64,000 nt of DNA from Desulfonatronovibrio hydrogenovorans DSM 9292 (GTDB taxonomy: Bacteria; Desulfobacterota; Desulfovibrionia; Desulfovibrionales; Desulfonatronovibrionaceae), in the NCBI RefSeq assembly GCF_000686525.1, contig NZ_JMKT01000008.1, forward strand, positions 124,001-188,000. Direction: 5' to 3'. This document shows positions 1 through 64,000 of this stretch, piece by piece; within the stretch, counting starts at the first letter, position 1, and every line of letters begins with the position of its first letter. The translations under genes were made by a program, and so were the position numbers. The notes under the pieces were generated by a model. That model had not been told where the DNA came from. It saw only the letters and a program-made list of their open reading frames with translations, and did not search any database.

Positions 1-1
1 A

Positions 2-1573
2 TCACCAGCCACTGCAGTTCAGATCGGAGACCCCATCACCCAGCGCAAGATGTACGACTTCATCATCCGGGCCAGGAATCTGGGTCTGTACAATGCCATA
101 ACCGACAACGGGGCCGGCGGACTGTCCTCATCAGTGGGAGAAATGGCTGAAGACAGCGGCGGGTGCGACCTGGACCTGAGCCTGGCTCCTCTCAAGTATG
201 ACGGCCTCAATCCCTGGGAAATACTCCTGTCCGAGGCCCAGGAGCGGATGACCCTTGCTGTTCCGCCGGAAAACAGAGACCGGTTTTTAAGCCTGGCCAG
301 GGAGATGGATGTGGAGGCCACAGTGCTGGGCCGGTTTACTTCAGATAAAATGTTCCGGGTTTTTTACGGTAAAAAACCAGTGGGCTGCCTGGAAATGGAC
401 TTTCTGCATAACGGGCTTTCCAGAATGGAACTGGAAGCCGTCTGGACCCGGCCCGAGTTTCCAGATCCTCCGGTGGAGTCAGGAGAGCGGGATGGAGCTG
501 AGCTGCTCAAGACAATGCTGTCCAGGCTCAATATCTGTTCCCGGGAATATATTATCAGGCAGTATGACCATGAGGTCCAGGGCGGAAGCGCTGTCAAGCC
601 CCTGGTGGGTGTGGCCAGCGACGGACCCGGAGATGCGGCTGTTGTCCGTCCGGACCTTGGCAAGGACAGGGGTCTGGTCATATCCAACGGGATATGTCCC
701 AGGTTCAGCGACTTTGACGCCTACTGGATGATGGCCAATGCCATTGATGAGGCTGTCCGGAATAACGTGGCTGCTGGCGGAGATATCAGACACATGGCCG
801 GGGTGGACAATTTCTGCTGGTGCGACCCGGTCCATTCACCCAGAAATCCTGATGGAAGATACAAGCTGGCCCAGCTGGTCCGGGCCAACCAGGCCCTGGC
901 CCACTTCTGCCGGGCCTACGGGGTGCCCTGTATTTCCGGGAAGGACTCCATGAAAAATGACTACGTTTTTGGAGAGATCAAGATCTCCATCCCGCCCACG
1001 GTCCTGTATTCTGTGATCAGTGTCATTGAAGATGTCAACAGGTGCGTGACATCGGATTTCAAGTTCCCGGAAGAGGACATCTTTATCCTGGGCCTGACCG
1101 GCAGGGAGCTGGGCGGAAGCGAGTATTATTCAGAACTGGGGATCAAGGCCGGAGAGGTGCCCCAGGTGGACGCTGTTTCAGCCCGGAAAAGATATCTTGC
1201 CCTGAATCTGGCCATGGAAAAAGGCCTGGTCACAGCCTGCCACGACCTTTCCGACGGCGGCCTGGGGGTTGCCCTGGCTGAAATGGCCATTGGAGGCCGG
1301 ATCGGGGCAGAGGTTGACCTGTCCAGGGTGCCGGCGGTCCCGGGCATGGCCTGGACAGAGATCCTTTTCAGTGAGTCAGCCAGCCGGCTCCTGGTTACGC
1401 TGAGACCGGAATGCCGGCAAGCCTTTGAAGCCCTTTTTCAAGGGGAGCATATGGCCTGGATAGGCAGGACCACTGCCCTGCCTGAACTGGTGATGGCCGA
1501 GGACGGCCGGACCCTGTTCAAAGCCCCGGTCACCGACCTGGTCCAGGCCTGGAAAAAGACCCTTGACTGGTAG
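2..1573 (+). CDS. purL: Phosphoribosylformylglycinamidine synthase, C-terminal part (cut by window start)
   Basis: PurL makes formylglycinamidine ribonucleotide from FGAR, ATP and glutamine-derived ammonia, the fourth step of purine synthesis, in the cytoplasm. The reading frame is open from base 2, so the 5' part lies outside the window and 523 residues are visible. The frame begins inside a conserved GDPITQRKM stretch. It then covers a linker region and the second AIR-synthase-like ATP-binding half, with motifs such as ISGKDSMKND and HDLSDGGLGVALAEM. Recognition rests on these PurL-type motifs. Whether this is a stand-alone PurL or a longer form with a glutaminase domain cannot be seen here. 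A hairpin follows the stop codon. Confidence 0.9.
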   Translation, partial: SPATAVQIGDPITQRKMYDFIIRARNLGLYNAITDNGAGGLSSSVGEMAEDSGGCDLDLSLAPLKYDGLNPWEILLSEAQERMTLAVPPENRDRFLSLAREMDVEATVLGRFTSDKMFRVFYGKKPVGCLEMDFLHNGLSRMELEAVWTRPEFPDPPVESGERDGAELLKTMLSRLNICSREYIIRQYDHEVQGGSAVKPLVGVASDGPGDAAVVRPDLGKDRGLVISNGICPRFSDFDAYWMMANAIDEAVRNNVAAGGDIRHMAGVDNFCWCDPVHSPRNPDGRYKLAQLVRANQALAHFCRAYGVPCISGKDSMKNDYVFGEIKISIPPTVLYSVISVIEDVNRCVTSDFKFPEEDIFILGLTGRELGGSEYYSELGIKAGEVPQVDAVSARKRYLALNLAMEKGLVTACHDLSDGGLGVALAEMAIGGRIGAEVDLSRVPAVPGMAWTEILFSESASRLLVTLRPECRQAFEALFQGEHMAWIGRTTALPELVMAEDGRTLFKAPVTDLVQAWKKTLDW

Positions 1574-1599
1574 AGACCCTTTGGATGCGGGCCTTCCGG

Positions 1600-1624
1600 C
1601 CGGGCAGAATCTTGTTCTGCCCGG
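1600..1624 (+). terminator. Possible purL terminator hairpin
   Basis: There is a perfect 10-bp inverted repeat, ccgggcagaa and ttctgcccgg, with a 5-nt loop, 27 bases after the purL stop. No T-run follows directly; a T-rich stretch begins about 20 bases later, so intrinsic termination is only plausible. Confidence 0.4.
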
Positions 1625-1730
1625 TAATCTGAAAAATATGCTTGTTATTTTATCTGGTACTGTGTTAGCCAATCTTTAAAAAGCGGGCAGGAGGGCATTC
1701 TGCATCCACCAAGAAACCGGAGGTACACAG

Positions 1731-1976
1731 ATGGGTCAGGTCAAGATCGACGCGCAGAGCAAGAGCATTTCCATTCCCCAGTGGCTGTTTTTCAGCAAAA
1801 AAATTCCCTTGACCCAGATAAGGGAAAAAACCGAGCGCATTGAATCTTCAGGTGGCGGAAAGGTATTCAGGATGACCCTGAGCGGTGACTTCGGAAGTCA
1901 GGAAATCAGCTTTGATAATTATGAGAGCTACGCCACCTTTATTTATGAATATCAGAAGGCCATGCTTGGCGCCTGA
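1731..1976 (+). CDS. Small conserved-looking hypothetical protein (81 aa)
   Basis: This 81-residue soluble protein has no signal peptide or membrane segment. The start is supported by an accggaggt ribosome site 8 bases upstream. The sequence alternates charged and beta-forming stretches (KIDAQSKSISIP, VFRMTLSGDF, QEISFDNYESY), suggesting a small beta-rich fold. I do not recognise a family. It stands alone between purL and a convergent gene, and its stop lies 14 bases from that gene's stop. Coding is supported by the strong ribosome site and protein-like composition only. Confidence 0.65.
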   Translation: MGQVKIDAQSKSISIPQWLFFSKKIPLTQIREKTERIESSGGGKVFRMTLSGDFGSQEISFDNYESYATFIYEYQKAMLGA

Positions 1977-1990
1977 TAATGCCGTTTATT

Positions 1991-3016
1991 TCAGCCCGGA
2001 CGGATATTTTTGAGGAGCATGCTGTTCAGTTCGATCCGGGCCAGGGCTTCTATTTCATCGCACAGAGCCACTGCCTGTTCCAGAGTCGGACCCCAGCAGG
2101 TCAGACCGTGGGCGTGCATCAGGATGCATGAGTGGCTTTTTGCTTTCAGTCCTGCTGCCTCAGCCAGCTCCCTGCTTCCCGGGACAAGCCCAGGAATATA
2201 TGAGAGCTGCTTTCTGATCGCCTCTGCCTCAAACAGTTGAGCATTTTCCAGGGGGATATGTCCAAAAAGTCCGTCGAGACAAAGCAGGTCCGGGGGATGG
2301 GTGTGGGCTATGGCCCGGGCCTGGGGCTGCTGCCTGTAAATTTCCAGATGCATCAGGGCCTCGGAAGAGGGCTGGCCATTGCCTGCAACCTGCTGTCCAG
2401 TGGACAGGTCCAGGATGCACAGATGGTCAATGGACAGAAACCCTTTGGCGCTGCCGGAACTGGTGATCAGGACCATATCCTGCTTTTTCAGGCTGAGGTT
2501 TCCGTTGAGTCCATTGAGAAGACCCTTGGAGCAGGCCCTGGCCGAGGCATTGAGCAGAGATTTTATTTCCTGATCTGAAAAGTATTTCTTCACCGGGTGA
2601 AAGTGATCTTTTGATCTCAGAACTGGTTTGATGTCCAGCACCGGGGTCTGGTCCACTACTTCCAGGGGATGGACCAGGAGATTTTTGTCTTCCATCTCCA
2701 AAAGCCGGACCTGGTGCAGACCAATGGGATTGGGTCTGTTGGGGCTGCGGGTGGCAAAGACGCCGTGTACAGGCAGTTGAGGATCATTTCTGGGCCTGCA
2801 TTTCAGGGTTTCCCGGTCAGCCCGGTCCAGCCAGGTCAGGATAATAAGGTCCATGCCCGGGGTCAGCTTTTCAAGACCCTGGGAATAGTCGGGCAGAATC
2901 CGGATCCGGACCGGCGGACACTGTTCATCGCCCTGAAATGGGCATTCCTGGATGTTTTTAAAGGACGAGTCTGCATATCCAATGGTTTTAAGGTGGAACT
3001 GGTTGATTTTTTTCAT
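1991..3016 (-). CDS. trmO: TrmO-like tRNA methyltransferase fused to a class II aldolase/adducin domain
   Basis: The N-terminal ~135 residues match the TrmO (YaeB, UPF0066) family, which methylates N6 of t6A37 in tRNA using SAM; the diagnostic SPNRPNPIG motif is at residues 91-99. Residues ~150-341 form a class II aldolase/adducin domain. Its zinc-site pattern is visible: SSE with E219, HTH with H238 and H240, and HAHG with H301 and H303. That family acts on sugar phosphates such as fuculose- or methylthioribulose-phosphate. The ATG at 3016 is preferred over one 12 bases upstream because gagga sits 5 bases before it. TrmO is usually a single-domain protein, so the fusion is unusual. The aldolase substrate cannot be told. 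Confidence 0.85.
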   Translation of the reverse strand: MKKINQFHLKTIGYADSSFKNIQECPFQGDEQCPPVRIRILPDYSQGLEKLTPGMDLIILTWLDRADRETLKCRPRNDPQLPVHGVFATRSPNRPNPIGLHQVRLLEMEDKNLLVHPLEVVDQTPVLDIKPVLRSKDHFHPVKKYFSDQEIKSLLNASARACSKGLLNGLNGNLSLKKQDMVLITSSGSAKGFLSIDHLCILDLSTGQQVAGNGQPSSEALMHLEIYRQQPQARAIAHTHPPDLLCLDGLFGHIPLENAQLFEAEAIRKQLSYIPGLVPGSRELAEAAGLKAKSHSCILMHAHGLTCWGPTLEQAVALCDEIEALARIELNSMLLKNIRPG

Positions 3017-3216
3017 TTGATTCCTCATAATTCAATAAGACAGACCATCAGGCCGGGCCGAACAGGTTTCTGGGGCAGAATGATCAGGCTGAAGGCCTGG
3101 ACGCCCTGAAATCTGACTGGGTCCAGGATGCTCTTTTCCCAGGCTCGTTTATTATTAAGGGGCCAGACAGTTTAACTGCCGTTGAAAAAAAATAAACATA
3201 TGACCAAGGTGTTGTC

Positions 3217-4452
3217 ATGGCCATGGAAGATGTCCAGGATCAGGCAGTAGGCCGGATTCTGGCTGAAGACATTGTCACTCCCAATGGAAGGCTTATTCTC
3301 CCCCAGGGCACAGTTCTTTCAGGAAATCATATCTCTTATCTGAAAAAATGGGGGATATCCAGAATAAATCTGGAGCGACTGCCCGGCCCTAAGGAGTATG
3401 GCCACGGGATCAGGGCCATGCTGGAGGAAGCCGCCGAAGGCCTGCTTTCCCCAATGTACGCCTGTAATGACTACCAGAATCCCATGGTCCGGGCAACCTA
3501 TCATGCCGGTCTGGGGCGCATGGTGGAACGGGCTGTGTCCGGATGGAACATCCCCAGGAAGGGGGTCAGCCTGCCGGTCAATGACGGCCGTTTCCAGGAC
3601 CTGTTTTTCATGGGCGAATTCACCCTGGATGACGTGATCAGCCATGAAGTGGAGCTGGCTTCTTTTCCGGACATCTATTTCAAGGTCAATGAAGCCATTA
3701 ATTCTTCAAAAAGTGATGCAGATTACCTGGCCAGGATCATCAGCAGTGATGTGAGCCTTTGCGCCAAGCTGCTCAAGCTGGTTAACAGTCCGTTTTACGG
3801 ACTCAGCACCAGGGTTGACTCTGTATCAAGAGCCATAGCCCTTCTGGGGGCAGATGAGCTGTCCACCCTGGCCCTGGGCATTTCAGCCATCAGCGCCTTT
3901 CAGGACATCCCTGAAGAGCTCATTGACATGAAGAGCTTCTGGACTCATTCGGTGGCAGTGGGCATTCTGGCCCGGCACCTGGGCGGAGAAATCCCGGGGC
4001 TGTCCGGGGAAAGGCTGTTTGTGGGCGGCTTGCTGCACGACATGGGCCGGCTGGTGCTTTTCAAGAAGCTGCCGGCTGCATCCACTGAAGCCCTGATTTA
4101 TTCCCAGACCAACCTGCTGCCCATGGTGGAGGCTGAGCGGGATATTTTTGGTTTTGATCATGCCATGGCCGGCCTGATGCTGGCCAGGGCCTGGAATCTG
4201 CCGGAATTTCTCCAGGACCAGATCGGTGGACATCATGATTCAGGGGACCTGACTTCTCTGGAAGCAGCCATTACCCACCTGGCTGACTTTCTGGCCATCG
4301 GGCTGGTCTTTGCAGACAAAGGCTCGCTGATCCTGCCTCCTCTGAATGACTCGGCTCTTAAGCTGACCGGGCTCACTCCGGAAGGTCTGGAAAAAATCCT
4401 GCCTGACGTGGAAAGGGAATTTAACGAGATTGTTGGAATTTTTTTCGGATAA
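3217..4452 (+). CDS. HDOD-domain signalling protein
   Basis: The central region (about residues 145-345) is an HDOD domain, a non-enzymatic relative of HD phosphohydrolases found in bacterial signalling proteins. Visible signs are INSSKSDADYLARIISSDVS, LVNSPFYG, SRAIALLGADEL and the HD-like GGLLHDMGRL. The N-terminal ~60 residues (GRILAEDIVTPNGRLILPQG) resemble the beta-rich segment that precedes HD-GYP and HDOD domains in other proteins. No receiver or GGDEF domain is present, so the input signal is unknown. The start could be the ATG at 3217 or the one at 3223. The protein is cytoplasmic, and the gene is monocistronic by spacing. Confidence 0.85.
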   Translation: MAMEDVQDQAVGRILAEDIVTPNGRLILPQGTVLSGNHISYLKKWGISRINLERLPGPKEYGHGIRAMLEEAAEGLLSPMYACNDYQNPMVRATYHAGLGRMVERAVSGWNIPRKGVSLPVNDGRFQDLFFMGEFTLDDVISHEVELASFPDIYFKVNEAINSSKSDADYLARIISSDVSLCAKLLKLVNSPFYGLSTRVDSVSRAIALLGADELSTLALGISAISAFQDIPEELIDMKSFWTHSVAVGILARHLGGEIPGLSGERLFVGGLLHDMGRLVLFKKLPAASTEALIYSQTNLLPMVEAERDIFGFDHAMAGLMLARAWNLPEFLQDQIGGHHDSGDLTSLEAAITHLADFLAIGLVFADKGSLILPPLNDSALKLTGLTPEGLEKILPDVEREFNEIVGIFFG

Positions 4453-4453
4453 A

Positions 4454-4486
4454 AGGCCCCATCCGGAAGAAATCCGGACAGGGCCT
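4454..4486 (-). terminator. Terminator hairpin between convergent genes
   Basis: Nested inverted repeats (aggccc with gggcct, and tccgg with ccgga) form a long stem just after the HDOD stop. Read on the minus strand, the stem is followed by TTTTA and later by seven A residues. It therefore best fits a terminator for the minus-strand gene that ends at 4492. Confidence 0.6.
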
Positions 4487-4491
4487 GGAGA

Positions 4492-4833
4492 TTAATGGGC
4501 GCTGAGGCGGCGGGTCCGTTTCTTGAGACTGTGAATTTTTTTGCGCAGGGCCTGCCGGGCTGATTTTTCCTCCTGGGGCAGTTCAAGTTTTTTGGCCTGA
4601 AGTTCTTTGATCTTTTTCTTCAGGCTGCTGATCTGTTCCTGGTAGGCTTTTTTGGCTGAACCTTCTTCATCAGTGATTCCCAGAACCTCCTTGATGGCAG
4701 CCACAAGGGATTCCTTGTCCATTCCGGATGCGCCGGTGATCTGGGGGATCTTGTCCATGGCCAGCTGACGCAGTTCCTTGGCGGTCATCCTGTCCAAGGG
4801 CTTTTTCAGTTCAAGGTTGATTTCATCACTCAT
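4492..4833 (-). CDS. Small Rho_N-domain protein with basic coiled-coil tail
   Basis: Residues ~12-52 (DRMTAKELRQLAMDKIPQIT and on to VAAIKEVLG) resemble the small helical Rho_N/SAP-like domain at the start of transcription terminator Rho. The remainder (residues ~60-113) is a lysine/arginine-rich heptad-like helix, probably a coiled coil or nucleic-acid-binding tail. There is no Rho ATPase domain. At 113 residues it is probably a complete small protein. The start has an aaggagg site 6 bases upstream. A nucleic-acid-binding role is inferred; the exact function is unknown. Confidence 0.75.
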   Translation of the reverse strand: MSDEINLELKKPLDRMTAKELRQLAMDKIPQITGASGMDKESLVAAIKEVLGITDEEGSAKKAYQEQISSLKKKIKELQAKKLELPQEEKSARQALRKKIHSLKKRTRRLSAH

Positions 4834-4863
4834 TGTATCCTCCTTAAAAAAATCAATTTTGAA

Positions 4864-5331
4864 TCATTTTTCTTCAGTCTGGTCAGGTCCTTCCGGCTTG
4901 AAAAACCGGACATACCTGGCATAGCACCTGGCTACAGGAGATTCCGGGTCCATCTTTTCTCCGAGGCTGCCCAGGCGTTGAGGGGTCCTGACCTGCAATG
5001 CACCTTCTGGTCTGGAAATGAGCTTTCGGTCCAGAGGGGTCCTGCCCTTTAACAGTTCCACGCGTACCTTGTCAAAAAAATCAGATCCACAAAATGAATT
5101 GACCAGCTGGACAATGTGGTCGGACTGAAAGGTTATCTCCTGGATGACAATACTGTCCTGTGCGCCCAGGATCAAGGTCCTGTCCTTGCGCCCGATGGGC
5201 TTGACCAGACTGGCTGCTTCAGGTCCGACTATTTTTTCCCAGCTCCGGCAGATGCCGGTGAACAGATATCTGGAACCGTCCGGGTCCAGCCTGTCCAGCC
5301 ATGTGCCTAGGGCTTTGTGCACGGGCTTCAT
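4864..5331 (-). CDS. DUF721 / DciA-like protein
   Basis: This 155-residue cytoplasmic protein has the DUF721 pattern. SWEKIVGPEAASLVKPIG (about residues 30-47) is followed by a strand rich in hydrophobics (RTLILGAQDSIVIQEI) and a helix-strand unit ending near FFDKVRVEL. DUF721 proteins include DciA, which loads the replicative helicase DnaB in bacteria lacking DnaC. Whether this copy has that role is inference from family alone. The C-terminal ~50 residues are less conserved. The gene lies 30 bases upstream of the Rho_N gene on the same strand and may be transcribed with it. Confidence 0.7.
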   Translation of the reverse strand: MKPVHKALGTWLDRLDPDGSRYLFTGICRSWEKIVGPEAASLVKPIGRKDRTLILGAQDSIVIQEITFQSDHIVQLVNSFCGSDFFDKVRVELLKGRTPLDRKLISRPEGALQVRTPQRLGSLGEKMDPESPVARCYARYVRFFKPEGPDQTEEK

Positions 5332-5397
5332 GAACAGCAGTCTAAATCAGGGCCGGACGTCTGACAAGATGTTTCAGGGATGAGAATCCTGTTCTGT

Positions 5398-5877
5398 TCA
5401 GATTCCCAGGATACTGATTTCAATCTTCCTGGTCCTGGGCTTGACATCGTGATTAATGGCCACCACCTGCTGCCAGGTACCGAGCACGCATTTTCTGCTG
5501 CGGATCTGGATGGAAACTGACGGACCCAGAAGGGCTGCCTGGACATGGCTGTGACCGTTGCCGTCGTGCCAGGCTTTTTCATGTTCGTATTCCCTGTCCG
5601 GTAAAGCCAGTTCGTTTACGGCCCGGGTCAGGTCTGCAATGACCCCGGGTTCGTACTCAATGCAGGTCAAAGAGCCGGTGGAACCTGTGCAGGTGGCATG
5701 CAGAACGCCTGAGACAATGTCTGATTTCCGGACAAGGTCCTGAAGCTGGCCGGTGATGTCAGTAATGTCCACACCGGTTCTGGAGGAGACCTGGATCTGG
5801 CCGGTGATGTCAGTAATGTCCACACCGGTTCTGGAGGAGACCTGGATCTGGCCGGTGAAAAGTCTTAGGGCTGACAT
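5398..5877 (-). CDS. yjbQ: YjbQ/UPF0047 family protein with an internal N-terminal duplication
   Basis: The C-terminal two thirds match the YjbQ (UPF0047) family, reported to have thiamine-phosphate-synthase-like activity. Visible are GSLTCIEYEPGV, the metal-binding EHEKAWHDGNGHSH region and LGTWQQVV. Family members are usually about 130-140 residues; this one has 159. The extra 17 residues come from an exact repeat of GQIQVSSRTGVDITDIT, encoded by a perfect 51-bp tandem duplication. The duplication keeps the frame. A gaggt-type ribosome site precedes the ATG at 5877. The repeated unit falls on the first beta strand and helix, so folding or activity may be affected. Confidence 0.85.
   Translation of the reverse strand: MSALRLFTGQIQVSSRTGVDITDITGQIQVSSRTGVDITDITGQLQDLVRKSDIVSGVLHATCTGSTGSLTCIEYEPGVIADLTRAVNELALPDREYEHEKAWHDGNGHSHVQAALLGPSVSIQIRSRKCVLGTWQQVVAINHDVKPRTRKIEISILGI
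5746..5847. repeat. Perfect 51-bp tandem duplication inside yjbQ
   Basis: Bases 5746-5796 and 5797-5847 are identical, followed by 11 more matching bases from 5848. No substitution separates the copies, which indicates a very recent event, or possibly an assembly artefact. The unit is a multiple of three and keeps the coding frame open. Confidence 0.95.
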
Positions 5878-6029
5878 ATCAAACCTCTTTTTGGCTCAGA
5901 ATACCCCGGGAAGCCGGAAATGTCCAAGTCAGTTCCAGGCAGGACGGTTTTGAGGAAAAGGCCTGGCCGGTGCAGTATTCAGAGTGTGATGGCTGTGTCT
6001 GCTGCGCAGATTTCAGACTTTCTGAAAAT

Positions 6030-6113
6030 GTATTATCAAGGTGGTTTCAAAAAACAAGCTTGATCTAAATTGTTTTTTCTGTTCAATATTCACATGAATC
6101 AAAAAAACTATAT
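6030..6113 (+). pseudogene. Short remnant resembling the 3' end of the island methyltransferase gene
   Basis: Within the 403-base gap between yjbQ and the DUF2177 gene, this stretch aligns with the 3' end of the intact methyltransferase gene near 15595-15670. It aligns even better with the remnant at 25045-25120: both read nearly identically over tcaaaaaaca, gcttgatct, tttttctg and ttcaca. Stops occur in the corresponding frame, so it is not coding. The rest of the gap (5878-6029 and 6114-6280) shows nothing I can name. Homology is judged by eye. Confidence 0.5.
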
Positions 6114-6280
6114 CTGCACGGGTCCTGTCTGACATTTTGAAGCCTGGGACCGGCTGAGCATTTGATTTGGCTGACAGCAATGAGGCTCGGGCCTGCTGTT
6201 TCCGGAGACAATCTTGTTGACGGTTTCAGGCCCAGGATCAGGAATAATTGAGCGTTTACCCACGGTTCATGGAGGAGCTA

Positions 6281-6682
6281 ATGTTTTTCTATATTAAGCT
6301 TTACCTCATGGCAGTGCCTGTTTTCTTCCTGGTGGACATGGTCTGGCTGGGGGTAATCGCCAGAAATTTCTACCAAAAAAATCTAGGTTTTATCTTGAGC
6401 CCGGAAGTAAACTGGACTGCAGCAGTTGTCTTTTATCTAATTTACATAGTCGGGATTATCTTTTTTGCGGTGGTCCCGGCCCTGGAAAAGGACTCCCTGG
6501 CCAGGGCCATTGTCTGGGGCGGCCTTTTCGGTTTCTTTACCTATGCCACTTATGAACTGACCAGCATGTCCCTGATAAAGGGCTGGCCCTTGAAGGTCGT
6601 GATTGTTGATGTGGCCTGGGGTTTTTTTCTGTGCGCTACGGTCGCAGGTCTGACCTTCAAAGCGGCTAAGTGGATAAGCTAG
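6281..6682 (+). CDS. DUF2177 family membrane protein
   Basis: This 133-residue inner-membrane protein has about four predicted transmembrane segments. It matches DUF2177 by its start (KLYLMAVPVFFLVDMVWLGV), then FYQKNLGFIL and the later GGLFGFFTYATYELTSM. The function of the family is not known. The ATG at 6281 is chosen because ggaggag lies 3 bases upstream and family members begin here; an upstream in-frame TTG would add 11 residues without a ribosome site. It is monocistronic, with no obvious terminator. Confidence 0.85.
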   Translation: MFFYIKLYLMAVPVFFLVDMVWLGVIARNFYQKNLGFILSPEVNWTAAVVFYLIYIVGIIFFAVVPALEKDSLARAIVWGGLFGFFTYATYELTSMSLIKGWPLKVVIVDVAWGFFLCATVAGLTFKAAKWIS

Positions 6683-6851
6683 CCTTGCTGACCGGACTTC
6701 CAAGGTCACTTGTCTTCAGAGCTGAATCGACAACTTCCTGCCCCTGCTCAGGGACCAGCCCCCTTGCCATGAGCCCCAGGATATCCATTGTCGTAGAAAT
6801 AATAAGAAAAATACGATAGTTATCATCAAGGGTCGAGACATTGATGGAATC

Positions 6852-7643
6852 ATGAAAAATGTCACCGTCAGTCGCAGAGGTAAGCACTGGTATATTTCTG
6901 TTCAGGTGGAACAGGAAATCCCAGATCCAATACCAACACAAAAGCCAAGTGTGGGTATTGATATGGGCGTAGCCAGATTTTGCACTCTGTCAGACGGTTC
7001 ATTCTACACACCCCTTAATTCATTTAAAAGGCTGTCCAAGAAACTTGCCAGATTGCAGAGGGGCTTAGCTCGAAAAGTCAAATTTTCAGAGAACTGGAAG
7101 AAAACCAAAGCCAGAATAACGAAGTTGCATGAGAAAATTGCTGATGTTCGCAGGGACTATCTGCACAAGCTGTCACGACTGATAGCCGACAAGTATGGGC
7201 TGGTGGTAGTTGAGGATTTGAGAGTCAGCAATATGAGTGCTTCATCCAGGGGTACACTTGAGAGACCTGGTAGAAATGTCAAAGCCAAGTCAGGTCTTAA
7301 CAGGTCTATTCTGGATCAGGGCTGGAGTGAGTTTTTCAGACATCTTGAGTACAAGCTTTCATGGCTTGGTGGCTGGCTGGAAAAAGTGAATCCGAGGAAC
7401 ACTTCAAGAACCTGCCCTGTATGCGGTCATACAGACAAGGAGAACCGCAGGAGTCAGAGCAGATTCAGGTGTGTAAAGTGTCTGTTTGAAGGCAATGCTG
7501 ACTACGTGGCAGCCATAAACATTCATACCGCAGGGCATGCGGGAATCAACGCCTGTGGAGATGGACGGCCATCGTTGAAGCAGGAACTACCGGGAAATAG
7601 TGATACAGTACCGACCTTTTTTCCTGTCACGCCAACGGCGTGA
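6852..7643 (+). pseudogene. tnpB: 5'-truncated TnpB (IS200/IS605 OrfB) gene
   Basis: TnpB proteins are RNA-guided nucleases of IS200/IS605 elements and are usually about 370-400 residues. Here only ~263 residues remain from an ATG; the frame runs upstream with TnpB-like residues (GRDIDGIMKNVTV) to about 6801, but the N-terminal ~110 residues are missing. All RuvC acidic residues remain: D37 in GIDMGV, E121 in VVVEDL and D217 in GNADYVAAINI. The zinc-finger cysteines (C188, C191, C207, C210) also remain. No TnpA transposase gene or left end is visible. The loss of the N-terminal recognition region predicts an inactive nuclease. Confidence 0.85.
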
Positions 7644-7654
7644 TTAAAAGGGAA

Positions 7655-7676
7655 TCCTCTTCCTTCAGGGAGAGGA
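7655..7676 (+). ncRNA. Right-end hairpin of the TnpB element (probable 3' scaffold of its guide RNA)
   Basis: A 9-bp stem (one G-T pair) closes a TTCA loop just after the tnpB stop and is followed by ggatgtcaat. Such hairpins with the ggatgtcaa end are typical of IS200/IS605 right ends, where the omega RNA scaffold finishes and the guide begins. It may also act as a terminator between tnpB and the convergent UbiA gene. The guide would lie just after about 7685. Confidence 0.55.
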
Positions 7677-7697
7677 GGATGTCAATAACTTGTTGTC

Positions 7698-8669
7698 TTA
7701 GCTTAACAATAAAGCCATGGAAAATCCGGCCATGGGGGTCAGGCTGAAGCCGACACATAAGGCCACAAAGATCAGCAGGCCACGGCTGCCGGGCTTGCTG
7801 TCCAGGAAAGGGATGCCTGAAGCCCACAATACAGCGCATGCCGCAAAGATATACAGGTTTTCCGGTCCCCTGGTCTGTGCTGCCGGTACCAGCACAATCA
7901 GGGCCAGGGCCAAACCGTTAAGGACCAGGATCAGTCTCTGATTGATGCGGTTTCCGAAAATGACTGAGCTGCTTTTTTTGCCGCTCATCCTGTCTGATGG
8001 CTGGTCCGGGAGTGAAGTGCTCATGGCACAGGTGAGGGACAGCAAAAGCATCAGGACTATTAGCGGCCAGGATATGCAGCTGAGGTTTCCTTGCTGGGCC
8101 AGATAACCTGTAACCGGGAGCAACCCTCCAACTCCCAGCATCTGCAAAAACTCCCCACCGCCTCTGTAAGAAAGCTGAAAGGGTCTGAAGCTGTAAGCCC
8201 AGACCAGAACATGGCCGGAAAGAATCAGTAGAAGAGGGCCCCAGTTATTCCAGAGCCATCCAAGGACCAAGCCAACGGCTATGCAAAGCAGGCCGAAGAT
8301 AAGGGCTGCCATGGTCAGGCTTTTCCTGGACAGGGATCTGTCCACCAGAACCCTGGACCCGCCGGAAAATATGTTGTGGGTCCTGTTCAGGGTATCTGTT
8401 TCTACGTCAGCAATATCATTGGCAAAAACAATGAAAAGCTGAACAGCCAAGCCATAAAAATGACAAAGGGCGAAAATTTCCCAGGAAAAATTACCTTGAG
8501 CATGGGCCATGGACTGGCCCAGAAGCAGGGGCAGAAAAATATACAGCTGGGAAGGCATTCTGGATGCCTGGAACCAGGCCCCTGGACTTGCAGAAAAAAG
8601 ACGACCAGGTTGTCTCAGGCCTTTTAACCGGCTTTTTCCGGAATATATCTCGGATTTCATCAGGCTCAT
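7698..8669 (-). CDS. UbiA-family prenyltransferase (MenA-like)
   Basis: This is an integral membrane aromatic prenyltransferase of the UbiA superfamily with about eight hydrophobic helices. The two Asp-rich motifs that bind prenyl diphosphate and magnesium are visible: NDIADVETD near residue 85 and DQPSDRMSGK near residue 222. The first follows the MenA-type NDxxDxxxD pattern, so a quinone or related lipid prenylation is likely, but the acceptor cannot be told. It is transcribed divergently from the DUF1295-FAD-CFA operon. The second Met (8660) is an alternative start; neither has a clear ribosome site. Confidence 0.85.
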   Translation of the reverse strand: MSLMKSEIYSGKSRLKGLRQPGRLFSASPGAWFQASRMPSQLYIFLPLLLGQSMAHAQGNFSWEIFALCHFYGLAVQLFIVFANDIADVETDTLNRTHNIFSGGSRVLVDRSLSRKSLTMAALIFGLLCIAVGLVLGWLWNNWGPLLLILSGHVLVWAYSFRPFQLSYRGGGEFLQMLGVGGLLPVTGYLAQQGNLSCISWPLIVLMLLLSLTCAMSTSLPDQPSDRMSGKKSSSVIFGNRINQRLILVLNGLALALIVLVPAAQTRGPENLYIFAACAVLWASGIPFLDSKPGSRGLLIFVALCVGFSLTPMAGFSMALLLS

Positions 8670-8868
8670 GTTTTACAGGATAAAAGATACGGCAATTTTT
8701 CAATGCTAGTGTTCAGGTTCTGTTTTGTCCATGGGATGCGCAGAAAAAACTTTGCTGCTGCCCAGGCTTTCCAGGACAGGCTTGTTTCCTTGACAACCAT
8801 TGCTTGTTGCTACATATTTTTAGGATCGTATAAAATAGTATCCTTTTTGAAGGAAGTCCATTTTCTTT

Positions 8869-9651
8869 ATGTCGTTACCTGGTGTCCTTCTGATCGCACT
8901 CGGGGCTGTCCTGCTCCTTATGCTGGGAGCCTGGCTTCTGGCCTTGGTCCGCAAAAAGGCCTGTGTGGCAGATTCGTTCTGGGGTCTGGGCTTTGTGCTG
9001 ATTGCCTGGCTGTCCTGGTCAATGGGACCGGAAACTCCCAGAAGCTGCCTGGTGGCGGTCCTGATAAGCATCTGGGGACTGCGTCTTTTTTTACATATTA
9101 CCATGCGCAACTGGGGGCAGCCCGAAGACCGGCGTTACAGGGCCATGCGGGAGCATTACGGTCGATCTTTCTGGTGGATCAGTCTTTTTCTGGTCTTTCT
9201 TCTCCAGGGGACCCTGCTCTGGATCATCTCTCTGGCCCCGCTGCTGGCCCAGCTGTCTCCTGTCCCGGCCAGGCTGACCTGGCTTGACTGGATGGGCTTA
9301 TTTGTCTTTGCCGCAGGTCTCATATTTGAGGCTGTCAGCGATTACCAGATGAAGCGTTTCCGAAGTAGTCCAGCTAGTAAGGGCAAGGTTATGGATAAAG
9401 GATTGTGGGCTTATTCCCGGCATCCTAATTATTTTGGGGAAAGCCTTATCTGGTGGGGCATATTCATCATCGCCCTGGCTACCCCTTACGGGTGGTGGGC
9501 AGTAATCAGTCCATTACTGATCACCTTTCTGCTGCTCAAGGTTTCGGGAGTGGTCATGCTGGAAAAGGATATCAGCCAGCGTCGCCCTGAGTATGAAAAG
9601 TATAAGCGTGAAGTCAGTGCCTTTATTCCTTGGTTCCGGACCGGAGAATAA
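8869..9651 (+). CDS. DUF1295 membrane protein (steroid 5-alpha-reductase-like fold)
   Basis: This 260-residue protein has about six transmembrane helices. The C-terminal DUF1295 signature is clear: GLWAYSRHPNYFGESLIWWG near residues 182-201, resembling isoprenylcysteine methyltransferases and steroid 5-alpha reductases, and a terminal RRPEYEKYKREVSAFIPW. The family is presumed to be a membrane-bound reductase or methyltransferase acting on lipids. It is the first gene of a tightly packed operon (7 bases to the next) with FAD-dependent, DUF1365-CFA and SRPBCC genes, which suggests a shared role in modifying membrane fatty acids. Confidence 0.85.
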   Translation: MSLPGVLLIALGAVLLLMLGAWLLALVRKKACVADSFWGLGFVLIAWLSWSMGPETPRSCLVAVLISIWGLRLFLHITMRNWGQPEDRRYRAMREHYGRSFWWISLFLVFLLQGTLLWIISLAPLLAQLSPVPARLTWLDWMGLFVFAAGLIFEAVSDYQMKRFRSSPASKGKVMDKGLWAYSRHPNYFGESLIWWGIFIIALATPYGWWAVISPLLITFLLLKVSGVVMLEKDISQRRPEYEKYKREVSAFIPWFRTGE

Positions 9652-9658
9652 AATCTTT

Positions 9659-10945
9659 ATGTACAACCAGAAAAAACAGCGGCAAAAAACCGGCCTGCGA
9701 ATCGCTGTGGTCGGCGGCGGAGCAGCTGGGATGGCTGCCTCGTACTATCTTGGCCAGAAACATGAGGTTGACCTTTTTGAAGTGTCTCCAAAACTTGGAG
9801 GACATGTTCAGACAGTCATGGCTGATGACGGGGACAACCGGAAAATTCCTGTTGATATGGGATTTATCGTATTCAACAACAGGACTTATCCAAAATTCTG
9901 TCGATTTCTGGATGATCTTGGAGTAAAATCAGCTCCCACTGACATGTCTTTTTCCTACAGTGAGCCCCAGACAGGGTTTGCCTATGCCGGCACAGGCCTT
10001 TCCGGTCTCTTCGCCCATCGGATCAACATTATTAACCCGGGTTTCTGGAAAATGATCCTGGCGGTTCTAAAGTTCTGCAGGCATATTTCCAGGGACCTGG
10101 AACAGGGACGCCTCAAAGATGGTACCCTGGGAGGTTATATCCGGGCAAACAACTATCCGGGTATCCTCATGGACCGCTATTTGGAGCCCATGGTCAGGGC
10201 AATCTGGTCTGCCGAGGAACACGAGCCAGAAAATTTTCCTCTGGAGCGCTTTGCCAGGTTTTTTTCCAATCACGGCCTGCTAAGCATCAGGGGTGGTCCG
10301 ACCTGGCTGTACATACCGGGTGGAAGCCATACTTATGTCAAGGCCTTTGAACAAAGATTTTCCGGAACCATCAGGACCGGGTGCCCTGTAAAGGGAGTAT
10401 CCAGGAGTAAAGACGCAGTCACCATCCACCTGGAAGACCAGGTCCTAAAGTACGACGCTGTCGTTCTTGCCTGCCATGCGGACATGGCCCTGGAACTGCT
10501 TAGAGATCCTGGCAACGAAGAAATCAGGCTACTCATTCCCTGGCAATATGTTGGCAACGAGGTGGTCATGCATACTGATCCGTCCTTTCTTCCTCCAAAT
10601 CCCAGGGCATGGGCCTGCTGGAACGTTATTGCCCAGTCAGGGGATAAGGAAAAAAGGGTCCATGTGCATTACTGGATGAATCTTTTGCAGCGTTTTTCCG
10701 CCAGTAAGAACCACGTTGTAACCCTCAATCCGCGCCGCACGGTTCCTGGTAAGGCTGTATCCCGCCGCCTGGAGATGTTCCATCCAGTGTTCAATGCTTC
10801 TTCACTCTCAGCTCAGGCAGATCTTGCCTCTCTGCAGGGAGTAAGAAATACTTTTTTCTGTGGCAGCTATCACGGCAACGGGTTCCATGAAGACGCAGCT
10901 GCTTCGGGGGTGCGGGTTGCCGAGCTTCTGGGTGCTGGTCAATGA
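9659..10945 (+). CDS. FAD-dependent amine-oxidase-like oxidoreductase
   Basis: This 428-residue flavoprotein has an N-terminal dinucleotide-binding motif, VVGGGAAGMAASYYLG, at residues 17-32, followed by DLFEVSPKLGGH. The C-terminus (FCGSYHGNGFHEDAAASGV) resembles the FAD-binding end of the COG2907 group. Relatives occur beside cyclopropane-fatty-acid synthase genes and have been linked to fatty-acid desaturation or furan-fatty-acid formation in alphaproteobacteria; that role here is inference. The ATG at 9659 fits the start of the flavin fold. Its last 4 bases overlap the start of the next gene (ATGA), implying translational coupling. Confidence 0.85.
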   Translation: MYNQKKQRQKTGLRIAVVGGGAAGMAASYYLGQKHEVDLFEVSPKLGGHVQTVMADDGDNRKIPVDMGFIVFNNRTYPKFCRFLDDLGVKSAPTDMSFSYSEPQTGFAYAGTGLSGLFAHRINIINPGFWKMILAVLKFCRHISRDLEQGRLKDGTLGGYIRANNYPGILMDRYLEPMVRAIWSAEEHEPENFPLERFARFFSNHGLLSIRGGPTWLYIPGGSHTYVKAFEQRFSGTIRTGCPVKGVSRSKDAVTIHLEDQVLKYDAVVLACHADMALELLRDPGNEEIRLLIPWQYVGNEVVMHTDPSFLPPNPRAWACWNVIAQSGDKEKRVHVHYWMNLLQRFSASKNHVVTLNPRRTVPGKAVSRRLEMFHPVFNASSLSAQADLASLQGVRNTFFCGSYHGNGFHEDAAASGVRVAELLGAGQ

Positions 10946-12990
10946 ATTCCAGAGTAATCCCGGTCTATGTTTCTCATGAGCGGCATCTCAAAATAAGTCA
11001 CCGCTTCCAGTACAGATTCATGCTTCTACTTCTGGACCTGGACGAGTTGGTCCATCTGGACCGGTCCTCAAGGCTGTTTGGTTTGAACAGGTTCAGGCCA
11101 GTCTCTATTTTTGATCAGGATTTTCTGAGTCCAGGAAAGGGCAGCATAAAGAATAAACTGGAAAATCTTCTCAAGTCCAGGGCCTCCATTGAATTTTCAA
11201 AAGATTCGACCATCCTGCTTTTGACTGCGGGCAGGGTTTTAGGCCATGTATTCAACCCGGTCAGTTTCTATTTCATCTACAACCCGGAAAATGAGCTTAT
11301 TTGTGTTGTGGCCGAGGTGAACAATACCTTTGGAGACAAACACGTGTACGTGCTTGACAGCCCGGAAAACTCAAAGGGGTTTCCAGCCAGGTACAGTGCA
11401 AACAAGGCCTTTCATGTTTCCCCTTTCTTTGACATGACCGGGCATTATGCCTTCAGGTTCAGCGACGTGCAAAAAGAAATGGATATCTCCATAAGTCTGA
11501 TCAAGGAGGGTAAAACAGCCCTTGAGGCCAGATTGTGGCAGAATGGTCCGGCCAGAATGTTCAGTGACGCTAACCTGTTAAAGACATGGCTGGCTCATCC
11601 GCTGGCTCCCAGCCTGACCTACATGCGTATCCTGCGTCAGGCCCTGAGCCTCTATCTGGTCAAGAAACTGCCTGTCTTCACCAGGCCTGATCCTGAAAGT
11701 CCCATGACCATCAGGACAATGAAAGGAAAAACAGGCCTTGTGGACAAGGCCGCCCAGAGCCTGGTCATGGGCAACCTGAAAAAAATCTGGAAGGGCCGCC
11801 TGGAGCTGGAACTGCCGGACAAAACAGTCCGCGTGTTTCAGGGAGAAGAGCCTGGACCCACGTGCCGGATGCGAATACTGGACAGTCATTTTTTTAGAAA
11901 AATCGTGAAAAAAGAGGATGTGGGACTGGGCCAGGCCTACACCACGGGCATGTGGGCCACTGATGACCTGACAGGACTCATGGAGCTTCTGATCATGAAC
12001 ATGGACCGGATGTCATACAAGGAAAACCTCGGTTTTGCCGGCAGAAGCCTGCACAAGGCCATGGTTCTTGGCAGAAGAATGATCCCTGACAATGATCCCT
12101 CAGGGAGCAGGAAAAATATCCAGGCCCATTATGACCTGTCCAATGAATTTTTTGCCAGGTTCCTCGGCCCTGACATGACCTATTCATGTGCGGTTTTTGA
12201 AAACCTGGCTGAATTGAAATCGTTGGGCAAGAGCATCACTGCCAGGGAACTCCAGATGGCTCAGCATCACAAGTATGCTCTTATTGCCGGGGCTGCAGGA
12301 ATAAAGCCTGGAGACCATGTGCTTGAAATAGGCTGCGGATGGGGAGGCTTTGCAGTTTTTGCGGCTGAAAAACTTGGGTGCCGGGTCCATGCGGTTACCA
12401 TTTCAGACAAACAGCACAGCCATGTTCAGGAGTTGATCAAGTCTAGGGGACTTGAGAAGAAAGTTACTGCCGTCCTTGCTGATTACCGCAGCCTCAAAGG
12501 ACAGTATGACGCCCTGGTGTCCATTGAGATGCTTGAGGCTGTGGGGCACAGATATCATCCTGATTTTTTCCGGGCAATGGACAGGCTTCTCAAACCCGGA
12601 GGATTGGCCTGTATCCAGACCATTACCATAATTGATCAGCGTTATGAAACTTATCGCAAAACCCGGGACTGGATCAGCACATATATATTTCCGGGCGGCC
12701 TGCTGCCCTCCCTTGAAAGGATTACCCGGGTCCTGGCCGGTCACACCTCCCTGTCCATAGCCGGAATCCGGGACATCGGACTTCATTACGTTCCCACACT
12801 GGAAGCCTGGAAGAAACGTTTCCTGGATAACAGACAGGATATTATGGCCATGGGTTTTGATGAAGAATTCTTCAAGACCTGGGAATACTATTTCAGCATC
12901 TGCCAGGCAGGCTTTAAGCAGCGCCACATCAGAGACCTGCAGATAGTCCTGGACCGTCCAGAATACATGAACAAAGGCGATCAAGGATAG
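10942..12990 (+). CDS. DUF1365 domain fused to cyclopropane-fatty-acyl-phospholipid synthase
   Basis: This 682-residue protein combines two proteins that are normally separate neighbours. Residues ~1-235 are DUF1365 (GHVFNPVSFYF, EVNNTFGDKHVY, KAFHVSPFFD). Residues ~265-682 are a CFA-type SAM methyltransferase, with QAHYDLSNEFF, MTYSCAVF, the SAM site EIGCGWGG (462-469), SIEMLEAVG, YIFPGG and the final WEYYFSICQAGF. CFA synthases transfer a methylene group to unsaturated acyl chains of membrane phospholipids. No frameshift separates the parts and a linker joins them, so the fusion looks real. It overlaps the FAD gene by 4 bases and precedes the SRPBCC gene by 4. Confidence 0.9.
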   Translation: MNSRVIPVYVSHERHLKISHRFQYRFMLLLLDLDELVHLDRSSRLFGLNRFRPVSIFDQDFLSPGKGSIKNKLENLLKSRASIEFSKDSTILLLTAGRVLGHVFNPVSFYFIYNPENELICVVAEVNNTFGDKHVYVLDSPENSKGFPARYSANKAFHVSPFFDMTGHYAFRFSDVQKEMDISISLIKEGKTALEARLWQNGPARMFSDANLLKTWLAHPLAPSLTYMRILRQALSLYLVKKLPVFTRPDPESPMTIRTMKGKTGLVDKAAQSLVMGNLKKIWKGRLELELPDKTVRVFQGEEPGPTCRMRILDSHFFRKIVKKEDVGLGQAYTTGMWATDDLTGLMELLIMNMDRMSYKENLGFAGRSLHKAMVLGRRMIPDNDPSGSRKNIQAHYDLSNEFFARFLGPDMTYSCAVFENLAELKSLGKSITARELQMAQHHKYALIAGAAGIKPGDHVLEIGCGWGGFAVFAAEKLGCRVHAVTISDKQHSHVQELIKSRGLEKKVTAVLADYRSLKGQYDALVSIEMLEAVGHRYHPDFFRAMDRLLKPGGLACIQTITIIDQRYETYRKTRDWISTYIFPGGLLPSLERITRVLAGHTSLSIAGIRDIGLHYVPTLEAWKKRFLDNRQDIMAMGFDEEFFKTWEYYFSICQAGFKQRHIRDLQIVLDRPEYMNKGDQG

Positions 12991-12994
12991 TATT

Positions 12995-13468
12995 ATGCCG
13001 GTTTACCGACTTGAATATACCCAGATCCTGCCTGTTGAAATCAGCCGGGCCTGGGATTTTTTTTCCAGTCCTGAAAATCTGTGTCAAATTACCCCTGACT
13101 GGCTTTGCTTTGAGATTAAAAACCTGGAGTCTGACGCAATATATCCGGGAATGATAATCCAGTACACAATCAGGGCGGTTGCCGGAATTCCCATGTCCTG
13201 GACAACGGAAATCACCCAGGTCAGAAAACCTGTGTTTTTCGTAGATGAGCAGCGCTTGGGTCCTTACAGGTTCTGGCATCACCAGCACATTTTTCAGGAG
13301 ACTGACCTGGGTACCCAGGTGATTGACCTAGTCCATTACGCCCTTTACCTGGGATGGCCCGCCGCCTTGCTGAACCATCTGCTGGTCAGGCCCAGGCTGG
13401 AAAAAATATTTGCCTACCGCAAAAAAGCACTGGAAGATATTTTCAGGCCAGGGGTACAGATGACTTAA
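12995..13468 (+). CDS. SRPBCC (START-like) ligand-binding protein
   Basis: This 157-residue protein has the SRPBCC helix-grip pattern. It begins with a strand and the ISRAWDFFSSPENLCQITPDW helix-loop typical of the COG4276-like group, then has alternating strands and ends in a long helix (RPRLEKIFAYRKKALEDIF). Such proteins bind hydrophobic molecules in a cavity. It is the last gene of the lipid-modification operon, 4 bases after the DUF1365-CFA gene, suggesting that it handles a lipid substrate or product. It has no signal peptide. Confidence 0.8.
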   Translation: MPVYRLEYTQILPVEISRAWDFFSSPENLCQITPDWLCFEIKNLESDAIYPGMIIQYTIRAVAGIPMSWTTEITQVRKPVFFVDEQRLGPYRFWHHQHIFQETDLGTQVIDLVHYALYLGWPAALLNHLLVRPRLEKIFAYRKKALEDIFRPGVQMT

Positions 13469-13690
13469 GGTCTTCCAGGAGGATCATTTCCTGGCTTTCC
13501 AGGTCCTGTTCCTGGCGGTCCTGTCTTGTTCTGTGTCCAGGTCCGTCTCATTTCGGGGGGGAAATATTCTTTTTCTTGTTATGAAAGTCCGCTTAAGCTG
13601 GAAGTGCCAGAAATAAGGTTTGTGGAGATTTCAGGAAAGAAGTTTGTCAGCTGTTTGCAGCTTTATCAGACTGATTCCCCAGCCGGCCTT

Positions 13691-14065
13691 ATGAGCAGCC
13701 GATTCCACCATGCCCACGCCCAAGACTACTTCAACCAGACCATTGAGGTAGATCCATCCTCATTTCTTTTGCCCCGAGTAAAACACTTTATGCCTGGATC
13801 AACAGTTCTGGATGTAGGCTGCGGCTCAGGCCGGGATATGCTCTGGCTTACAGAGCGCGGTCCCCACTGCACCGGTCTGGATCGCTCCACTGAGATGGCC
13901 GCCCTGGCCAGGGAGCATACCGGCCTGCCGTTAATTGAAGCTATTTTTGAGTCCTATGACTTCAGCCGGATGAACATGGACGGACTCCTGCTCATCGGCG
14001 TCCTGGTCCGCTTCTACCAAACCCATGCCCTCATCACTATGAAACAAAACAGTGGCAGGGCATAG
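13691..14065 (+). pseudogene. Broken copy A of the island SAM methyltransferase gene
   Basis: The first ~105 codons closely match the intact gene at 15116, including the SAM motif VLDVGCGSGRDMLWL. Homology starts about 40 bases before the ATG at gtttgcagctttatcagactga. After LLIGVLV about 75 bases are replaced by ttctaccaaacccatgccc (14012-14030), which is identical to the 5' end of the intact copy at 15128-15146. The frame then rejoins at HALITMKQ and stops soon after. The C-terminal ~60 residues are absent. It is probably non-functional. Confidence 0.8.
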
Positions 14066-14151
14066 ATCAAATGAAAGATGGCACTTTAAGTTTTTTTAAA
14101 TGATTGACGACCTGCACGAATTTGCAATATTTGTATGTCAGGAGAAAAAAT

Positions 14152-14367
14152 ATGTTAGCTATCAGCCTGCCTGAAGACATCGAAAAAAGACTCGTTGATC
14201 TGGCTGAAAAAACGGGAAGAACAAAGACTTATTATGCCCGTGAAGCAATCATTGAGCACCTGGAAGATCTGGAAGACTATTACCTTGCGGTACACAGGTT
14301 AGAGAACCCGCCTGAAAGGACCTGGTCCTTAGAAGAGCTGGAGCAGGAAGTTGATCTGGAAGATTGA
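14152..14367 (+). CDS. Ribbon-helix-helix antitoxin (RelB/TraY-like)
   Basis: This 71-residue protein begins MLAISLPEDIEKRL, followed by AEKTGRTKTYYAREAIIEHL, the ribbon-helix-helix DNA-binding pattern of RelB-type antitoxins that repress their own operon. The C-terminal half (LEDLEDYYLAVHRLE and the acidic tail) would bind the toxin. An aggag site lies before the ATG at 14152; an upstream in-frame ATG at 14104 lacks one. The partner toxin reading frame begins inside its end but is truncated, so this antitoxin appears orphaned. Confidence 0.8.
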   Translation: MLAISLPEDIEKRLVDLAEKTGRTKTYYAREAIIEHLEDLEDYYLAVHRLENPPERTWSLEELEQEVDLED

Positions 14368-14482
14368 ATTTGACGATCGGGCCAGAAAAGAACTGCGCAG
14401 GCTGGACCGACAGGCCCAGGTCAATATCCTTGCTTACCTGAGGAGCCGGATTGCCACAGCAGATCAGAAAATGATTTTATGA
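14351..14482 (+). pseudogene. Truncated RelE/ParE-type toxin gene
   Basis: A frame starting with TTG at 14351 overlaps the antitoxin end and reads IWKIEFDDRARKELRRLD, the usual start of RelE toxins. It ends at codon 44, after ADQKMIL. The family core that should follow (pattern GLWRYRVGDYR, about 45 more residues) is missing, with the next toxin-antitoxin operon beginning about 70 bases later. It is too short to be an active RNase. Confidence 0.7.
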
Positions 14483-14549
14483 CAGGTAGCCTGCATCAGG
14501 AAGTTAATGCAAGGCCCGATATATTTTCACTTATGTCCGGAGAGTAATT

Positions 14550-14753
14550 ATGACAACACTTAATATTGAAAAATTAAGCGTGGCTGAGCGAATTCAGGTC
14601 ATGGAGATCATCTGGGATTCTCTGGCTCACCATCAGACTGAGATTGAGTCTCCACAATGGCATTATGATATTCTTAAGCAGAGAAAACAAGAAATTGATA
14701 ATGGTGCTGCCCGGTTTATTTCTTTTGAAGAGCTTGCGGCAAGGCGCAAATGA
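14550..14753 (+). CDS. Addiction-module antitoxin (TIGR02574-like)
   Basis: This 67-residue protein starts IEKLSVAERIQVMEIIWDSL and ends ISFEELAARRK. That matches the family of short addiction-module components that pair with ParE/RelE-type toxins. A ggagag ribosome site lies 6 bases before the ATG. It overlaps the toxin gene by 4 bases (ATGA), as expected for coupled antitoxin-toxin translation. DNA binding and autoregulation are assumed from the family, not shown here. Confidence 0.8.
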   Translation: MTTLNIEKLSVAERIQVMEIIWDSLAHHQTEIESPQWHYDILKQRKQEIDNGAARFISFEELAARRK

Positions 14754-15061
14754 GAAAGATCAGAGAAGTGGTCATCCTGTCTGATGTGGCTCATGACCTT
14801 AATAATGGCAAAGAATTCTATAACCGTAGTGAGCCGGGAGTTGGTGACTATTTCTGGGACAGTCTGGTTGCTGATATGAAGTCCCTGATTATCTATGGTG
14901 GTGTTCATATAGTAAAAAATGGCTATTACCGTATGTCAGCCAAACGTTTTCCTTACTCCATCTACTATACCATTGAAAAGCAAGTTGCTTATGTAATTGC
15001 AGTTCTGCCAATGCGAAAAGATCCACTGTGGATAGAAGATCAGTTGAGGGTAAGGGAGTGA
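14750..15061 (+). CDS. ParE/RelE-family toxin
   Basis: This 103-residue protein has the RelE/ParE fold signature: an N-terminal strand followed by a helix, then strands carrying YYRMSAKRFPYSIYYTIE and VAYVIAVLPMRKDPLWI. Members inhibit translation (RelE) or DNA gyrase (ParE); this subfamily is not specific enough to choose. It appears full length. It forms an intact module with the preceding antitoxin and lies between two copies of the methyltransferase gene, so the pair sits inside what looks like a duplicated or inserted segment. Confidence 0.8.
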   Translation: MRKIREVVILSDVAHDLNNGKEFYNRSEPGVGDYFWDSLVADMKSLIIYGGVHIVKNGYYRMSAKRFPYSIYYTIEKQVAYVIAVLPMRKDPLWIEDQLRVRE

Positions 15062-15115
15062 TAATAAATATCTGACCAGTTTGCAGCTTTATCAGACTGA
15101 CCTCAGCCCGTCCTT

Positions 15116-15691
15116 ATGAGCAGCCGATTCTACCAAACCCATGCCCAAGACTACTTCAACCAGACCATAGAGGTTGATCCTTCCTCATTTCTCCTGCCCC
15201 TTGTAGAACACCTTACACCTGGTTCAAAAGTTCTGGATATCGGATGCGGCTCAGGCCGGGATATGCTCTGGCTTTCAGAGCGCGGTTTTCATTGCAAAGG
15301 CCTGGAACGCTCCCCTGACTTGGCTGCGCTGGCCAGGGACCATACCGGCCTGCCGGTAATTGAAGCTGACTTTGAATCATATGATCTCAGCCGGATGAAT
15401 ATGGACGCTGTCCTGCTCATCGGCGCCCTGGTCCACCTGCCTTACGAGCGCTTTTCGCCTGTGCTTACAAATATTCTCAAGGCTTTAAAGCCCGGCGGCC
15501 ACGCCCTGATCACCATGAAGCAGGGACAGGGGAGACAGGAGGCTGATGATGGCAGGATATTTTATTTATGGGACAGGGAAGATTTGAGCAGGGTTTTCAA
15601 AGTTAATGGCTTGATTTGTGTTGATTCTTCTGTTCAAACTTCACAGGTGAGAGAAACTGATATCTGGTTGAGTTTTGTTCTGCAGACATGA
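15116..15691 (+). CDS. Class I SAM-dependent methyltransferase (intact copy B)
   Basis: This 191-residue cytoplasmic methyltransferase has motif I VLDIGCGSGRDMLWL near residues 40-54, then GLERSPDLAALARDHTGLPV, AVLLIGALVHLP and LKALKPGGHALITMKQG. It is a small Rossmann methyltransferase of the UbiE/TehB type; its substrate is unknown. Parts of the same gene occur at 13691, 24901 and 6030, so it belongs to a repeated local family. It lies 54 bases after the toxin and 19 bases before the MazG-PLD-helicase gene, so it may be transcribed with that gene. Confidence 0.85.
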   Translation: MSSRFYQTHAQDYFNQTIEVDPSSFLLPLVEHLTPGSKVLDIGCGSGRDMLWLSERGFHCKGLERSPDLAALARDHTGLPVIEADFESYDLSRMNMDAVLLIGALVHLPYERFSPVLTNILKALKPGGHALITMKQGQGRQEADDGRIFYLWDREDLSRVFKVNGLICVDSSVQTSQVRETDIWLSFVLQT

Positions 15692-15710
15692 AGTTTAACC
15701 ATCCCCAACC

Positions 15711-18700
15711 ATGACAGATAACTCAGAAAATAATCCCATATACTATCAGAAGCTGGTCCGCGATAAAATTCCTGCAATTATTAAAAAAAACCACCATCAT
15801 CCTTTTGTCAGAACCGTATCAGGTCTTGAATTTGTAAGTGTTGCCAGGCAAAAGCTTATTGAGGAAGTCTATGAACTTTATTCAGAGGTTAAGCCAGGTA
15901 ATGAAACTGCAATCCTTAAGGAATCAGCCGATGTATTAGAAATTGTCCTGGCAATTTTAAAAGAAAACAATCTGGATCTAAACGATTTGATTTCTGCGCT
16001 TCACAAGAGAAAAGCAGAAAAAGGTGGATTTGATAAAGGTTTTCTGCTTGAAAGTGTTGACGGAGATTTCCAGGGGCTGATGGATGATCATCCAGGTTTT
16101 ATCTTCAGTCATCTGGATGCTGATCAGCTGATTCATCGTTTTCGGTCGGAGCTTGAGAAAAGTGATGAAGCCTGGATTGCTACGGCTTTTTGTACACCAG
16201 GAATCACAAATATTTTAACAAGCGACTTTGAGCGATTTATCCAGAGAGGTGGATCTTTAAAAGTCATCTTGTCAACCATGGGATGTGTAATCAGACCAGA
16301 ATACCTTTCGCATATGAGGGATTTTGTGCCCGGACTGGACTTAAAAGTCTTTCATCCGCATGACCATCCCTATGACAAAGAGCCGGACAGAAATTTTCAT
16401 GTCAAAGCATATATATTCAGACACAGAAATGGAAAAGGTTCAGTGATAATCGGTTCTTCAAATCTTACTACAGCAGGTTTTTCAAACAATATTGAATGGA
16501 ATTACTATAGCTCCGGGGAAATTAACATCCCAGGCAGAACTGACGGTAAAAGTCCCTGGCAGACGGCAGTTCAGGAATTTGATAGTCTCTGGAGTGATTG
16601 TTGTGTGCCGGTTTCTGACGAGTTCCTTTATGGTTATCAGCAGAGGTATAATCACGTCCCAAAATCCAGGCAGGATTTATTTCAAGTACCTGATGAGTAT
16701 GGAAAGAAAAAAACATCTCTATCATATCAACCAGGTCTGCCTTTCGATACAGACAGAAAGATTGAAGCACCTGGATACGCTGTTGGATTGAAGCCTAATG
16801 TTGCTCAAGCCGAAGCTTTGGAGGGCCTTGAGGAACTCAGAAATAAAAAAGCAAAAGCTGGAGCAGTTATCGCAGCCACCGGAGTTGGCAAAACTTATCT
16901 GGCTGCTTTTGATTTTCAGAAAAGCGGCAAAGACAAGGTTCTATATATCGCCCACAGAGAAAACATCCTTGGCAAGGCCAGAGAGAGCTTTGCTGATGTT
17001 ATCGGTGCTGACGGGCTTGATATTTTCAGCGGCCAGAATAAAAATGTATCATTTGGGGCCAGAGGCGTATTTGCCATGGTTCAGACCATGTCCAGAAAGG
17101 CCAATCTGGAAAAGTTTCATCCCAGGGAATTTGACTATATTGTTTTGGATGAATTCCACCACGCCATGGCTCAGACATACAGAAAGATCATTGAATACTT
17201 CCAGCCTGATTTTCTCCTTGGCTTGACTGCTACTCCTGAACGGATGGATGGAAAAGATGTTCTGAGCATATGCGATTATAATATAGCCTATGAACTCAGA
17301 CTTTTTGAAGCTATCGACAGAAATCTGCTTTGCCCGTTTCATTACTTTGCGGTCCACGACCCGACTGACTACAGCAAAATAGCCTGGAAACGAACTGATT
17401 ATGATCCTGAAGAACTGACAAGGATATTAAAGGACGATACCAGAACAAAGCTGATTGCCAACAATCTGAAAAAATTTATGCCCTACCAGGGCAAGATTAA
17501 GGCCCTGGCCTTTTGCAGCTCCATTGATCACGCCCGGTATACCGCCTACAAGTTGAAAAACGATCACAATATTGATGCCATTGCCTTGACAGGAGAATCT
17601 CCTGAACCCGAGAGAAGATCGGCAATCGCCAGAATTGAAGATGAAAATGACACGCTGTCAGTTGTTACCTGTGTTGATATCTTCAATGAGGGCGTAGATA
17701 TACCAAGGCTTAGTCATGTTCTCATGCTCAGGCCGACTCAATCGTTCACCGTATTTTTTCAGCAGCTTGGAAGGGGTCTAAGAAAAATCAATAATAAGGA
17801 GAGTCTTGTAGTTATTGACTTTGTGGGCAATTTTCGAACTGCTCATGTGGCTCCCATTGCCATGGCAGGGTATAATTCAATCCAGGAATACATCGATGGC
17901 AATAATGGTAAACGTTCTTCATCTTCCCCGGAAATGTCTCTGCCAAAAGGCTGTTTTATTTCACCTGATATTGAAGTCAAAAGGATATGGGAAAACAGGT
18001 TAAGAGAAATAGTTCCCATGCCCATGAGGGAACGCCTGAAAGCTCTTTATGATGAGATTATTCAGGATCTTGGTCTGAGGTCTCCAGGGCTCAGCGAGTT
18101 CTTTTCAGATCCTCAAAAATCAGATCCTCATGGCTTTATTAATTTTTTTGGCAGCTGGATAAAGACGAAAGACATTTTCAATGACTTATCCCCTGAAGAA
18201 AAAAAGATTATCGGGACTTCAAAAGAGCAGTTTCTTGAATATCTGGAAAAGGACCTGAATCCAGTTAAGTCATACAAAATGGTCGTCCTGCAGACGATCA
18301 TCAGCCTTAAGGGCACATCATGGAAGGTTGAAGATATTGCCCGGGGGTTCTTGGAATATTACATAAATCACCCAGAACACCTTCATGACTATGAAGATCT
18401 CGCAAAACAGGCAAATCCTCATGATTATCGTATTTCCAGTGTTGTTTCCCACATCAAAAACATGCCCTTGAAATTTTTGAGCAACAAAGAGAGTGACTGG
18501 TTTATATTAGATCGTGAAAATGATGTTTTTTCCCTCAAGCCGGAATTGACTCCACACTGGGATGATTCTTTTTTCAAAACTCTGATCAAAGACCGGCTTG
18601 ACTACGCCCTTCGCAGATATTTTTATCGGAAAACCCGCTGGCTGAATATATATTTTGACAAGCAAAGCTTTGAAAATAGAAACATTGCTTTAAGCCGTTT

Positions 18701-18962
18701 GTTTGTCTCATCAACCCTGGCTGAGAAAGCACCTGCACCTGGAAAGAAGTTAAGCATCAGTTTAGTGTGTCAGGATGAGAAGCATAAGGCACAAATTGTC
18801 CGAATCCCTGGAAATAAGCATTATATTCTGGATTACTCTCAAAACAATGAGCTTGCCGGGATTATGGATAGTCAAATTACCGTGAAAGCCAAAAGAGGAC
18901 AGAAAGTCTTGAGGTTGTCTTATGCTGGTCAGAATGTTTTCAACATCAATCTTTTGATGTGA
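15711..18962 (+). CDS. MazG-like / phospholipase D / superfamily 2 helicase fusion protein
   Basis: This 1083-residue protein has three recognisable parts. Residues ~11-110 resemble all-alpha NTP pyrophosphatases (KLVRDKIPAII, then E52xxE55 and E71xxD74, the MazG-type metal pattern). Residues ~130-320 are a PLD nuclease-like domain with FHVKAYIF (H230) and GSSNLTTAGF; only one HxK motif is present. Residues ~365-750 form an SF2 helicase: Walker A ATGVGKT near 390, DEFH at 480-483, GLTATPERMDG and QQLGRGLRK (684-692). The last ~330 residues are unassigned. It is visibly more A+T-rich than the flanking housekeeping genes. The helicase part parallels the protein at 19659. A defence role is inferred from context. 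Confidence 0.85.
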   Translation: MTDNSENNPIYYQKLVRDKIPAIIKKNHHHPFVRTVSGLEFVSVARQKLIEEVYELYSEVKPGNETAILKESADVLEIVLAILKENNLDLNDLISALHKRKAEKGGFDKGFLLESVDGDFQGLMDDHPGFIFSHLDADQLIHRFRSELEKSDEAWIATAFCTPGITNILTSDFERFIQRGGSLKVILSTMGCVIRPEYLSHMRDFVPGLDLKVFHPHDHPYDKEPDRNFHVKAYIFRHRNGKGSVIIGSSNLTTAGFSNNIEWNYYSSGEINIPGRTDGKSPWQTAVQEFDSLWSDCCVPVSDEFLYGYQQRYNHVPKSRQDLFQVPDEYGKKKTSLSYQPGLPFDTDRKIEAPGYAVGLKPNVAQAEALEGLEELRNKKAKAGAVIAATGVGKTYLAAFDFQKSGKDKVLYIAHRENILGKARESFADVIGADGLDIFSGQNKNVSFGARGVFAMVQTMSRKANLEKFHPREFDYIVLDEFHHAMAQTYRKIIEYFQPDFLLGLTATPERMDGKDVLSICDYNIAYELRLFEAIDRNLLCPFHYFAVHDPTDYSKIAWKRTDYDPEELTRILKDDTRTKLIANNLKKFMPYQGKIKALAFCSSIDHARYTAYKLKNDHNIDAIALTGESPEPERRSAIARIEDENDTLSVVTCVDIFNEGVDIPRLSHVLMLRPTQSFTVFFQQLGRGLRKINNKESLVVIDFVGNFRTAHVAPIAMAGYNSIQEYIDGNNGKRSSSSPEMSLPKGCFISPDIEVKRIWENRLREIVPMPMRERLKALYDEIIQDLGLRSPGLSEFFSDPQKSDPHGFINFFGSWIKTKDIFNDLSPEEKKIIGTSKEQFLEYLEKDLNPVKSYKMVVLQTIISLKGTSWKVEDIARGFLEYYINHPEHLHDYEDLAKQANPHDYRISSVVSHIKNMPLKFLSNKESDWFILDRENDVFSLKPELTPHWDDSFFKTLIKDRLDYALRRYFYRKTRWLNIYFDKQSFENRNIALSRLFVSSTLAEKAPAPGKKLSISLVCQDEKHKAQIVRIPGNKHYILDYSQNNELAGIMDSQITVKAKRGQKVLRLSYAGQNVFNINLLM

Positions 18963-18999
18963 TTTTGAGATGCCGGTTAAACTTGTGAGACATCATTAG

Positions 19000-19233
19000 C
19001 AATGGCCCCAAATGGTTCCTTGTCAGCTGTGTCATTGGAGCTTTGACCGGGGATTCATGAGCGTGGGCAAAGAGTATGAAGTTCTGATCTCCCCGTTATC
19101 CAGAGGAGAGCAGAACAATTCCGGCCCAATCATGACCCTTGATCACAGGCCGATTTTCAGGCCTTCGGATGAGAGACACATCCCGGATCAGAAGTGTCTG
19201 GGGTGGCACAGAAAAGAGGTTTTTAGGAAGTGA
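19000..19233 (+). pseudogene. C-terminal fragment of an HNH endonuclease gene
   Basis: The frame reads CQLCHWSFDRGFMSVGKEYE, then GPIMTLDHRPIFRPSDE and WHRKEVFR. These match the end of a family of ~300-residue HNH endonucleases whose N-terminus carries an APHKPLLLLS motif. A stop lies just upstream (18997), and the catalytic first half is absent. A fragment of such an N-terminus occurs at 25162, about 6 kb downstream on the same strand. The order is reversed relative to an intact gene, so a simple insertion does not explain it. The rest of the 18963-19257 gap holds nothing recognisable. Confidence 0.6.
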
Positions 19234-19257
19234 GCCTATAACAATTGGCAACTAACC

Positions 19258-19659
19258 ATGAAACACATCCACGTAACCTGCGCAATCATTGAACGAAACG
19301 GTTTGGTTCTGGCAGCCCGACGGAGCGCTGATATGAAGTTACCCCTGAAATGGGAATTTCCCGGGGGCAAGATCAGGGCTGGGGAAGATCCCGGAGACTG
19401 CCTAAAAAGGGAGATTCTTGAAGAACTAGATCTTGAGGTTGATATTGCTGATAAACTATCTCCGTCAACACATACTTACCGCGACTTTATTGTTACGCTT
19501 TATCCATTCATCTGTAAGGCAGAGACATCTAGATATAACCTTACGGAGCATGCTGAAGCAGTCTGGTTGCGCCCTGATGAACTTTTCAGCTTAGATTGGG
19601 CCGAGGCTGACCTACCGGTCCTTGACGCTTACCTTGGCTGGCTTGAGAGAAGGAGCTGA
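19258..19659 (+). CDS. NUDIX hydrolase (MutT-like)
   Basis: This 133-residue protein has a complete Nudix box, GX5EX7REUXEEXxU. It is seen as GKIRAGEDPGDCLKREI followed by LEELDLEV, with Asp at the usual late Gly position, a common MutT variant. The family hydrolyses nucleoside diphosphates linked to another moiety, classically 8-oxo-dGTP. Its stop and the next gene's start share one base (TGATG), with aggag inside its own 3' end. It should therefore be translationally coupled to the helicase-nuclease and belong to its function. The exact nucleotide substrate is unknown. Confidence 0.85.
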   Translation: MKHIHVTCAIIERNGLVLAARRSADMKLPLKWEFPGGKIRAGEDPGDCLKREILEELDLEVDIADKLSPSTHTYRDFIVTLYPFICKAETSRYNLTEHAEAVWLRPDELFSLDWAEADLPVLDAYLGWLERRS

Positions 19660-22600
19660 TGACAAACAAGCTTGCTTACGGCATTTACGATGCCTTGCTG
19701 GACAACCACCTTCAGGCAATTCTCGACCAATTTCCTGAACTGCGGACCGTTCTGGGCAAAATAGATGCAGAGGAGCAGCCTGCAAAGTATGCAGATTTTG
19801 TGGCTAAAGTTGTCAGGCAGGTTCTGCGTGAAGAGACGGATTCAGACAGAAGACTCCTGATCTGCAATGCTATCCTTGCTCAACTGTATGATGGCACTGA
19901 ACAGCAAGTAAACATAAGACAACTGGTTGCGGGTAAAAAGCCAGTTCTCTTGGAGATAACCCCTCCCAATTATGCAAGGTCAGGCATTCCCAGACCCCAC
20001 ACGCCAATATTTGAAAGCAGTCTTTTCACGGGCTCTCCCCGAGACCCTCAATTAGTTCATGAGTTATTAGCCGAGATGAAGTCCGCAGATGCAGTTGATA
20101 TTTTGATTTCCTTTATCAAGTGGTCAGGGCTGCGCTTGCTCATGCCTGCTTTTGAAGATCTGCGGGACCGTAGAGTGCCTGTGCGGCTCATTACTACTTC
20201 TTACATGGGTGCGTCTGATGCCCCTGCTGTTGAATGGCTGGCCCGCATGCCCAATGTGCAGGCCCGTGTTTCTTACGATACGCAGCGGACCCGGCTGCAT
20301 GCAAAGGCTTATTTCTTCAAGCGTGATTCCGGTTTTTCCACGGCCTACATCGGATCGGCCAACATGTCCCACGCAGCTATGACCAGCGGCCTGGAATGGA
20401 ATCTCAAGGTCACTGAACAGGACATGTTGCATATCCTGGAAAAATTTACTGCTGAGTTTGAAACCTACTGGAACAGCCGTGAGTTTATACCCTTTGATCC
20501 GGATGATCCCGGGCAGTTGCGCGAAGCGATCAGCAGGGCAAGAACCTCTAAGGCCCGGGCTCAGGTATTTTTTGACCTGCGGCCACACCCTTTTCAGGAG
20601 CGTATACTGGAAGAACTGGAGCAGGACAGAAGGGTCAATAATCAACACCATAACCTTGTTGTAGCTGCTACTGGAACTGGAAAGACTGTAATCGCAGCCT
20701 TTGATTTTCAACGCTTCTTTCAGAAAAAGCAAAAGCAGGCCAGACTCTTGTTTGTGGCCCATCGCCAGGAAATTTTAGAACAGGCCCTGGATACTTTTAG
20801 AAATGTTCTCAAAGATCACAACTTTGGCGATCTTCTTGTGGGCCAGCACCAAACTGAACAGGTAAATCATCTTTTCTGCTCGGTGGGCATGCTCACCAGC
20901 AGAAGGCTGTGGGAACAGGTGAGCAGGGATTTTTATGACTTTATCATTATTGATGAGGCCCATCACGGCACTGCAGCCAGCTACAGGCCAATATTCGACA
21001 ACTTTGAACCTCAGGTTCTCCTGGGCCTGACCGCAACACCGGAACGCATGGACGGAGAAAACGTTCTGGCTGACTTCGGCAACCGCATTACTTCAGAAAT
21101 CCGGCTGCCTGAAGCCCTGGAAGAAAAGCTGCTTTGTCCCTTTCACTACTTTGGCGTGGCTGATCCCATCTCTCTTAATGAGGATCGTTTCTGGAAAAGA
21201 GGCAAATATGACCTGGCTGAGCTGGACAGAATTTACACCGGCGCCCATGTTCTGGCCAGGAAGCGCCTGTATGTTGTGCTGGATGCCTTGAAGCGATACG
21301 AACCTGACCTGGATCAGGTCAAAGGCGTTGGTTTTTGTGTATCCATCAACCATGCACACTTCATGGCTAATATATTCAGCCAGCAAGACATACCTTCAGC
21401 TGCCCTGGTCTCTGGGGTTGACAACAACCAATGCCACAGCCTGCTTGAGCAGCTAAAATCCGGAGAGCTTACTTTTCTCTTCACAGTGGATAAGTTGAGC
21501 GAAGGTGTAGATGTTCCGGACTTAAACGTGGTCCTTTTTCTAAGACCCACTGAGAGCCTGACTGTATTCATGCAGCAGCTGGGACGTGGCCTGCGCCATG
21601 CACCGGCGAAGGATTGTCTGACCGTGCTGGACTTTGTGGGCCAGGCTCATAGAAAATATCGCATTGATACAAAATTGAAAGCGTTGTTGCCCAGACATCG
21701 CTTTTCCATTGACCATGAAGTGGAAATGGATTTCCCCCATCTGCCGCCTGGCTGTAGCATCCAGCTGGACCGAGTCTCCCGAAAGTATGTGTTGGAAAAT
21801 ATACGGGAAAACCTGCGCAACCTGGCAGTGCAGATCCCGGAGAGACTGCAGAACTTTGAAAATGAAACCGGAAAGCAGCTAACCTTTGGTAATTTTATCA
21901 CCCACCATGATTACGAGCCGGAGCGCTTGCTGGTCAAAGAGACCTGGAGCGGCTGGAAGTCAAAAGTGCAATTATCAGAAATACCCAATGATCCTGATCT
22001 GAACCGCTTGAAAAAAGCATTGATCAGAATTGCCCAGATAAATGGTCCCTGGGAAATCGGCAGGCTGAGAAAAATCCTAAATAACTTGCAGGAAAAGGAC
22101 ATTGCCCAGGCCCTGGCAGCTGCCGGGGATTCAGCCATTGCAATGCACTACAGGATCTGGGCAGACAAGACTGACAACCTGGACATGTTCTCTCTGGAGG
22201 ATTCATTTACCCGGCTTTCCAGGAATCCCACTATCCTTGCTGATATGGACGAAATACTTGCTTGGGCTGCCACCACTTCAAAGATCGGAGGCAAATCATT
22301 GGATCTCCCTTTTGAGAACTACCTGGAGCTTCATGCTAAGTATACCAGTCGGGATATCAACGCTGCCTTGGGCCTGGCAAATCTAGATTCAACAGGTCCG
22401 ACAGGCATTGGCATACTGCATGCCAAACAAAATAAGACCTATGCCCTGCTGATCACATTTCAAAAAACAGAGCACGAGTTCTCCCCAACCACAATGTATG
22501 CTGACTATCCCATCAGCAGACAGCGCATTCACTGGGAGTCCCAATCCACCAATACCCAACAGGGCCAGACCGGCCAGAACCTCATCCATCACCGGGAAAA

Positions 22601-22784
22601 AGGTTACACTGTTCTTTTCTTTGTCCGGGAACAAAAGAAAAGCCTTGGCGTTACCATGCCATTTACTTTTCTGGGACCTGGGGAGATGGTAAGCTATGAA
22701 GGGGAACGCCCCATCAAGATGGTTTGGGATCTGCACCATCCCATGCCGGTAGAAATGTTTGAGAATAATAGACTTGGAGGATAG
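19659..22784 (+). CDS. Phospholipase D / superfamily 2 helicase with DUF3427-like C-terminus
   Basis: This is a 1041-residue protein. Residues ~115-290 are a PLD nuclease-like domain with RLHAKAYFF (H214) and GSANMSHAAM. Residues ~310-700 are an SF2 helicase: ATGTGKT (337-343), DEAH at 432-435, GLTATPERMDG and QQLGRGLRH (639-647). The C-terminal ~270 residues end MPFTFLGPGEMVSY and ERPIKMVWDL, matching the DUF3427 ending. Helicases of this family unwind or translocate on nucleic acid; a linked PLD domain would cut or bind it. It shares long motif strings with the protein at 15711, so the two are paralogues. It is coupled to the NUDIX gene upstream and lies 2 bases before the NERD gene. Confidence 0.88.
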   Translation: MTNKLAYGIYDALLDNHLQAILDQFPELRTVLGKIDAEEQPAKYADFVAKVVRQVLREETDSDRRLLICNAILAQLYDGTEQQVNIRQLVAGKKPVLLEITPPNYARSGIPRPHTPIFESSLFTGSPRDPQLVHELLAEMKSADAVDILISFIKWSGLRLLMPAFEDLRDRRVPVRLITTSYMGASDAPAVEWLARMPNVQARVSYDTQRTRLHAKAYFFKRDSGFSTAYIGSANMSHAAMTSGLEWNLKVTEQDMLHILEKFTAEFETYWNSREFIPFDPDDPGQLREAISRARTSKARAQVFFDLRPHPFQERILEELEQDRRVNNQHHNLVVAATGTGKTVIAAFDFQRFFQKKQKQARLLFVAHRQEILEQALDTFRNVLKDHNFGDLLVGQHQTEQVNHLFCSVGMLTSRRLWEQVSRDFYDFIIIDEAHHGTAASYRPIFDNFEPQVLLGLTATPERMDGENVLADFGNRITSEIRLPEALEEKLLCPFHYFGVADPISLNEDRFWKRGKYDLAELDRIYTGAHVLARKRLYVVLDALKRYEPDLDQVKGVGFCVSINHAHFMANIFSQQDIPSAALVSGVDNNQCHSLLEQLKSGELTFLFTVDKLSEGVDVPDLNVVLFLRPTESLTVFMQQLGRGLRHAPAKDCLTVLDFVGQAHRKYRIDTKLKALLPRHRFSIDHEVEMDFPHLPPGCSIQLDRVSRKYVLENIRENLRNLAVQIPERLQNFENETGKQLTFGNFITHHDYEPERLLVKETWSGWKSKVQLSEIPNDPDLNRLKKALIRIAQINGPWEIGRLRKILNNLQEKDIAQALAAAGDSAIAMHYRIWADKTDNLDMFSLEDSFTRLSRNPTILADMDEILAWAATTSKIGGKSLDLPFENYLELHAKYTSRDINAALGLANLDSTGPTGIGILHAKQNKTYALLITFQKTEHEFSPTTMYADYPISRQRIHWESQSTNTQQGQTGQNLIHHREKGYTVLFFVREQKKSLGVTMPFTFLGPGEMVSYEGERPIKMVWDLHHPMPVEMFENNRLGG

Positions 22785-22786
22785 TC

Positions 22787-23713
22787 GTGCTGATTAAAGA
22801 CAGAATTCCACGAACAAAGGAAATTCAAGAGCTAAAAAAATTATTACAACTCCCATTGACATCACAACAACGCTTTTTGTTAAAACGAGAGCTATGTTTT
22901 ATGATTTCAGGGGAGAAGGGTGAGCAGGATTCTGAGTACTTTATCAATTTTTACTACAAGCCGTCTAATAATTGGGTTGTACTGCACGATCTTAGGCTTG
23001 AACACAGTGGACAAAGTGCTCAAATAGATCATTTATTAATCAATAGGTTGATGGACTTTTATGTTCTTGAAACAAAAAATTTTTGCTATCATTTGAGAAT
23101 TACAGAGCATGGTGATTTTTTGGTATCTGACGGAAAGGAAGAGCATGCCATTGAATCACCCATTGAGCAGAATAAGAGGCATATTCATCTTTTGCAGAAA
23201 GTAATCGAAAATAATGATATTATGCCAAAGAGGTTTGGTATTCCGATTATTCCGAGATTTAGAAGCTATGTTTTGATTTCTCCAAAATCAAAGGTAATTT
23301 GGCCAGATCGTTCTAAATTTGATACTAGTCACATTATTAAGGCCGATACGATGGAAAGTACAATTATGGATAATGCTGAGCGTGACTCAAAAAAGATTTT
23401 GGGTTCAATTAAGTCGATATCAAAGCTTTCCTCTTTGGACTCTATTACAAAGATTGCAAATAGATTAGTTCAGCTGCACAAGCCCTGCTCAATTGACTAT
23501 AGAAAAAAATTCGGAATATTTGAGCAGCATAAAAGTAACGATAAGAATAAGTTGTCTAAGGTTAAGCAGAACGAGGCAGACTCTATTCAAGGCGAGTACT
23601 ATTGCTACGAATGTCAGAAAGCAATCAGTCTAAAGGCAGCAAAATTTTGTTGGGCGGATAAAAGTCGGTTTAGCGGAAGGGCCTATTGTTTCTATTGCCA
23701 GCAAAATTTTTGA
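22787..23713 (+). CDS. NERD-domain nuclease-like protein with C-terminal zinc ribbon
   Basis: Residues ~40-150 match the NERD (nuclease-related) domain, with GEKGE (42-46), QIDHLLIN (79-86, D81) and LETKN with E95 and K97. This fits the D...ExK pattern of restriction-type nucleases. The C-terminus has two CxxC pairs (CYEC, CFYC), probably a zinc ribbon that binds nucleic acid. The start is GTG at 22787 with ggagg 6 bases upstream, 2 bases after the helicase stop. The gene is clearly A+T-richer than its neighbours, a sign of separate acquisition. It is probably the third component of the NUDIX-helicase-NERD operon. Confidence 0.8.
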   Translation: MLIKDRIPRTKEIQELKKLLQLPLTSQQRFLLKRELCFMISGEKGEQDSEYFINFYYKPSNNWVVLHDLRLEHSGQSAQIDHLLINRLMDFYVLETKNFCYHLRITEHGDFLVSDGKEEHAIESPIEQNKRHIHLLQKVIENNDIMPKRFGIPIIPRFRSYVLISPKSKVIWPDRSKFDTSHIIKADTMESTIMDNAERDSKKILGSIKSISKLSSLDSITKIANRLVQLHKPCSIDYRKKFGIFEQHKSNDKNKLSKVKQNEADSIQGEYYCYECQKAISLKAAKFCWADKSRFSGRAYCFYCQQNF

Positions 23714-24135
23714 TACGTGAGTAAAAAAGGTCCTTCGAGGTTTGAAGTGGAATTCGATTTTGATTAGTCGACCCTGAAAAATTGATATTTAAGCCTGTAA
23801 GGGCTGCCTGATTCTGTTTGCAAGGTTGAATATGGATAACCTGAGATGCCAGAAATAAGGGAAAAAACGGTCCCATTTCCGGAGCAGTTTCCTGAAACTA
23901 AACGCAGCGCCGGACATGAAGGCATTGGCGGCGTTACTGGTTGTCCTTTTGAGATGATTTTGTCCATTCGAAAATCATTTTTGACATGTCCTCTTCTCAC
24001 CGGTCCTATGGCCACCCTTCGCCTTAAGCTCTGCATCATCTTCCTTTTATGATAGGGGCTGCCAGAGCTTTGCTGCGTTCAGGGTATCTTTTATGATACA
24101 ACAATAGTCCGTCTAGACGTGAGCTGCTACGGATT
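23714..24135. other. Non-coding gap downstream of the NERD gene
   Basis: No frame in these 422 bases has a convincing start or a recognisable family. The middle part (about 23840-24050) is open on both strands, but the translations look unstructured. It may be decayed mobile or repeat DNA. No terminator with a T-run was found. Confidence 0.4.
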
Positions 24136-24546
24136 CTAATGACAATAAGCGCAACCGGTGGAGGATGACCTGACACTTCCTGTGGAAAAGAGGGAGGCGC
24201 CGGCACCACTGCCAAAACCCATCTTATGCCGCCCTCTCACCCAGTGCGGGCAGTCGAAATCCCGCATATCCTGCATGAGACAAGCCGATCTGGCGATTGC
24301 GCATCCATCCAGGCAATCCATGTCGCCCGGAGGACAGAGGGCATCACACTGATCCCGCCTGTCATCGCAATGTCTCAGGATAACTCTGAAAGACTCATTG
24401 CAGCAGTTGTAGCAGGCTGGCAGATCCGGGCAGCCATGAATACAGTCAATGTAGGTGCCTGTTTGACCATGGGCAACCGGCACTACCATGAAAATCAGAA
24501 CCAATGCAAAAAGAGCGCTCAGCAGCATTGCTTTAACTTTTTTCAT
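24136..24546 (-). CDS. Small secreted cysteine-rich protein ending in CXXCH
   Basis: This 136-residue protein has a clear signal peptide (basic MKKVK, a hydrophobic core and a cut after VAHGQ near residue 28). Its mature part has about 14 cysteines, many in pairs (NCC, GCPDLPACYNC, CPPGDMDC). It would be exported to the periplasm or cell surface and stabilised by disulfides or metal. The last residues are CAYCH, formally a haem c attachment motif, but it is single and terminal, so haem binding is doubtful. The ATG at 24546 is chosen because aaggagag lies 6 bases upstream. I do not recognise the family. Confidence 0.7.
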   Translation of the reverse strand: MKKVKAMLLSALFALVLIFMVVPVAHGQTGTYIDCIHGCPDLPACYNCCNESFRVILRHCDDRRDQCDALCPPGDMDCLDGCAIARSACLMQDMRDFDCPHWVRGRHKMGFGSGAGASLFSTGSVRSSSTGCAYCH

Positions 24547-24900
24547 GTTTTCTCTCCTTGGCATTTATGGATAGTGTACCTGAATACCGAATAAGCCTAA
24601 AACAGGATGGAGCCTTAAAAAGTGATTGCCTCCCTGCGGATTATTGCAGGGCGGCTTTATAAATTGCATACTTTATGCCAGATAGCAAACTCCTGGGTTC
24701 ATGGCACTTGCAAAACTAGGCCTGCTTCCATGAAAGGTCTGTTTGCGCCAACCCTACTGGCACTGCCAACTTCAGGCCCATACAGGACAAGCCTATCAAG
24801 ACCAGGGGGCTTTTCATGCAGAGACATCTTCAATTTCTGGCATCTGAACCATGGCTGAGTTTTTTTAATGCTTTATTGTTGCTGTAGAGACCAGACACTG

Positions 24901-25143
24901 AAAAACATGTTTTGGCTGACCGGGCATGACTTCCACTACACCGGCCTTGAATAGTTCCCCTGCTTTGACTGCCCTGGCTGGCCAGGCAGGCAGGATCTTG
25001 AAGATGGAAGGGTGCTTCATTTACTGAAAAAACGAGATTTTTTCAGTATGTCTCAAAAAACAGGCTTGATCTGGACTGATTTTTCTGCTCAAAGTTCACA
25101 GGTAGGAAAAACTGATACATGGATGAGTTTTTTCATAAAATAC
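24901..25143 (+). pseudogene. Decayed copy C of the island methyltransferase gene
   Basis: Two blocks resemble the intact gene at 15116. The first (24901-24990) decodes as MFWLTGHDFHYTGLE then a stop, matching MLWLSERGFHCKGLE. The second (24997-25143) decodes as EDGRVLHLLKKRDFF and KTDTWMSFF, matching its C-terminal end. About 200 bases between the blocks are missing, as is the 5' part. The gap from 24547 to 24900 holds nothing else I can name. Confidence 0.65.
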
Positions 25144-25161
25144 AGGGCTGTTTTATTCTTC

Positions 25162-25380
25162 ATGAATACTGATTTTCTAAGCAGGCTTACCCGGCTGCGT
25201 ACGGATGCAAACCGCAGCCTCTGGACAGAGGTTACTTTCTTCCGCGCCCCGCACAAGCCATTTCTGCTTTTATCGGTCATGGATATTGCCGCTCAGGGCC
25301 AGCTGACCTCGTCCTTTGTTGAACCCTCCTTTGATCTCATTGAACGCTTTGCCCGCTACTGGGATCTGGTCCAGCCGCCA
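25162..25380 (+). pseudogene. N-terminal fragment of an HNH endonuclease gene
   Basis: The frame begins MNTDFLSRLTRLRTDANR and contains FFRAPHKPFLLLSVMDIAAQG and IERFARYWDLVQP. This is the start of the HNH endonuclease family whose C-terminus appears at 19000. After WDLVQP the sequence changes abruptly to the end of an hsdS-like gene in another frame. The HNH catalytic part is missing, so it is inactive. Confidence 0.65.
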
Positions 25381-25381
25381 G

Positions 25382-25459
25382 GCGGCCAAGATCGAATCAC
25401 TCAAGACCCACAAGCGCGGCCTGATGCAGCAACTTTTCCCTGCGCTGGAGGCATCTTGA
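25382..25459 (+). pseudogene. 3' end of a type I restriction specificity gene (hsdS)
   Basis: One frame reads KIESLKTHKRGLMQQLFPAL before a stop at 25457. This is a characteristic end of HsdS specificity subunits. Only about 25 codons remain, joined directly to the HNH fragment. It lies just before a RhuM gene, an arrangement common inside type I restriction loci. Confidence 0.6.
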
Positions 25460-25463
25460 CATC

Positions 25464-26462
25464 ATGAACAACCTGATTCTTTACACCACTGAAGATGGCC
25501 TAAGCCGGATTGAGTTGCGGGCGGACCAGAACTCGGTCTGGCTGACACAGTCGGAGATGGCGGAGCTTTTCGATGCCACCAAGCAGAATATCTCTCTGCA
25601 TTTGAAGAATATCTTCGAGGATGGGGAGTTGGATTCTGATTCAGTTGTCAAGGAATCCTTGACAACTGCCGCCGATGGAAAGCGGTACAAGACATTACTC
25701 TACAATCTGAACGCCATACTGGCCGTGGGATACAGGGTGCGTTCTCCGCGAGGAATGCAGTTCCGGCGCTGGGCTTCGGCCGTCCTCAAGGAGTATCTGC
25801 TCAAGGGATTCGTGATGGACGACGAACGGCTCAAGAATCCGGACGGCCGCCCGGACTACTTCGACGAAATGCTTGAACGCATCCGCGAGATTCGGGCCTC
25901 TGAGAAGCGTTTTTATCAGAAGGTACGGGATCTTTTCGCCCTCAGCAGCGATTACGACAAGACGGACCAGGCCACCCAGCAATTCTTCGCCACGGTCCAG
26001 AACCTCCTCATATACGCTGTTACGCGGCAAACCGCGGCCGAGCTCATCATGGAGCGGGCCGACAAAAATGATCCGCACTTCGGTCTTCTGCACTGGCAGG
26101 GCGAGAAGGTGCGCAAGCAGGACATTCTGATCGCCAAGAACTATCTGACCGAAGACGAGCTCGACACGCTGAACCGCCTTGTGGTGATCTTTCTGGAAAC
26201 AGCGGAATTGCGCGCCAAAAACCGCCAGGAGACTCGGATGAGCTTTTGGAAGCAGAACGTGGATCAGATTATTACGTCCAACGGATTTCCCCTGCTCAAC
26301 TACGCAGAGTCGGTCAGCCATGAGCAAATGAAGAAACACGCCTCAGCGCTGTACCTGGAATATGACCAGCAACGTAAAATAGAAGAAGCGAAAGAGGCCG
26401 ACCTGCAAGACGATGCCGAGCTGAAAGCTCTTGAAGCAAAGATCAGGAAACGAAAGCAGTGA
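25464..26462 (+). CDS. RhuM family protein
   Basis: This 332-residue protein matches the virulence RhuM family: VWLTQSEMAELFDATKQNIS near residues 24-43 (a helix-turn-helix-like start), VKESLTTAADGKRYKTLLYN, and RGMQFRRWASAVLKEYLLKGF. RhuM was first noted in a Salmonella pathogenicity island. Relatives are often found between hsdS and hsdR and their biochemical role is unsettled. The gene starts 4 bases after an hsdS remnant and no hsdM or hsdR is nearby, so it seems to have survived the decay of a type I restriction locus. Its codon use is G+C-rich, unlike the NERD gene. Confidence 0.85.
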   Translation: MNNLILYTTEDGLSRIELRADQNSVWLTQSEMAELFDATKQNISLHLKNIFEDGELDSDSVVKESLTTAADGKRYKTLLYNLNAILAVGYRVRSPRGMQFRRWASAVLKEYLLKGFVMDDERLKNPDGRPDYFDEMLERIREIRASEKRFYQKVRDLFALSSDYDKTDQATQQFFATVQNLLIYAVTRQTAAELIMERADKNDPHFGLLHWQGEKVRKQDILIAKNYLTEDELDTLNRLVVIFLETAELRAKNRQETRMSFWKQNVDQIITSNGFPLLNYAESVSHEQMKKHASALYLEYDQQRKIEEAKEADLQDDAELKALEAKIRKRKQ

Positions 26463-26959
26463 TCCGGGCACTGAGTCAAGTCCTTGACTAGGCTTTCAGA
26501 CTTAACCACGAGTTTTCTCCGAATAGTTCGTAATATCAATCTCCACTTTCAGACTTAACAGTAAATTTTGTGAAAAGATCAATTGATAACAGCATTATAC
26601 TGCTGAAAGGCCTGTAGTACCCCACTTTATATTCTGCAGACGAGAGCATTCAGGATCTCGGCCTGGTCAGGAAAAGACTCCTCCTGAATTACAGCCAGCC
26701 AGGTCAGTGGCTGACACTTCCCTGCCCATTTTATTTTCTTTTCAGGCAGCCCTGTTCCAGGGCGAAGGCTAATGTTCCAGATGAGAACCCAGGATCAGAA
26801 CCGGGTTTTTTGATATCTGGACTGATGTCTTATTCAGAACTATATTTTCTGTTACGTGAACACGCCGGGCATCAGCATGTCCGGCAGCTGTCCCGACTAT
26901 TTTAAGGCATGGTTCAGGCATCTTTGCAGGTCATGCAGGCATGAAAAAAACAGAGGATA
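26463..26959. other. Non-coding gap with a 14-bp direct repeat
   Basis: This 497-base gap separates the island from core genes. The sequence ctttcagacttaac occurs at 26493-26506 and again at 26546-26559 in the same orientation. A minus-strand frame near 26640-26770 (reading KIKWAGKCQPLTWLAVIQEE) looks faintly protein-like but has no start and no family I know; it may be a gene fragment. Nothing else is recognisable. Confidence 0.4.
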
Positions 26960-27547
26960 ATGATGATAAGAATACTGGCTCTGGGCGACAGCCTGACCGC
27001 TGGCTACGGCCTGGCCCCGGAAGATTCCTTTGCATCCAGGCTGGAGCAGGCCCTTGACAATGAAGGCTGGGACATCCTGGTCATCAATGGCGGGGTGTCC
27101 GGAGATACGGCCCGGGATGGTCTGAGACGCCTTCCAGGACTTATGAAGCATGAGCCGGATCTGGTCATTGTCCAGTTCGGAGCCAATGACCTGTATGCCG
27201 GGCTGGCTGCAGCAGAGGTCAGGTCCAGTCTGGAGAGGATCATGGATATCTGCCTGGATTCCGGGGCCAGTGTTCTTCTGGCGGGCATCAAAGGCCTGCT
27301 GAACCAGGATGATGACTGGAGCCGGCAGTTTCAGCAGGTTTATGAACAGGTTGCCAGGTCAAGAAACATTCCGCTTGTCCCGGATTTTATGCCCGGCATA
27401 CCAGGCAATCCTGATCTGACCCTGGCCGACGGTCTGCACCCAGGTCCGGCCGGGGTGGACATAATGGTGGCTAATATCCTGCCTTTGGTCCGGTCAATGC
27501 TCAAGAACCTCAGGCCAGGGTCTGTTGAAAAGAAGGAGGAAAATTGA
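26960..27547 (+). CDS. tesA: SGNH/GDSL esterase (TesA-like arylesterase)
   Basis: This 195-residue hydrolase has all the family blocks: ALGDSLTAGYG with the nucleophile Ser, the oxyanion Gly and Asn (INGGVSGDT, FGANDLYAG), and the catalytic Asp-His in ADGLHPGPAG. TesA-type enzymes hydrolyse thioesters and short esters. Unlike E. coli TesA there is no signal peptide, so a cytoplasmic location is likely. A gagga site precedes the two adjacent Met codons. The stop overlaps the TTG start of the next gene, implying coupling to the DUF362 protein. Confidence 0.85.
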   Translation: MMIRILALGDSLTAGYGLAPEDSFASRLEQALDNEGWDILVINGGVSGDTARDGLRRLPGLMKHEPDLVIVQFGANDLYAGLAAAEVRSSLERIMDICLDSGASVLLAGIKGLLNQDDDWSRQFQQVYEQVARSRNIPLVPDFMPGIPGNPDLTLADGLHPGPAGVDIMVANILPLVRSMLKNLRPGSVEKKEEN

Positions 27548-28686
27548 GTCCAGACAGTCGGACCGGGCAGATGAATGATGCCTCGGTCCTGATCAGGCAG
27601 GGACAGTACGACCAGTCCCTGGACCGGCTGGTGGAAGAAATATTCACCCTGTTTCCCGGTCCAAGAAACACCAGCAAGGTGCTGGTCAAACCCAATATGC
27701 TTGGTCCCCATCCTCCGGAAAAGGGGGTGACCACTCATCCGGCCCTGGTGGGGGCAGTGATCCGGGTGCTCCGGGATCAGGGAGCCAGGGTGATGGTCGG
27801 GGATAATCCGGGCATGAGCGGATATGGCCGTTCCCGGAAAGCAGCCAGGGAGTGCGGACTCCTGGAGTGTGCCGGCCAGCATTATGAAAACCTGAGTCTA
27901 AGTCCGGTCCGGATAAAAACGGATTCAGCCCATTTTCAGGAAATCAGCATTTCCAGGCAGGTTCTGGAGGCGGACGAAGTTATCAACCTTCCCAAGCTCA
28001 AGACCCACTGCCTGACAGTGCTGACCGGAGCTGTAAAAAACACCTTTGGCTACGTGGTGGGTGCGGACAAGATGCGCATTCATGCTGCCTGCCCCACCCC
28101 GGCCCGGTTTGCAGAGGGCCTGGTGGATATTTACTGCATCCGTCCCCCTGAGCTGAATATAATGGACGGGATACTGGCCATGGAAGGAAACGGCCCGTCC
28201 AATGGAAAACCGGTATTTCTGGGTAGGGTCCTGGCTTCGACCAATGGTGTTACTCTGGATGCGGCAGCAGTCCATATGCTTGGTCAGCGGCCTGGTGCTG
28301 TTCCCCACCTGGATGTGGCAGGCAGGCGGGGACTGGGCGAAACTGATCCAGCCAGGATCAAAATCCTGGGCGAACAGAGTCCGGTCAGAGGCTTTGGCTT
28401 TCCCAGGACCTTTGTGCCCGGCCTGGTCGGAATTGTACTCAACAGATACCTGTCCAGGTGGACTGTCACCTTGCCGGAAATCGTGGCTGAACGCTGTACA
28501 GGCTGCGGAATCTGCGTTTCCCACTGTCCGGTGGAGGCCATGGTCCTGACCCCCGGAGGACCCGGCCTGGACAGGGGAAAATGTATCAGCTGCTACTGCT
28601 GCCAGGAAATGTGTCCGGAGAATGCGGTCAGGCTGTCAGGAAGATTCCTGAACCTTGTCCAGGGGAGATCCAGAAAGTGCAGATAA
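27544..28686 (+). CDS. DUF362 protein with two [4Fe-4S] ferredoxin motifs
   Basis: The first ~290 residues match DUF362 (VLVKPNMLG, GDNPGMSGYGRS, LPKLKTHCLTVLTGAVKN). The C-terminal ~65 residues carry two CxxCxxCxxxC clusters (CTGCGICVSHCP and CISCYCCQEMCP), predicting two [4Fe-4S] centres and an electron-transfer role. The family's reaction is not established. The start is a TTG at 27544 with ggagga just upstream, overlapping the tesA stop; an ATG 27 bases inside is an alternative. The 3' end overlaps the arfB start by 10 bases. Confidence 0.85.
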   Translation: MSPDSRTGQMNDASVLIRQGQYDQSLDRLVEEIFTLFPGPRNTSKVLVKPNMLGPHPPEKGVTTHPALVGAVIRVLRDQGARVMVGDNPGMSGYGRSRKAARECGLLECAGQHYENLSLSPVRIKTDSAHFQEISISRQVLEADEVINLPKLKTHCLTVLTGAVKNTFGYVVGADKMRIHAACPTPARFAEGLVDIYCIRPPELNIMDGILAMEGNGPSNGKPVFLGRVLASTNGVTLDAAAVHMLGQRPGAVPHLDVAGRRGLGETDPARIKILGEQSPVRGFGFPRTFVPGLVGIVLNRYLSRWTVTLPEIVAERCTGCGICVSHCPVEAMVLTPGGPGLDRGKCISCYCCQEMCPENAVRLSGRFLNLVQGRSRKCR

Positions 28687-29090
28687 CCGATGACATTCAT
28701 ATCAGTGAATCAGAGCTGGACTTTCAGGCTGTCCGGGCCAGGGGACCTGGCGGGCAGAATGTGAACAAGGTTTCCTCGGCTGTCCATCTTTTTTTTGACA
28801 TCCAGGCCTCTTCTCTGCCCGAGCCTTGCAAGCAGAGACTGCTTGGACTCAGAGACCGGCGGATAAACTCCAGAGGGGTTGTGGTCATCAAGGCGGGCAG
28901 GAGCAGATCCAGAGAGAAAAACATTCAGGAAGCCCGGGAAAGGCTCAAGGAACTCATCCTGAAGGCAGTCAGAAAAAACAAGCCCCGCAGACCAACCAGG
29001 CCGACCAGGGTCTCCCGGCAGAAACGCCTGGACCAGAAGACCGGCAGGAGCCGGATTAAACAGATGAGGCAAAGGGTTGAACCTGAATAG
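28677..29090 (+). CDS. arfB: Alternative ribosome-rescue factor ArfB-like peptidyl-tRNA hydrolase
   Basis: This 137-residue protein has the release-factor GGQ motif in RARGPGGQNVNKV, which hydrolyses peptidyl-tRNA. It has the long basic C-terminal tail (about 30 residues rich in Arg and Lys) that ArfB (YaeJ) inserts into the empty mRNA channel of stalled ribosomes. Codon-recognition domains of RF1/RF2 are absent, and the length fits ArfB. The GTG at 28677 is chosen: ggggag lies 10 bases upstream and the ITDDIHISESEL start fits the family. Confidence 0.85.
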   Translation: MQITDDIHISESELDFQAVRARGPGGQNVNKVSSAVHLFFDIQASSLPEPCKQRLLGLRDRRINSRGVVVIKAGRSRSREKNIQEARERLKELILKAVRKNKPRRPTRPTRVSRQKRLDQKTGRSRIKQMRQRVEPE

Positions 29091-29096
29091 AAACAT

Positions 29097-29136
29097 CCGG
29101 ATGATCCAGGATCAGTCAGGTTTCCGGATCATCCGG
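29097..29136. terminator. 11-bp inverted repeat after arfB
   Basis: The arms ccggatgatcc and ggatcatccgg are perfect complements with an 18-base loop, 6 bases after the arfB stop and 24 bases before the next gene. There is no T-run, so this may be a Rho-assisted terminator or an operator for the rhodanese gene. Confidence 0.35.
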
Positions 29137-29159
29137 CAGCAGCGGCCAGGGAGGCAGTT

Positions 29160-30035
29160 ATGAAGACCAGCCGGATCAAAAGGATTTTTCCAGAGGATCT
29201 CAAACAATTCACCACTGAGCATAAAGAAAAGGAGTATGTGCTGGTGGATGTGCGTCTGCCCGGGGAATACGAGCAGGAGCATATTCCCGGGGCCAGACTG
29301 ATTCCTCTGCACGAACTGGAGACCAGACTGACCGAGATTGACCAGTCCGGAGCACCTCTATTTTACTGCAGCAGCGGAAAAAGATCCATGGCTGCAGCCA
29401 CTCTGGCCCGGGACAGCGGCCTTTTTTCCGGGGAGGTATTCAGCCTGGAGGGCGGAATCAGTGCTTATGCAGGCAAGGTCCTGCCGGATTATCCCCGGGT
29501 GGACCTGTTTCAGGGTCTGGACAGCAGCCAGGACGCCCTGAAAAGGGCCATTGCCCTGGAAAAGGGAGCATACAGGCTATATCTGGGCTTCATGGACAGG
29601 GTCCAGGATGAAGCCATCAGAACCCAGCTCAGCAGGCTGGCCAGCCTGGAGGTTTCCCATGCCAGGATGATTTACTCCCGGGCAGGCGGGGTGTTTGACC
29701 AGGACTTTGAGGCTCTTTTTGACCAGGCTGATCAGGACCGGATTGAAGGGGGACTGGACCCAGACTCCTGGCTCCAGCAGCTGGATAAGGTCCAGCCCGG
29801 GGACATGTGTTTTTTTCTGCTGGAGCTGGCCCTGGAGATGGAGAGCATGGCCTATGACATGTACCGCAGTCTGGCAGAAGAGGACCTGCCAGGAGAACTC
29901 AAAGAGTGTTTTTTCAGGCTGTCGGAGCAGGAGAAATCCCATATGCGGCTGATCAGCAGGATCTTCAGGGATTGTCCGGGGCAGACTGACCAGGCAGATT
30001 ATTTTGGATCCGGTCCAGGGGCCGGACCGGTCTGA
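29160..30035 (+). CDS. Rhodanese domain fused to a rubrerythrin-like ferritin domain
   Basis: Residues ~1-110 are a single rhodanese domain with the active-site loop CSSGKRS (C70), which carries sulfane sulfur. Residues ~125-280 are a four-helix ferritin-like domain with two ExxH motifs (EVSH, EKSH) and the paired helix glutamates expected for a diiron site. There is no rubredoxin domain. Such fusions suggest a role in sulfur transfer or handling of oxygen and peroxide in anaerobes, but the substrate is unknown. The gene's 3' end overlaps the convergent polyprenyl synthase gene by 71 bases. Confidence 0.85.
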   Translation: MKTSRIKRIFPEDLKQFTTEHKEKEYVLVDVRLPGEYEQEHIPGARLIPLHELETRLTEIDQSGAPLFYCSSGKRSMAAATLARDSGLFSGEVFSLEGGISAYAGKVLPDYPRVDLFQGLDSSQDALKRAIALEKGAYRLYLGFMDRVQDEAIRTQLSRLASLEVSHARMIYSRAGGVFDQDFEALFDQADQDRIEGGLDPDSWLQQLDKVQPGDMCFFLLELALEMESMAYDMYRSLAEEDLPGELKECFFRLSEQEKSHMRLISRIFRDCPGQTDQADYFGSGPGAGPV

Positions 30036-31074
30036 TCCCCATTTTTCGGGCTGTTTCAGGGTCCGGCCAGGCAGACATGACCTGAATGATCCGGCCGAGC
30101 TTTTCCCGGCCGGCGGTCTCTGGAAGGCAGGCCAGCATCTTCAGGGACCTGACCAGGTAGGACCGGTAGAGCAGGGAAACATTTTTTAAAACACCTGTGC
30201 CCAGGAGCAGATCATACAGGAAATGTTCTTCCTGAGCAGTGGGTTTATGGCCGTTCATTATCTTTAAGAGCTTTTCTCTGCTGACCGGGTCTGCTTTTTT
30301 CAGGGACCAGATAAGGTAGATATTGGGCTTGTTATTGATGAGGTCGGTAAATCTGCCTTTGAGGGAGGATGATTCACAGGAAAAAATATCCTTGGAATCA
30401 TCCAGGATCTGAAAGGCAATTCCCAGACTCCGGCCAAACAGGGCCGCCTGCCTGCGGAACTTCTTTTTACCGGCCACAATGGCTCCTCCTTCACACGGTC
30501 CTTCAATGAGGGAGGCGGTCTTTCCAGCCACCATCTGCAGATAGTCCCTGATGGTAAAGGTTTCCGGGGCCAGCCCCATGACTCCGTCCATGAGCTGCCC
30601 CCGGCAGGCCTTGAGGCCCATGCGGGCAGTGCAGGAGATGAGGGCCATGAGATCTTCCCTGGACAGATCGGTTTCTCTGTACTCCTCAATCATCTGAAAG
30701 GCCCGGATGAGCAGGGCGTCTCCGGATACAATGGCCGCATCCAGGCCGAAGCGCCGGAATGCCGGCTCCCGGCCCCTGCGCAGGCCTGCGTTGTCCATGA
30801 TATCATCATGGACCAGGGATGCAGTATGGGCCATTTCATAAGCCAGGGAGCCGGGCAGGGCTTTTCCCGGGTCTCCACCCAGGGCTTCGACCACCAGGAG
30901 GTGCAGGATGGCCCGGAGCCGTTTGCCAGGGGCTTTGAGGGAATACCCGGCCACCCGGTCCAGCAGGCTGTCATCCTGGAACAGCAGATTCAGGCGCTCA
31001 TCGCACTTTTTCTGATAGGGCCGGATAACATCCTGGATGTCTTCCTGCATCCGGTGAAAAACGTGTTCAAACAT
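29965..31074 (-). CDS. Polyprenyl diphosphate synthase
   Basis: This 369-residue trans-prenyltransferase has the first Asp-rich motif in LVHDDIMDNAGLRRG and the second in QILDDSKDIF. These bind allylic diphosphate and isopentenyl diphosphate through magnesium. It would elongate isoprenoids for quinone side chains or other lipids. The ATG at 31074 is chosen because ctggag lies 6 bases upstream, within the end of the aldehyde dehydrogenase gene; only 2 bases separate the two genes. Chain length cannot be judged by eye. The last ~24 codons overlap the rhodanese gene on the other strand. Confidence 0.88.
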   Translation of the reverse strand: MFEHVFHRMQEDIQDVIRPYQKKCDERLNLLFQDDSLLDRVAGYSLKAPGKRLRAILHLLVVEALGGDPGKALPGSLAYEMAHTASLVHDDIMDNAGLRRGREPAFRRFGLDAAIVSGDALLIRAFQMIEEYRETDLSREDLMALISCTARMGLKACRGQLMDGVMGLAPETFTIRDYLQMVAGKTASLIEGPCEGGAIVAGKKKFRRQAALFGRSLGIAFQILDDSKDIFSCESSSLKGRFTDLINNKPNIYLIWSLKKADPVSREKLLKIMNGHKPTAQEEHFLYDLLLGTGVLKNVSLLYRSYLVRSLKMLACLPETAGREKLGRIIQVMSAWPDPETARKMGIRPVRPLDRIQNNLPGQSAPDNP

Positions 31075-31076
31075 GT

Positions 31077-32444
31077 CTAACTCCAGAACCATCTGGCCAG
31101 CCGGTATTTCCATGCAGACCAGGGAGGGTACCTGAACCCGGGGTCGGGCCGGGCGGGTTTGAAAAGAATGCTTTTGTAGTTGGAAAACTCCCTGAAACCG
31201 GCCTGACCGTGATAGCGGCCCATGCCGCTGGACCCGACTCCGCCAAAAGGCAGGTCTGATCCTGCGGCGTGCATGATCACGTCGTTGACCGCACCTCCTC
31301 CGAAACTGACCTGGTTCATGATCCGGCGGGCGGTCCGGGTTGAAGAGGTGAACAGGTAAAAAGCCAGGGGCCGGGGCAGGGAACTGATAATTTCCAGGGT
31401 CCGGTCCTGGTCCTGATAAGGAATCACCGGCAGGACCGGGCCGAAAATCTCTTCCTGCATGCAGGGGTCGTCAAAACTGGACGGATAAAGAATGGTGGGA
31501 GAGAAGAAAAGCCTGTCCCGGTCCCGGATGCTGCCGTAAGCCACCTTTGCCGGGTCCACCAGCCTGTCCAGCCGGTCAAAATGGGCAGCATTGATTATCC
31601 GTGGCAGGAAATCAGCATGACCGGGCCGGATATATCTGTCAAATTCCAGGGAGAGCAGTTTGATCAGCTCCCTGGCCCTGGATTCATGGACCAGGACGTG
31701 GTCCGGGGCAATGCAGGTCTGACCGGAATTGATGACCTTGCCCCAGGCAATGCGCCGGGCAGCAGCATCCAGGTCAGCATCGGACAGGATCAGGACCGGG
31801 CTTTTTCCCCCCAGTTCCAGGGTCGCTGGAGTCAGGTTCCTGGCTGCCCTGGCCATGACCATCCTGCCCACCCGGGTGCTGCCGGTGAAAAAAATCTTGT
31901 CAAAGGGCATGTCCACCAGGTCTGAAGCCAGGTCGGCCCCTCCCTCAAGGACATGGACATATTCAGGTTCAAAGCATGAATTGATCAGCCGGGCAATAAT
32001 GCCGGAAGTACGGGAAGCGGTTTCACCAGGCTTGATCACAGCAGTATTCCCGGCGGCCAGGGCCGGTATCAGGGGGGCCAGGGTCAGCTGAAAGGGGTAG
32101 TTCCAGGCCCCCAGAATCAGGACCGTGCCATAGGGTTCGGGTATGATCCGGCTTTTCCCCGGCCAGTTGATAAGGCTGGTTCTGACCCGGACCGGGGAAG
32201 ACCATTTCCGGGTTTTTTTAAGGGCCAGCTTCAGCTCCTGGTACACAACACCCAGCTCAGTGCAGAAGGCCTCAAAACTGGACTTGCCCAGATCCAGGCG
32301 GATGGCCTCCAGAATATCTTTTTCCAGAGCCCTGATACCTGCTTCAAGCTTCTTAAGCTGCCTGATCCTGAAGTCAGTGTCTCTGGTCCGGCCCTGGAGG
32401 AAGAATCTTTTCTGGGCACTGAAGACCTGTTCAGGAGGGATCAT
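31077..32444 (-). CDS. Aldehyde dehydrogenase (class 3-like)
   Basis: This 455-residue NAD(P)-dependent aldehyde dehydrogenase has the catalytic Glu in TLELGGKSP and the Cys in NSGQTCIAPD. It also has VLILGAWNYPFQLT near residue 105, typical of the class 3 group that oxidises fatty and aromatic aldehydes. The ending SGMGRYHGQAGFREFSNYKS also fits that group. The ATG at 32444 has gggagg 5 bases upstream and overlaps the SDR gene end by 14 bases. It is in a minus-strand operon with an acyl ligase, an SDR and a polyprenyl synthase, so a lipid or isoprenoid aldehyde is a likely substrate. Confidence 0.88.
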   Translation of the reverse strand: MIPPEQVFSAQKRFFLQGRTRDTDFRIRQLKKLEAGIRALEKDILEAIRLDLGKSSFEAFCTELGVVYQELKLALKKTRKWSSPVRVRTSLINWPGKSRIIPEPYGTVLILGAWNYPFQLTLAPLIPALAAGNTAVIKPGETASRTSGIIARLINSCFEPEYVHVLEGGADLASDLVDMPFDKIFFTGSTRVGRMVMARAARNLTPATLELGGKSPVLILSDADLDAAARRIAWGKVINSGQTCIAPDHVLVHESRARELIKLLSLEFDRYIRPGHADFLPRIINAAHFDRLDRLVDPAKVAYGSIRDRDRLFFSPTILYPSSFDDPCMQEEIFGPVLPVIPYQDQDRTLEIISSLPRPLAFYLFTSSTRTARRIMNQVSFGGGAVNDVIMHAAGSDLPFGGVGSSGMGRYHGQAGFREFSNYKSILFKPARPDPGFRYPPWSAWKYRLARWFWS

Positions 32445-33258
32445 TTTTTCCTCCCGGCCCTGGGATGAATCTGTCCAGGCCCATGACCCTGCCGGTGATG
32501 AATTCAAAGATCCTGGATGGAATCAGGGATCCGGCAAGAGCCCCCAGACGGACCAGTACGGGCATGGTCAGGGTTGTCCGGTTTTTCCGGACAGCTTTGA
32601 CAATCCGGGAAGCCACCTGATCCGGATTCATACAGGGCATCCAGACAGGCTTTCGCACTTTTTGAAACATTGCTGTATCCATGTAGCCAGGGTTGACCAG
32701 GGTGACCCTGACCCCGGTCCGGGCCAGGTCAAGCTCTCTGGCCAGAGCCATGCTCCAGCCGGAAAGGGCGCATTTGGAGGCGGAGTAAACTGCCAGGCCT
32801 GGAATGGGCAGCAGGGCTGCTGCTGAAGAGATATTGACAATATGACCCTGTCCTTTTTCAATCATGCCCGGCAGCCAGGCCAGGGTGCAGTGCATGGGGC
32901 CGGCAGCATTGGTTTGCAGGATGGTGGTGATGGTATCATGATCGTGGGATGCGAACCAGCCCTTGGCAGCTGTGCCGGCATTGTTGACCAGGATGTCTAC
33001 AGTGATTCCGCTTTTACTTAGCTTTGAAGCGCAGTGCCGGACCTGGTCAGGGTCGCTGATGTCCAGGACCTGTCCGGCTGCCTGGTGCCCACGCCCCTGG
33101 AACCGGGTCAGGGCTGAGTCGAGGTCGGTCCGGTTTGAATCCCAGATGATCAGGCGGGAGGCTCCCCAGCGGAGAAAGAGTCTGGCCAGGGATTTTCCCA
33201 GCCCGGAGGCTCCTCCGGTGATGAGGACGGTGGAATCAGTTATCCGGCTCATGTACAT
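32431..33258 (-). CDS. Short-chain dehydrogenase/reductase
   Basis: This 275-residue classical SDR has the cofactor motif TGGASGLGKSLA at residues ~14-25, then NNAG, a catalytic Ser (NISSAAALLP) and the YSASK Tyr-Lys pair. The C-terminal part (VASRIVKAVRKNRTTLTMP) resembles SDRs that act on acyl or steroid-like substrates. The start could be either of two Met codons 6 bases apart. It is translationally linked to the aldehyde dehydrogenase gene downstream. The oxidoreductase substrate is unknown; an alcohol to aldehyde step feeding the next enzyme is plausible. Confidence 0.87.
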   Translation of the reverse strand: MYMSRITDSTVLITGGASGLGKSLARLFLRWGASRLIIWDSNRTDLDSALTRFQGRGHQAAGQVLDISDPDQVRHCASKLSKSGITVDILVNNAGTAAKGWFASHDHDTITTILQTNAAGPMHCTLAWLPGMIEKGQGHIVNISSAAALLPIPGLAVYSASKCALSGWSMALARELDLARTGVRVTLVNPGYMDTAMFQKVRKPVWMPCMNPDQVASRIVKAVRKNRTTLTMPVLVRLGALAGSLIPSRIFEFITGRVMGLDRFIPGPGGKNDPS

Positions 33259-33349
33259 GGTCCAGGGATTGGGGCAGCTGAAAAAAGCAATAGACCAGGA
33301 CGGACAGGGATTGTCAATTCAGAGACCGCTAAAAATGAAGTAAGATCAG

Positions 33350-33411
33350 GCCGGAACCGGACCTGTTCTGTGGGGGGGCTTAAGGCCCTGCCGGACAGGT
33401 CCGGTTCCGGC
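33350..33411 (-). terminator. Perfect 17-bp inverted repeat downstream of the acyl ligase gene
   Basis: The arms 33350-33366 and 33395-33411 are perfect complements (gccggaaccggacctgt on the plus strand) with a 28-base G-rich loop. The repeat starts 14 bases after the minus-strand stop at 33425. No T-run follows on either strand. It is a strong hairpin that may terminate the acyl ligase transcript or stabilise its 3' end. Confidence 0.5.
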
Positions 33412-33424
33412 AGGGCTCAAGAAG

Positions 33425-34951
33425 CTATCTGTTTTCCACAGAAAGCTTCCGGCAGATCTTTTCCACTTCCCGAAAGTTAACCTTGCCCGATCCCATGACC
33501 GGAATATCAGGAACCACAAAGAATTCTCTGGGAACAGCAATGGCTGGAAGCTCTCTGGCCATCTGCTTGATGATCTTTCTCTGGTCAAGGTCCCCGGAAG
33601 TAACTGCAGCCACGACGTCGGCCCCTTTGGTGGGATTGGGCAGCCCCACTACGCAACAGATGACATCTTCGGGAATGTGCTGATTGAGAACCTCTTCCAC
33701 CCGGACCAGGGAGACCATTTCCCCGCCAACCTTGACAAACCTTTTCAGTCTCCCCTTGTGCCAGAGATAGCCGTCTTCATCCATCTGACCCATGTCTCCG
33801 GTATCGTACCATCCGTTATGGATGCGCATGGTTGTTTCCTCCAGGTCCCCAAGGTAGCCTTTCATGACCATATCCCCTTTGACCAGGACTTTTCCGGTTT
33901 TGCCCGGCGGCAGGATCTGATCTGTGTCTACGTCCATTATCTTGACCTCTACTCCGGGGATGGGCCTGCCCACACTCCCTTTGCGACTGGCCTTGGGAGT
34001 GTTGATGGAAATGGCCGGGCTGGTCTCTGTGGCACCATAGGCGTCCAGGATGGTCAGGTCGTGTTTTTCCAGGAATCCTTCATAGATCTGGGGAGCCAGG
34101 GTGTCAGCCCCGGACAGGGCCACCCGGACCGAGGCAAAATCACCGGGCTGGGATTTTCGCAGATATCCATGGTAAAAAGATGGAGTCCCGGTCATAATGG
34201 TCACCTTGTATTGACGGATGAGTCCGCAGATGACCTTGAACTCAAGGGGATTGGGATAGGAAACAATGGTGGTTCCCGTGGTCAGGGGGAGCCAGAAGTT
34301 GGCGGTCAGCCCGAACACGTGAAACAGAGGCAGACTGGCCAGAAACACATCCTGATGATCAACATGGACCACTTTGGGGATGCTGTCCAGATTGTGTCCG
34401 ATGTTTTTATGGGACAGCTGAACACTTTTGGGTTCTTTTTCACTGCCGCTGGTGAAAAGGATCACTGCGGTTTCATCATCGTCACCGCCATGGACGGATT
34501 TTAAGATCATCTTTTCCGGAAGTTTGGATTTGATAAGGGCGGGAAGTTTTTCAGTGATCTTGACTGAAGCCACAATGTCTTCAAGGAATATCATCCCGTC
34601 CACAGGTTCAAGTTCCAGTTTTTCCAGGAGTTTTTTGCTGGTAATGATGGTCTTGAAGCTGCACCTGTCCTGGGCGTAAATGGAGTTTTCCCTTGCTCCG
34701 GTGGCATAGTTGATCATGACCGGAATCTTGCCGGCCATGAGCAGACCCAGGTTGGAGAGCATGCAGCCAGCAGAAGTGGGAACCATGACTCCAACATATC
34801 TGGTTTTGATTTTCCTGAACCGGCTGGCAAGGATGAGACTGACAATGAGCATCCGTCCATAGGTAAGATCGCGCTCAGCAGCTACGTCATGGACAGCAAT
34901 CTTGTCTGGAAATTTTTTGGCTGTCTTGATAAATCTGTGGTGGAGTTGCAT
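33425..34951 (-). CDS. AMP-dependent acyl-CoA/acyl-ACP synthetase
   Basis: This 508-residue adenylate-forming ligase has the phosphate-binding loop ILFTSGSEKEPKSVQLSH, then DAYGATETSPA, DTGDMGQMDEDGYLWHKGR, and a terminal GSGKVNFREVEK Lys region. The overall style resembles the acyl-ACP synthetase part of Aas, so a fatty-acid substrate is likely. The ATG at 34951 is preferred; a longer frame upstream lacks family similarity, while ggaga lies 10 bases before this ATG. It is probably the first gene of the minus-strand lipid cluster, although a strong hairpin and 166 bases separate it from the SDR gene. Confidence 0.85.
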   Translation of the reverse strand: MQLHHRFIKTAKKFPDKIAVHDVAAERDLTYGRMLIVSLILASRFRKIKTRYVGVMVPTSAGCMLSNLGLLMAGKIPVMINYATGARENSIYAQDRCSFKTIITSKKLLEKLELEPVDGMIFLEDIVASVKITEKLPALIKSKLPEKMILKSVHGGDDDETAVILFTSGSEKEPKSVQLSHKNIGHNLDSIPKVVHVDHQDVFLASLPLFHVFGLTANFWLPLTTGTTIVSYPNPLEFKVICGLIRQYKVTIMTGTPSFYHGYLRKSQPGDFASVRVALSGADTLAPQIYEGFLEKHDLTILDAYGATETSPAISINTPKASRKGSVGRPIPGVEVKIMDVDTDQILPPGKTGKVLVKGDMVMKGYLGDLEETTMRIHNGWYDTGDMGQMDEDGYLWHKGRLKRFVKVGGEMVSLVRVEEVLNQHIPEDVICCVVGLPNPTKGADVVAAVTSGDLDQRKIIKQMARELPAIAVPREFFVVPDIPVMGSGKVNFREVEKICRKLSVENR

Positions 34952-35156
34952 TGTTATGGATTCTCCGTAAAAATGATTGTTGACAATAGGGAAAAGCTGG
35001 AATGCCTTCCAGCAGGCCTGGCAAAACGCTTCCTTATTATAGTATCGCTTAAAAAAAAGCAACAAGAAATTTGACCCTGAAAACAATTCAAAGGCATGGT
35101 TCAGGGTCCATCCCTGGTTTTGTCCAGAACAGGGAAAAGGGCAGCAGGAGGAAATT

Positions 35157-36053
35157 GTGAAGATGACCGACAGGTTCAGGGGGTGTCTGGCAGGTCTGGC
35201 AGCAGGAGATGCAGTGGGCACTGCTGCAGAGTCTCAGCCCAGGGGAAGCTTTGTCCCCTTGACCGGTATGACCGGTGGAGGGCCTTACAGGCTGCAGCCC
35301 GGCCAGTGGACCGATGATACTTCCATGGCCCTGTGTCTGGGGATCAGCCTGGTAAAGAAGGGCGGGTTCCACGCCCTGGACCAGATGGAAAGGTATGCAA
35401 GGTGGGCAAAGACCGGGTACTTGAGCAGTACCGGGACCTGTTTCGGCATGGGGGGGACGGTCCGGGCTTCCCTGGACAGGTTCACCAGGACCAGAGATCC
35501 CTTTTCCGGTCCAAAAGATCCCTGGACAGCCGGAAACGGCTCCATCATGCGCTTGGCTCCGATACCCATATTTTATTACCCTGACCTGGAAAAAGCCGGA
35601 TCAATGGCTGAAAAGAGTTCCAGGACCACCCACGGCACCCGCGAGTGTCTTGATGCCTGCCGGCTTATGGCCCGGATAATTGTCCGGATCTTTAAGGGCA
35701 GGTCCCGACAGGAAGCGGTTCTGGGCGATAACAGGGACTTTTCCGGAAGCCCCGGCATGGCAGCTATTGCCCAAGGGGAGTATCTGGACAAAACCAGGGA
35801 TCAGATCCGGGGTACTGCTTATGTGGTGGACAGTCTGGAAGCGGCATTGTGGTGTTTCATGCGGACCGGCTCATTTGAGCAGGCCATTCTGGAAGCGGCA
35901 AATCTGGGGGACGATGCCGACACCACGGCTGCTGTCTGCGGACAGATTGCCGGGGCATATTACGGCTTGTCCGGAATCCCTGGAACCTGGATTGAAAAGC
36001 TGACCATGGGCCCGGAGATAATTGACCTGGCCGATGCCCTGGCCAGGGGATGA
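35157..36053 (+). CDS. ADP-ribosylglycohydrolase
   Basis: This 298-residue hydrolase of the ADP-ribosylglycohydrolase (DraG/ARH) family removes ADP-ribose from proteins or small molecules using a dinuclear magnesium site. The ligand motifs are visible: GDAVGTAAE, WTDDTSMALCLG, GNGSIMRLAP and NLGDDADTTAAVCGQIAGAYYG. The start is the GTG at 35157, with ggagga 4 bases upstream; an ATG two codons later is possible. No nitrogenase or ADP-ribosyltransferase gene is nearby, so the target is unknown. It is divergent from the acyl ligase gene. Confidence 0.87.
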   Translation: MKMTDRFRGCLAGLAAGDAVGTAAESQPRGSFVPLTGMTGGGPYRLQPGQWTDDTSMALCLGISLVKKGGFHALDQMERYARWAKTGYLSSTGTCFGMGGTVRASLDRFTRTRDPFSGPKDPWTAGNGSIMRLAPIPIFYYPDLEKAGSMAEKSSRTTHGTRECLDACRLMARIIVRIFKGRSRQEAVLGDNRDFSGSPGMAAIAQGEYLDKTRDQIRGTAYVVDSLEAALWCFMRTGSFEQAILEAANLGDDADTTAAVCGQIAGAYYGLSGIPGTWIEKLTMGPEIIDLADALARG

Positions 36054-36240
36054 CCAGCCCCATACTCCCCGGCTGCACTCTGCTGCCAGTCCGGACCAGT
36101 GCTGCCCAGGCCAGGAAAAGGTTTACACTGGCAGAAAGGATGGATATGTTCCAGGTTTATTCGACTTTGAACTGGAACTGAATTTTTGAAACCGTGTCTG
36201 CCGGTCTGAATCCCGGACCAGGCAGTAACAGGAGGAAGAT

Positions 36241-37662
36241 ATGTTTCTGGAACTTGATCCCAAACTGGACCACAAGGTCGCAGATATGTCCCTGGCTGAC
36301 TGGGGCCTGATGGAGATGCAGCTTTCCGAGAACGAGATGCCCGGACTCATGGCCCTGCAGGAAGAGTATGGCCAGGAAAAGCCCCTGAAAGGTCTGAAGA
36401 TCATGGGCAGCCTGCACATGACCATCCAGACGGCCATGCTGATCCAGACCCTGCATAAGCTTGGGGCGGACTTGCGCTGGGCCTCGTGCAATATATTCTC
36501 TACCCAGGACCATTCAGCTGCGGCTGTGGTCAAGGCAGGTCTGGCCAAGGTTTTTGCCTGGAAGGGCGAAACCCTGGAAGAGTACTGGTGGTGCACGGAA
36601 CAGGCCCTGACCTGGCCTGATGGAACCGGCCCGGACCTGATTGTGGATGACGGCGGCGATGCCACCCTGATGATCCATCAGGGAGTCAAGGTTGAAAAGG
36701 ACCCGTCCATTCTGGATCAGAAAGTGGAGAACAAAGAGTTTCAAATTGTCATGGAACGCCTGCGGCACAGCCTGAAAAAAGATCCCGGCAAATGGACCAG
36801 GATGGCTGAAAAGATCAGAGGGGTCTCGGAAGAGACAACCACAGGCGTGCACCGGCTTTACCAGATGGAGAAAAAAGGGGAGCTTCTTTTCCCGGCCATT
36901 AATGTCAACGATTCAGTTACCAAGTCCAAGTTCGATAACCTGTACGGATGCCGGGAATCCCTGGCTGACGGCATCAAGCGGGCCACTGATGTCATGGTGG
37001 CCGGCAAGGTGGTGGTAGTCTGCGGTTACGGAGATGTGGGCAAGGGCTGCGCCCAGTCCATGCGCGGATTCGGGGCCAGGGTCATTGTCACTGAGATCGA
37101 CCCCATCTGCGCCCTGCAGGCCGCCATGGAAGGCTATGAAGTAACCACCATGGACCAGGCGGTCCAGGTCGGGGATATCTTTGTTACGGCCACAGGGTGC
37201 TGCGATGTGATCCGGGGCGAGCACATGGAGAAGATGAAGGATGAGGCCATCATCTGCAATGTCGGCCACTTTGATTCAGAGATAGAAATGGTCTACCTGG
37301 AGAACAATCCGGACTGCAAAAGGCTGGTCATCAAGCCCCAGGTGGACAAGTGGACCCTCAAGTCCGGCCGGTCAGTCATTGTCCTGGCCGAAGGCAGGCT
37401 GGTCAACCTGGGCTGCGCAACCGGACATCCCAGTTTTGTCATGAGCAACAGCTTCACCAACCAGGTTCTGGCCCAGATTGACCTGGCCAGAAACGATTAC
37501 GATCCCAGGGTCAGGGTGCTGTCCAAAAAACTGGATGAGGAAGTGGCCAGACTGCACCTGGGCAGGCTGGGTGTTAAGCTGGAAAAGCTGACCCCGGAAC
37601 AGGCCGAATATCTGGGTATTTCCCTGGAAGGACCGTTCAAGCCTGATCATTACCGGTATTAG
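36241..37662 (+). CDS. ahcY: Adenosylhomocysteinase
   Basis: AhcY hydrolyses S-adenosylhomocysteine to adenosine and homocysteine, relieving inhibition of SAM-dependent methyltransferases. The 473-residue length is that of the long bacterial form. Visible are the NAD site [30 protein letters not shown], and the terminal PFKPDHYRY with the conserved Lys and Tyr that complete the partner subunit's NAD site. An aggagg site precedes the ATG. No SAH riboswitch pattern was seen in the 187-base upstream gap. A 12-bp stem follows the stop. Confidence 0.95.
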
Positions 37663-37683
37663 GCAGATAGTTATACTGGCGGG

Positions 37684-37715
37684 CCAGGACCGGAAGCTGG
37701 AGATTCCGGTCCTGG
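37684..37715. terminator. Bidirectional terminator between ahcY and the RdgC-like gene
   Basis: A perfect 12-bp stem (ccaggaccggaa with ttccggtcctgg) with an 8-base loop lies between two convergent stop codons, at 37662 and 37717. It has no T-run on either side. Confidence 0.55.
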
Positions 37716-37716
37716 A

Positions 37717-38331
37717 TCAGATGAAGATGGCCGGTTCCATCTCGTCCAGCTGCTTTTTCCGGTCCGGATCTGTTTTGGCGGCTGCCTGAAAATAAGGGTT
37801 CCGGGGTTCCAGGTGCAGTTCAAAGGTATTGGTGAACAGGTCCTGGAAAAGTTCCCTGGCCTTGGGGCTGGTGGAGCCGAAATAGACTGTGCCGGCCGAA
37901 GTGTCCCAGATTACATCAAAGACCGCAGGGATGGGCAGAATCCGGGCAAAGAGCTTCAGCTGGACATTTTCCCGGATCTCTTTTTTCTGGTCCCGGGAAA
38001 CAAACTTCTGACCTTTGGATTCCAGCTCCATTCTGGCCTGATCAAGGGCCAGTCGAAGATGTTTTTTCATCACTGCCGGAGGAATTCTCCTGGTATCCAG
38101 GCGCAGGGCAAAGGCCAGATAGTGGCCCTTATGGGGTGAAGCCAGGGACCAGTTGGTGTCCAGCATATCGTCAAAGGATGTCCAGCCAAAGCTTCGTTCG
38201 TCAGCGGTCTGGTCAATGTCCTTGAATTTATGTTTTTTCAGGCGGTCCGGGATTTCAGCCCAGAAATCATCCGGGATTTTCTGAAATACCCTGTACCTGG
38301 TCAGGCTCAGACTCGAGCTGAGTATTCCCAT
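37717..38331 (-). CDS. rdgC: RdgC-like recombination-associated protein
   Basis: This 204-residue protein resembles the C-terminal half of RdgC, a ring-forming DNA-binding protein that modulates RecA. Visible are a helix with LRLALDQARMELESKGQKFV, the SRDQKKEIRENVQLKLFARI segment and IWDTSAGTVYFGSTSPKARE. Canonical RdgC is about 300 residues, so this is a short version. The ATG at 38331 is favoured by ggag 8 bases upstream; a Met two codons earlier is too close to it. The assignment is by motif style and is moderate. Confidence 0.65.
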   Translation of the reverse strand: MGILSSSLSLTRYRVFQKIPDDFWAEIPDRLKKHKFKDIDQTADERSFGWTSFDDMLDTNWSLASPHKGHYLAFALRLDTRRIPPAVMKKHLRLALDQARMELESKGQKFVSRDQKKEIRENVQLKLFARILPIPAVFDVIWDTSAGTVYFGSTSPKARELFQDLFTNTFELHLEPRNPYFQAAAKTDPDRKKQLDEMEPAIFI

Positions 38332-38491
38332 GAACATATCTCCAGTTTAAGGTTTGATGGTGGTTTGGCCCGGAAGGCTGGACTCAGGCTGCCATGCCCC
38401 AGGATTGAATAGTTGATTTTGCCTTGTCCAGGCCGGTTTGGCAATATTTTAAATTGTCCGGATAAAACCGGGCTTGACCGGAGAAAGTTGA

Positions 38492-40678
38492 ATGTCCTCC
38501 AAATTATGCATCCATGGCCATTTTTATCAGCCGCCAAGATTTGATCCCTGGCTGGAAGAAGTCCTGCCCGAAGCCAGTGCAGCCCCGTTTTCCAACTGGA
38601 ACCAGAGGATAAGCAGAGAATGCTATACTCCCCTGGCCTTTGCCCGCCGGGTGGATGACAATGGTTTTATATTCAACATGATCAATTGTTACGAGTACAT
38701 CAGCTATAATTTTGGCCCCACCATCCTGGCCTGGATGGAAGAGCACAGTCCTGAAACCTATGCCAGAGTCATTGAAGGGGATAAAAAAGGCCTGGCCCGT
38801 TTTGGACAGGGAAACGCCATGGCCCAGGTCTATCACCATGTGATCATGCCTCTGTCCACTGATCAGGACCGGGATATTGAAATCCACTGGTCCATCCTTG
38901 ACTTTGAACATCGGTACGGACGAAAGCCTGACGGGATGTGGCTGGCTGAAACCGCGGTGTGCACCGATACCCTGGAGGCCCTGGCCAGGGCAGGGATAAA
39001 GTATACCGTACTTGCGCCCAGACAGGCAGATGCAGTTTCCGGTCTTGATCAGGAAAACTGGATCAGTATTGAGGAAAATGGCCTTGATACCACCAGGCCA
39101 TACCTGGTCAGGCTGCCGTCTGGAAAGGAAATCAGTCTGTTTTTTTATGACGGCTCACTGTCCCAGGCTGTAGCCTTTGAAGAGCTGCTTCGAGACGGCA
39201 GGGGTTTTCTGGACAGGATCCTGAGCCGGAAAGATGCCCCCCTGCTGAGCCTGGCCACGGACGGGGAATCTTATGGTCATCATTTCAAATTTGGAGAAAT
39301 GGCCCTGGCTTATGTCCTGGAAGAGCTGCACAAAGATGACAGCCCCATGGGTCTGACCAATTACGCCTCCTACCTGGAGCAGCATCCGCCTGAATACCAG
39401 GTACGGATCAGGGAAAAGACCTCCTGGAGCTGTATTCACGGGGTTGAGAGGTGGAGGGAAGACTGCGGGTGCAAGGATGGAGGTCATCCCCATTGGAACC
39501 AGAGATGGAGGAAGCCCCTGCGCCGGGCTTTGAATCTGCTTAAATACTATATTGACGCCCACTACCGGAGAGCCGGCAGGGAAGTCTTCAGGGATGAAAA
39601 CCTGGCCCTCAGGCATTATGGCAGCTGTCTGTGTAACGCCCTGGACAGGGACACTTTCCTGGATGAGCACCAGAAGGGCAAACTCACGGCCAGAGACAGG
39701 ACAAGGGCCCTGAAGCTCCTGGAAATGCAGCGTATGGGCCTGGCCAGCTTTTCCAGCTGTGCCTGGTTCTTTGATGATATTGGACGGATAGAGCCCCTGA
39801 ATGGACTCGGCCATGCTCTGAAAGGGCTGGATCTTTTAAGAGATCTGGGTGGGCCGGATGTTGAAGGGGAGTTTCTGGAGGTCCTGGAGGAGGCCTACTC
39901 CAATGAGGAAAAGGTTGGTGACGGCAGAAAGCTCTGGTCTGAGCTGGTTCGGCCCAGGCGGATGACCCCTGGCAAAATGGCTCTGACTGCAGCTGCCCTG
40001 AGGGAAGACGACTCAATATCCTTTCCAGGCCTTGAGTTCAGGCTGTCTGAACAGAAGGACGAACTCCAGCTTGATTACCAGTGGAAAAGTACCCTGGAGC
40101 AGGGCCGGGTCAGCTTTAAACAGCCCAGAAGCAGCAAGGGGTATGACTACCCTGAAATTGATGACGGACAGGGCAGCATCATAAGCATGGCTGACCTGGA
40201 TAAGAGGCTCAGGGATTTCATCCTGTGCAGGTTTGAGCACCGGCTGGAGAGGTCTTTATGGGAGCTGGAACTGGAGCTGCCGGGTTTTATCAGGGATCAG
40301 CTCATGTGTCCTTTTGAGCAGGGTCAAAAGGCCCCCCTGGCTGGTGCCGGAGTCCAGTCGGCCGGGACAGTGTTTCAGTATCTGCTGTCCGGAGGACGGT
40401 GTGCTGATTTTGAAGACTTCTGGAGCCGGGTGGTCAGGGACAATCCTTTTTTCAGACAGATCATGGAAAAAAGGATTACTGATGAACTGGACAGCCTGAC
40501 CACCGGATCTGATCCAGACTGGGACAGGGCAGGTCAGCTGATGCACGGATCAAGAAACATGGGACTGTTTCCGGATATCTTTTATCTGCAGAACAGACTC
40601 TGGGAGGACGGTAAAGGGGATGTCCAGAAAGAGATCCTGGAAAAATTCTATATCAGAAAGGCCGGGGAAGATGAATAA
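38492..40678 (+). CDS. Glycoside hydrolase family 57 protein with DUF3536
   Basis: This 728-residue protein starts with the GH57 barrel (LCIHGHFYQPPRFDPW, GNAMAQVYHHVIMPL). It has the nucleophile Glu E153 in GMWLAETAV and a likely acid Asp in LSLATDGESYGHHF. The C-terminal ~400 residues match DUF3536, which accompanies this GH57 branch. GH57 enzymes act on alpha-glucans such as glycogen, as amylases or branching enzymes. There is no signal peptide, so an intracellular glucan is the likely substrate. The stop overlaps the next gene by 8 bases. Confidence 0.85.
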   Translation: MSSKLCIHGHFYQPPRFDPWLEEVLPEASAAPFSNWNQRISRECYTPLAFARRVDDNGFIFNMINCYEYISYNFGPTILAWMEEHSPETYARVIEGDKKGLARFGQGNAMAQVYHHVIMPLSTDQDRDIEIHWSILDFEHRYGRKPDGMWLAETAVCTDTLEALARAGIKYTVLAPRQADAVSGLDQENWISIEENGLDTTRPYLVRLPSGKEISLFFYDGSLSQAVAFEELLRDGRGFLDRILSRKDAPLLSLATDGESYGHHFKFGEMALAYVLEELHKDDSPMGLTNYASYLEQHPPEYQVRIREKTSWSCIHGVERWREDCGCKDGGHPHWNQRWRKPLRRALNLLKYYIDAHYRRAGREVFRDENLALRHYGSCLCNALDRDTFLDEHQKGKLTARDRTRALKLLEMQRMGLASFSSCAWFFDDIGRIEPLNGLGHALKGLDLLRDLGGPDVEGEFLEVLEEAYSNEEKVGDGRKLWSELVRPRRMTPGKMALTAAALREDDSISFPGLEFRLSEQKDELQLDYQWKSTLEQGRVSFKQPRSSKGYDYPEIDDGQGSIISMADLDKRLRDFILCRFEHRLERSLWELELELPGFIRDQLMCPFEQGQKAPLAGAGVQSAGTVFQYLLSGGRCADFEDFWSRVVRDNPFFRQIMEKRITDELDSLTTGSDPDWDRAGQLMHGSRNMGLFPDIFYLQNRLWEDGKGDVQKEILEKFYIRKAGEDE

Positions 40679-41636
40679 AGCCAGTTTTTTTTCAATCCGC
40701 TTCCTGCTGCACGGGGTGCTGCTCCTGGCCATTGCTGGTCTGGGCCTTGACCTGTACCTGCGGATTTCAAGCGGGGCCAGTCTATGCCCCACCCAGGCCT
40801 GCGCCATTGTTGGCGATTATGTGCGCCTGGGTGAAACAGCCCTGGTCTCCCTGGGTCTGGCCTTTTTTGCCCTGCTCTGGGGGGTTTATTTTTTTGCTTC
40901 CAGGTATGAGTCAAAGTGGCTGTGGGTCATTGCAACCCTTCTGCTTCTGGGTGCCCTGGCTTTTGACGGCGGCCTTCTTGGCTTTCAGTTTTTTTCCATC
41001 CAGGAGAACTGCCTTTTATGCATTGCAGTGGGCGCTGGTCTGATCCTGGCTCTGATCCTTGTGGCCCTGGTCCGGAAAAAGCTGTCGGTTTTGATTCTGG
41101 GTCTGGCTGTCTGGGCTGGAGGGGGGCTGGCCGGAGCCATGATAACCATCCCTGACCGGGCCCCTTTCCTGGAACAGCTGAGCAGCATAACCTGGTCCGG
41201 ACCCGAGGCCGGGGAATGGCCCAGATTTCATTATTTCTTCAGTCTGCACTGCCCCCACTGCACTGAAGTGCTCCTTAATCTGGCTGTGAACGAGCCCAGG
41301 GAGTATGTCTGGAATCTTTATCCTCTGGATACTGCAGATCCGGATCTGAAAAAGATCTCCTGGGTCATGGATCAGGACCTGGAGCAGGTGAATCTTTTCC
41401 TGGAAATTGTTCGCCTGGAACAGTCCGGGACAGTTCCGGATACGCAAATCCGGGATGGTCTGGAACACAAGGTAGAGCAGGCCAGGGCCTTTTTCAGAGG
41501 GAGCGGGTTCCGGGGTGTACCCCTGATGATCGTGGATGAAGGTCCAGGAAAAAGGGTGGTGCTGACCGGTGGATCAGGGATTATCAACTACCTTCTGGAG
41601 CAGGGTGTTCTGGCTGGAGGAGAATCCAGTCAATAA
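40671..41636 (+). CDS. VKOR-family protein fused to a thioredoxin-like domain
   Basis: This 321-residue membrane protein has about five transmembrane helices holding the vitamin K epoxide reductase cysteines: a CPTQACAIV pair and the CLLC redox motif in ENCLLCIAVGAG. It is followed by a thioredoxin-like domain with HCPHC near residue 193. VKOR homologues pass electrons from new disulfides to quinones, replacing DsbB, and the attached thioredoxin replaces DsbA. The ATG at 40671 overlaps the GH57 stop and is preceded by ggggaag. It would act at the inner membrane facing the periplasm. Confidence 0.85.
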   Translation: MNKASFFSIRFLLHGVLLLAIAGLGLDLYLRISSGASLCPTQACAIVGDYVRLGETALVSLGLAFFALLWGVYFFASRYESKWLWVIATLLLLGALAFDGGLLGFQFFSIQENCLLCIAVGAGLILALILVALVRKKLSVLILGLAVWAGGGLAGAMITIPDRAPFLEQLSSITWSGPEAGEWPRFHYFFSLHCPHCTEVLLNLAVNEPREYVWNLYPLDTADPDLKKISWVMDQDLEQVNLFLEIVRLEQSGTVPDTQIRDGLEHKVEQARAFFRGSGFRGVPLMIVDEGPGKRVVLTGGSGIINYLLEQGVLAGGESSQ

Positions 41637-41779
41637 CGGCCCTTTGCCGGGACGACAGCCGGTTTCTGATGAACCAGGTCTGTCTGGCCGGTCAGCTGCC
41701 TGGCCAGAATGGAGATCAGGCCCGCAGTCTGCTGACCAGTCGGCCCATCAGAGTCTAAAGCAAACAATTGGAGATAAGA

Positions 41780-42991
41780 ATGGAATTACTTTCAAAACAG
41801 GTGCAAGGTTACCTGGAAAAGGCATCCTGGATAAGAAAAATGTTTGAGGCAGGCAGTGAACTCAAGCAGAAGTTCGGTGCGGAAAATGTGTTTGACTTCA
41901 GCCTGGGAAACCCTGACCTTCCTCCTCCCCCGGAGATCGGGTCTGCTTTGAGGGAGCTGGCTGACCGAGCTGATCAGCCTTTTGCCCTGGGCTACATGCC
42001 CAATGCCGGCCTGCCGGAAGCGCGCAAGTCTCTGGCCGGGTTTCTGGCAGCTGAACAGCAGGTGGATATTGCTCCTGAAGATATTGTTCTGACCTGCGGA
42101 GCAGCCGGCGGGATCAACGCATTTTTCCGGGCTGTGCTGGAACCCGGTGACCAGGTGGTTTGCCCGGCTCCCTATTTTGTTGAATACGGATTTTATGCTG
42201 AGAATTTTCAGGGCAGACTGGTCCCGGTCAAGACCAGGCCTCTGACTTTTGACCTGGACCTGGAAGCTCTGGAAGGGTCTGTAACGGCCAGGACCAGGGC
42301 AGTGCTCATAAATTCGCCCAACAACCCGTCAGGCCGGGTGTATACCCAGGAAGAGATTTCTGGTCTGGCCAGAATCCTGGAAGCCAAGAGCAGGGAGGCG
42401 GGCAGGCCCATTTTTCTGATCTCTGACGAGCCCTACCGGTTTCTGACTTATGACCAGGCAGAGGTACCTTCAGTCCTGGCTGCCTACCGGTACAGCATGG
42501 TGGTGAGTTCTTTTTCCAAGAGCCTGTCCATGGCCGGGGAAAGGGTGGGCTATATTGCAGTCAATCCCGGGATCCCGGAAAAATCAGAACTTTTAAACGG
42601 CCTGACCCTGACCAACCGTATCCTGGGGTTTGTCAATGCCCCGGTCATTGGCCAGATCCTCATGCAAAAGGCTCTGCAGGTCACAGTGGACAGGGGCATT
42701 TATGAAAAAAGAAGGCAGGCCATGGCCGGTGTTCTGTCAGAAGCAGGACTTGAGTTTTCCATGCCCGGAGGGGGGTTCTACTTTTTCCCCAAAGCCCCGG
42801 GCGGAGATGATCAGGCCTTTGTTCAGAACCTGTTCAAGGAAAACGTCCTGGCGGTGCCCGGGACCGGTTTTGGATATCCAGGCTATGTCAGATTCGCCTT
42901 TTGCGTACCAGACCAGGTGATCACCAGCGCCGGACCGGCCCTGAAAAGGGCGTCCAGTCAGCCGGTCCGGGACATGAAAACCCCTGGATAA
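41780..42991 (+). CDS. Class I/II pyridoxal-phosphate aminotransferase
   Basis: This 403-residue PLP enzyme of fold type I has the cofactor lysine in SSFSKSLSMAGERVGY. It also has NSPNNPSGRVY with the PLP-ring Asn, LISDEPYRFL, and a C-terminal substrate Arg in GYVRFAFC. It resembles aspartate/aromatic aminotransferases; the exact amino acid pair is not clear. The ATG at 41780 has ttggag 6 bases upstream, which excludes the TTG at 41768. A 143-base gap with no notable features precedes it. Confidence 0.88.
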   Translation: MELLSKQVQGYLEKASWIRKMFEAGSELKQKFGAENVFDFSLGNPDLPPPPEIGSALRELADRADQPFALGYMPNAGLPEARKSLAGFLAAEQQVDIAPEDIVLTCGAAGGINAFFRAVLEPGDQVVCPAPYFVEYGFYAENFQGRLVPVKTRPLTFDLDLEALEGSVTARTRAVLINSPNNPSGRVYTQEEISGLARILEAKSREAGRPIFLISDEPYRFLTYDQAEVPSVLAAYRYSMVVSSFSKSLSMAGERVGYIAVNPGIPEKSELLNGLTLTNRILGFVNAPVIGQILMQKALQVTVDRGIYEKRRQAMAGVLSEAGLEFSMPGGGFYFFPKAPGGDDQAFVQNLFKENVLAVPGTGFGYPGYVRFAFCVPDQVITSAGPALKRASSQPVRDMKTPG

Positions 42992-43067
42992 CAATCCTTG
43001 ACTTGGAATTCGGTTCAGGATAGTCATATCAACTTTTCTTTTTTTTGACCGGGGACACCTATAAACA

Positions 43068-44492
43068 ATGTTTGACAGTTTATCCGACAGACTCAATTCA
43101 GTATTTAAGAAGCTCAAAGGCCACGGCCGGCTGGATGAAAAGAACATCCAGGACGGCATGCGGGAAGTCCGTCTGGCCCTGCTGGAAGCCGATGTAAACT
43201 ACAAGGTTGTCAAGGACTTTACCGAGCGGATCAGGGAGCGGGCCCTGGGCCAGGACGTGCTCAAGAGCCTGACCCCCGGGCAGCAGGTCATCAAGATTGT
43301 CAACGATGAACTTGTGGAGCTTTTGGGCGGTGAGCAGCAGGGGCTCAATCTCAAGGTCAAGCCGCCGGTGGTCATCATGCTGGTGGGGCTTCAGGGGTCG
43401 GGTAAAACCACCTCCACAGCCAAGCTGGCCCTGCACCTGCGCCGCCTGAAATATGATCCCTATCTGGTCCCGGCCGATGTTTACCGTCCAGCCGCCATAG
43501 ATCAGCTGACCAGACTGGCTCAGGAACTGGAAATGCCGGTTCATCCTTCAGTCTCAGGGGATGACCCGGTGGATATCTGCTCCCAGGCCATGGATGTGGC
43601 CAGGCAGAAGGCATATACAGCTGTTATTCTGGATACTGCCGGCCGGCTGCATGTTGATGACAAGCTCATGAACGAGCTGGTCCGGATAAAGGAAAAGTGC
43701 TCACCCCATGAGATCCTGTTCGTGGCTGACGCCATGACCGGGCAGGATGCAGTGAATGTAGCCCAGAAGTTCAACGAGCTTCTGGACATAAGCGGGATCA
43801 TCCTGACCAAGATGGAAGGCGATGCCAGGGGCGGAGCAGCCTTGTCCGTCAAGTCAGTGACCCATAAGCCCATCAAGTTCATTGGAACAGGGGAAAAGCT
43901 CAGCGATCTGGAGGTGTTTCATCCGGACCGGGTGGCTTCCAGGATTCTGGGCATGGGAGATGTGCTGACCCTGATAGAAAAGGCCCAGTCCGGCATAGAT
44001 GAGGCTGAGGCCAGGGACATGGAGGAAAAGTTTAAAAAGGCCCAGTTCGATCTGGAGGATTTTCGCAAGCAGATGCGGCGTCTGAAAAAACTGGGCTCCA
44101 TTGAAGGTCTTTTGAAGATGATTCCAGGGATGGGCAAGGTCAAGGAGAAGCTCAAGGATGTCAAAGTCCCGGAAAAGGAGATGGTCCGGCTGGAGGCCAT
44201 CATCAATTCCATGACCCCTGAGGAAAGGCGCAGCCCCAAGATATTCAACGCTTCCCGGAAAAAGCGGATAGCTGCAGGCAGTGGGACCACGGTTCAGGAC
44301 GTGAATCAGCTCCTGAACAATTTTGAACAGATGCAGAGAATGATGCAGAAGATGGTCGGCGGTAAAGGGGGAGGCAAGCAGGGGGCCGGAATGCCCGGCC
44401 TTCCAGGAATGTCCGGTGCTGTTCCTGCCCAGGCCAGGGCCAAAGCCAAGGCCAAAAGGAAGAAGCTCAAGCGCAGGAAAAAGAAAAAATAA
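43068..44492 (+). CDS. ffh: Signal recognition particle protein Ffh
   Basis: Ffh binds 4.5S RNA and signal sequences and targets ribosomes to FtsY at the membrane. The 474-residue protein has an N domain (1-~85), then a GTPase G domain with GLQGSGKTTSTAKLAL, DTAGRLHVD and TKMEGDARGGAALS. The methionine-rich M domain contains MIPGMGKVKEKL and the SGTTVQDVNQLLNNFEQM helix. It ends in a glycine- and lysine-rich tail that is longer than average. It heads the rpsP-khpA-rimM-trmD-rplS region. Confidence 0.96.
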   Translation: MFDSLSDRLNSVFKKLKGHGRLDEKNIQDGMREVRLALLEADVNYKVVKDFTERIRERALGQDVLKSLTPGQQVIKIVNDELVELLGGEQQGLNLKVKPPVVIMLVGLQGSGKTTSTAKLALHLRRLKYDPYLVPADVYRPAAIDQLTRLAQELEMPVHPSVSGDDPVDICSQAMDVARQKAYTAVILDTAGRLHVDDKLMNELVRIKEKCSPHEILFVADAMTGQDAVNVAQKFNELLDISGIILTKMEGDARGGAALSVKSVTHKPIKFIGTGEKLSDLEVFHPDRVASRILGMGDVLTLIEKAQSGIDEAEARDMEEKFKKAQFDLEDFRKQMRRLKKLGSIEGLLKMIPGMGKVKEKLKDVKVPEKEMVRLEAIINSMTPEERRSPKIFNASRKKRIAAGSGTTVQDVNQLLNNFEQMQRMMQKMVGGKGGGKQGAGMPGLPGMSGAVPAQARAKAKAKRKKLKRRKKKK

Positions 44493-44550
44493 TCTTCTGG
44501 ACAAAAGTTCAGCCAGATATATAGAACACAGTAAAATTATTTGACTATAA

Positions 44551-44602
44551 CCTGTCCGGGTGGTCAGCGTCGCCAGAAACAGGCGCCTGCAGGCCGGACA
44601 GG
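44551..44602 (+). promoter_or_regulatory. Long inverted repeat between ffh and rpsP
   Basis: The arms cctgtccgg (44551-44559) and ccggacagg (44594-44602) pair perfectly around a 34-base interval that can form an inner cgcc/ggcg hairpin. It is followed by acgcttttt. It could terminate ffh transcripts or act as an attenuator or leader for rpsP, whose start is 83 bases further on. Confidence 0.4.
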
Positions 44603-44684
44603 ACGCTTTTTCAGGGGAATCATTGATTTTTCGAACATGATCAGCTAACAGGAAATATATTACTATAAACGGGGGATAACTCAC

Positions 44685-44924
44685 ATGGCACTCAAAATCA
44701 GACTGACAAGAATGGGCTCCAAAAAGAAGCCCTTTTACCGCGTTGTTGCCTTGAACAGCGAAACCAGACGCGATGGACGGGCTCTGGAATACCTGGGATA
44801 CTACAATCCCATGAAGAGCCCGGCAGAAATCAGCATTGATCTGGACAAGGTCAAGGCCTGGATGGACAAGGGGGCAAAGCCCACTGATACTGTCCGTTCA
44901 CTGCTCAAAAAAGCCGCTTCCTGA
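44685..44924 (+). CDS. rpsP: 30S ribosomal protein bS16
   Basis: This 79-residue protein has the standard bS16 start [20 protein letters not shown], then [14 protein letters not shown]. It binds 16S rRNA in the 5' domain and assists 30S assembly. Its length and order next to khpA and rimM are typical. A ggggat site lies upstream of the ATG. Confidence 0.97.
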
Positions 44925-44997
44925 TCAGCCTGTTTGCTGCTTTCCTTGCCCGGGATCCAGACAGCTCTCTTGAATCGCACTTAAATCGGAGGTGATT

Positions 44998-45231
44998 ATG
45001 TTGAAGGATTTGATCGAATACATTGCCAAATCATTGGTTGACAACCCGGATCAAGTGTCGGTTTCTGAAATTGAAGGTGAACAGACTTCTGTAATTGAGC
45101 TTAAGGTCGCCAAGGAGGATCTTGGAAAGGTAATAGGCAAGCAGGGCCGGACAGCAAGAGCCATGCGGACAATTCTGGGCGCGGCCTCAACCAAGGCCAG
45201 GAAAAGAGCGGTCCTGGAAATCATCGAATAG
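44998..45231 (+). CDS. khpA: KH-domain RNA-binding protein KhpA
   Basis: This 77-residue protein consists of one type II KH domain with the [18 protein letters not shown] GxxG loop. KhpA homologues bind RNA and are nearly always found between rpsP and rimM, as here. The ATG at 44998 follows a near-perfect ggaggtgatt ribosome site, which excludes the GTG within that site. Confidence 0.93.
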
Positions 45232-45325
45232 ACCTGCCTAGGGCCCCGGCCATGATCATGACCGGATCCGGAGAAGAGGGGCGGTTTCTGGAAAGCCTTT
45301 TTATTTAACCACAACCAACAGCTGA

Positions 45326-45880
45326 ATGGCTTCCACCAAGCTTATCCATTGCGGCCGGGTTCTGAAGCCACACGGACTTAAAGGGGAGCTTTGCATATTA
45401 TGGTTTGCAGGCTCCCCTTCGTTTTTGCCTGACCTGTCCAGGCTTTACCTGTCCGCGTCCGGATCAAGGCCCAAGGCGTTTAATATCCAGTCCCTGAGGC
45501 GCCATAAGGGTCGGGTCCTGGTCGTTCTGGAAGGCGTTTCCGGCCGTGATCTGGCTGAACAGTGGCGCGGGGCAGACGTCCTGGTGCCCCGTAAAAATCT
45601 TCAGGACTCGGACCAGGACGGAACTTATGTGTTTGAACTGCTGGGCAGCAGGGTCTTTCTGAAACAAGGTGTCCTGCTGGGTACTCTGGACCGGATTTTC
45701 GACAACAAGGGCTCTGAAGTCTGGAGGATCGTGACCAGGGACGAACAGGAGGTTCTTTTCCCCTACAACAGCCAGTTTGTCCTGGAGGTGGATGCGGACA
45801 GCAAGAAAATAGTGATTGATCCGCCTGAAGGACTTCTGGAGATTTACGGAGTTGATACTCAGACCCTTAGCCGGGGCTGA
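45326..45880 (+). CDS. rimM: 16S rRNA processing protein RimM
   Basis: This 184-residue protein has the RimM N-terminal barrel (GRVLKPHGLKGELCI, LVVLEGVSGRDLAEQWRGAD) and the C-terminal PRC barrel (LGTLDRIFDNKGSEVW, EVLFPYNSQFV, DPPEGLLEIY). It helps mature the 30S head near bS19. Its stop lies 16 bases before the trmD start. A PRC ending with PPEGLL is diagnostic. Confidence 0.95.
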   Translation: MASTKLIHCGRVLKPHGLKGELCILWFAGSPSFLPDLSRLYLSASGSRPKAFNIQSLRRHKGRVLVVLEGVSGRDLAEQWRGADVLVPRKNLQDSDQDGTYVFELLGSRVFLKQGVLLGTLDRIFDNKGSEVWRIVTRDEQEVLFPYNSQFVLEVDADSKKIVIDPPEGLLEIYGVDTQTLSRG

Positions 45881-45896
45881 CCTAAAGATATTTCTG

Positions 45897-47171
45897 ATGC
45901 ATTTTCATCTGATCAGCATTCTTCCGGAATTTTTCCAGTCACCATTGTCCTGCGGACTTCTGGGTAAGGCCGTTGAAAAGGGGATAGTCCGGACTTCCAT
46001 TATCTTTCCCCGGGACTTTGCCCATGACCGGCACAGCACTGTTGACGACCGGCCCTATGGCGGGGGTCCGGGAATGGTGATGATGGTTGATCCTCTGTTT
46101 CAGGCTCTGGGCACATTGCCTGAAAACTGCAGAAAGATCCTGCTCACTCCCAAGGGAAGGCCCTTTGACCATGAAACCGCCATGAGGCTTGCCAGGGAAG
46201 AAAATATCGCCCTGATCTGCGGGAGATACGAAGGGATCGACGCCCGCCTGGAAGAGCTTGTAGAGCTGGAACACCTTTCTGCCGGGGATTTTGTTCTCAA
46301 TGGAGGGGAGGCTGCAGCCCTGTGCATCATGGAGTCGGTTTCCAGGTTTCTGCCCGGTTTCATGGGTAAGCTGGAGTCGACTGGTGAGGAAAGTTTCTCC
46401 CGGGGTCTGCTTGAGTACCCCCACTACACCAGGCCGGAGGTCTATCAGGGTCTCAGAGTCCCGGAGGTTCTCCTGTCCGGTCATCACGGCCGGATTGCCA
46501 GATGGAAGAGGGAGCGCTCCCTGGAGAACACTTTGCACAGCAGGCCCGGCCTGCTGGATAATGCCCTGCTTGATCAGGATGACGCCTCCTTTCTCCGAAG
46601 CCTGGAAAGGGCTCGGCCGGCCCGGAATCTTTATCTGGCCCTTGTCCATTCCCCGGTCATGAATAAAACCGGCGAAGAGGCAACAACTTCTTTGACAAAC
46701 CTGGATATTCACGATATAGGACGCGTTTCCGAAACGTACGGTCTGGGTGGTTATTATATATGTACTCCTCTGGAAGATCAGCAGCAGCTGGCCCAGAGGC
46801 TTATCAGCCACTGGACCTCAGGCCCCGGGGGCAGGGCCAATCCGGACCGGGCTGCAGCCCTGTCCAATATCCAGGTGTGCGGCTTTTTAGAGGACGCTGT
46901 TGCCCTGATTGAAGAAAGGTCTGGTCAAAGACCGGGCATTGTTGCCACCAGTGCCCGCGGAACAGGGGATACGACCTTTGGCCGGGTCCGCAGAATGCTG
47001 GATTCGGGACCGGTCCTGGTTGTGCTGGGTACCGGCTACGGCCTGAGCCCCGGAATACTGGAAAAAGCCGACGCACTGCTGAGGCCGGTGTGTTATCTGA
47101 GCCGCTTCAACCACCTGTCCGTCAGATCGGCAGCCTCGATCATGGTTGACCGTATTGTTGGAGATTACTAA
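45897..47171 (+). CDS. trmD: tRNA m1G37 methyltransferase TrmD fused to a second SPOUT methyltransferase domain
   Basis: Residues 1-~240 are TrmD, which methylates G37 of tRNA with SAM. Visible are HFHLISILPEFF, DRPYGGGPGMVMM, ICGRYEGIDAR, GDFVLNGGEAAAL and YPHYTRPEVYQG. Residues ~250-424 are an extra domain of the SAM-dependent RNA methyltransferase family PF09936/COG4752 (SLTNLDIHDIGRVSETYGLG, LVVLGTGYGLSPGIL). That domain is a separate gene beside trmD in some bacteria. TrmD alone is about 240-250 residues. The fused domain's RNA target is unknown. The ATG at 45897 matches the family start. Confidence 0.93.
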   Translation: MHFHLISILPEFFQSPLSCGLLGKAVEKGIVRTSIIFPRDFAHDRHSTVDDRPYGGGPGMVMMVDPLFQALGTLPENCRKILLTPKGRPFDHETAMRLAREENIALICGRYEGIDARLEELVELEHLSAGDFVLNGGEAAALCIMESVSRFLPGFMGKLESTGEESFSRGLLEYPHYTRPEVYQGLRVPEVLLSGHHGRIARWKRERSLENTLHSRPGLLDNALLDQDDASFLRSLERARPARNLYLALVHSPVMNKTGEEATTSLTNLDIHDIGRVSETYGLGGYYICTPLEDQQQLAQRLISHWTSGPGGRANPDRAAALSNIQVCGFLEDAVALIEERSGQRPGIVATSARGTGDTTFGRVRRMLDSGPVLVVLGTGYGLSPGILEKADALLRPVCYLSRFNHLSVRSAASIMVDRIVGDY

Positions 47172-47190
47172 TAATTCAGGAGATATGAAA

Positions 47191-47550
47191 ATGAACATGC
47201 TGCAGAAGATCGAAAGAGAACAGATTAGAATGGATATTCCCTGGTTCAAGGCCGGGGACACTGTTAAAGTGCACGTCCGGATAATTGAGGGTGAAAAAGA
47301 AAGGATCCAGGTTTTCCAGGGTACAGTCCTCAGGGTGAAGCGTGGAACCACCAACTCCACCTTTGTGGTCAGGAAGATATCCGACGGCATTGGAGTGGAA
47401 AGGGTTTTTCCCATGAACTCCCCGTTTATCGAACGAATTGAAGTGGTCAGTGAAGGCAAGGTCAGACAGGGCCGGATTTTCTACCTGCGAAAGCTCAGGG
47501 GCAAGGCCAGCCGCATCAAGACCAAAACCAACTGGGATCGGCCCAATTAG
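47191..47550 (+). CDS. rplS: 50S ribosomal protein bL19
   Basis: This 119-residue protein has bL19 motifs (FKAGDTVKVHVRIIEGEKER, QVFQGTVLRVKRG, ERVFPMNSPFIERIEV and the RGKASRIK tail). It sits at the 30S-50S interface. Three in-frame ATGs lie near the start; the one at 47191 has aggag 8 bases upstream and is chosen. Confidence 0.96.
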   Translation: MNMLQKIEREQIRMDIPWFKAGDTVKVHVRIIEGEKERIQVFQGTVLRVKRGTTNSTFVVRKISDGIGVERVFPMNSPFIERIEVVSEGKVRQGRIFYLRKLRGKASRIKTKTNWDRPN

Positions 47551-47605
47551 TTCCGGCAGCAGGACAGGAACCAGGATTCTCAGCCTGGTCTCCATGTATG
47601 TTTAA

Positions 47606-48226
47606 GTGGATGCTGGTCGCTTTTATTTAAGCAAACTTGACTCAGCAGCAGGCGTAGACGAGGCCGGCCGGGGTTGCCTGGCCGGACCTGTTGTGGCTGC
47701 TGCAGTGATCCTTCCTTTTCCCTGCCCTGTTTCAGGGCTGGACGATTCCAAGAAACTTTCTTCGGGCAAAAGAAGCCTGCTGGCTGACCAGGTCAAGAGA
47801 CAGGCAAGGGCGTGGTCCATAGGACTGTCCTGGCCTTCTGAAATTGATCAGATCAATATCCTTCAGGCTACTCTGAAGGCCATGGCCAGGGCAGTAAAAG
47901 GCCTGAAAATCATTCCCGATCAGATCCTGGTGGACGGGAATCAGAAAATTCCTTTAGAAATACCTCAGAAAACAATTCCCGGCGGAGACAGCCTTGTGCC
48001 GTCCATCTCAGCGGCTTCAATACTTGCCAAGACCTTCAGGGATGGATTAATGGTCAGTCTTGAAAAGAAGTATCCGGGCTATGGATTTGCCGGACACAAG
48101 GGCTATGGAACCAGGGAGCATCTCCGGGCCATCAAAAGCCTTGGGCCCAGCCCTGTGCACCGGATGACCTTCAAGGGTGTCAGGGTGGTCACCCGGGAGA
48201 AGATGCTGTGGCTGACCAAAGGATAA
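47606..48226 (+). CDS. rnhB: Ribonuclease HII
   Basis: RNase HII nicks RNA-DNA hybrids and removes misincorporated ribonucleotides. The 206-residue protein has AAGVDEAGRGCLAGPVV with the catalytic Asp-Glu pair, then LVDGNQKIP, SISAASILAKTFRD and GYGTREHLRAI. The start is taken as the GTG at 47606, the only in-frame option close to the conserved region; its ribosome site is weak. Its 3' end overlaps yraN by 19 bases. Confidence 0.93.
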   Translation: MDAGRFYLSKLDSAAGVDEAGRGCLAGPVVAAAVILPFPCPVSGLDDSKKLSSGKRSLLADQVKRQARAWSIGLSWPSEIDQINILQATLKAMARAVKGLKIIPDQILVDGNQKIPLEIPQKTIPGGDSLVPSISAASILAKTFRDGLMVSLEKKYPGYGFAGHKGYGTREHLRAIKSLGPSPVHRMTFKGVRVVTREKMLWLTKG

Positions 48227-48606
48227 GTCTGGGCAGGTTCGGGGAAGAGGTGGCTGGTTCGTATCTTTCAGAAAAAGGATACCAGGTCCTGGAGCGGAAC
48301 TGGCGCTGCCGGCAGGGTGAGCTGGATATCATCTGTACCCGGGGAAAAACGATTATTTTTGTTGAGGTCAAGACCAGGTCCCAGGACAGCCCGGGACACG
48401 CAGACGAGGCCCTGGGCTACAGTCAGAGATTGAAGCTTCTGCGAACCGCCAGCCACTACCTGTGCAGTACCGGCCAGTGGGCAAAGCAGTGCAGGTTTGA
48501 TTTTATTTCTGTGACCGCAGGATCTGAAATCAGAATAAATCATGTCAAAAACGCCATTGAATTCAGCCTTATGGGTGGTGGCAACACCCCTTGGCAACCT
48601 TGGTGA
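48208..48606 (+). CDS. yraN: YraN/UPF0102 family nuclease-like protein
   Basis: This 132-residue protein matches UPF0102, with GRFGEEVAGSYLSEKGYQVL, then GELDIICTRGKTIIFVEVKTR. The latter carries the ELD and ExK residues of restriction-like nucleases. Its role is unproven; relatives lie beside rnhB in many genomes. The GTG start at 48208 overlaps rnhB, with a gagaag site. The end overlaps rsmI by 65 bases, unusually long but with both frames clearly coding. Confidence 0.9.
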   Translation: MADQRISLGRFGEEVAGSYLSEKGYQVLERNWRCRQGELDIICTRGKTIIFVEVKTRSQDSPGHADEALGYSQRLKLLRTASHYLCSTGQWAKQCRFDFISVTAGSEIRINHVKNAIEFSLMGGGNTPWQPW

Positions 48607-49387
48607 CATCTCATCCAGAGCAGTGTCTGTCCTGAAGAAGGCTGAAGTTATTCTGGCGGAAGACACCAGAAGGGCCGGTCGCCTGCTTCAGGGGCTGGAC
48701 ATTTCCGGAAAACGTCTCTTAAGTCTGCACGAACATAACGAGGATCAGCGGATCAGCCAGGTGGTCAAAAACGTGGACCAGGGAATGGACTGCTGTCTGA
48801 TCAGCGACGCAGGGACTCCGTTGATGGCTGATCCGGGCTACAGGCTGGTCAGGGCTTTCAGGAAAAAGGGCCTGCCGGTGATTCCTGTGCCGGGTCCCTG
48901 TGCCCCTGTGACAGCCCTGATGGCCTCTGGAATCGCCCCTTATCCATTCAGCTTTCTTGGTTTTGTGCCCAGGAAAAAGGGAGAGCTGGAGGCCCTGTTC
49001 ACCAGATGGAAGGATGTTCCCACTACCCTGGTTTTTTTTGAACGCAAGAACAGAGTTTCCTCCTGTCTGGAGGTGGCCTGCAGGGTGCTTGGCCCCAGGG
49101 AATTCTGCCTGGCCAGAGAGTTGACCAAAAAATTTGAAGAGTTTATTTTTGGGGTGCTGGGCAGTACAGAGGTCAGCAGCCAGGATCTGCTGGGGGAGAT
49201 AACCATTGTTCTCGGACCGCCGGACAGGGAGCCATCCAGAACAGATCCGGCCAGGGTGCTGGAGCTTATCCGTGAATACCGGGACAGGGGGCACAGGCCC
49301 AGAAAGCTGGTCGGGCTTGTCCAGGCCGGAACCTCAGGGTGGACCTCGAAAGAAATCTATGACCTGGTGGTCAGGGGCGATAATTAA
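48542..49387 (+). CDS. rsmI: 16S rRNA 2'-O-ribose C1402 methyltransferase RsmI
   Basis: This 281-residue tetrapyrrole-methylase-fold enzyme methylates C1402 in 16S rRNA with SAM. Motifs are LWVVATPLGNLGDISSRAV, AEDTRRAGRLL, LISDAGTPLMADPGYRLV, PVPGPCAPVTALMASG and FFERKNRV. The ATG at 48542 is required by the family N-terminus and lies inside yraN. The TAA stop shares its last base with the ATG of the next gene. Confidence 0.94.
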   Translation: MSKTPLNSALWVVATPLGNLGDISSRAVSVLKKAEVILAEDTRRAGRLLQGLDISGKRLLSLHEHNEDQRISQVVKNVDQGMDCCLISDAGTPLMADPGYRLVRAFRKKGLPVIPVPGPCAPVTALMASGIAPYPFSFLGFVPRKKGELEALFTRWKDVPTTLVFFERKNRVSSCLEVACRVLGPREFCLARELTKKFEEFIFGVLGSTEVSSQDLLGEITIVLGPPDREPSRTDPARVLELIREYRDRGHRPRKLVGLVQAGTSGWTSKEIYDLVVRGDN

Positions 49388-50148
49388 TGTCCAGAATCAG
49401 TCTGAAAGCCCTGATCCTCTGTTTTCTGCGCTCCTATCTGACCGGCAGCGCCTGCAATACCAGAGGCATGCAGAATATCGGACTGGCCTATGCCATGGAC
49501 CCGGGACTCAGGGAGCTTTATCCTGATCCCCTGAAACTGCAGAAGGCCAGGCGCAGACATTTAAGGTTCTATAATACACATCCTTTCTGGAACCCCCTGC
49601 TGGTGGGACTTTTTCTGTTTCTGGAAAGCAAGATATCCAGGAATCTCTTTCCTGCCCGAACCCTGCCCAAGGTTAAATCCACCCTGGTCTTCACTCTGTC
49701 GGCCATAGGTGATTCCTTTTTCAGTGGCAGCCTTCTCGTCACCTGGTCCATGGTGACCATCATTCTTATGTTTCTGGGGCTTAACTCCTGGGCCCTGGGA
49801 CTTGGACTGGCCCTGTTTGCAGCTCTGCAGTTCTTCAAGCTCTTTGTTTTTCACAAGGGTCTGACCCAGGGCCTGGTTTTTATCAATAATCTCAAAAAAT
49901 GGGACCTGATCAACTGGGGCGGCAGACTCAAGGTGATCAATGCCCTGCTTGTCCCGGCATTTTGGCTTGTCATTTGGCCCTTTAACTGGCATTTGTACAA
50001 CTTTGTCACTGTATCTATTGCATGTATTGTTCTGGCGTATGCCTATAAAAATCTCAGGTGGGTCAGGGGAATTCTGCTCCTGTCCGTCCTGGCCCTCAGT
50101 CTTGTAATGCCCGATCTTTTTCTGTGGCTGGAAGAGCTGGGCCCATAG
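49387..50148 (+). CDS. PTS mannose-family IID component
   Basis: This 253-residue membrane protein matches the mannose/fructose/sorbose PTS IID (ManZ) family: SACNTRGMQNIGLAYAMDP, RRHLRFYNTHPFWNPLLVG, then several C-terminal hydrophobic helices. IID forms the sugar channel with IIC and is energised by IIA/IIB phosphoproteins. No IIA, IIB or IIC gene is present in this window, so partners must be elsewhere or the protein has another role. It overlaps rsmI by one base and precedes HPr and enzyme I. Confidence 0.88.
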   Translation: MSRISLKALILCFLRSYLTGSACNTRGMQNIGLAYAMDPGLRELYPDPLKLQKARRRHLRFYNTHPFWNPLLVGLFLFLESKISRNLFPARTLPKVKSTLVFTLSAIGDSFFSGSLLVTWSMVTIILMFLGLNSWALGLGLALFAALQFFKLFVFHKGLTQGLVFINNLKKWDLINWGGRLKVINALLVPAFWLVIWPFNWHLYNFVTVSIACIVLAYAYKNLRWVRGILLLSVLALSLVMPDLFLWLEELGP

Positions 50149-50202
50149 GGTGCTGCCGGGACAGGAACTTATACCTGGAAGATTCTGATCAGGAATATTA
50201 AG

Positions 50203-50484
50203 GTGGATGAAAACAATCAGGAAATACTGGTGAGCCTTGACAGTGAGTTCGGGCTTCACGCCAGGCCTGCAGCCCTTCTGGCCAGGGAGGCCCAGAAATT
50301 TTCCTCGGATATATGGCTTGGCTTTGATGGCCGAGAGGTTGACGCCAAGAGCATTCTGGACATTCTGACCCTGGCGGCACCCAATGGAAGCACCTTGAGG
50401 ATCCTGGCCAGGGGAAGCGATGCCCAGGATGCTGTCCGGCATATCAGGAGGCTCATAATGGGAAGGTTTGAGGAAAAGGGATAG
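50203..50484 (+). CDS. ptsH: Phosphocarrier protein HPr
   Basis: This 93-residue HPr has the phospho-acceptor His19 in FGLHARPAA and the regulatory serine region DAKSILDILTL with S50. It carries phosphate from enzyme I to IIA proteins. The start is a GTG at 50203; no in-frame ATG fits. Its TAG stop is directly followed by the ATG of ptsI. The conserved Ser hints at HPr kinase control, but no hprK is visible here. Confidence 0.93.
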   Translation: MDENNQEILVSLDSEFGLHARPAALLAREAQKFSSDIWLGFDGREVDAKSILDILTLAAPNGSTLRILARGSDAQDAVRHIRRLIMGRFEEKG

Positions 50485-52251
50485 ATGGCCAAAGAGATAC
50501 TCAAGGGCATTCCTGTTTCTGCCGGCATAGCCATCGGCAAGACATATTACCTGAACCGGGGAGAAAATACCTCCACCATCCGCATGGACATCGACAAGGG
50601 GCATGTTCCTGAGGAAAAAAACCGTCTCAGGGAGGCCTTCAGCCTGGCCTTGAACGACCTTGAGAAGATCCGGAAAAAGATCCCCAGGGAACTCAAGGAG
50701 CAGGCCGCCATAATTGATTCTCACATCATGCTTCTCAAGGACCGGAAGTTTCAGAATGCTGCTGGAGATTATATCCGCAAGGACATGATCAATGCTGAAT
50801 GGGCTCTGGAAAAGGCGGTTTCAGACATAGAAAAGGCCTTCAGCAGAATCGAAGACGAATACATCCGGGAAAGGATCCAGGATGTCAGACTGGTGGCTGA
50901 TCGAGTCCGCAGCCAGCTTCACGGCAGTCCTGCAGATCCCGGGACATTCACCCAGCGGATGATCCTTCTGGCCCCGGATCTTTCCCCGGCCGACACCATC
51001 GAGCTGCAGCTGGACAAGATAATGGCCTTTGCCACGATTTCAGGGGGAAAGACCTCTCATGCCGGGATTATAGCCAGGTCCCTGCAGATTCCGGCCATAG
51101 TGGGAGTGGAAGGGCTGAATGAGCTTCGGCATGGACAGTTCGTCATCCTGGACGGGTTCAATGGAAAAATAATTGTGGAACCAGGGGAAGATGAACTGGC
51201 CCACTATACTGAACTTAAATACCAGTTTGAAGAGTATCAGTCCCAGGTCAACAGAAACTGCCACCTGCCTGCTGAAACCATTGACGGCTATAAAATTCAG
51301 GTGTTCGCCAATATTGAGCTGTTTGAGGAGGTTGCAGCCGTCATTGACAACGGGGGTGAAGGAATCGGGCTTTACCGGACCGAATACAGCTTTCTGAACC
51401 GGGACGATCTGCCAACTGAAGAGGAGCTTTTCGAAGAATACAGGGACCTGGCCTCCATCATTTATCCGCATAAACTGGTCATCAGGACCCTGGATCTGGG
51501 AGCGGACAAGATCGCCTCCCAGTTCGGACCGATAAGAGAAGCCAATCCTGCACTGGGGTTAAGAGCCATCAGGTTCTGCCGCAGACACCCCGGGCTTTTC
51601 AAGATGCAGCTCAGGGCCATCCTCAGGGCCAGTGCTGCCGGGAATATATCCATCATGTTTCCCATGATTTCCGGCATGCAGGAGCTGCTGGAGGTCAAGA
51701 AGATGTATCACAGCGTGCGCAGCGAACTCAAAGCCGGGAAGGTAGACTTTGATCCCACCATGCCCATGGGTATAATGGTTGAGCTGCCCAGTGCAGTGCT
51801 GGTGGCTGACCTCCTGGCCAGGGAAGTGGACTTTTTCAGCATTGGAACCAATGATCTTATTCAGTACTCTCTGGGCATTGACCGGACCAACAAGCACGTT
51901 TCCTATCTTTATCAGCCCCTGCATCCGGCCATCCTGAGAAGCATCAAACACGTTGTGGATGCCGGGCATGAGGCGGGTATTGAGGTCAGCCTGTGCGGTG
52001 AAGTTGCCTCTGATCCGTATTGCGTCCCCATTCTCATGGGCATGCAGATAGATTCCATCAGCCTTAATCCCCAGGCCATTCCGGGCATCAAGAGAATTGT
52101 CCGCCAGGCCACCATGGATGAGTGCAAAGAGCTGCTCAAAAGGGTGCTGGAAAGCAAGGATGTACAGGAGAGCAACAGACTGGTCAGGGAAATGATCTTT
52201 ACCCGTTTTCCCGAAGAACTCATGTTTTATACGTCTCTGATTGAAGAATAG
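50485..52251 (+). CDS. ptsI: Phosphoenolpyruvate-protein phosphotransferase (PTS enzyme I)
   Basis: This 588-residue enzyme takes phosphate from PEP to its His192, in GGKTSHAGIIARS, and passes it to HPr. The N-terminal HPr-binding helices are followed by the PEP-binding barrel: YRTEYSFLNRDDLP, RTLDLGADK, LRAIRFCRRHPGLF, FFSIGTNDLIQYSLGIDR and SLCGEVASD. All active-site blocks are intact. With HPr and IID it makes a minimal, apparently incomplete PTS locus. Confidence 0.95.
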   Translation: MAKEILKGIPVSAGIAIGKTYYLNRGENTSTIRMDIDKGHVPEEKNRLREAFSLALNDLEKIRKKIPRELKEQAAIIDSHIMLLKDRKFQNAAGDYIRKDMINAEWALEKAVSDIEKAFSRIEDEYIRERIQDVRLVADRVRSQLHGSPADPGTFTQRMILLAPDLSPADTIELQLDKIMAFATISGGKTSHAGIIARSLQIPAIVGVEGLNELRHGQFVILDGFNGKIIVEPGEDELAHYTELKYQFEEYQSQVNRNCHLPAETIDGYKIQVFANIELFEEVAAVIDNGGEGIGLYRTEYSFLNRDDLPTEEELFEEYRDLASIIYPHKLVIRTLDLGADKIASQFGPIREANPALGLRAIRFCRRHPGLFKMQLRAILRASAAGNISIMFPMISGMQELLEVKKMYHSVRSELKAGKVDFDPTMPMGIMVELPSAVLVADLLAREVDFFSIGTNDLIQYSLGIDRTNKHVSYLYQPLHPAILRSIKHVVDAGHEAGIEVSLCGEVASDPYCVPILMGMQIDSISLNPQAIPGIKRIVRQATMDECKELLKRVLESKDVQESNRLVREMIFTRFPEELMFYTSLIEE

Positions 52252-52297
52252 TCTGGTCGGGCTGCCTGACTCTCTATAAACCGTTATTCGAGGGACA

Positions 52298-53068
52298 ATG
52301 AAAGGCATTTTTGCTTACATGGGCAGAAGCACTCTGGACCTGATGAGGGAGATGGGCCAGATAATGCTTCTTTTTATTGAGGCTCTGTACTGGCTGTTTC
52401 GTCCCCCGTTCAGGATCAGACACTTTTTCAAACAGATGGAATTCATCGGGGTGAATTCTCTGTTCGTGGTCATGCTCACCTCCCTTTTTACCGGCATGGT
52501 CCTGGCCCTTCAGACCTACTATGCCTTTCGCATGTTTTCTGCTGAAACCCTGGTGGGTGCTACAGTGGCCCTTTCCATGACCCGGGAACTGGGTCCGGTC
52601 ATCACCGGACTCATGGTCACAGGCCGGGCCGGATCGGCCATCTGCGCCGAGATCGGGACCATGAGGGTGACTGAGCAGGTGGATGCTCTGACTGTAATGG
52701 CCATCAATCCGGTCCAGTACCTGGTTCTGCCCAGGGTCCTGGCCGGTTTCATTGTCCTGCCCCTTTTGACGGTCATAAGCGATGTCATGGGCATTCTGGG
52801 GGGATACCTGGTGGGGGTGAAGGTCCTGGGTATCCACGGCGGCCTTTTTATGAACAAGATTTACGAATTTGTGGAGCTGGGGGATGTATACAACGGGCTG
52901 GTCAAGGCCTCGGCCTTTGGGGTGATCCTGACCCTTGTGAGCTGCTACAAGGGGTTTTACACCAGGGGCGGGGCTGAAGGCGTGGGCCGTTCAACCACTC
53001 AGGCTGTGGTCATGTCCTCGGTCCTGATCCTGGTGAGCGACTACATTCTGACCGCGCTCATGTTTTAG
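52298..53068 (+). CDS. mlaE: MlaE-type lipid ABC transporter permease
   Basis: This 256-residue inner-membrane permease has about five helices and MlaE signatures: FTGMVLALQTYYAF, MTRELGPVITGLMVTGRAGSA, EIGTMRVTEQVDALTVMAINP and the CYKGFYTRGGAEGVG region. MlaE dimers move phospholipids between the inner membrane and MCE proteins. A gaggg site is 3-4 bases before the ATG. It is the first of three genes with mlaF and mlaD; mlaC, mlaB and mlaA homologues are not in the window. Confidence 0.93.
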   Translation: MKGIFAYMGRSTLDLMREMGQIMLLFIEALYWLFRPPFRIRHFFKQMEFIGVNSLFVVMLTSLFTGMVLALQTYYAFRMFSAETLVGATVALSMTRELGPVITGLMVTGRAGSAICAEIGTMRVTEQVDALTVMAINPVQYLVLPRVLAGFIVLPLLTVISDVMGILGGYLVGVKVLGIHGGLFMNKIYEFVELGDVYNGLVKASAFGVILTLVSCYKGFYTRGGAEGVGRSTTQAVVMSSVLILVSDYILTALMF

Positions 53069-53170
53069 CCAGCCCCGGCTGAGGGTCAGCAGCTACTGGT
53101 TAGGGTGTGCTGTCCGGAATGGGGGCTGATGCGGGATTGAAATTTTTCAAAAATAAGTACAGTCTGAAAA

Positions 53171-53935
53171 ATGAACAGTCTGAAGAAAATAATCGAGCTG
53201 AAAAAGGTCAGCAAGTCCTTTGGCAACCATCTGGTTCTTGATGACCTGGACCTGGGCCTGGAAAAAGACAGGGTCAATATAATCATCGGCCGGAGCGGGG
53301 GAGGGAAAAGCGTCCTTATCAAGCATATCATCGGCCTGTTAAAGCCTGACCGGGGCCAGGTCCTGATTAAAGGCGAAGATATTGCGCCCATGAGTGAGCG
53401 GGAGATATCCAGGATAAGGCGCGGATTTGGGATGCTGTTTCAGGAGGCAGCCCTGTTTGACTCGCTGACCGTGGCTGAAAACGTGGCCTTTCCCCTTCAG
53501 GAGCACACTAAGAAAAGCCACAGCGAAATCATGGAGATCGTGGAAACCAAGCTTTCCTCAGTGGGACTGGCCGGCATGGGCTACAAGATGCCCTCGGAAC
53601 TTTCCGGAGGCATGCGCAAAAGGGTGGGGCTGGCCAGGGCCCTGGCCATGGACCCTGAGATCGTGCTGTTTGACGAACCCACTTCCGGACTGGACCCGGT
53701 GATGGCCGCAGCCATCAACGAACTTATCGTCCGGACCCGGCAGGAGTTCAATGCCACCTGCGTAGTCATCAGCCACGACATTGATGCGACCATGAAGATT
53801 GCTGATCATATTTACATGCTGTATAACGGCAAGATCATTGCTGATGGTTCTCCTGAAGAGATCCGGCAGTGGGATGATCCTGTGGTAAGGCAGTTCATCC
53901 GGGGAGAAGCCACAGGACCCATCAAGGTCAACTGA
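53171..53935 (+). CDS. mlaF: MlaF-type lipid ABC transporter ATPase
   Basis: This 254-residue ABC ATPase has Walker A GRSGGGKSVL, the Q-loop MLFQEAALFDSLTV typical of MlaF, signature LSGGMRKRVGLAR, Walker B IVLFDEPTSGLDP and the H-loop ISHDID. It powers MlaE. It lies 102 bases after mlaE and is followed by a hairpin with a T-run, so mlaD expression may be partly uncoupled. Confidence 0.94.
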   Translation: MNSLKKIIELKKVSKSFGNHLVLDDLDLGLEKDRVNIIIGRSGGGKSVLIKHIIGLLKPDRGQVLIKGEDIAPMSEREISRIRRGFGMLFQEAALFDSLTVAENVAFPLQEHTKKSHSEIMEIVETKLSSVGLAGMGYKMPSELSGGMRKRVGLARALAMDPEIVLFDEPTSGLDPVMAAAINELIVRTRQEFNATCVVISHDIDATMKIADHIYMLYNGKIIADGSPEEIRQWDDPVVRQFIRGEATGPIKVN

Positions 53936-53957
53936 GCTTCAAGCCGTGAGCAGGCTG

Positions 53958-53986
53958 AGACCGGGTTAGTTGAACCGGTCTGTTTT
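53958..53986 (+). terminator. Terminator-like hairpin after mlaF
   Basis: The arms agaccgggtt and aaccggtct pair with one bulged G around a short loop and are followed by gtttt. The hairpin lies between mlaF and mlaD in the same direction, so it may act as a partial terminator that sets their ratio. Confidence 0.5.
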
Positions 53987-54057
53987 AAAGGCCGGTCCTG
54001 CCTTCTGGGTCATGGAAGGGCTGCATAAATTAAAACCGTTTTGTCAGAGAAACCGTC

Positions 54058-55581
54058 ATGTCTCAAAAAATCGGAGTTGAAGTAAAAGTTGGCATTTTTG
54101 TCTTCATCGCAATTATCCTTCTGGCCTACATGACCACCAGGATCACCAAGGGACAGATGGTGACCAGGGACATGTATACCATTTATGCCTATTTTGACAA
54201 CGTGTCAGGACTCAAGACCAACTCACCAGTGGAAATTGCCGGAATTGACGTGGGTGTGGTTCATGAAATCGTTCTGGAAAATAATCTGGCCCGGGTAGGC
54301 ATGGCCATCAGACCGGGAGTGAATATCTATTCCGATTCCAGAGCCACCATCAGGACCAGGGGAGTTCTCGGGGACAAATTTGTGGAGATCAGCCCTGGCA
54401 GCTCCCATATGGCCAGGCTGGGCGACAAAGGCAGTATTGCTGACAGTATTCAGCCCACTGACCTTGACCAAGTCATGGCCAAGGTCGGGGATATTGCTGA
54501 TGACCTGCGCCAGGTTTCCAGGAGTGTGGCTCATGTTCTGGGCGGTCCTGAGGGTGAGGAAGGGATGCGCGATATGTTTGCCAATCTGCGCGAGTTTTCC
54601 GAAAACCTCAATCAGCTGGTCCAGGCCAATACCAAAGGCATTGAAATGATCGTGTCCAATCTTCAGAGTTTCTCGGCAGATCTGGCTGATGTCAGCCACA
54701 GCAACAAGCAGGGCATAAAGCATATCGTGGACAACTTCGAATCTGCATCCAGAGACCTGAATACAGCCCTGGCCCAGATGAGCAGCATCCTGAGCACAGC
54801 CGAGCATGGTGAGGGGCCGGTGTCCACCCTGCTCCAGGATCGGCAGATGAGCGAGGACATGCGGCAGACCGTGGCTTCCCTGGAAAGTCTGACCAGAAAG
54901 ATTGACGAAGGTCAGGGAACTCTGGGCAGGCTGATCAGCGATGACACCACCGGCCAGAAGATCGACGACGCCCTGGACGGAATCAACCAGTTTCTGGATA
55001 AATATGACCGGTTCCAGACCATAGTGGATTTTCATACTGAGTACATGTTCCGGTCCGGTGATACCAAGTCCTACCTGACCCTGACCCTGCAGCCGGCTGA
55101 GGATAAATTTTATCTGCTGTCTCTGATAGACGATCCCAAAGGCAGGACCAGAACCACTGATACTGTAACCAGGAGGTGGAAGGACGGGGAATACTTGGGA
55201 AGCACCAGGGAATACGAACAAAAAACGTACAAAAACCGGCTTAAGTTTTCTGCCCAGCTGGCCAAGAGGTGGAACGACTTCATCCTGCGCGGAGGGATCA
55301 TTGAGTCCACCGGCGGGGTGGGACTGGATTATTTCCTCTGGGATGACCGGCTCAAGTTTTCCTTTGATGCCTTTGACCTGGGTAACGAAGACGACCGGGC
55401 CCACCTAAAGGCAGCAGCCAACCTTTATTTCTTAAATAACTTCTATCTTACTGCCGGGTATGATGATTTTATCAGCAGAACCAGCAAGAACCGGTCCTTT
55501 TTCGGAGGGCTCGGGTTTTACATGACCGATGAAGACCTGAAGTACCTGTTTTCATCAGTCCCTCTGCCTGCCGGAGATTAA
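54058..55581 (+). CDS. mlaD: MlaD/MCE-domain protein with long coiled coil and beta-rich C-terminus
   Basis: This 507-residue protein has an N-terminal membrane anchor (VGIFVFIAIILLAYMTT, ~11-27) and one MCE domain (~38-120, with TNSPVEIAGIDVGVV and TRGVLGDKFVEI). A long helical, coiled-coil-like stretch (~135-320) includes GEGPVSTLLQD and GQGTLGRLISDD. The last ~180 residues alternate polar and hydrophobic residues (FYLLSLIDD, LKFSAQLAKRW, FILRGGIIESTGG, NNFYLTAGYDDF), like outer-membrane beta strands. E. coli MlaD is about 180 residues. A comparable MlaD-barrel fusion has been described in Veillonella. The barrel assignment here is by eye. Confidence 0.85.
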   Translation: MSQKIGVEVKVGIFVFIAIILLAYMTTRITKGQMVTRDMYTIYAYFDNVSGLKTNSPVEIAGIDVGVVHEIVLENNLARVGMAIRPGVNIYSDSRATIRTRGVLGDKFVEISPGSSHMARLGDKGSIADSIQPTDLDQVMAKVGDIADDLRQVSRSVAHVLGGPEGEEGMRDMFANLREFSENLNQLVQANTKGIEMIVSNLQSFSADLADVSHSNKQGIKHIVDNFESASRDLNTALAQMSSILSTAEHGEGPVSTLLQDRQMSEDMRQTVASLESLTRKIDEGQGTLGRLISDDTTGQKIDDALDGINQFLDKYDRFQTIVDFHTEYMFRSGDTKSYLTLTLQPAEDKFYLLSLIDDPKGRTRTTDTVTRRWKDGEYLGSTREYEQKTYKNRLKFSAQLAKRWNDFILRGGIIESTGGVGLDYFLWDDRLKFSFDAFDLGNEDDRAHLKAAANLYFLNNFYLTAGYDDFISRTSKNRSFFGGLGFYMTDEDLKYLFSSVPLPAGD

Positions 55582-55682
55582 AATCCCTCAGGCTGCAGCT
55601 GGACCGGTAAAATGGACAGCATGTTTTTTCCCACTGCCATGGTTCATGGCCGGTTAACAAAAGTCAAACCAGGAGGTGCAGA

Positions 55683-55967
55683 ATGGAAAAAGTTCTGTTT
55701 AAAAGCGAGGAAAAAAAACAGGCTTCAGAGGTTGCCTCAATCCTGAGGACCATTGCGGACAAGGTGGAATCAGGCCGGATAGAGCTGTCCAGGGGACAGG
55801 AAAAGATCGGACTGAATGTCCCAGGTTCCCTGACTCTGGAGATCAAGGTGGAAGAGGAAACCAAAACCGGAAAATCCACCCTGAAAAAGTCCCTGGAGAT
55901 TGAGCTTGAGTGGATCGAAGGCGAAGACGGTCAACCAGCCCAGCCGGGATCGGTAAGCATCGGCTAG
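55683..55967 (+). CDS. Amphi-Trp domain protein
   Basis: This 94-residue cytoplasmic protein has VASILRTIADKVESGRIEL, a strand-rich centre, and the ending LEIELEWIEG that characterises amphi-Trp domain proteins of sulfate reducers and archaea. The family's function is unknown. An aggaggt site lies 5 bases before the ATG. It is monocistronic and followed by a good intrinsic terminator. Confidence 0.8.
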   Translation: MEKVLFKSEEKKQASEVASILRTIADKVESGRIELSRGQEKIGLNVPGSLTLEIKVEEETKTGKSTLKKSLEIELEWIEGEDGQPAQPGSVSIG

Positions 55968-55992
55968 GTCTTCAGATTATCTTCCTGCCAGA

Positions 55993-56030
55993 AACCAGCA
56001 GGGCCGTCCAGGTCCTGCTGGTTCTTCCTT
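55993..56030 (+). terminator. Intrinsic terminator after the amphi-Trp gene
   Basis: A perfect 10-bp stem (aaccagcagg with cctgctggtt) with an 11-base loop is followed by the T-rich cttcctt, 26 bases after the stop codon. Confidence 0.7.
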
Positions 56031-56142
56031 ATAGCAAACTGCGGCTTGTCAATTCATCTGGAATCGGGTTACAAAACATTCCATCCTGAGGGACGTTAGA
56101 AAGTTTGAAAACCACTATGTCGGGACAGCACAGGTCTAGATC

Positions 56143-57006
56143 ATGTCTTTTTTAAAAGCCCTAATCATTCATCCTGAGCGGGAGGTGACCACCCGGCTGA
56201 GGGAGTTTCTCAGCAAAGAAAGCAGGGTCAAGGTCCTTGGCGAGGCCATGACTTCCTTTGAAGCCCTGGAGCTTCTGGAAAACATTTCCTATGATGTATT
56301 TTTCCTGGGGATCAACCTTCCCAGCGGGGTGGACGGTGTGGAACTGGCCCAGATCCTGAATCAGAGGAAAAAAAGACCCAACATCGTGTTTGTCGCTGAT
56401 GACGAGTCCCTGGCCTACAAGGCCTTTGAAGTGGGAGCCACTGACTATCTGGTCTGGCCTTTTTCCAGTTCCAGGGTGGCTAAGACCATTGAAAGGCTGC
56501 ACAGGTTTTCCAGTCAGACCAGGATCGTGGACCGGGATAAGCCCGACAACTCCAGTCTTCAGGAAGATCTGGAAGAGGAAACCGTTCAGCTGAACCTGGC
56601 TGATGTAGACGAGGATTCGTTTCTGACCGCCCTCAGGCAGGCCTGGGATGTGAACCGCGGTTCCCGTCTGGAAATTGAAAAGCTGCCCATCAACCTGGAT
56701 GGAAAGATGATCCTGGTTCCCTATAACCAGATCGTTTTTGTGGAGGCTTACGAGGACTACAGTTTTGTGCATACCTCACAGGAGAAATTCCTGACATCCT
56801 ACCGGCTCAAGAACCTGGAAGAGCGGCTCAACAGGCATGGGTTTTTCCGGGTCCACCGCAAATACCTGGTCAACCTGGAGATGGTTACGGAAATAGCGTC
56901 ATTGCCTGGCAGCAACTTCATGCTCAGGACGGCCGGACGCAAGAAGATCGAGCTGCCCATCAGCCGGAGAAGGATCAGTGAGCTGAAGCAGATCCTGGGT
57001 CTTTAG
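56143..57006 (+). CDS. LytTR-family regulator with a degenerate receiver domain
   Basis: Residues ~1-125 have the length and order of a response-regulator receiver. The phosphorylation chemistry is gone: the acidic pair is replaced (LIIHPERE), the phospho-Asp position is Gly56 in FFLGINLP, the Thr position is Ala (VFVADDE), and the conserved Lys before PF is Trp105 (YLVWPF). Residues ~185-287 are a LytTR DNA-binding domain (VPYNQIVFVEAYEDYSFVHT, HGFFRVHRKYLVNLEMV). It should bind DNA without classical phosphorylation. It lies directly upstream of acsA, a likely target. No histidine kinase is adjacent. Confidence 0.88.
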   Translation: MSFLKALIIHPEREVTTRLREFLSKESRVKVLGEAMTSFEALELLENISYDVFFLGINLPSGVDGVELAQILNQRKKRPNIVFVADDESLAYKAFEVGATDYLVWPFSSSRVAKTIERLHRFSSQTRIVDRDKPDNSSLQEDLEEETVQLNLADVDEDSFLTALRQAWDVNRGSRLEIEKLPINLDGKMILVPYNQIVFVEAYEDYSFVHTSQEKFLTSYRLKNLEERLNRHGFFRVHRKYLVNLEMVTEIASLPGSNFMLRTAGRKKIELPISRRRISELKQILGL

Positions 57007-57086
57007 CAGGAGCTTCTTTCCCACCGTTCAACCAGATGGAATGGCCTTTAGCCGATTAAAGATCCCGTTTTATTTGAATTGAATTA

Positions 57087-57130
57087 AATATACCATTGAT
57101 TTCCAAATGTACTGACTAGACCGGTATATT
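57087..57130. promoter_or_regulatory. Inverted repeat in the acsA upstream region
   Basis: The sequences aatatacc (57087-57094) and ggtatatt (57123-57130) are perfect complements 28 bases apart in an A+T-rich stretch, 70 bases before acsA and after the LytTR gene. It may be a regulator-binding site or promoter region; no clear -35/-10 pair can be assigned. Confidence 0.35.
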
Positions 57131-57199
57131 CACAGCAGACTTCAACTGATCAAAAGATAGAGCGCCGGGCAGCAGCTGCCGGGACAAAGGAGGATTTTT

Positions 57200-59119
57200 A
57201 TGGAAGGCAAAGGAGCACTTGATTCCCTGCTTCAGGAAGAAAGGGTATTTCGTCCGCTTCCCCAGATGGTCATCGAAGCCAACATCAATCCCCAGGAATA
57301 TTCCGAGGTGATGAAAAAGACCAGGGACGATTACCTGGACTACTGGGAAGAGGCAGCCAGAGAACTGGACTGGTTCAAGAAATGGGACAAGGTCCTGGAT
57401 GACTCTGAAGCCCCGTTTTACAAATGGTTCACCGGTGCCAAGTGCAATATAGTCTACAATGCCCTGGACCGGCATATTGAGACGGCCAATAAGAACAAGC
57501 TGGCCCTCATCTGGGAAGGAGAACCCGGCGACTCCAAGAAAATGACCTATTATGAGCTGTACCGGGCTGTTAATAAATTTGCCAATGCCCTCAGGTCCCT
57601 GGGTATTAAAAAAGGGGACAGGGTCATCCTTTACATGCCTCCTTTGCCGGAAACCATGATTGCCCTTCTGGCCGTGGCCAAGGTGGGAGCAGTGCACAGC
57701 ATGGTTTTTGCCGGTTTTTCGGCCAAGGCCCTCAGGGATCGCATTGATGACGCCCAGGCCAAGCTGGTGATTACAGCGGATGGTTTTTACCGCAACGGCC
57801 GGGTGATCAACCTCAAGGGCATTGTTGATGAGGCCCTTGTAGGCGGATGTGACTGCGTAGACACGGTTGTGGTGGTTCACCGGGCCAATGTGGAAATCGA
57901 GATGACCGAGATGCGCGATATCTGGTATGAAGACCTGGTCCGCAAGGAGAGTCCGGTTTCCGAGACCGAGGTCATGGATTCTGAAGACATGCTTTTTCTG
58001 CTGTACAGCTCAGGCACTACAGGTAAACCCAAAGGCATAGTCCACACCCATGGCGGGTATATGGTCGGGGTTCACCGCTCTTTGAACTGGGTCTTTGACA
58101 TCAAGCCCACGGATATTTTCTGGTGTACGGCTGATGCCGGCTGGATCACGGGCCACAGCTACGTCATTTATGGTCCCTTGATGGCCGGAACCACCACCAT
58201 TATGTTCGAGGGTCATCCCCTGTATCCCCAGGCAGACCGTCTGTGGCATATTGTGGCCAGATACGGGGTGAATATTTTTTATACAGCTCCGACCCTGATC
58301 AGGATGCTGATGCGTTTTGGGGCCCAGTACCCAAAGCAGCATGACCTGTCTACCCTGAGGCTGCTGGGAACAGTGGGTGAACCCATCAATCCCGAGGCCT
58401 GGATGTGGTTCTACAAGAACATCGGCCGGTCGGAATGTCCGGTCATGGATACCTGGTGGCAGACTGAGACCGGTTCCTTTATGATCAGCCCCCTGCCCAT
58501 TTCCCTGCTCAAACCCGGATCAGTTACCAAGCCCCTGCCCGGCATTGAAGCCGAGGTGCTGGACGAAGAAGGAAAGCCTGTTCCCCCAGGCAAAGGAGGC
58601 TACCTGGTCATTAAAAGGCCCTGGCCCTCCATGCTTCGGACCCTTTACAAGGATCCGGAACGGTACAAACAGACCTACTGGGAAAAATTTCCCGGTTACT
58701 ACCTGGCCGGTGACGTGGCCCGCAAAGATGAGGACGGATACTTCTGGATTCAGGGCCGTTCAGACGATGTCCTGAACATTGCCGGGCACAGGGTGGGCAC
58801 TTCTGAGCTTGAAAGCGCCCTTGTCTCTCATAAGTCAGTGGCTGAAGCCGCTGTCATTGGTATTCCCGATAAAATCAAGGGTGAGGTGGCCAAGGCTTTT
58901 GTCACTCTGAGCGCTGACGTTGAAATCGATGATACTGATGAGCTGATCAAGATCCTCAAGACCCATGTGCGCAAGGAGCTGGGGCCGGTGGCCGTGGTCA
59001 AGAGTATTGAGTTCAGGGACAAGCTGCCCAAGACCAGGAGCGGTAAGATTATGCGCCGAGTGCTCAAGGCCCAGGAACTGGGTGAGGAGGTTGGAGACAC
59101 TTCCACTCTGGAAGATTAA
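57200..59119 (+). CDS. acsA: Acetyl-CoA synthetase (AMP-forming)
   Basis: This 639-residue enzyme converts acetate, ATP and CoA to acetyl-CoA, AMP and pyrophosphate. Motifs are [52 protein letters not shown] and the catalytic lysine K616 in [10 protein letters not shown], the usual target of regulatory acetylation. An aaaggagg site precedes the ATG. It lies just after the LytTR regulator and ends in an intrinsic terminator. In sulfate reducers it may run in either direction of acetate use. Confidence 0.95.
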
Positions 59120-59151
59120 GTTCTGGGGCAGTATCTATACTGGAAGGTCAG

Positions 59152-59182
59152 AAAAGCCCGGTGCGCAAGTCCCGGGCTTTTC
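59152..59182 (+). terminator. Intrinsic terminator after acsA
   Basis: A perfect 9-bp stem (aaaagcccg with cgggctttt) with a 12-base loop ends in a T-run, 33 bases after the acsA stop. The A-run and T-run on each side would let it work in both directions. Confidence 0.75.
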
Positions 59183-59253
59183 CATTCCAGAGTGTCAACC
59201 GGGTCTGATACCGGAAACCAGGTTCCGAGTCTGATCCGAAACCGGGGGGAAGC

Positions 59254-59553
59254 ATGGACAGGAAGGAAATCAGGGACATTTTGGAGAGCTTTTTTCAGAA
59301 GTACAGGAAGTCTGAAGGAGACGACAGTACTTATACTGCTTTCTGGGCAGACCGGACCCCTGCCGGGACTGTTGAGATCGCCATGACCAGGTGTCCGGCA
59401 GATACAACCTTCAAGTTTTATCTGGACCGGAAAAAGGTGGATGAAGTCAAGGAATGGGATGGGTTTTTTCCTGCCCTGGACAGGTTTGCCAGGGAGCATG
59501 GGGATGCCTTTGATCCAGAATCATTCTTTGCCGGAATGAAGGACATGACCTGA
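59254..59553 (+). CDS. Small hypothetical protein (99 aa)
   Basis: This 99-residue soluble protein has DILESFFQKYRKSEGDD, then a central strand pair (TVEIAMTRCPADTTFKFYLD) and an acidic helical end. A strong ggggggaa ribosome site precedes the ATG. I do not recognise the family. It lies 72 bases beyond the acsA terminator and converges on the next minus-strand gene. Confidence 0.7.
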   Translation: MDRKEIRDILESFFQKYRKSEGDDSTYTAFWADRTPAGTVEIAMTRCPADTTFKFYLDRKKVDEVKEWDGFFPALDRFAREHGDAFDPESFFAGMKDMT

Positions 59554-59601
59554 CCGGTCCATGTTTTTGCAAAAAAGTTCAGCAGGTTGAGAGGCCCGGG
59601 G

Positions 59602-60474
59602 CTAATTTGGCAGGCAGAAATCAGGCCCTGAGTTCTCCAGATCAATATTCAGAAGTTCAGAAACCCTTCCAGAGGTTGAGGCCCCAAGTACGGCTGAGAT
59701 GGTGACCGGCTGGTCCGGATTGACCATCAAGGTCAGGGGTTTTTGCCTGTTCCAGAAGAGTGCGGTCGGATCGGTTCCAGCCTGATTCGACAGCCCGGAC
59801 CAACTTTTCTGCACCCCGTCCTGATCTCTTTGCTCCGGGTATTCCATCTGAATCAGTCTGTGCACCATTCCGTAATCTTCATAACCAGCCCGGAGGCTGA
59901 CTATCCTGACTCCCAGAATGGCTGCCCCCAGTAAAAGGGGGTTGTCAGTGCTTACCAGATAGGCCGGATTGATGTTGGCCAGGACTGCATCAGCACAAAA
60001 CAGGCCCAGTTCTTCTTTTTTCAGGGTCAGCTGTTCAATCTTCAGCAGGCTTTCTTCCAGGCGATATGCATACCGGAATCCTGCTTGGACCCGGGACAGA
60101 TCAGAGCCTGAAAGTCTGATTCTTTCAGCGGTTTTTACGTTCTGAAGCAGATTGTCCAGATTGAGATCCTGGATCCTGACGGTCATGCTGACAGGCCGCG
60201 AATCTTTCAGTTTCAGGTCCTGGAGAATTATTGTCCCGGCCTGCATCTCCACTCCTCCTGGCCAGTCAACCCTGGGCTGGTCAAAAGTGATTCTCTTAAG
60301 AAAAGGGTTGGCCCTGATGGCGGTGTATTCCACCTTCATCCTGGGGTTGTCGTTCAGGAATGCCCTGACCCGGTTTTCCAGCCGTTTTTCCAGGATGATC
60401 CAGGCAAGTCCCAGTCCTGCCCCGGCCAGCAGGGCAAGCAAGAGGAAGGCTATGAAAAGTCTTCTTGATTTCAT
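59602..60474 (-). CDS. Hypothetical membrane-anchored protein
   Basis: This 290-residue protein has one N-terminal hydrophobic segment (FIAFLLLALLAGAGLGLAWI, residues ~7-26) that serves as an anchor or uncleaved signal. The rest is predicted periplasmic and beta-rich, with repeated strand patterns (VKYTAI-like, TIILQDLKLKDSRPVSMTV, IRLSGSDLSRV). The style resembles AsmA- or DUF945-like proteins, but I cannot assign a family. The ATG at 60474 is preferred over a TTG 12 bases earlier; no ribosome site is clear. Confidence 0.65.
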   Translation of the reverse strand: MKSRRLFIAFLLLALLAGAGLGLAWIILEKRLENRVRAFLNDNPRMKVEYTAIRANPFLKRITFDQPRVDWPGGVEMQAGTIILQDLKLKDSRPVSMTVRIQDLNLDNLLQNVKTAERIRLSGSDLSRVQAGFRYAYRLEESLLKIEQLTLKKEELGLFCADAVLANINPAYLVSTDNPLLLGAAILGVRIVSLRAGYEDYGMVHRLIQMEYPEQRDQDGVQKSWSGLSNQAGTDPTALFWNRQKPLTLMVNPDQPVTISAVLGASTSGRVSELLNIDLENSGPDFCLPN

Positions 60475-60625
60475 CAGGCTAATCAATTTAAACAGGCGTG
60501 TTGGCAGCAGAGCCGGATCGGATGTCTCATGGAGGCCATTCTGATCCAGGCCAGGAAAAAAAGCAAATTCAACTGATGAGCCCTGTTTGGACCGGATCAG
60601 TTTTTAGGACAGGAGGCAGAAACAT

Positions 60626-62425
60626 ATGTTTCGGATTCGCAGGATATACGATGACTCCCTGGGCAGGGACCGGGAAGTGATTGATCAGGCCAGACAGATC
60701 CTCAAAGAACAGTTTCCCCAGATGGCTGCAAAGGATATCGCTCTGCTGCCGTCCCAGCTCAGGGACCCTCTTAAACATCGGTTCAGGAGCATTTTGTTTG
60801 CTGGAGAAGATCAGTCCTGGAATTTAAGAGGCTTTGCCCTGCTCATGCACGCAACTGACCTTGATTTCTGTTACCTGGACTATATATCTGCAGCCGGAAA
60901 CAGGACCGGATCAGGTATTGGAGGGGCTCTTTACCAGCGGGTCAGGGACGAGGCCAAATCCCTTGGGGTCAGAGGGCTTTTTTTTGAGTGTCTGCCAGAT
61001 GAACCGGACCTTTGCCAGGACAAGGACATCCTGGCCCAGAACCGGGCCAGACTGAGATTTTACGAACGCTTTGGGGCCAGACCGGTGTCAGGAACCGCCT
61101 ATGAAACCCCGCTCAAGCCAACGGATGACTGCCCGCCGTTTCTGGTCTTTGACCATCTGGATCAGGACAGCCCCCTGAGCCGGAAAGAGGCCAGGGTCAT
61201 GGTCAGGGCTATCCTGGAACGCAGGTACAGCCACAAGTGCCCGCCCGGATATATTGACATGGTGGTGGACTCCTTCCAGGATGATCCAGTCAGGCTGAGG
61301 GATTTCAAATACGTGAAGAAGAGCCGTGAAAAACCGGCCAGGCCCATGTATCCGGACAAGGTGATAGCCCTGTGTGTCAATGACCGGCATGATATTCACC
61401 ATATCCATGAAAGGGGATATGTGGAAGCACCGGTCAGAATCTCAGCTATCCTGAATCAGCTGGACAGGACCGGGCTGTTTGAACGGGTCAGGATTTCCCG
61501 TTTTTCTGAAAAGCATATCCTGGAGGTCCACGACCAGAAACTGGCGAATTATCTGAAAAGGGTCTGTGCCGGACTTAAACCTGGTAAATCGGTTTATCCG
61601 TACGTCTTTCCGGTCCGCAATGCAGCAAGGCCTCCCAGGGACCTCCCGGTCAGGGCGGGATATTTCTGCATAGACACCTTCACCCCCATCAACAGCAATG
61701 CCTACCTTGCCGCCAGGAGAGCTGTGGATGCCACTCTGACTGCTGCAGCATGTCTGCTCAAGGGATACCGGCTCAGTTACTCTCTGGTCAGGCCGCCGGG
61801 ACACCATGCCGAGAGGAAAGTCTTTGGGGGGTTCTGCTACTTCAATTCAGCTGCAGTTGCTGCCAACTACCTGAGTAAACTAGGAAAAGTGGCAGTCATC
61901 GATCTGGATTATCACCACGGCAACGGGACCCAGGATATATTTTACAGTCGGCCAGATGTGCTGACCATATCCATGCATGGCCATCCAAGGTTTGCCTATC
62001 CCTATTTCAGTGGTTATTCCAAGGAAAAAGGAGAGGGTCCAGGAGCCGGGTTTAATGTGAACTATCCTTTGCCTGAAAGTCTGGATGGGAAAAAATTCAG
62101 GCTGGTCCTGGAAAAAGCCCTGAAAAAGATCAACCGGTTCAAACCCCTTTTCCTGGTGGTTTGCCTTGGGCTTGATCCGGCCAAGGGAGATCCTACTGGA
62201 ACCTGGTCCCTGAAGGCTGAAGATTTTGCTCTTAACGGACGGATGATAGCCTCCACCGGCCTTCCTGTCCTGGTGGTCCAGGAAGGAGGATACAGGGTCC
62301 GTTCCCTGGGCGTAAATGCAGCTGCTTTTTTCCAGGGCTTGACCGGGAGTCTGCCGCAGCCAGCGGGCACTAAGGATAAAGTTTCTGCATCCAGGGGTCT
62401 TGATGTACCTGGCAGGCTTCCCTAG
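60626..62425 (+). CDS. GNAT acetyltransferase fused to a histone-deacetylase-family hydrolase
   Basis: Residues ~1-180 look like a GNAT N-acetyltransferase (GFALLMHATDLDFCYLDYIS, then GSGIGGALYQRVRDEAKSLG for acetyl-CoA binding, and RLRFYERFGARPV). Residues ~240-590 are an HDAC-family zinc hydrolase: RPPGHHAERK (H393, H394), GGFCYFNSAAVAANYL, zinc ligands D428 and H430 in LDYHHGNGTQ, and D517 in GLDPAKGDPTG. Bacterial members deacetylate polyamines or proteins. One chain could therefore both add and remove acyl groups. An aggagg site lies before the ATG. The substrate is unknown. Confidence 0.88.
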   Translation: MFRIRRIYDDSLGRDREVIDQARQILKEQFPQMAAKDIALLPSQLRDPLKHRFRSILFAGEDQSWNLRGFALLMHATDLDFCYLDYISAAGNRTGSGIGGALYQRVRDEAKSLGVRGLFFECLPDEPDLCQDKDILAQNRARLRFYERFGARPVSGTAYETPLKPTDDCPPFLVFDHLDQDSPLSRKEARVMVRAILERRYSHKCPPGYIDMVVDSFQDDPVRLRDFKYVKKSREKPARPMYPDKVIALCVNDRHDIHHIHERGYVEAPVRISAILNQLDRTGLFERVRISRFSEKHILEVHDQKLANYLKRVCAGLKPGKSVYPYVFPVRNAARPPRDLPVRAGYFCIDTFTPINSNAYLAARRAVDATLTAAACLLKGYRLSYSLVRPPGHHAERKVFGGFCYFNSAAVAANYLSKLGKVAVIDLDYHHGNGTQDIFYSRPDVLTISMHGHPRFAYPYFSGYSKEKGEGPGAGFNVNYPLPESLDGKKFRLVLEKALKKINRFKPLFLVVCLGLDPAKGDPTGTWSLKAEDFALNGRMIASTGLPVLVVQEGGYRVRSLGVNAAAFFQGLTGSLPQPAGTKDKVSASRGLDVPGRLP

Positions 62426-62541
62426 TATATTTTCTGGAGGTTGATCTCCCATGGGTTCTTGCCAGGACAGAATGCTCACCGGCTTTGATGCGGGCGTTGT
62501 CCATGAGCGGGTAAAGCCATTTCTAAAAGGGATATTGTAGG

Positions 62542-63675
62542 ATGCTTTTTTTTCTAGCCTTTTTTACCATCTACCTGGCCATGCACGTCTTTGTATGGTC
62601 CAGGTTCTGCGTTCAGCTGAAACCTGGCTCCAGGGTGGCAGCAACCGGGTATGCCGTCTGTGTGCTGCTTGCCCTGAGCCCTGTTCTGGCTCACCTGATC
62701 CCTGTTTCATGGCCCAAGATCCTGGTGTATTCCTTCTGGCAGTTCACCTTTACCTGGCTGGGAGTGATCTTTTATCTTTTTTTTCTCCAGCTGAGCGTAT
62801 TTCTGCTGAAGACAGTTCTTCGGCCATTCATAGGCTCATCCTGGCCCAGAGCGGCATCATTTACCGGCATGTCCATCGTCATCCTTGCCCTGGCCATTGT
62901 CGGCTACGGATTTTATGAGGCTTCAAAACCGGTCCAGGTGGTCAAGCACCAGTTTGAATCAGAAAAAATAACCAGGGACATCAGGCTGGTCTTTTTGTCT
63001 GATCTTCATCTCGGAGTTCAGAAGTCCTCCAGACGCCTGGGAGAGCTGATTCAGCTCCTGGAGCACCAGGATGCCGATCTGATAATCTTTGGAGGAGACC
63101 TGGTCAATGACCACCTGGAGTGGCTGGAGGACGAAGCTCTGCAGCTCAAGGGCCTGACTGCGCCTCTGGGCAAATTCGGAGTGCTGGGCAATCACGAGTT
63201 TTATCCCGGCCTGGATAAGTCCCTGGCCCTGTTCAGGCAGTCGGAGATAGCAGTCCTGGATGACCGGAAAAAAGATCTGGAATCAATCAACCTGACCCTT
63301 ATCGGAGTGACTGATCCTACTCCCTATCCAAGTCCCAGGGAGCATCAGGAGGAAACAACCCGGAAGCTGCTGAAGGATATCCGGCCGGACAGGTTCAACC
63401 TGCTGATAAGCCACCGGCCCTGGGGGGTTGAACACGCAGCCCGGGCCGGAGTAGATCTGCATCTGGCCGGACATACCCATAATGGACAGATATTTCCTTT
63501 CAGATATTTTGTCAGGCTGCAGTTTGACCATGTTTACGGGTTATATCAAAATTCCGGGACAAGGCTTATTGTGACCAGCGGGGCCGGAAGCTGGGGGCCT
63601 CCCATAAGGGTTCTGGCCCCGGCGGAAATTGTGGTGGTGGATATCCTGGCTAGGAACCAGGCAGGGTACAGATGA
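62542..63675 (+). CDS. Membrane-anchored metallophosphoesterase (YkuE/YaeI-like)
   Basis: The first ~125 residues form four transmembrane helices. Residues ~145-377 are a calcineurin-like phosphoesterase: FLSDLHLG, GGDLVND, GNHEF, LISHRP and HLAGHTHNGQIFP supply the dimetal site. Relatives include phosphodiesterases acting on UDP-sugars or lipids; the substrate is not known. It is 116 bases after the GNAT-HDAC gene on the same strand and overlaps the convergent gene at 63650 by 26 bases. Confidence 0.87.
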   Translation: MLFFLAFFTIYLAMHVFVWSRFCVQLKPGSRVAATGYAVCVLLALSPVLAHLIPVSWPKILVYSFWQFTFTWLGVIFYLFFLQLSVFLLKTVLRPFIGSSWPRAASFTGMSIVILALAIVGYGFYEASKPVQVVKHQFESEKITRDIRLVFLSDLHLGVQKSSRRLGELIQLLEHQDADLIIFGGDLVNDHLEWLEDEALQLKGLTAPLGKFGVLGNHEFYPGLDKSLALFRQSEIAVLDDRKKDLESINLTLIGVTDPTPYPSPREHQEETTRKLLKDIRPDRFNLLISHRPWGVEHAARAGVDLHLAGHTHNGQIFPFRYFVRLQFDHVYGLYQNSGTRLIVTSGAGSWGPPIRVLAPAEIVVVDILARNQAGYR

Positions 63676-64000
63676 CTTCAGCCCTGGTCTTGAGCAGTTT
63701 TCTGTCCCAGTAGAAAGTCAGGGATTCGGCCTGTACGGATCTCAATTTTTCCTGCAGAAGCCCGGATGGATTTCCAGTCAGGTCAAAAAAGAGACACAAA
63801 CAGACCAGGGTAAACAGATCATCATGCTTTTCCAGGGCGGTTAAGGCGTTTCCCAGCCCTTTGGCCGCAAGACCGGGCATTCCCTGGGCAAATCTGGCCA
63901 GACCCCAGAAAGCCCCCCTACGCAGGGACAGGAGTTCCAGATAGTTGTCTGCTCCGTCTGATCGTTCCACCAGATAGGAAAAAAGTATGGGATGGTATTC
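63650..64000 (-). CDS. Hypothetical helical-repeat protein, C-terminal part (cut by window end)
   Basis: The minus-strand frame stays open to the last base (reading EYHPILFSYLVERSDG), so the gene starts beyond the window; about 116 residues are visible. The sequence YLELLSLRRGAFWGLARFAQG and ALTALEKHDD suggests HEAT-like helical repeats, as in DVU0298-type proteins of Desulfovibrio. That match is from memory and weak. The 3' end overlaps the metallophosphoesterase gene by 26 bases. Confidence 0.5.
   Translation of the reverse strand, partial: EYHPILFSYLVERSDGADNYLELLSLRRGAFWGLARFAQGMPGLAAKGLGNALTALEKHDDLFTLVCLCLFFDLTGNPSGLLQEKLRSVQAESLTFYWDRKLLKTRAEVICTLPGS

Follow-up and report, generated by a model that had tools for sequence, protein, structure and literature searches.

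A LytTR regulator with a pseudo-receiver domain as a predicted phosphorylation-independent regulator of acetate activation in Desulfovibrionales

Introduction

BtsR, YpdB, AgrA, ComE, and S. aureus LytR have the same two-domain build as the regulator described here, and they keep the residues of the phosphorylation pocket. CrbR of gammaproteobacteria belongs to a different DNA-binding family. In the CrbS/CrbR (MxtR/ErdR) system, this response regulator controls acs, as is predicted here, and the accessible text of PMC5436829 describes it as dependent on its REC domain and working with a hybrid kinase.

RitR, ChxR, GlnR, JadR1, and RedZ have a receiver fold without the phospho-Asp, like the present regulator, with the aromatic residue at K-3 kept. 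According to the available parts of PMC4395418 / PMC12632262, in most Asp-less receivers the position of the pocket Lys is still basic (70%) and the first acidic residue is present (65%), and no structure of the Gly type had been solved in 2015. The available sections of a 2025 review (PMC12632262) still call the switching mechanisms of bacterial pseudo-receivers a mystery.

The closest described regulator is DVU0749 of D. vulgaris Hildenborough, which is now placed in Nitratidesulfovibrio. In the accessible portion of Rajeev 2011 (PMC3333781), DVU0749 is a LytR-type regulator in an operon with acs (DVU0748), has Gly in place of the phospho-Asp and no kinase nearby, and was judged probably not activated by phosphorylation. 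Its in vitro DAP-chip targets were DVU2969 (a second acs), DVU2970, and DVU0443-0448, and acetyl phosphate was present in the binding reactions. The main text of that paper, as far as available, names no motif for DVU0749, and the available main text of PMC10102598 does not name the regulator. A search that most subscription journals fell outside of found no other papers naming DVU0749, DVU0748, or DVU2969. Thus, the main point of the first-pass annotation of this DNA, a LytTR regulator before acs whose receiver has lost its phosphorylation residues, was already in print for a probable orthologue. Added here are the linkage and co-occurrence with acs across the order, a direct repeat of the LytTR type, and the stepwise pattern of pocket loss.

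Results

Regulator gene and predicted fold

The window is the whole 64,000-nucleotide stretch of Desulfonatronovibrio hydrogenovorans DSM 9292 DNA that was analyzed. The regulator gene, its domains, and a stem upstream of it were as follows.

55993-56023, + strand: terminator-like stem of 13 pairs, lying after the amphi-Trp gene and before the regulator, a consensus match only
56143-57006, + strand: LytTR response regulator with pseudo-receiver, 287 aa, DVU0749 orthologue group (orthology inferred via relatives)
56161-56490, + strand: pseudo-receiver domain, aa 7-116, with H10, P11, G56, A85, and W105 in place of the catalytic residues
56704-56997, + strand: LytTR DNA-binding domain, aa 188-285, from the Pfam profile

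Both domains scored above their Pfam cut-offs: Response_reg (PF00072) at aa 7-116 with 53.6 bits (cut-off 30.2) and LytTR (PF04397) at aa 188-285 with 88.9 bits (curated cut-off 22.6), which places the protein in the LytTR family. It was the only LytTR gene found in the genome assembly (2.94 Mb, 98.9% complete), and the nearest named loci, at 85-86% identity, were from Desulfonatronovibrio. The NCBIfam scores for BtsR (132 bits, cut-off 246) and LytR (126 bits, cut-off 375) lay below the cut-offs, so the regulator is neither BtsR nor LytR. The terminator-like stem at 55993-56023 suggests a separate unit beginning with the regulator. No histidine kinase was found among the 11 neighbouring genes scanned.

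An AlphaFold2 model of the regulator was built from 28 aligned sequences. Its mean pLDDT was 77.9, with receiver blocks mostly at 82-95, and its pTM was only 0.47, so the arrangement of the domains is unsure. At full length, the best PDB matches were ComE chains; the receiver alone matched the LytR receiver at 1.4 A and the MrkE receiver at 1.3 A. By this model, the receiver and LytTR folds are both ordinary and intact.

Phosphorylation pocket and its conservation

In an alignment with the solved receivers 2qv0 and 6m8o, the acidic pair corresponds to H10-P11, the phospho-Asp to G56, the Thr to A85, and the Lys to W105. The protein therefore has none of the canonical pocket residues (acidic pair, phospho-Asp, Thr/Ser, Lys), and with its receiver fold, recognized by both profile and model, it is a pseudo-receiver regulator. 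By contrast, nine canonical LytTR regulators of the same phylum, five of them of the same order, all keep the complete D-D/D/T/K set. The aromatic residue at K-3 is retained as Y102. E12, beside the acidic pair, is still acidic, and D or E stands there in 87 of 92 orthologues.

An orthologue was present in 183 of 348 genomes of Desulfovibrionales, representing 37 of 59 genera. After truncated and duplicate rows were dropped, 92 distinct full-length orthologues from the order were compared, and neither the Asp nor the Lys was kept in any of them. The Asp column held G in 74, S in 9, A in 8, and P in 1; the Lys column held W in 83, F in 6, and L, Y, and R in 1 each; the Thr column held A in 86 and S in 6. 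The first acidic position was H in 90 orthologues, and the second was P in 84 and E in one. Average conservation was lower in the receiver (0.67) than in the LytTR domain (0.84), and 25 receiver positions were at least 93% conserved.

Since the losses are fixed in the order and the replacements are held, they reflect neither a sequence error nor a recent mutation. The combined loss of the Asp, the metal-binding pair, and the Lys excludes ordinary Asp phosphorylation. The first-pass annotation had read the receiver as stripped of every phosphorylation residue in an otherwise intact fold with an intact LytTR domain, and it had named orthologues keeping Asp56 as evidence against this reading. The alignments, the Pfam matches, and the model all agree with it, and within the order no orthologue keeps the Asp.

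Association with acs

The next gene downstream encodes an acetate--CoA ligase:

57200-59119, + strand: acs, acetate--CoA ligase (AMP-forming), predicted target, from profile matches

Its NCBIfam acetate--CoA ligase score was 921.9 bits (cut-off 725). The two genes are 193 bp apart in the window species, whose genome holds only one acs at E <= 1e-180. In a set of 73 loci, each at least 8 kb long, acs lay directly downstream of the regulator in 70; other tested neighbours reached at most 6 of the 73. Some entries in this set are one genome counted twice, and flank lengths differ.

Co-occurrence was counted by hand from two tables across the 348 genomes, with RR-type acs defined by a best E <= 1e-240. 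The regulator and RR-type acs occurred together in 178 genomes and were both absent from 164. Five genomes had the regulator only, three with weaker acs matches (G016, G022, and G046) and two with none (G053 and G338), and four of these five were at most 86% complete. RR-type acs without the regulator was seen once, in a genome that is 66% complete (G017). All other regulator-less genomes had a more distant acs, or none at E <= 1e-180. The two genes were unlinked in three genomes (G068, G054, and G226). The association between the regulator and acs is tight.

Direct repeat and inverted repeats upstream of acs

The gap between the regulator and acs contained four repeat elements.

57024-57032, + strand: first half of a direct repeat, CCGTTCAAC, conserved
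57045-57058, + strand: second half of the direct repeat, CCTTTAGCCGATTA, 21 bp start-to-start, conserved
57113-57132: imperfect palindrome, not conserved in congeners
57165-57183: inverted repeat directly ahead of the ribosome site, possibly the one meant by the earlier annotation, not conserved

The direct repeat has the consensus CCGTTYAMC-N12-CC[GT]TTnGYCGAwwA across regulator-acs gaps, with a period of 21 bp. From 85 distinct gaps, 76 of at least 60 bp were scored and 9 shorter ones were left out. The best match exceeded all 20 shuffles in 56 of the 76. With a weight matrix, 66 of the 76 gaps scored above 15 bits and the repeat was missing from 10, scores that are partly circular because the matrix was built from the same gaps. 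The spacer was 11 in all 38 gaps with a match score of at least 18, and the median distance from the end of the predicted site to acs was 109 bp. At up to 3 mismatches, the pattern matched the window genome once, perfectly, at 57024-57058; for the 64 kb, where this is likewise the sole match, the chance expectation is 0.02. Across six congeners, 79-89% of the columns in the repeat halves were invariant, and every column was identical in at least five. LytTR sites in general consist of 9-11 nt repeats with an 11-13 nt spacer, and judged from sequence alone the direct repeat fits this form.

Two comparisons were independent of the gap. In the three genomes with unlinked genes (G068, G054, and G226), matches with 0, 1, and 2 mismatches, respectively, were found upstream of the distant acs. 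In 10 regulator-less genomes, no site was found upstream of acs (best -1.2 bits), these acs being a different paralogue. In three loci of a sister class described below (L207, L208, and L209), the same 21-bp repeat was recognized by eye in a variant sequence, with low matrix scores of -4.2 to 2.3. The Nitratidesulfovibrio loci L072 and L076 lacked the site both in the gap and in the 350 bp before the regulator, and it was likewise absent there, and mostly also upstream of the regulator, in further lineages whose gap is short or odd. The direct repeat is the putative operator of the regulator.

The first-pass annotation had placed the regulator before acsA with an inverted repeat between them. 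The gene order stands, and inverted repeats do exist in the gap, but as elements that matter they do not hold up within the genus. At 57113-57132 and 57165-57183, 0% and 5% of the columns, respectively, were identical in all six congeners, and 5% and 63% in at least five. They were rejected as the operator because they are unconserved even within the genus, in contrast to the conserved LytTR-type direct repeat.

Self-regulation and other possible targets

Self-regulation was rejected as a general feature, since only 3 of 80 loci (L060, L100, and L112) had a match scoring more than 14 bits in the 350 bp before the regulator. A wider regulon was also rejected. When 16 genomes were searched with up to 2 mismatches allowed, the pattern matched about as often as a reversed control, so these matches are mostly chance, and several matches with 0-1 mismatch, three of them in G328, lay inside ORFs or beside unrelated genes. 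Inspection of 14 regions around pattern matches turned up these acetate-related genes: acs (G068 and G054), a second acs copy (G098), and, in G203, a Gpr1/Fun34/YaaH gene. The remaining regions, including the three in G328 and one beside an acetolactate-synthase-like gene in G203, were dropped as having no evident link. The Gpr1/Fun34/YaaH family includes acetate transporters; the site upstream of its member in G203 (L167) has one mismatch and may be chance.

Second acs copies carried a site scoring above 9 in 6 of 9 cases in regulator-bearing genomes versus 0 of 10 in regulator-less genomes (one-sided rank test p = 0.001, with copies that are not independent and paralogues that are mixed). 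In G087 and G091, the match before acs2 was strong only in the second half. A similar gap sequence and this split match suggest that both genomes are probably Nitratidesulfovibrio. Upstream of their second acs (L193 and L194), there are seemingly three half-sites 20-21 bp apart, as judged by eye. These would fit the published DVU2969 target if G087 and G091 are Nitratidesulfovibrio.

Evolutionary history of the pocket

A phylum-wide draw of 395 genomes was searched for full-length relatives outside Desulfovibrionales. They were found only in two families (f44 and f77; 6 genomes, 39-44% identity), which make up all 6 sampled genomes of their class, a small sister class. There, the acidic pair was intact in 0 of 6 and the Thr position was Ala or Ser; the Asp was retained in 5 of 6 and the Lys in all 6. 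Four of these six loci (L206-L209) had acs after the regulator. In L207 (partial), L208, and L209, a gene with HTH_17 and PBP_like domains, assigned by a Pfam run on L209, stands immediately upstream of the regulator and may encode a small-molecule sensor partner.

A tree of 55 rows, comprising 40 of the 92 orthologues, all 6 sister-class proteins, and all 9 canonical proteins, was calculated with the six pocket columns masked. It separated the order (95/93), the sister group (99/95), and the canonical set (100/99); long branches were flagged, which leaves the root less secure than the three groups. One change each was placed at the second acidic position, the Thr, and the Lys, and two at the Asp. 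Since the sister class lacks the acidic pair and the Thr yet mostly has the Asp and the Lys, the pocket appears to have been eroded stepwise. On the simplest reading, metal binding and the Thr would have been lost first and the Asp and the Lys later. The acidic pair and the Thr would have disappeared in an ancestor shared with the sister class, and the changes of Asp to Gly and Lys to Trp would have followed in the ancestor of Desulfovibrionales.

Other genes in the window and genome

An amphi-Trp domain gene (55683-55967) and an MlaE/ABC/MlaD set (52298-55581) precede the regulator, an arrangement found only among near relatives. The 99-aa ORF at 59254-59553, past acs, had no Pfam or NCBIfam match. 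The genome of the window species contains one candidate gene for a solute:sodium symporter. The regulators of Nitratidesulfovibrio and close kin (L072, L076, L077, L078, and L079) are 355-383 aa long, longer than elsewhere.

At 60626-62425 on the + strand, 1.5 kb past acs, a 599-aa fusion combines a GNAT-like segment (20.7 bits, weak, at the cut-off) with a histone-deacetylase domain (250 bits). AcuA and AcuC control Acs by lysine acetylation, and the fusion recalls that pair. The suggestion that the regulator senses acetyl status was rejected in the form of a link to this fusion, which was near the regulator in none of 73 other loci.

Discussion

The window regulator is an acs-linked LytTR regulator of Desulfovibrionales with Gly at the Asp site, as is DVU0749, and it is a probable orthologue of DVU0749 through the named Nitratidesulfovibrio loci L072 and L076, which have the same layout and the Gly. 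The proteins differ in the Lys position, which is Phe in L072 and L076 and Trp in the window regulator, and in length (355 and 361 aa versus 287 aa). The window species has a 193-bp gap with the direct repeat, whereas the gaps of L072 and L076 have no site. Unlike most Asp-less receivers, the window regulator has also lost the pocket Lys and the first acidic residue. Unlike CrbR, it has no working pocket, and the neighbouring genes scanned included no kinase.

We consider it very probable that the protein is a phosphorylation-independent LytTR regulator of acetate activation that acts via the direct repeat upstream of acs and has lost its pocket stepwise. The pocket loss and its conservation, the co-occurrence with acs, and the conserved repeat are established at the level of sequence comparison, and a tie between the regulator and acs genes is supported by these comparative data together with the published in vitro data on DVU0749. 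Two LytTR domains, as a pair, would bind the direct repeat and, in some genomes, also a site upstream of a second acs. The regulator would thereby control acs transcription, probably as an activator, since a site well upstream of the acs start codon makes activation more likely. The receiver fold may be retained as a dimerization or signal-input module.

Gating would then come from something other than phosphate, such as a small molecule or a partner protein. We rank a small molecule above constitutive activity, and the latter above a partner or covalent modification. The top-ranked reading, possible though short of probable, is ligand gating: a compound tied to acetate flux (acetyl-CoA, acetyl phosphate, acetate, CoA, or AMP) would bind in the rebuilt pocket (H10, G56, A85, W105) or on a surface close to it and so alter dimerization and DNA binding. 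The replacements are specific and held across the order, not freely drifting, and the predicted target acs makes acetyl-CoA. The available parts of the literature give JadR1, RedZ, and ShkA as pseudo-receivers with ligands; however, the ligand sites described there are mostly on faces other than the old phosphorylation pocket, and the conserved H10 and W105 could be structural. That the old pocket itself, with its His, Gly, and Trp, was rebuilt as a sensor of an acetate-pathway metabolite is quite unlikely. The regulator could also be constitutive, with its receiver locked as an active dimer and control exerted through its own level or other factors at the acs promoter. Asp-less ChxR binds DNA constitutively (PMC4395418 / PMC12632262, available parts), and DVU0749 gave in vitro DNA targets in the accessible portion of PMC3333781 though it is not phosphorylatable on Asp. 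Nevertheless, we regard constitutive activity as somewhat unlikely, given that a self-regulating loop is not general (3 of 80 loci) and that strong receiver conservation is less expected of a mere scaffold.

Gating by a docked protein, such as Acs or an acetyltransferase, or by Lys acetylation of the regulator is unlikely. Lys acetylation and other modification are known for the pseudo-receiver regulator GlnR, according to the available literature, and candidate partners exist in the HTH_17 and PBP_like gene of L207 (partial), L208, and L209 and in the fusion 1.5 kb past the window acs. However, none of 73 other loci had the fusion within the flanks covered, and the HTH/PBP gene is limited to some sister-class loci. 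Neutral decay of an unused receiver would agree with the lower mean conservation of the receiver relative to the LytTR domain, but it is most improbable in view of the 25 receiver positions conserved at 93% or more, the specific substitutes fixed in the pocket, and the retention of the gene in 37 of 59 genera.

If the metabolite-sensor reading is true, the regulator would be a one-component sensor of acetate or acetyl-CoA derived stepwise from a two-component regulator, and the sister class would hold living intermediates. The family offers a clean test case for pseudo-receivers: it has a single clear target gene and a predicted operator, is conserved throughout the order, and has relatives in which the Asp and the Lys persist without the metal-binding pair. 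Such a test would also reveal how sulfate reducers regulate acetate activation, by naming a regulator for it.
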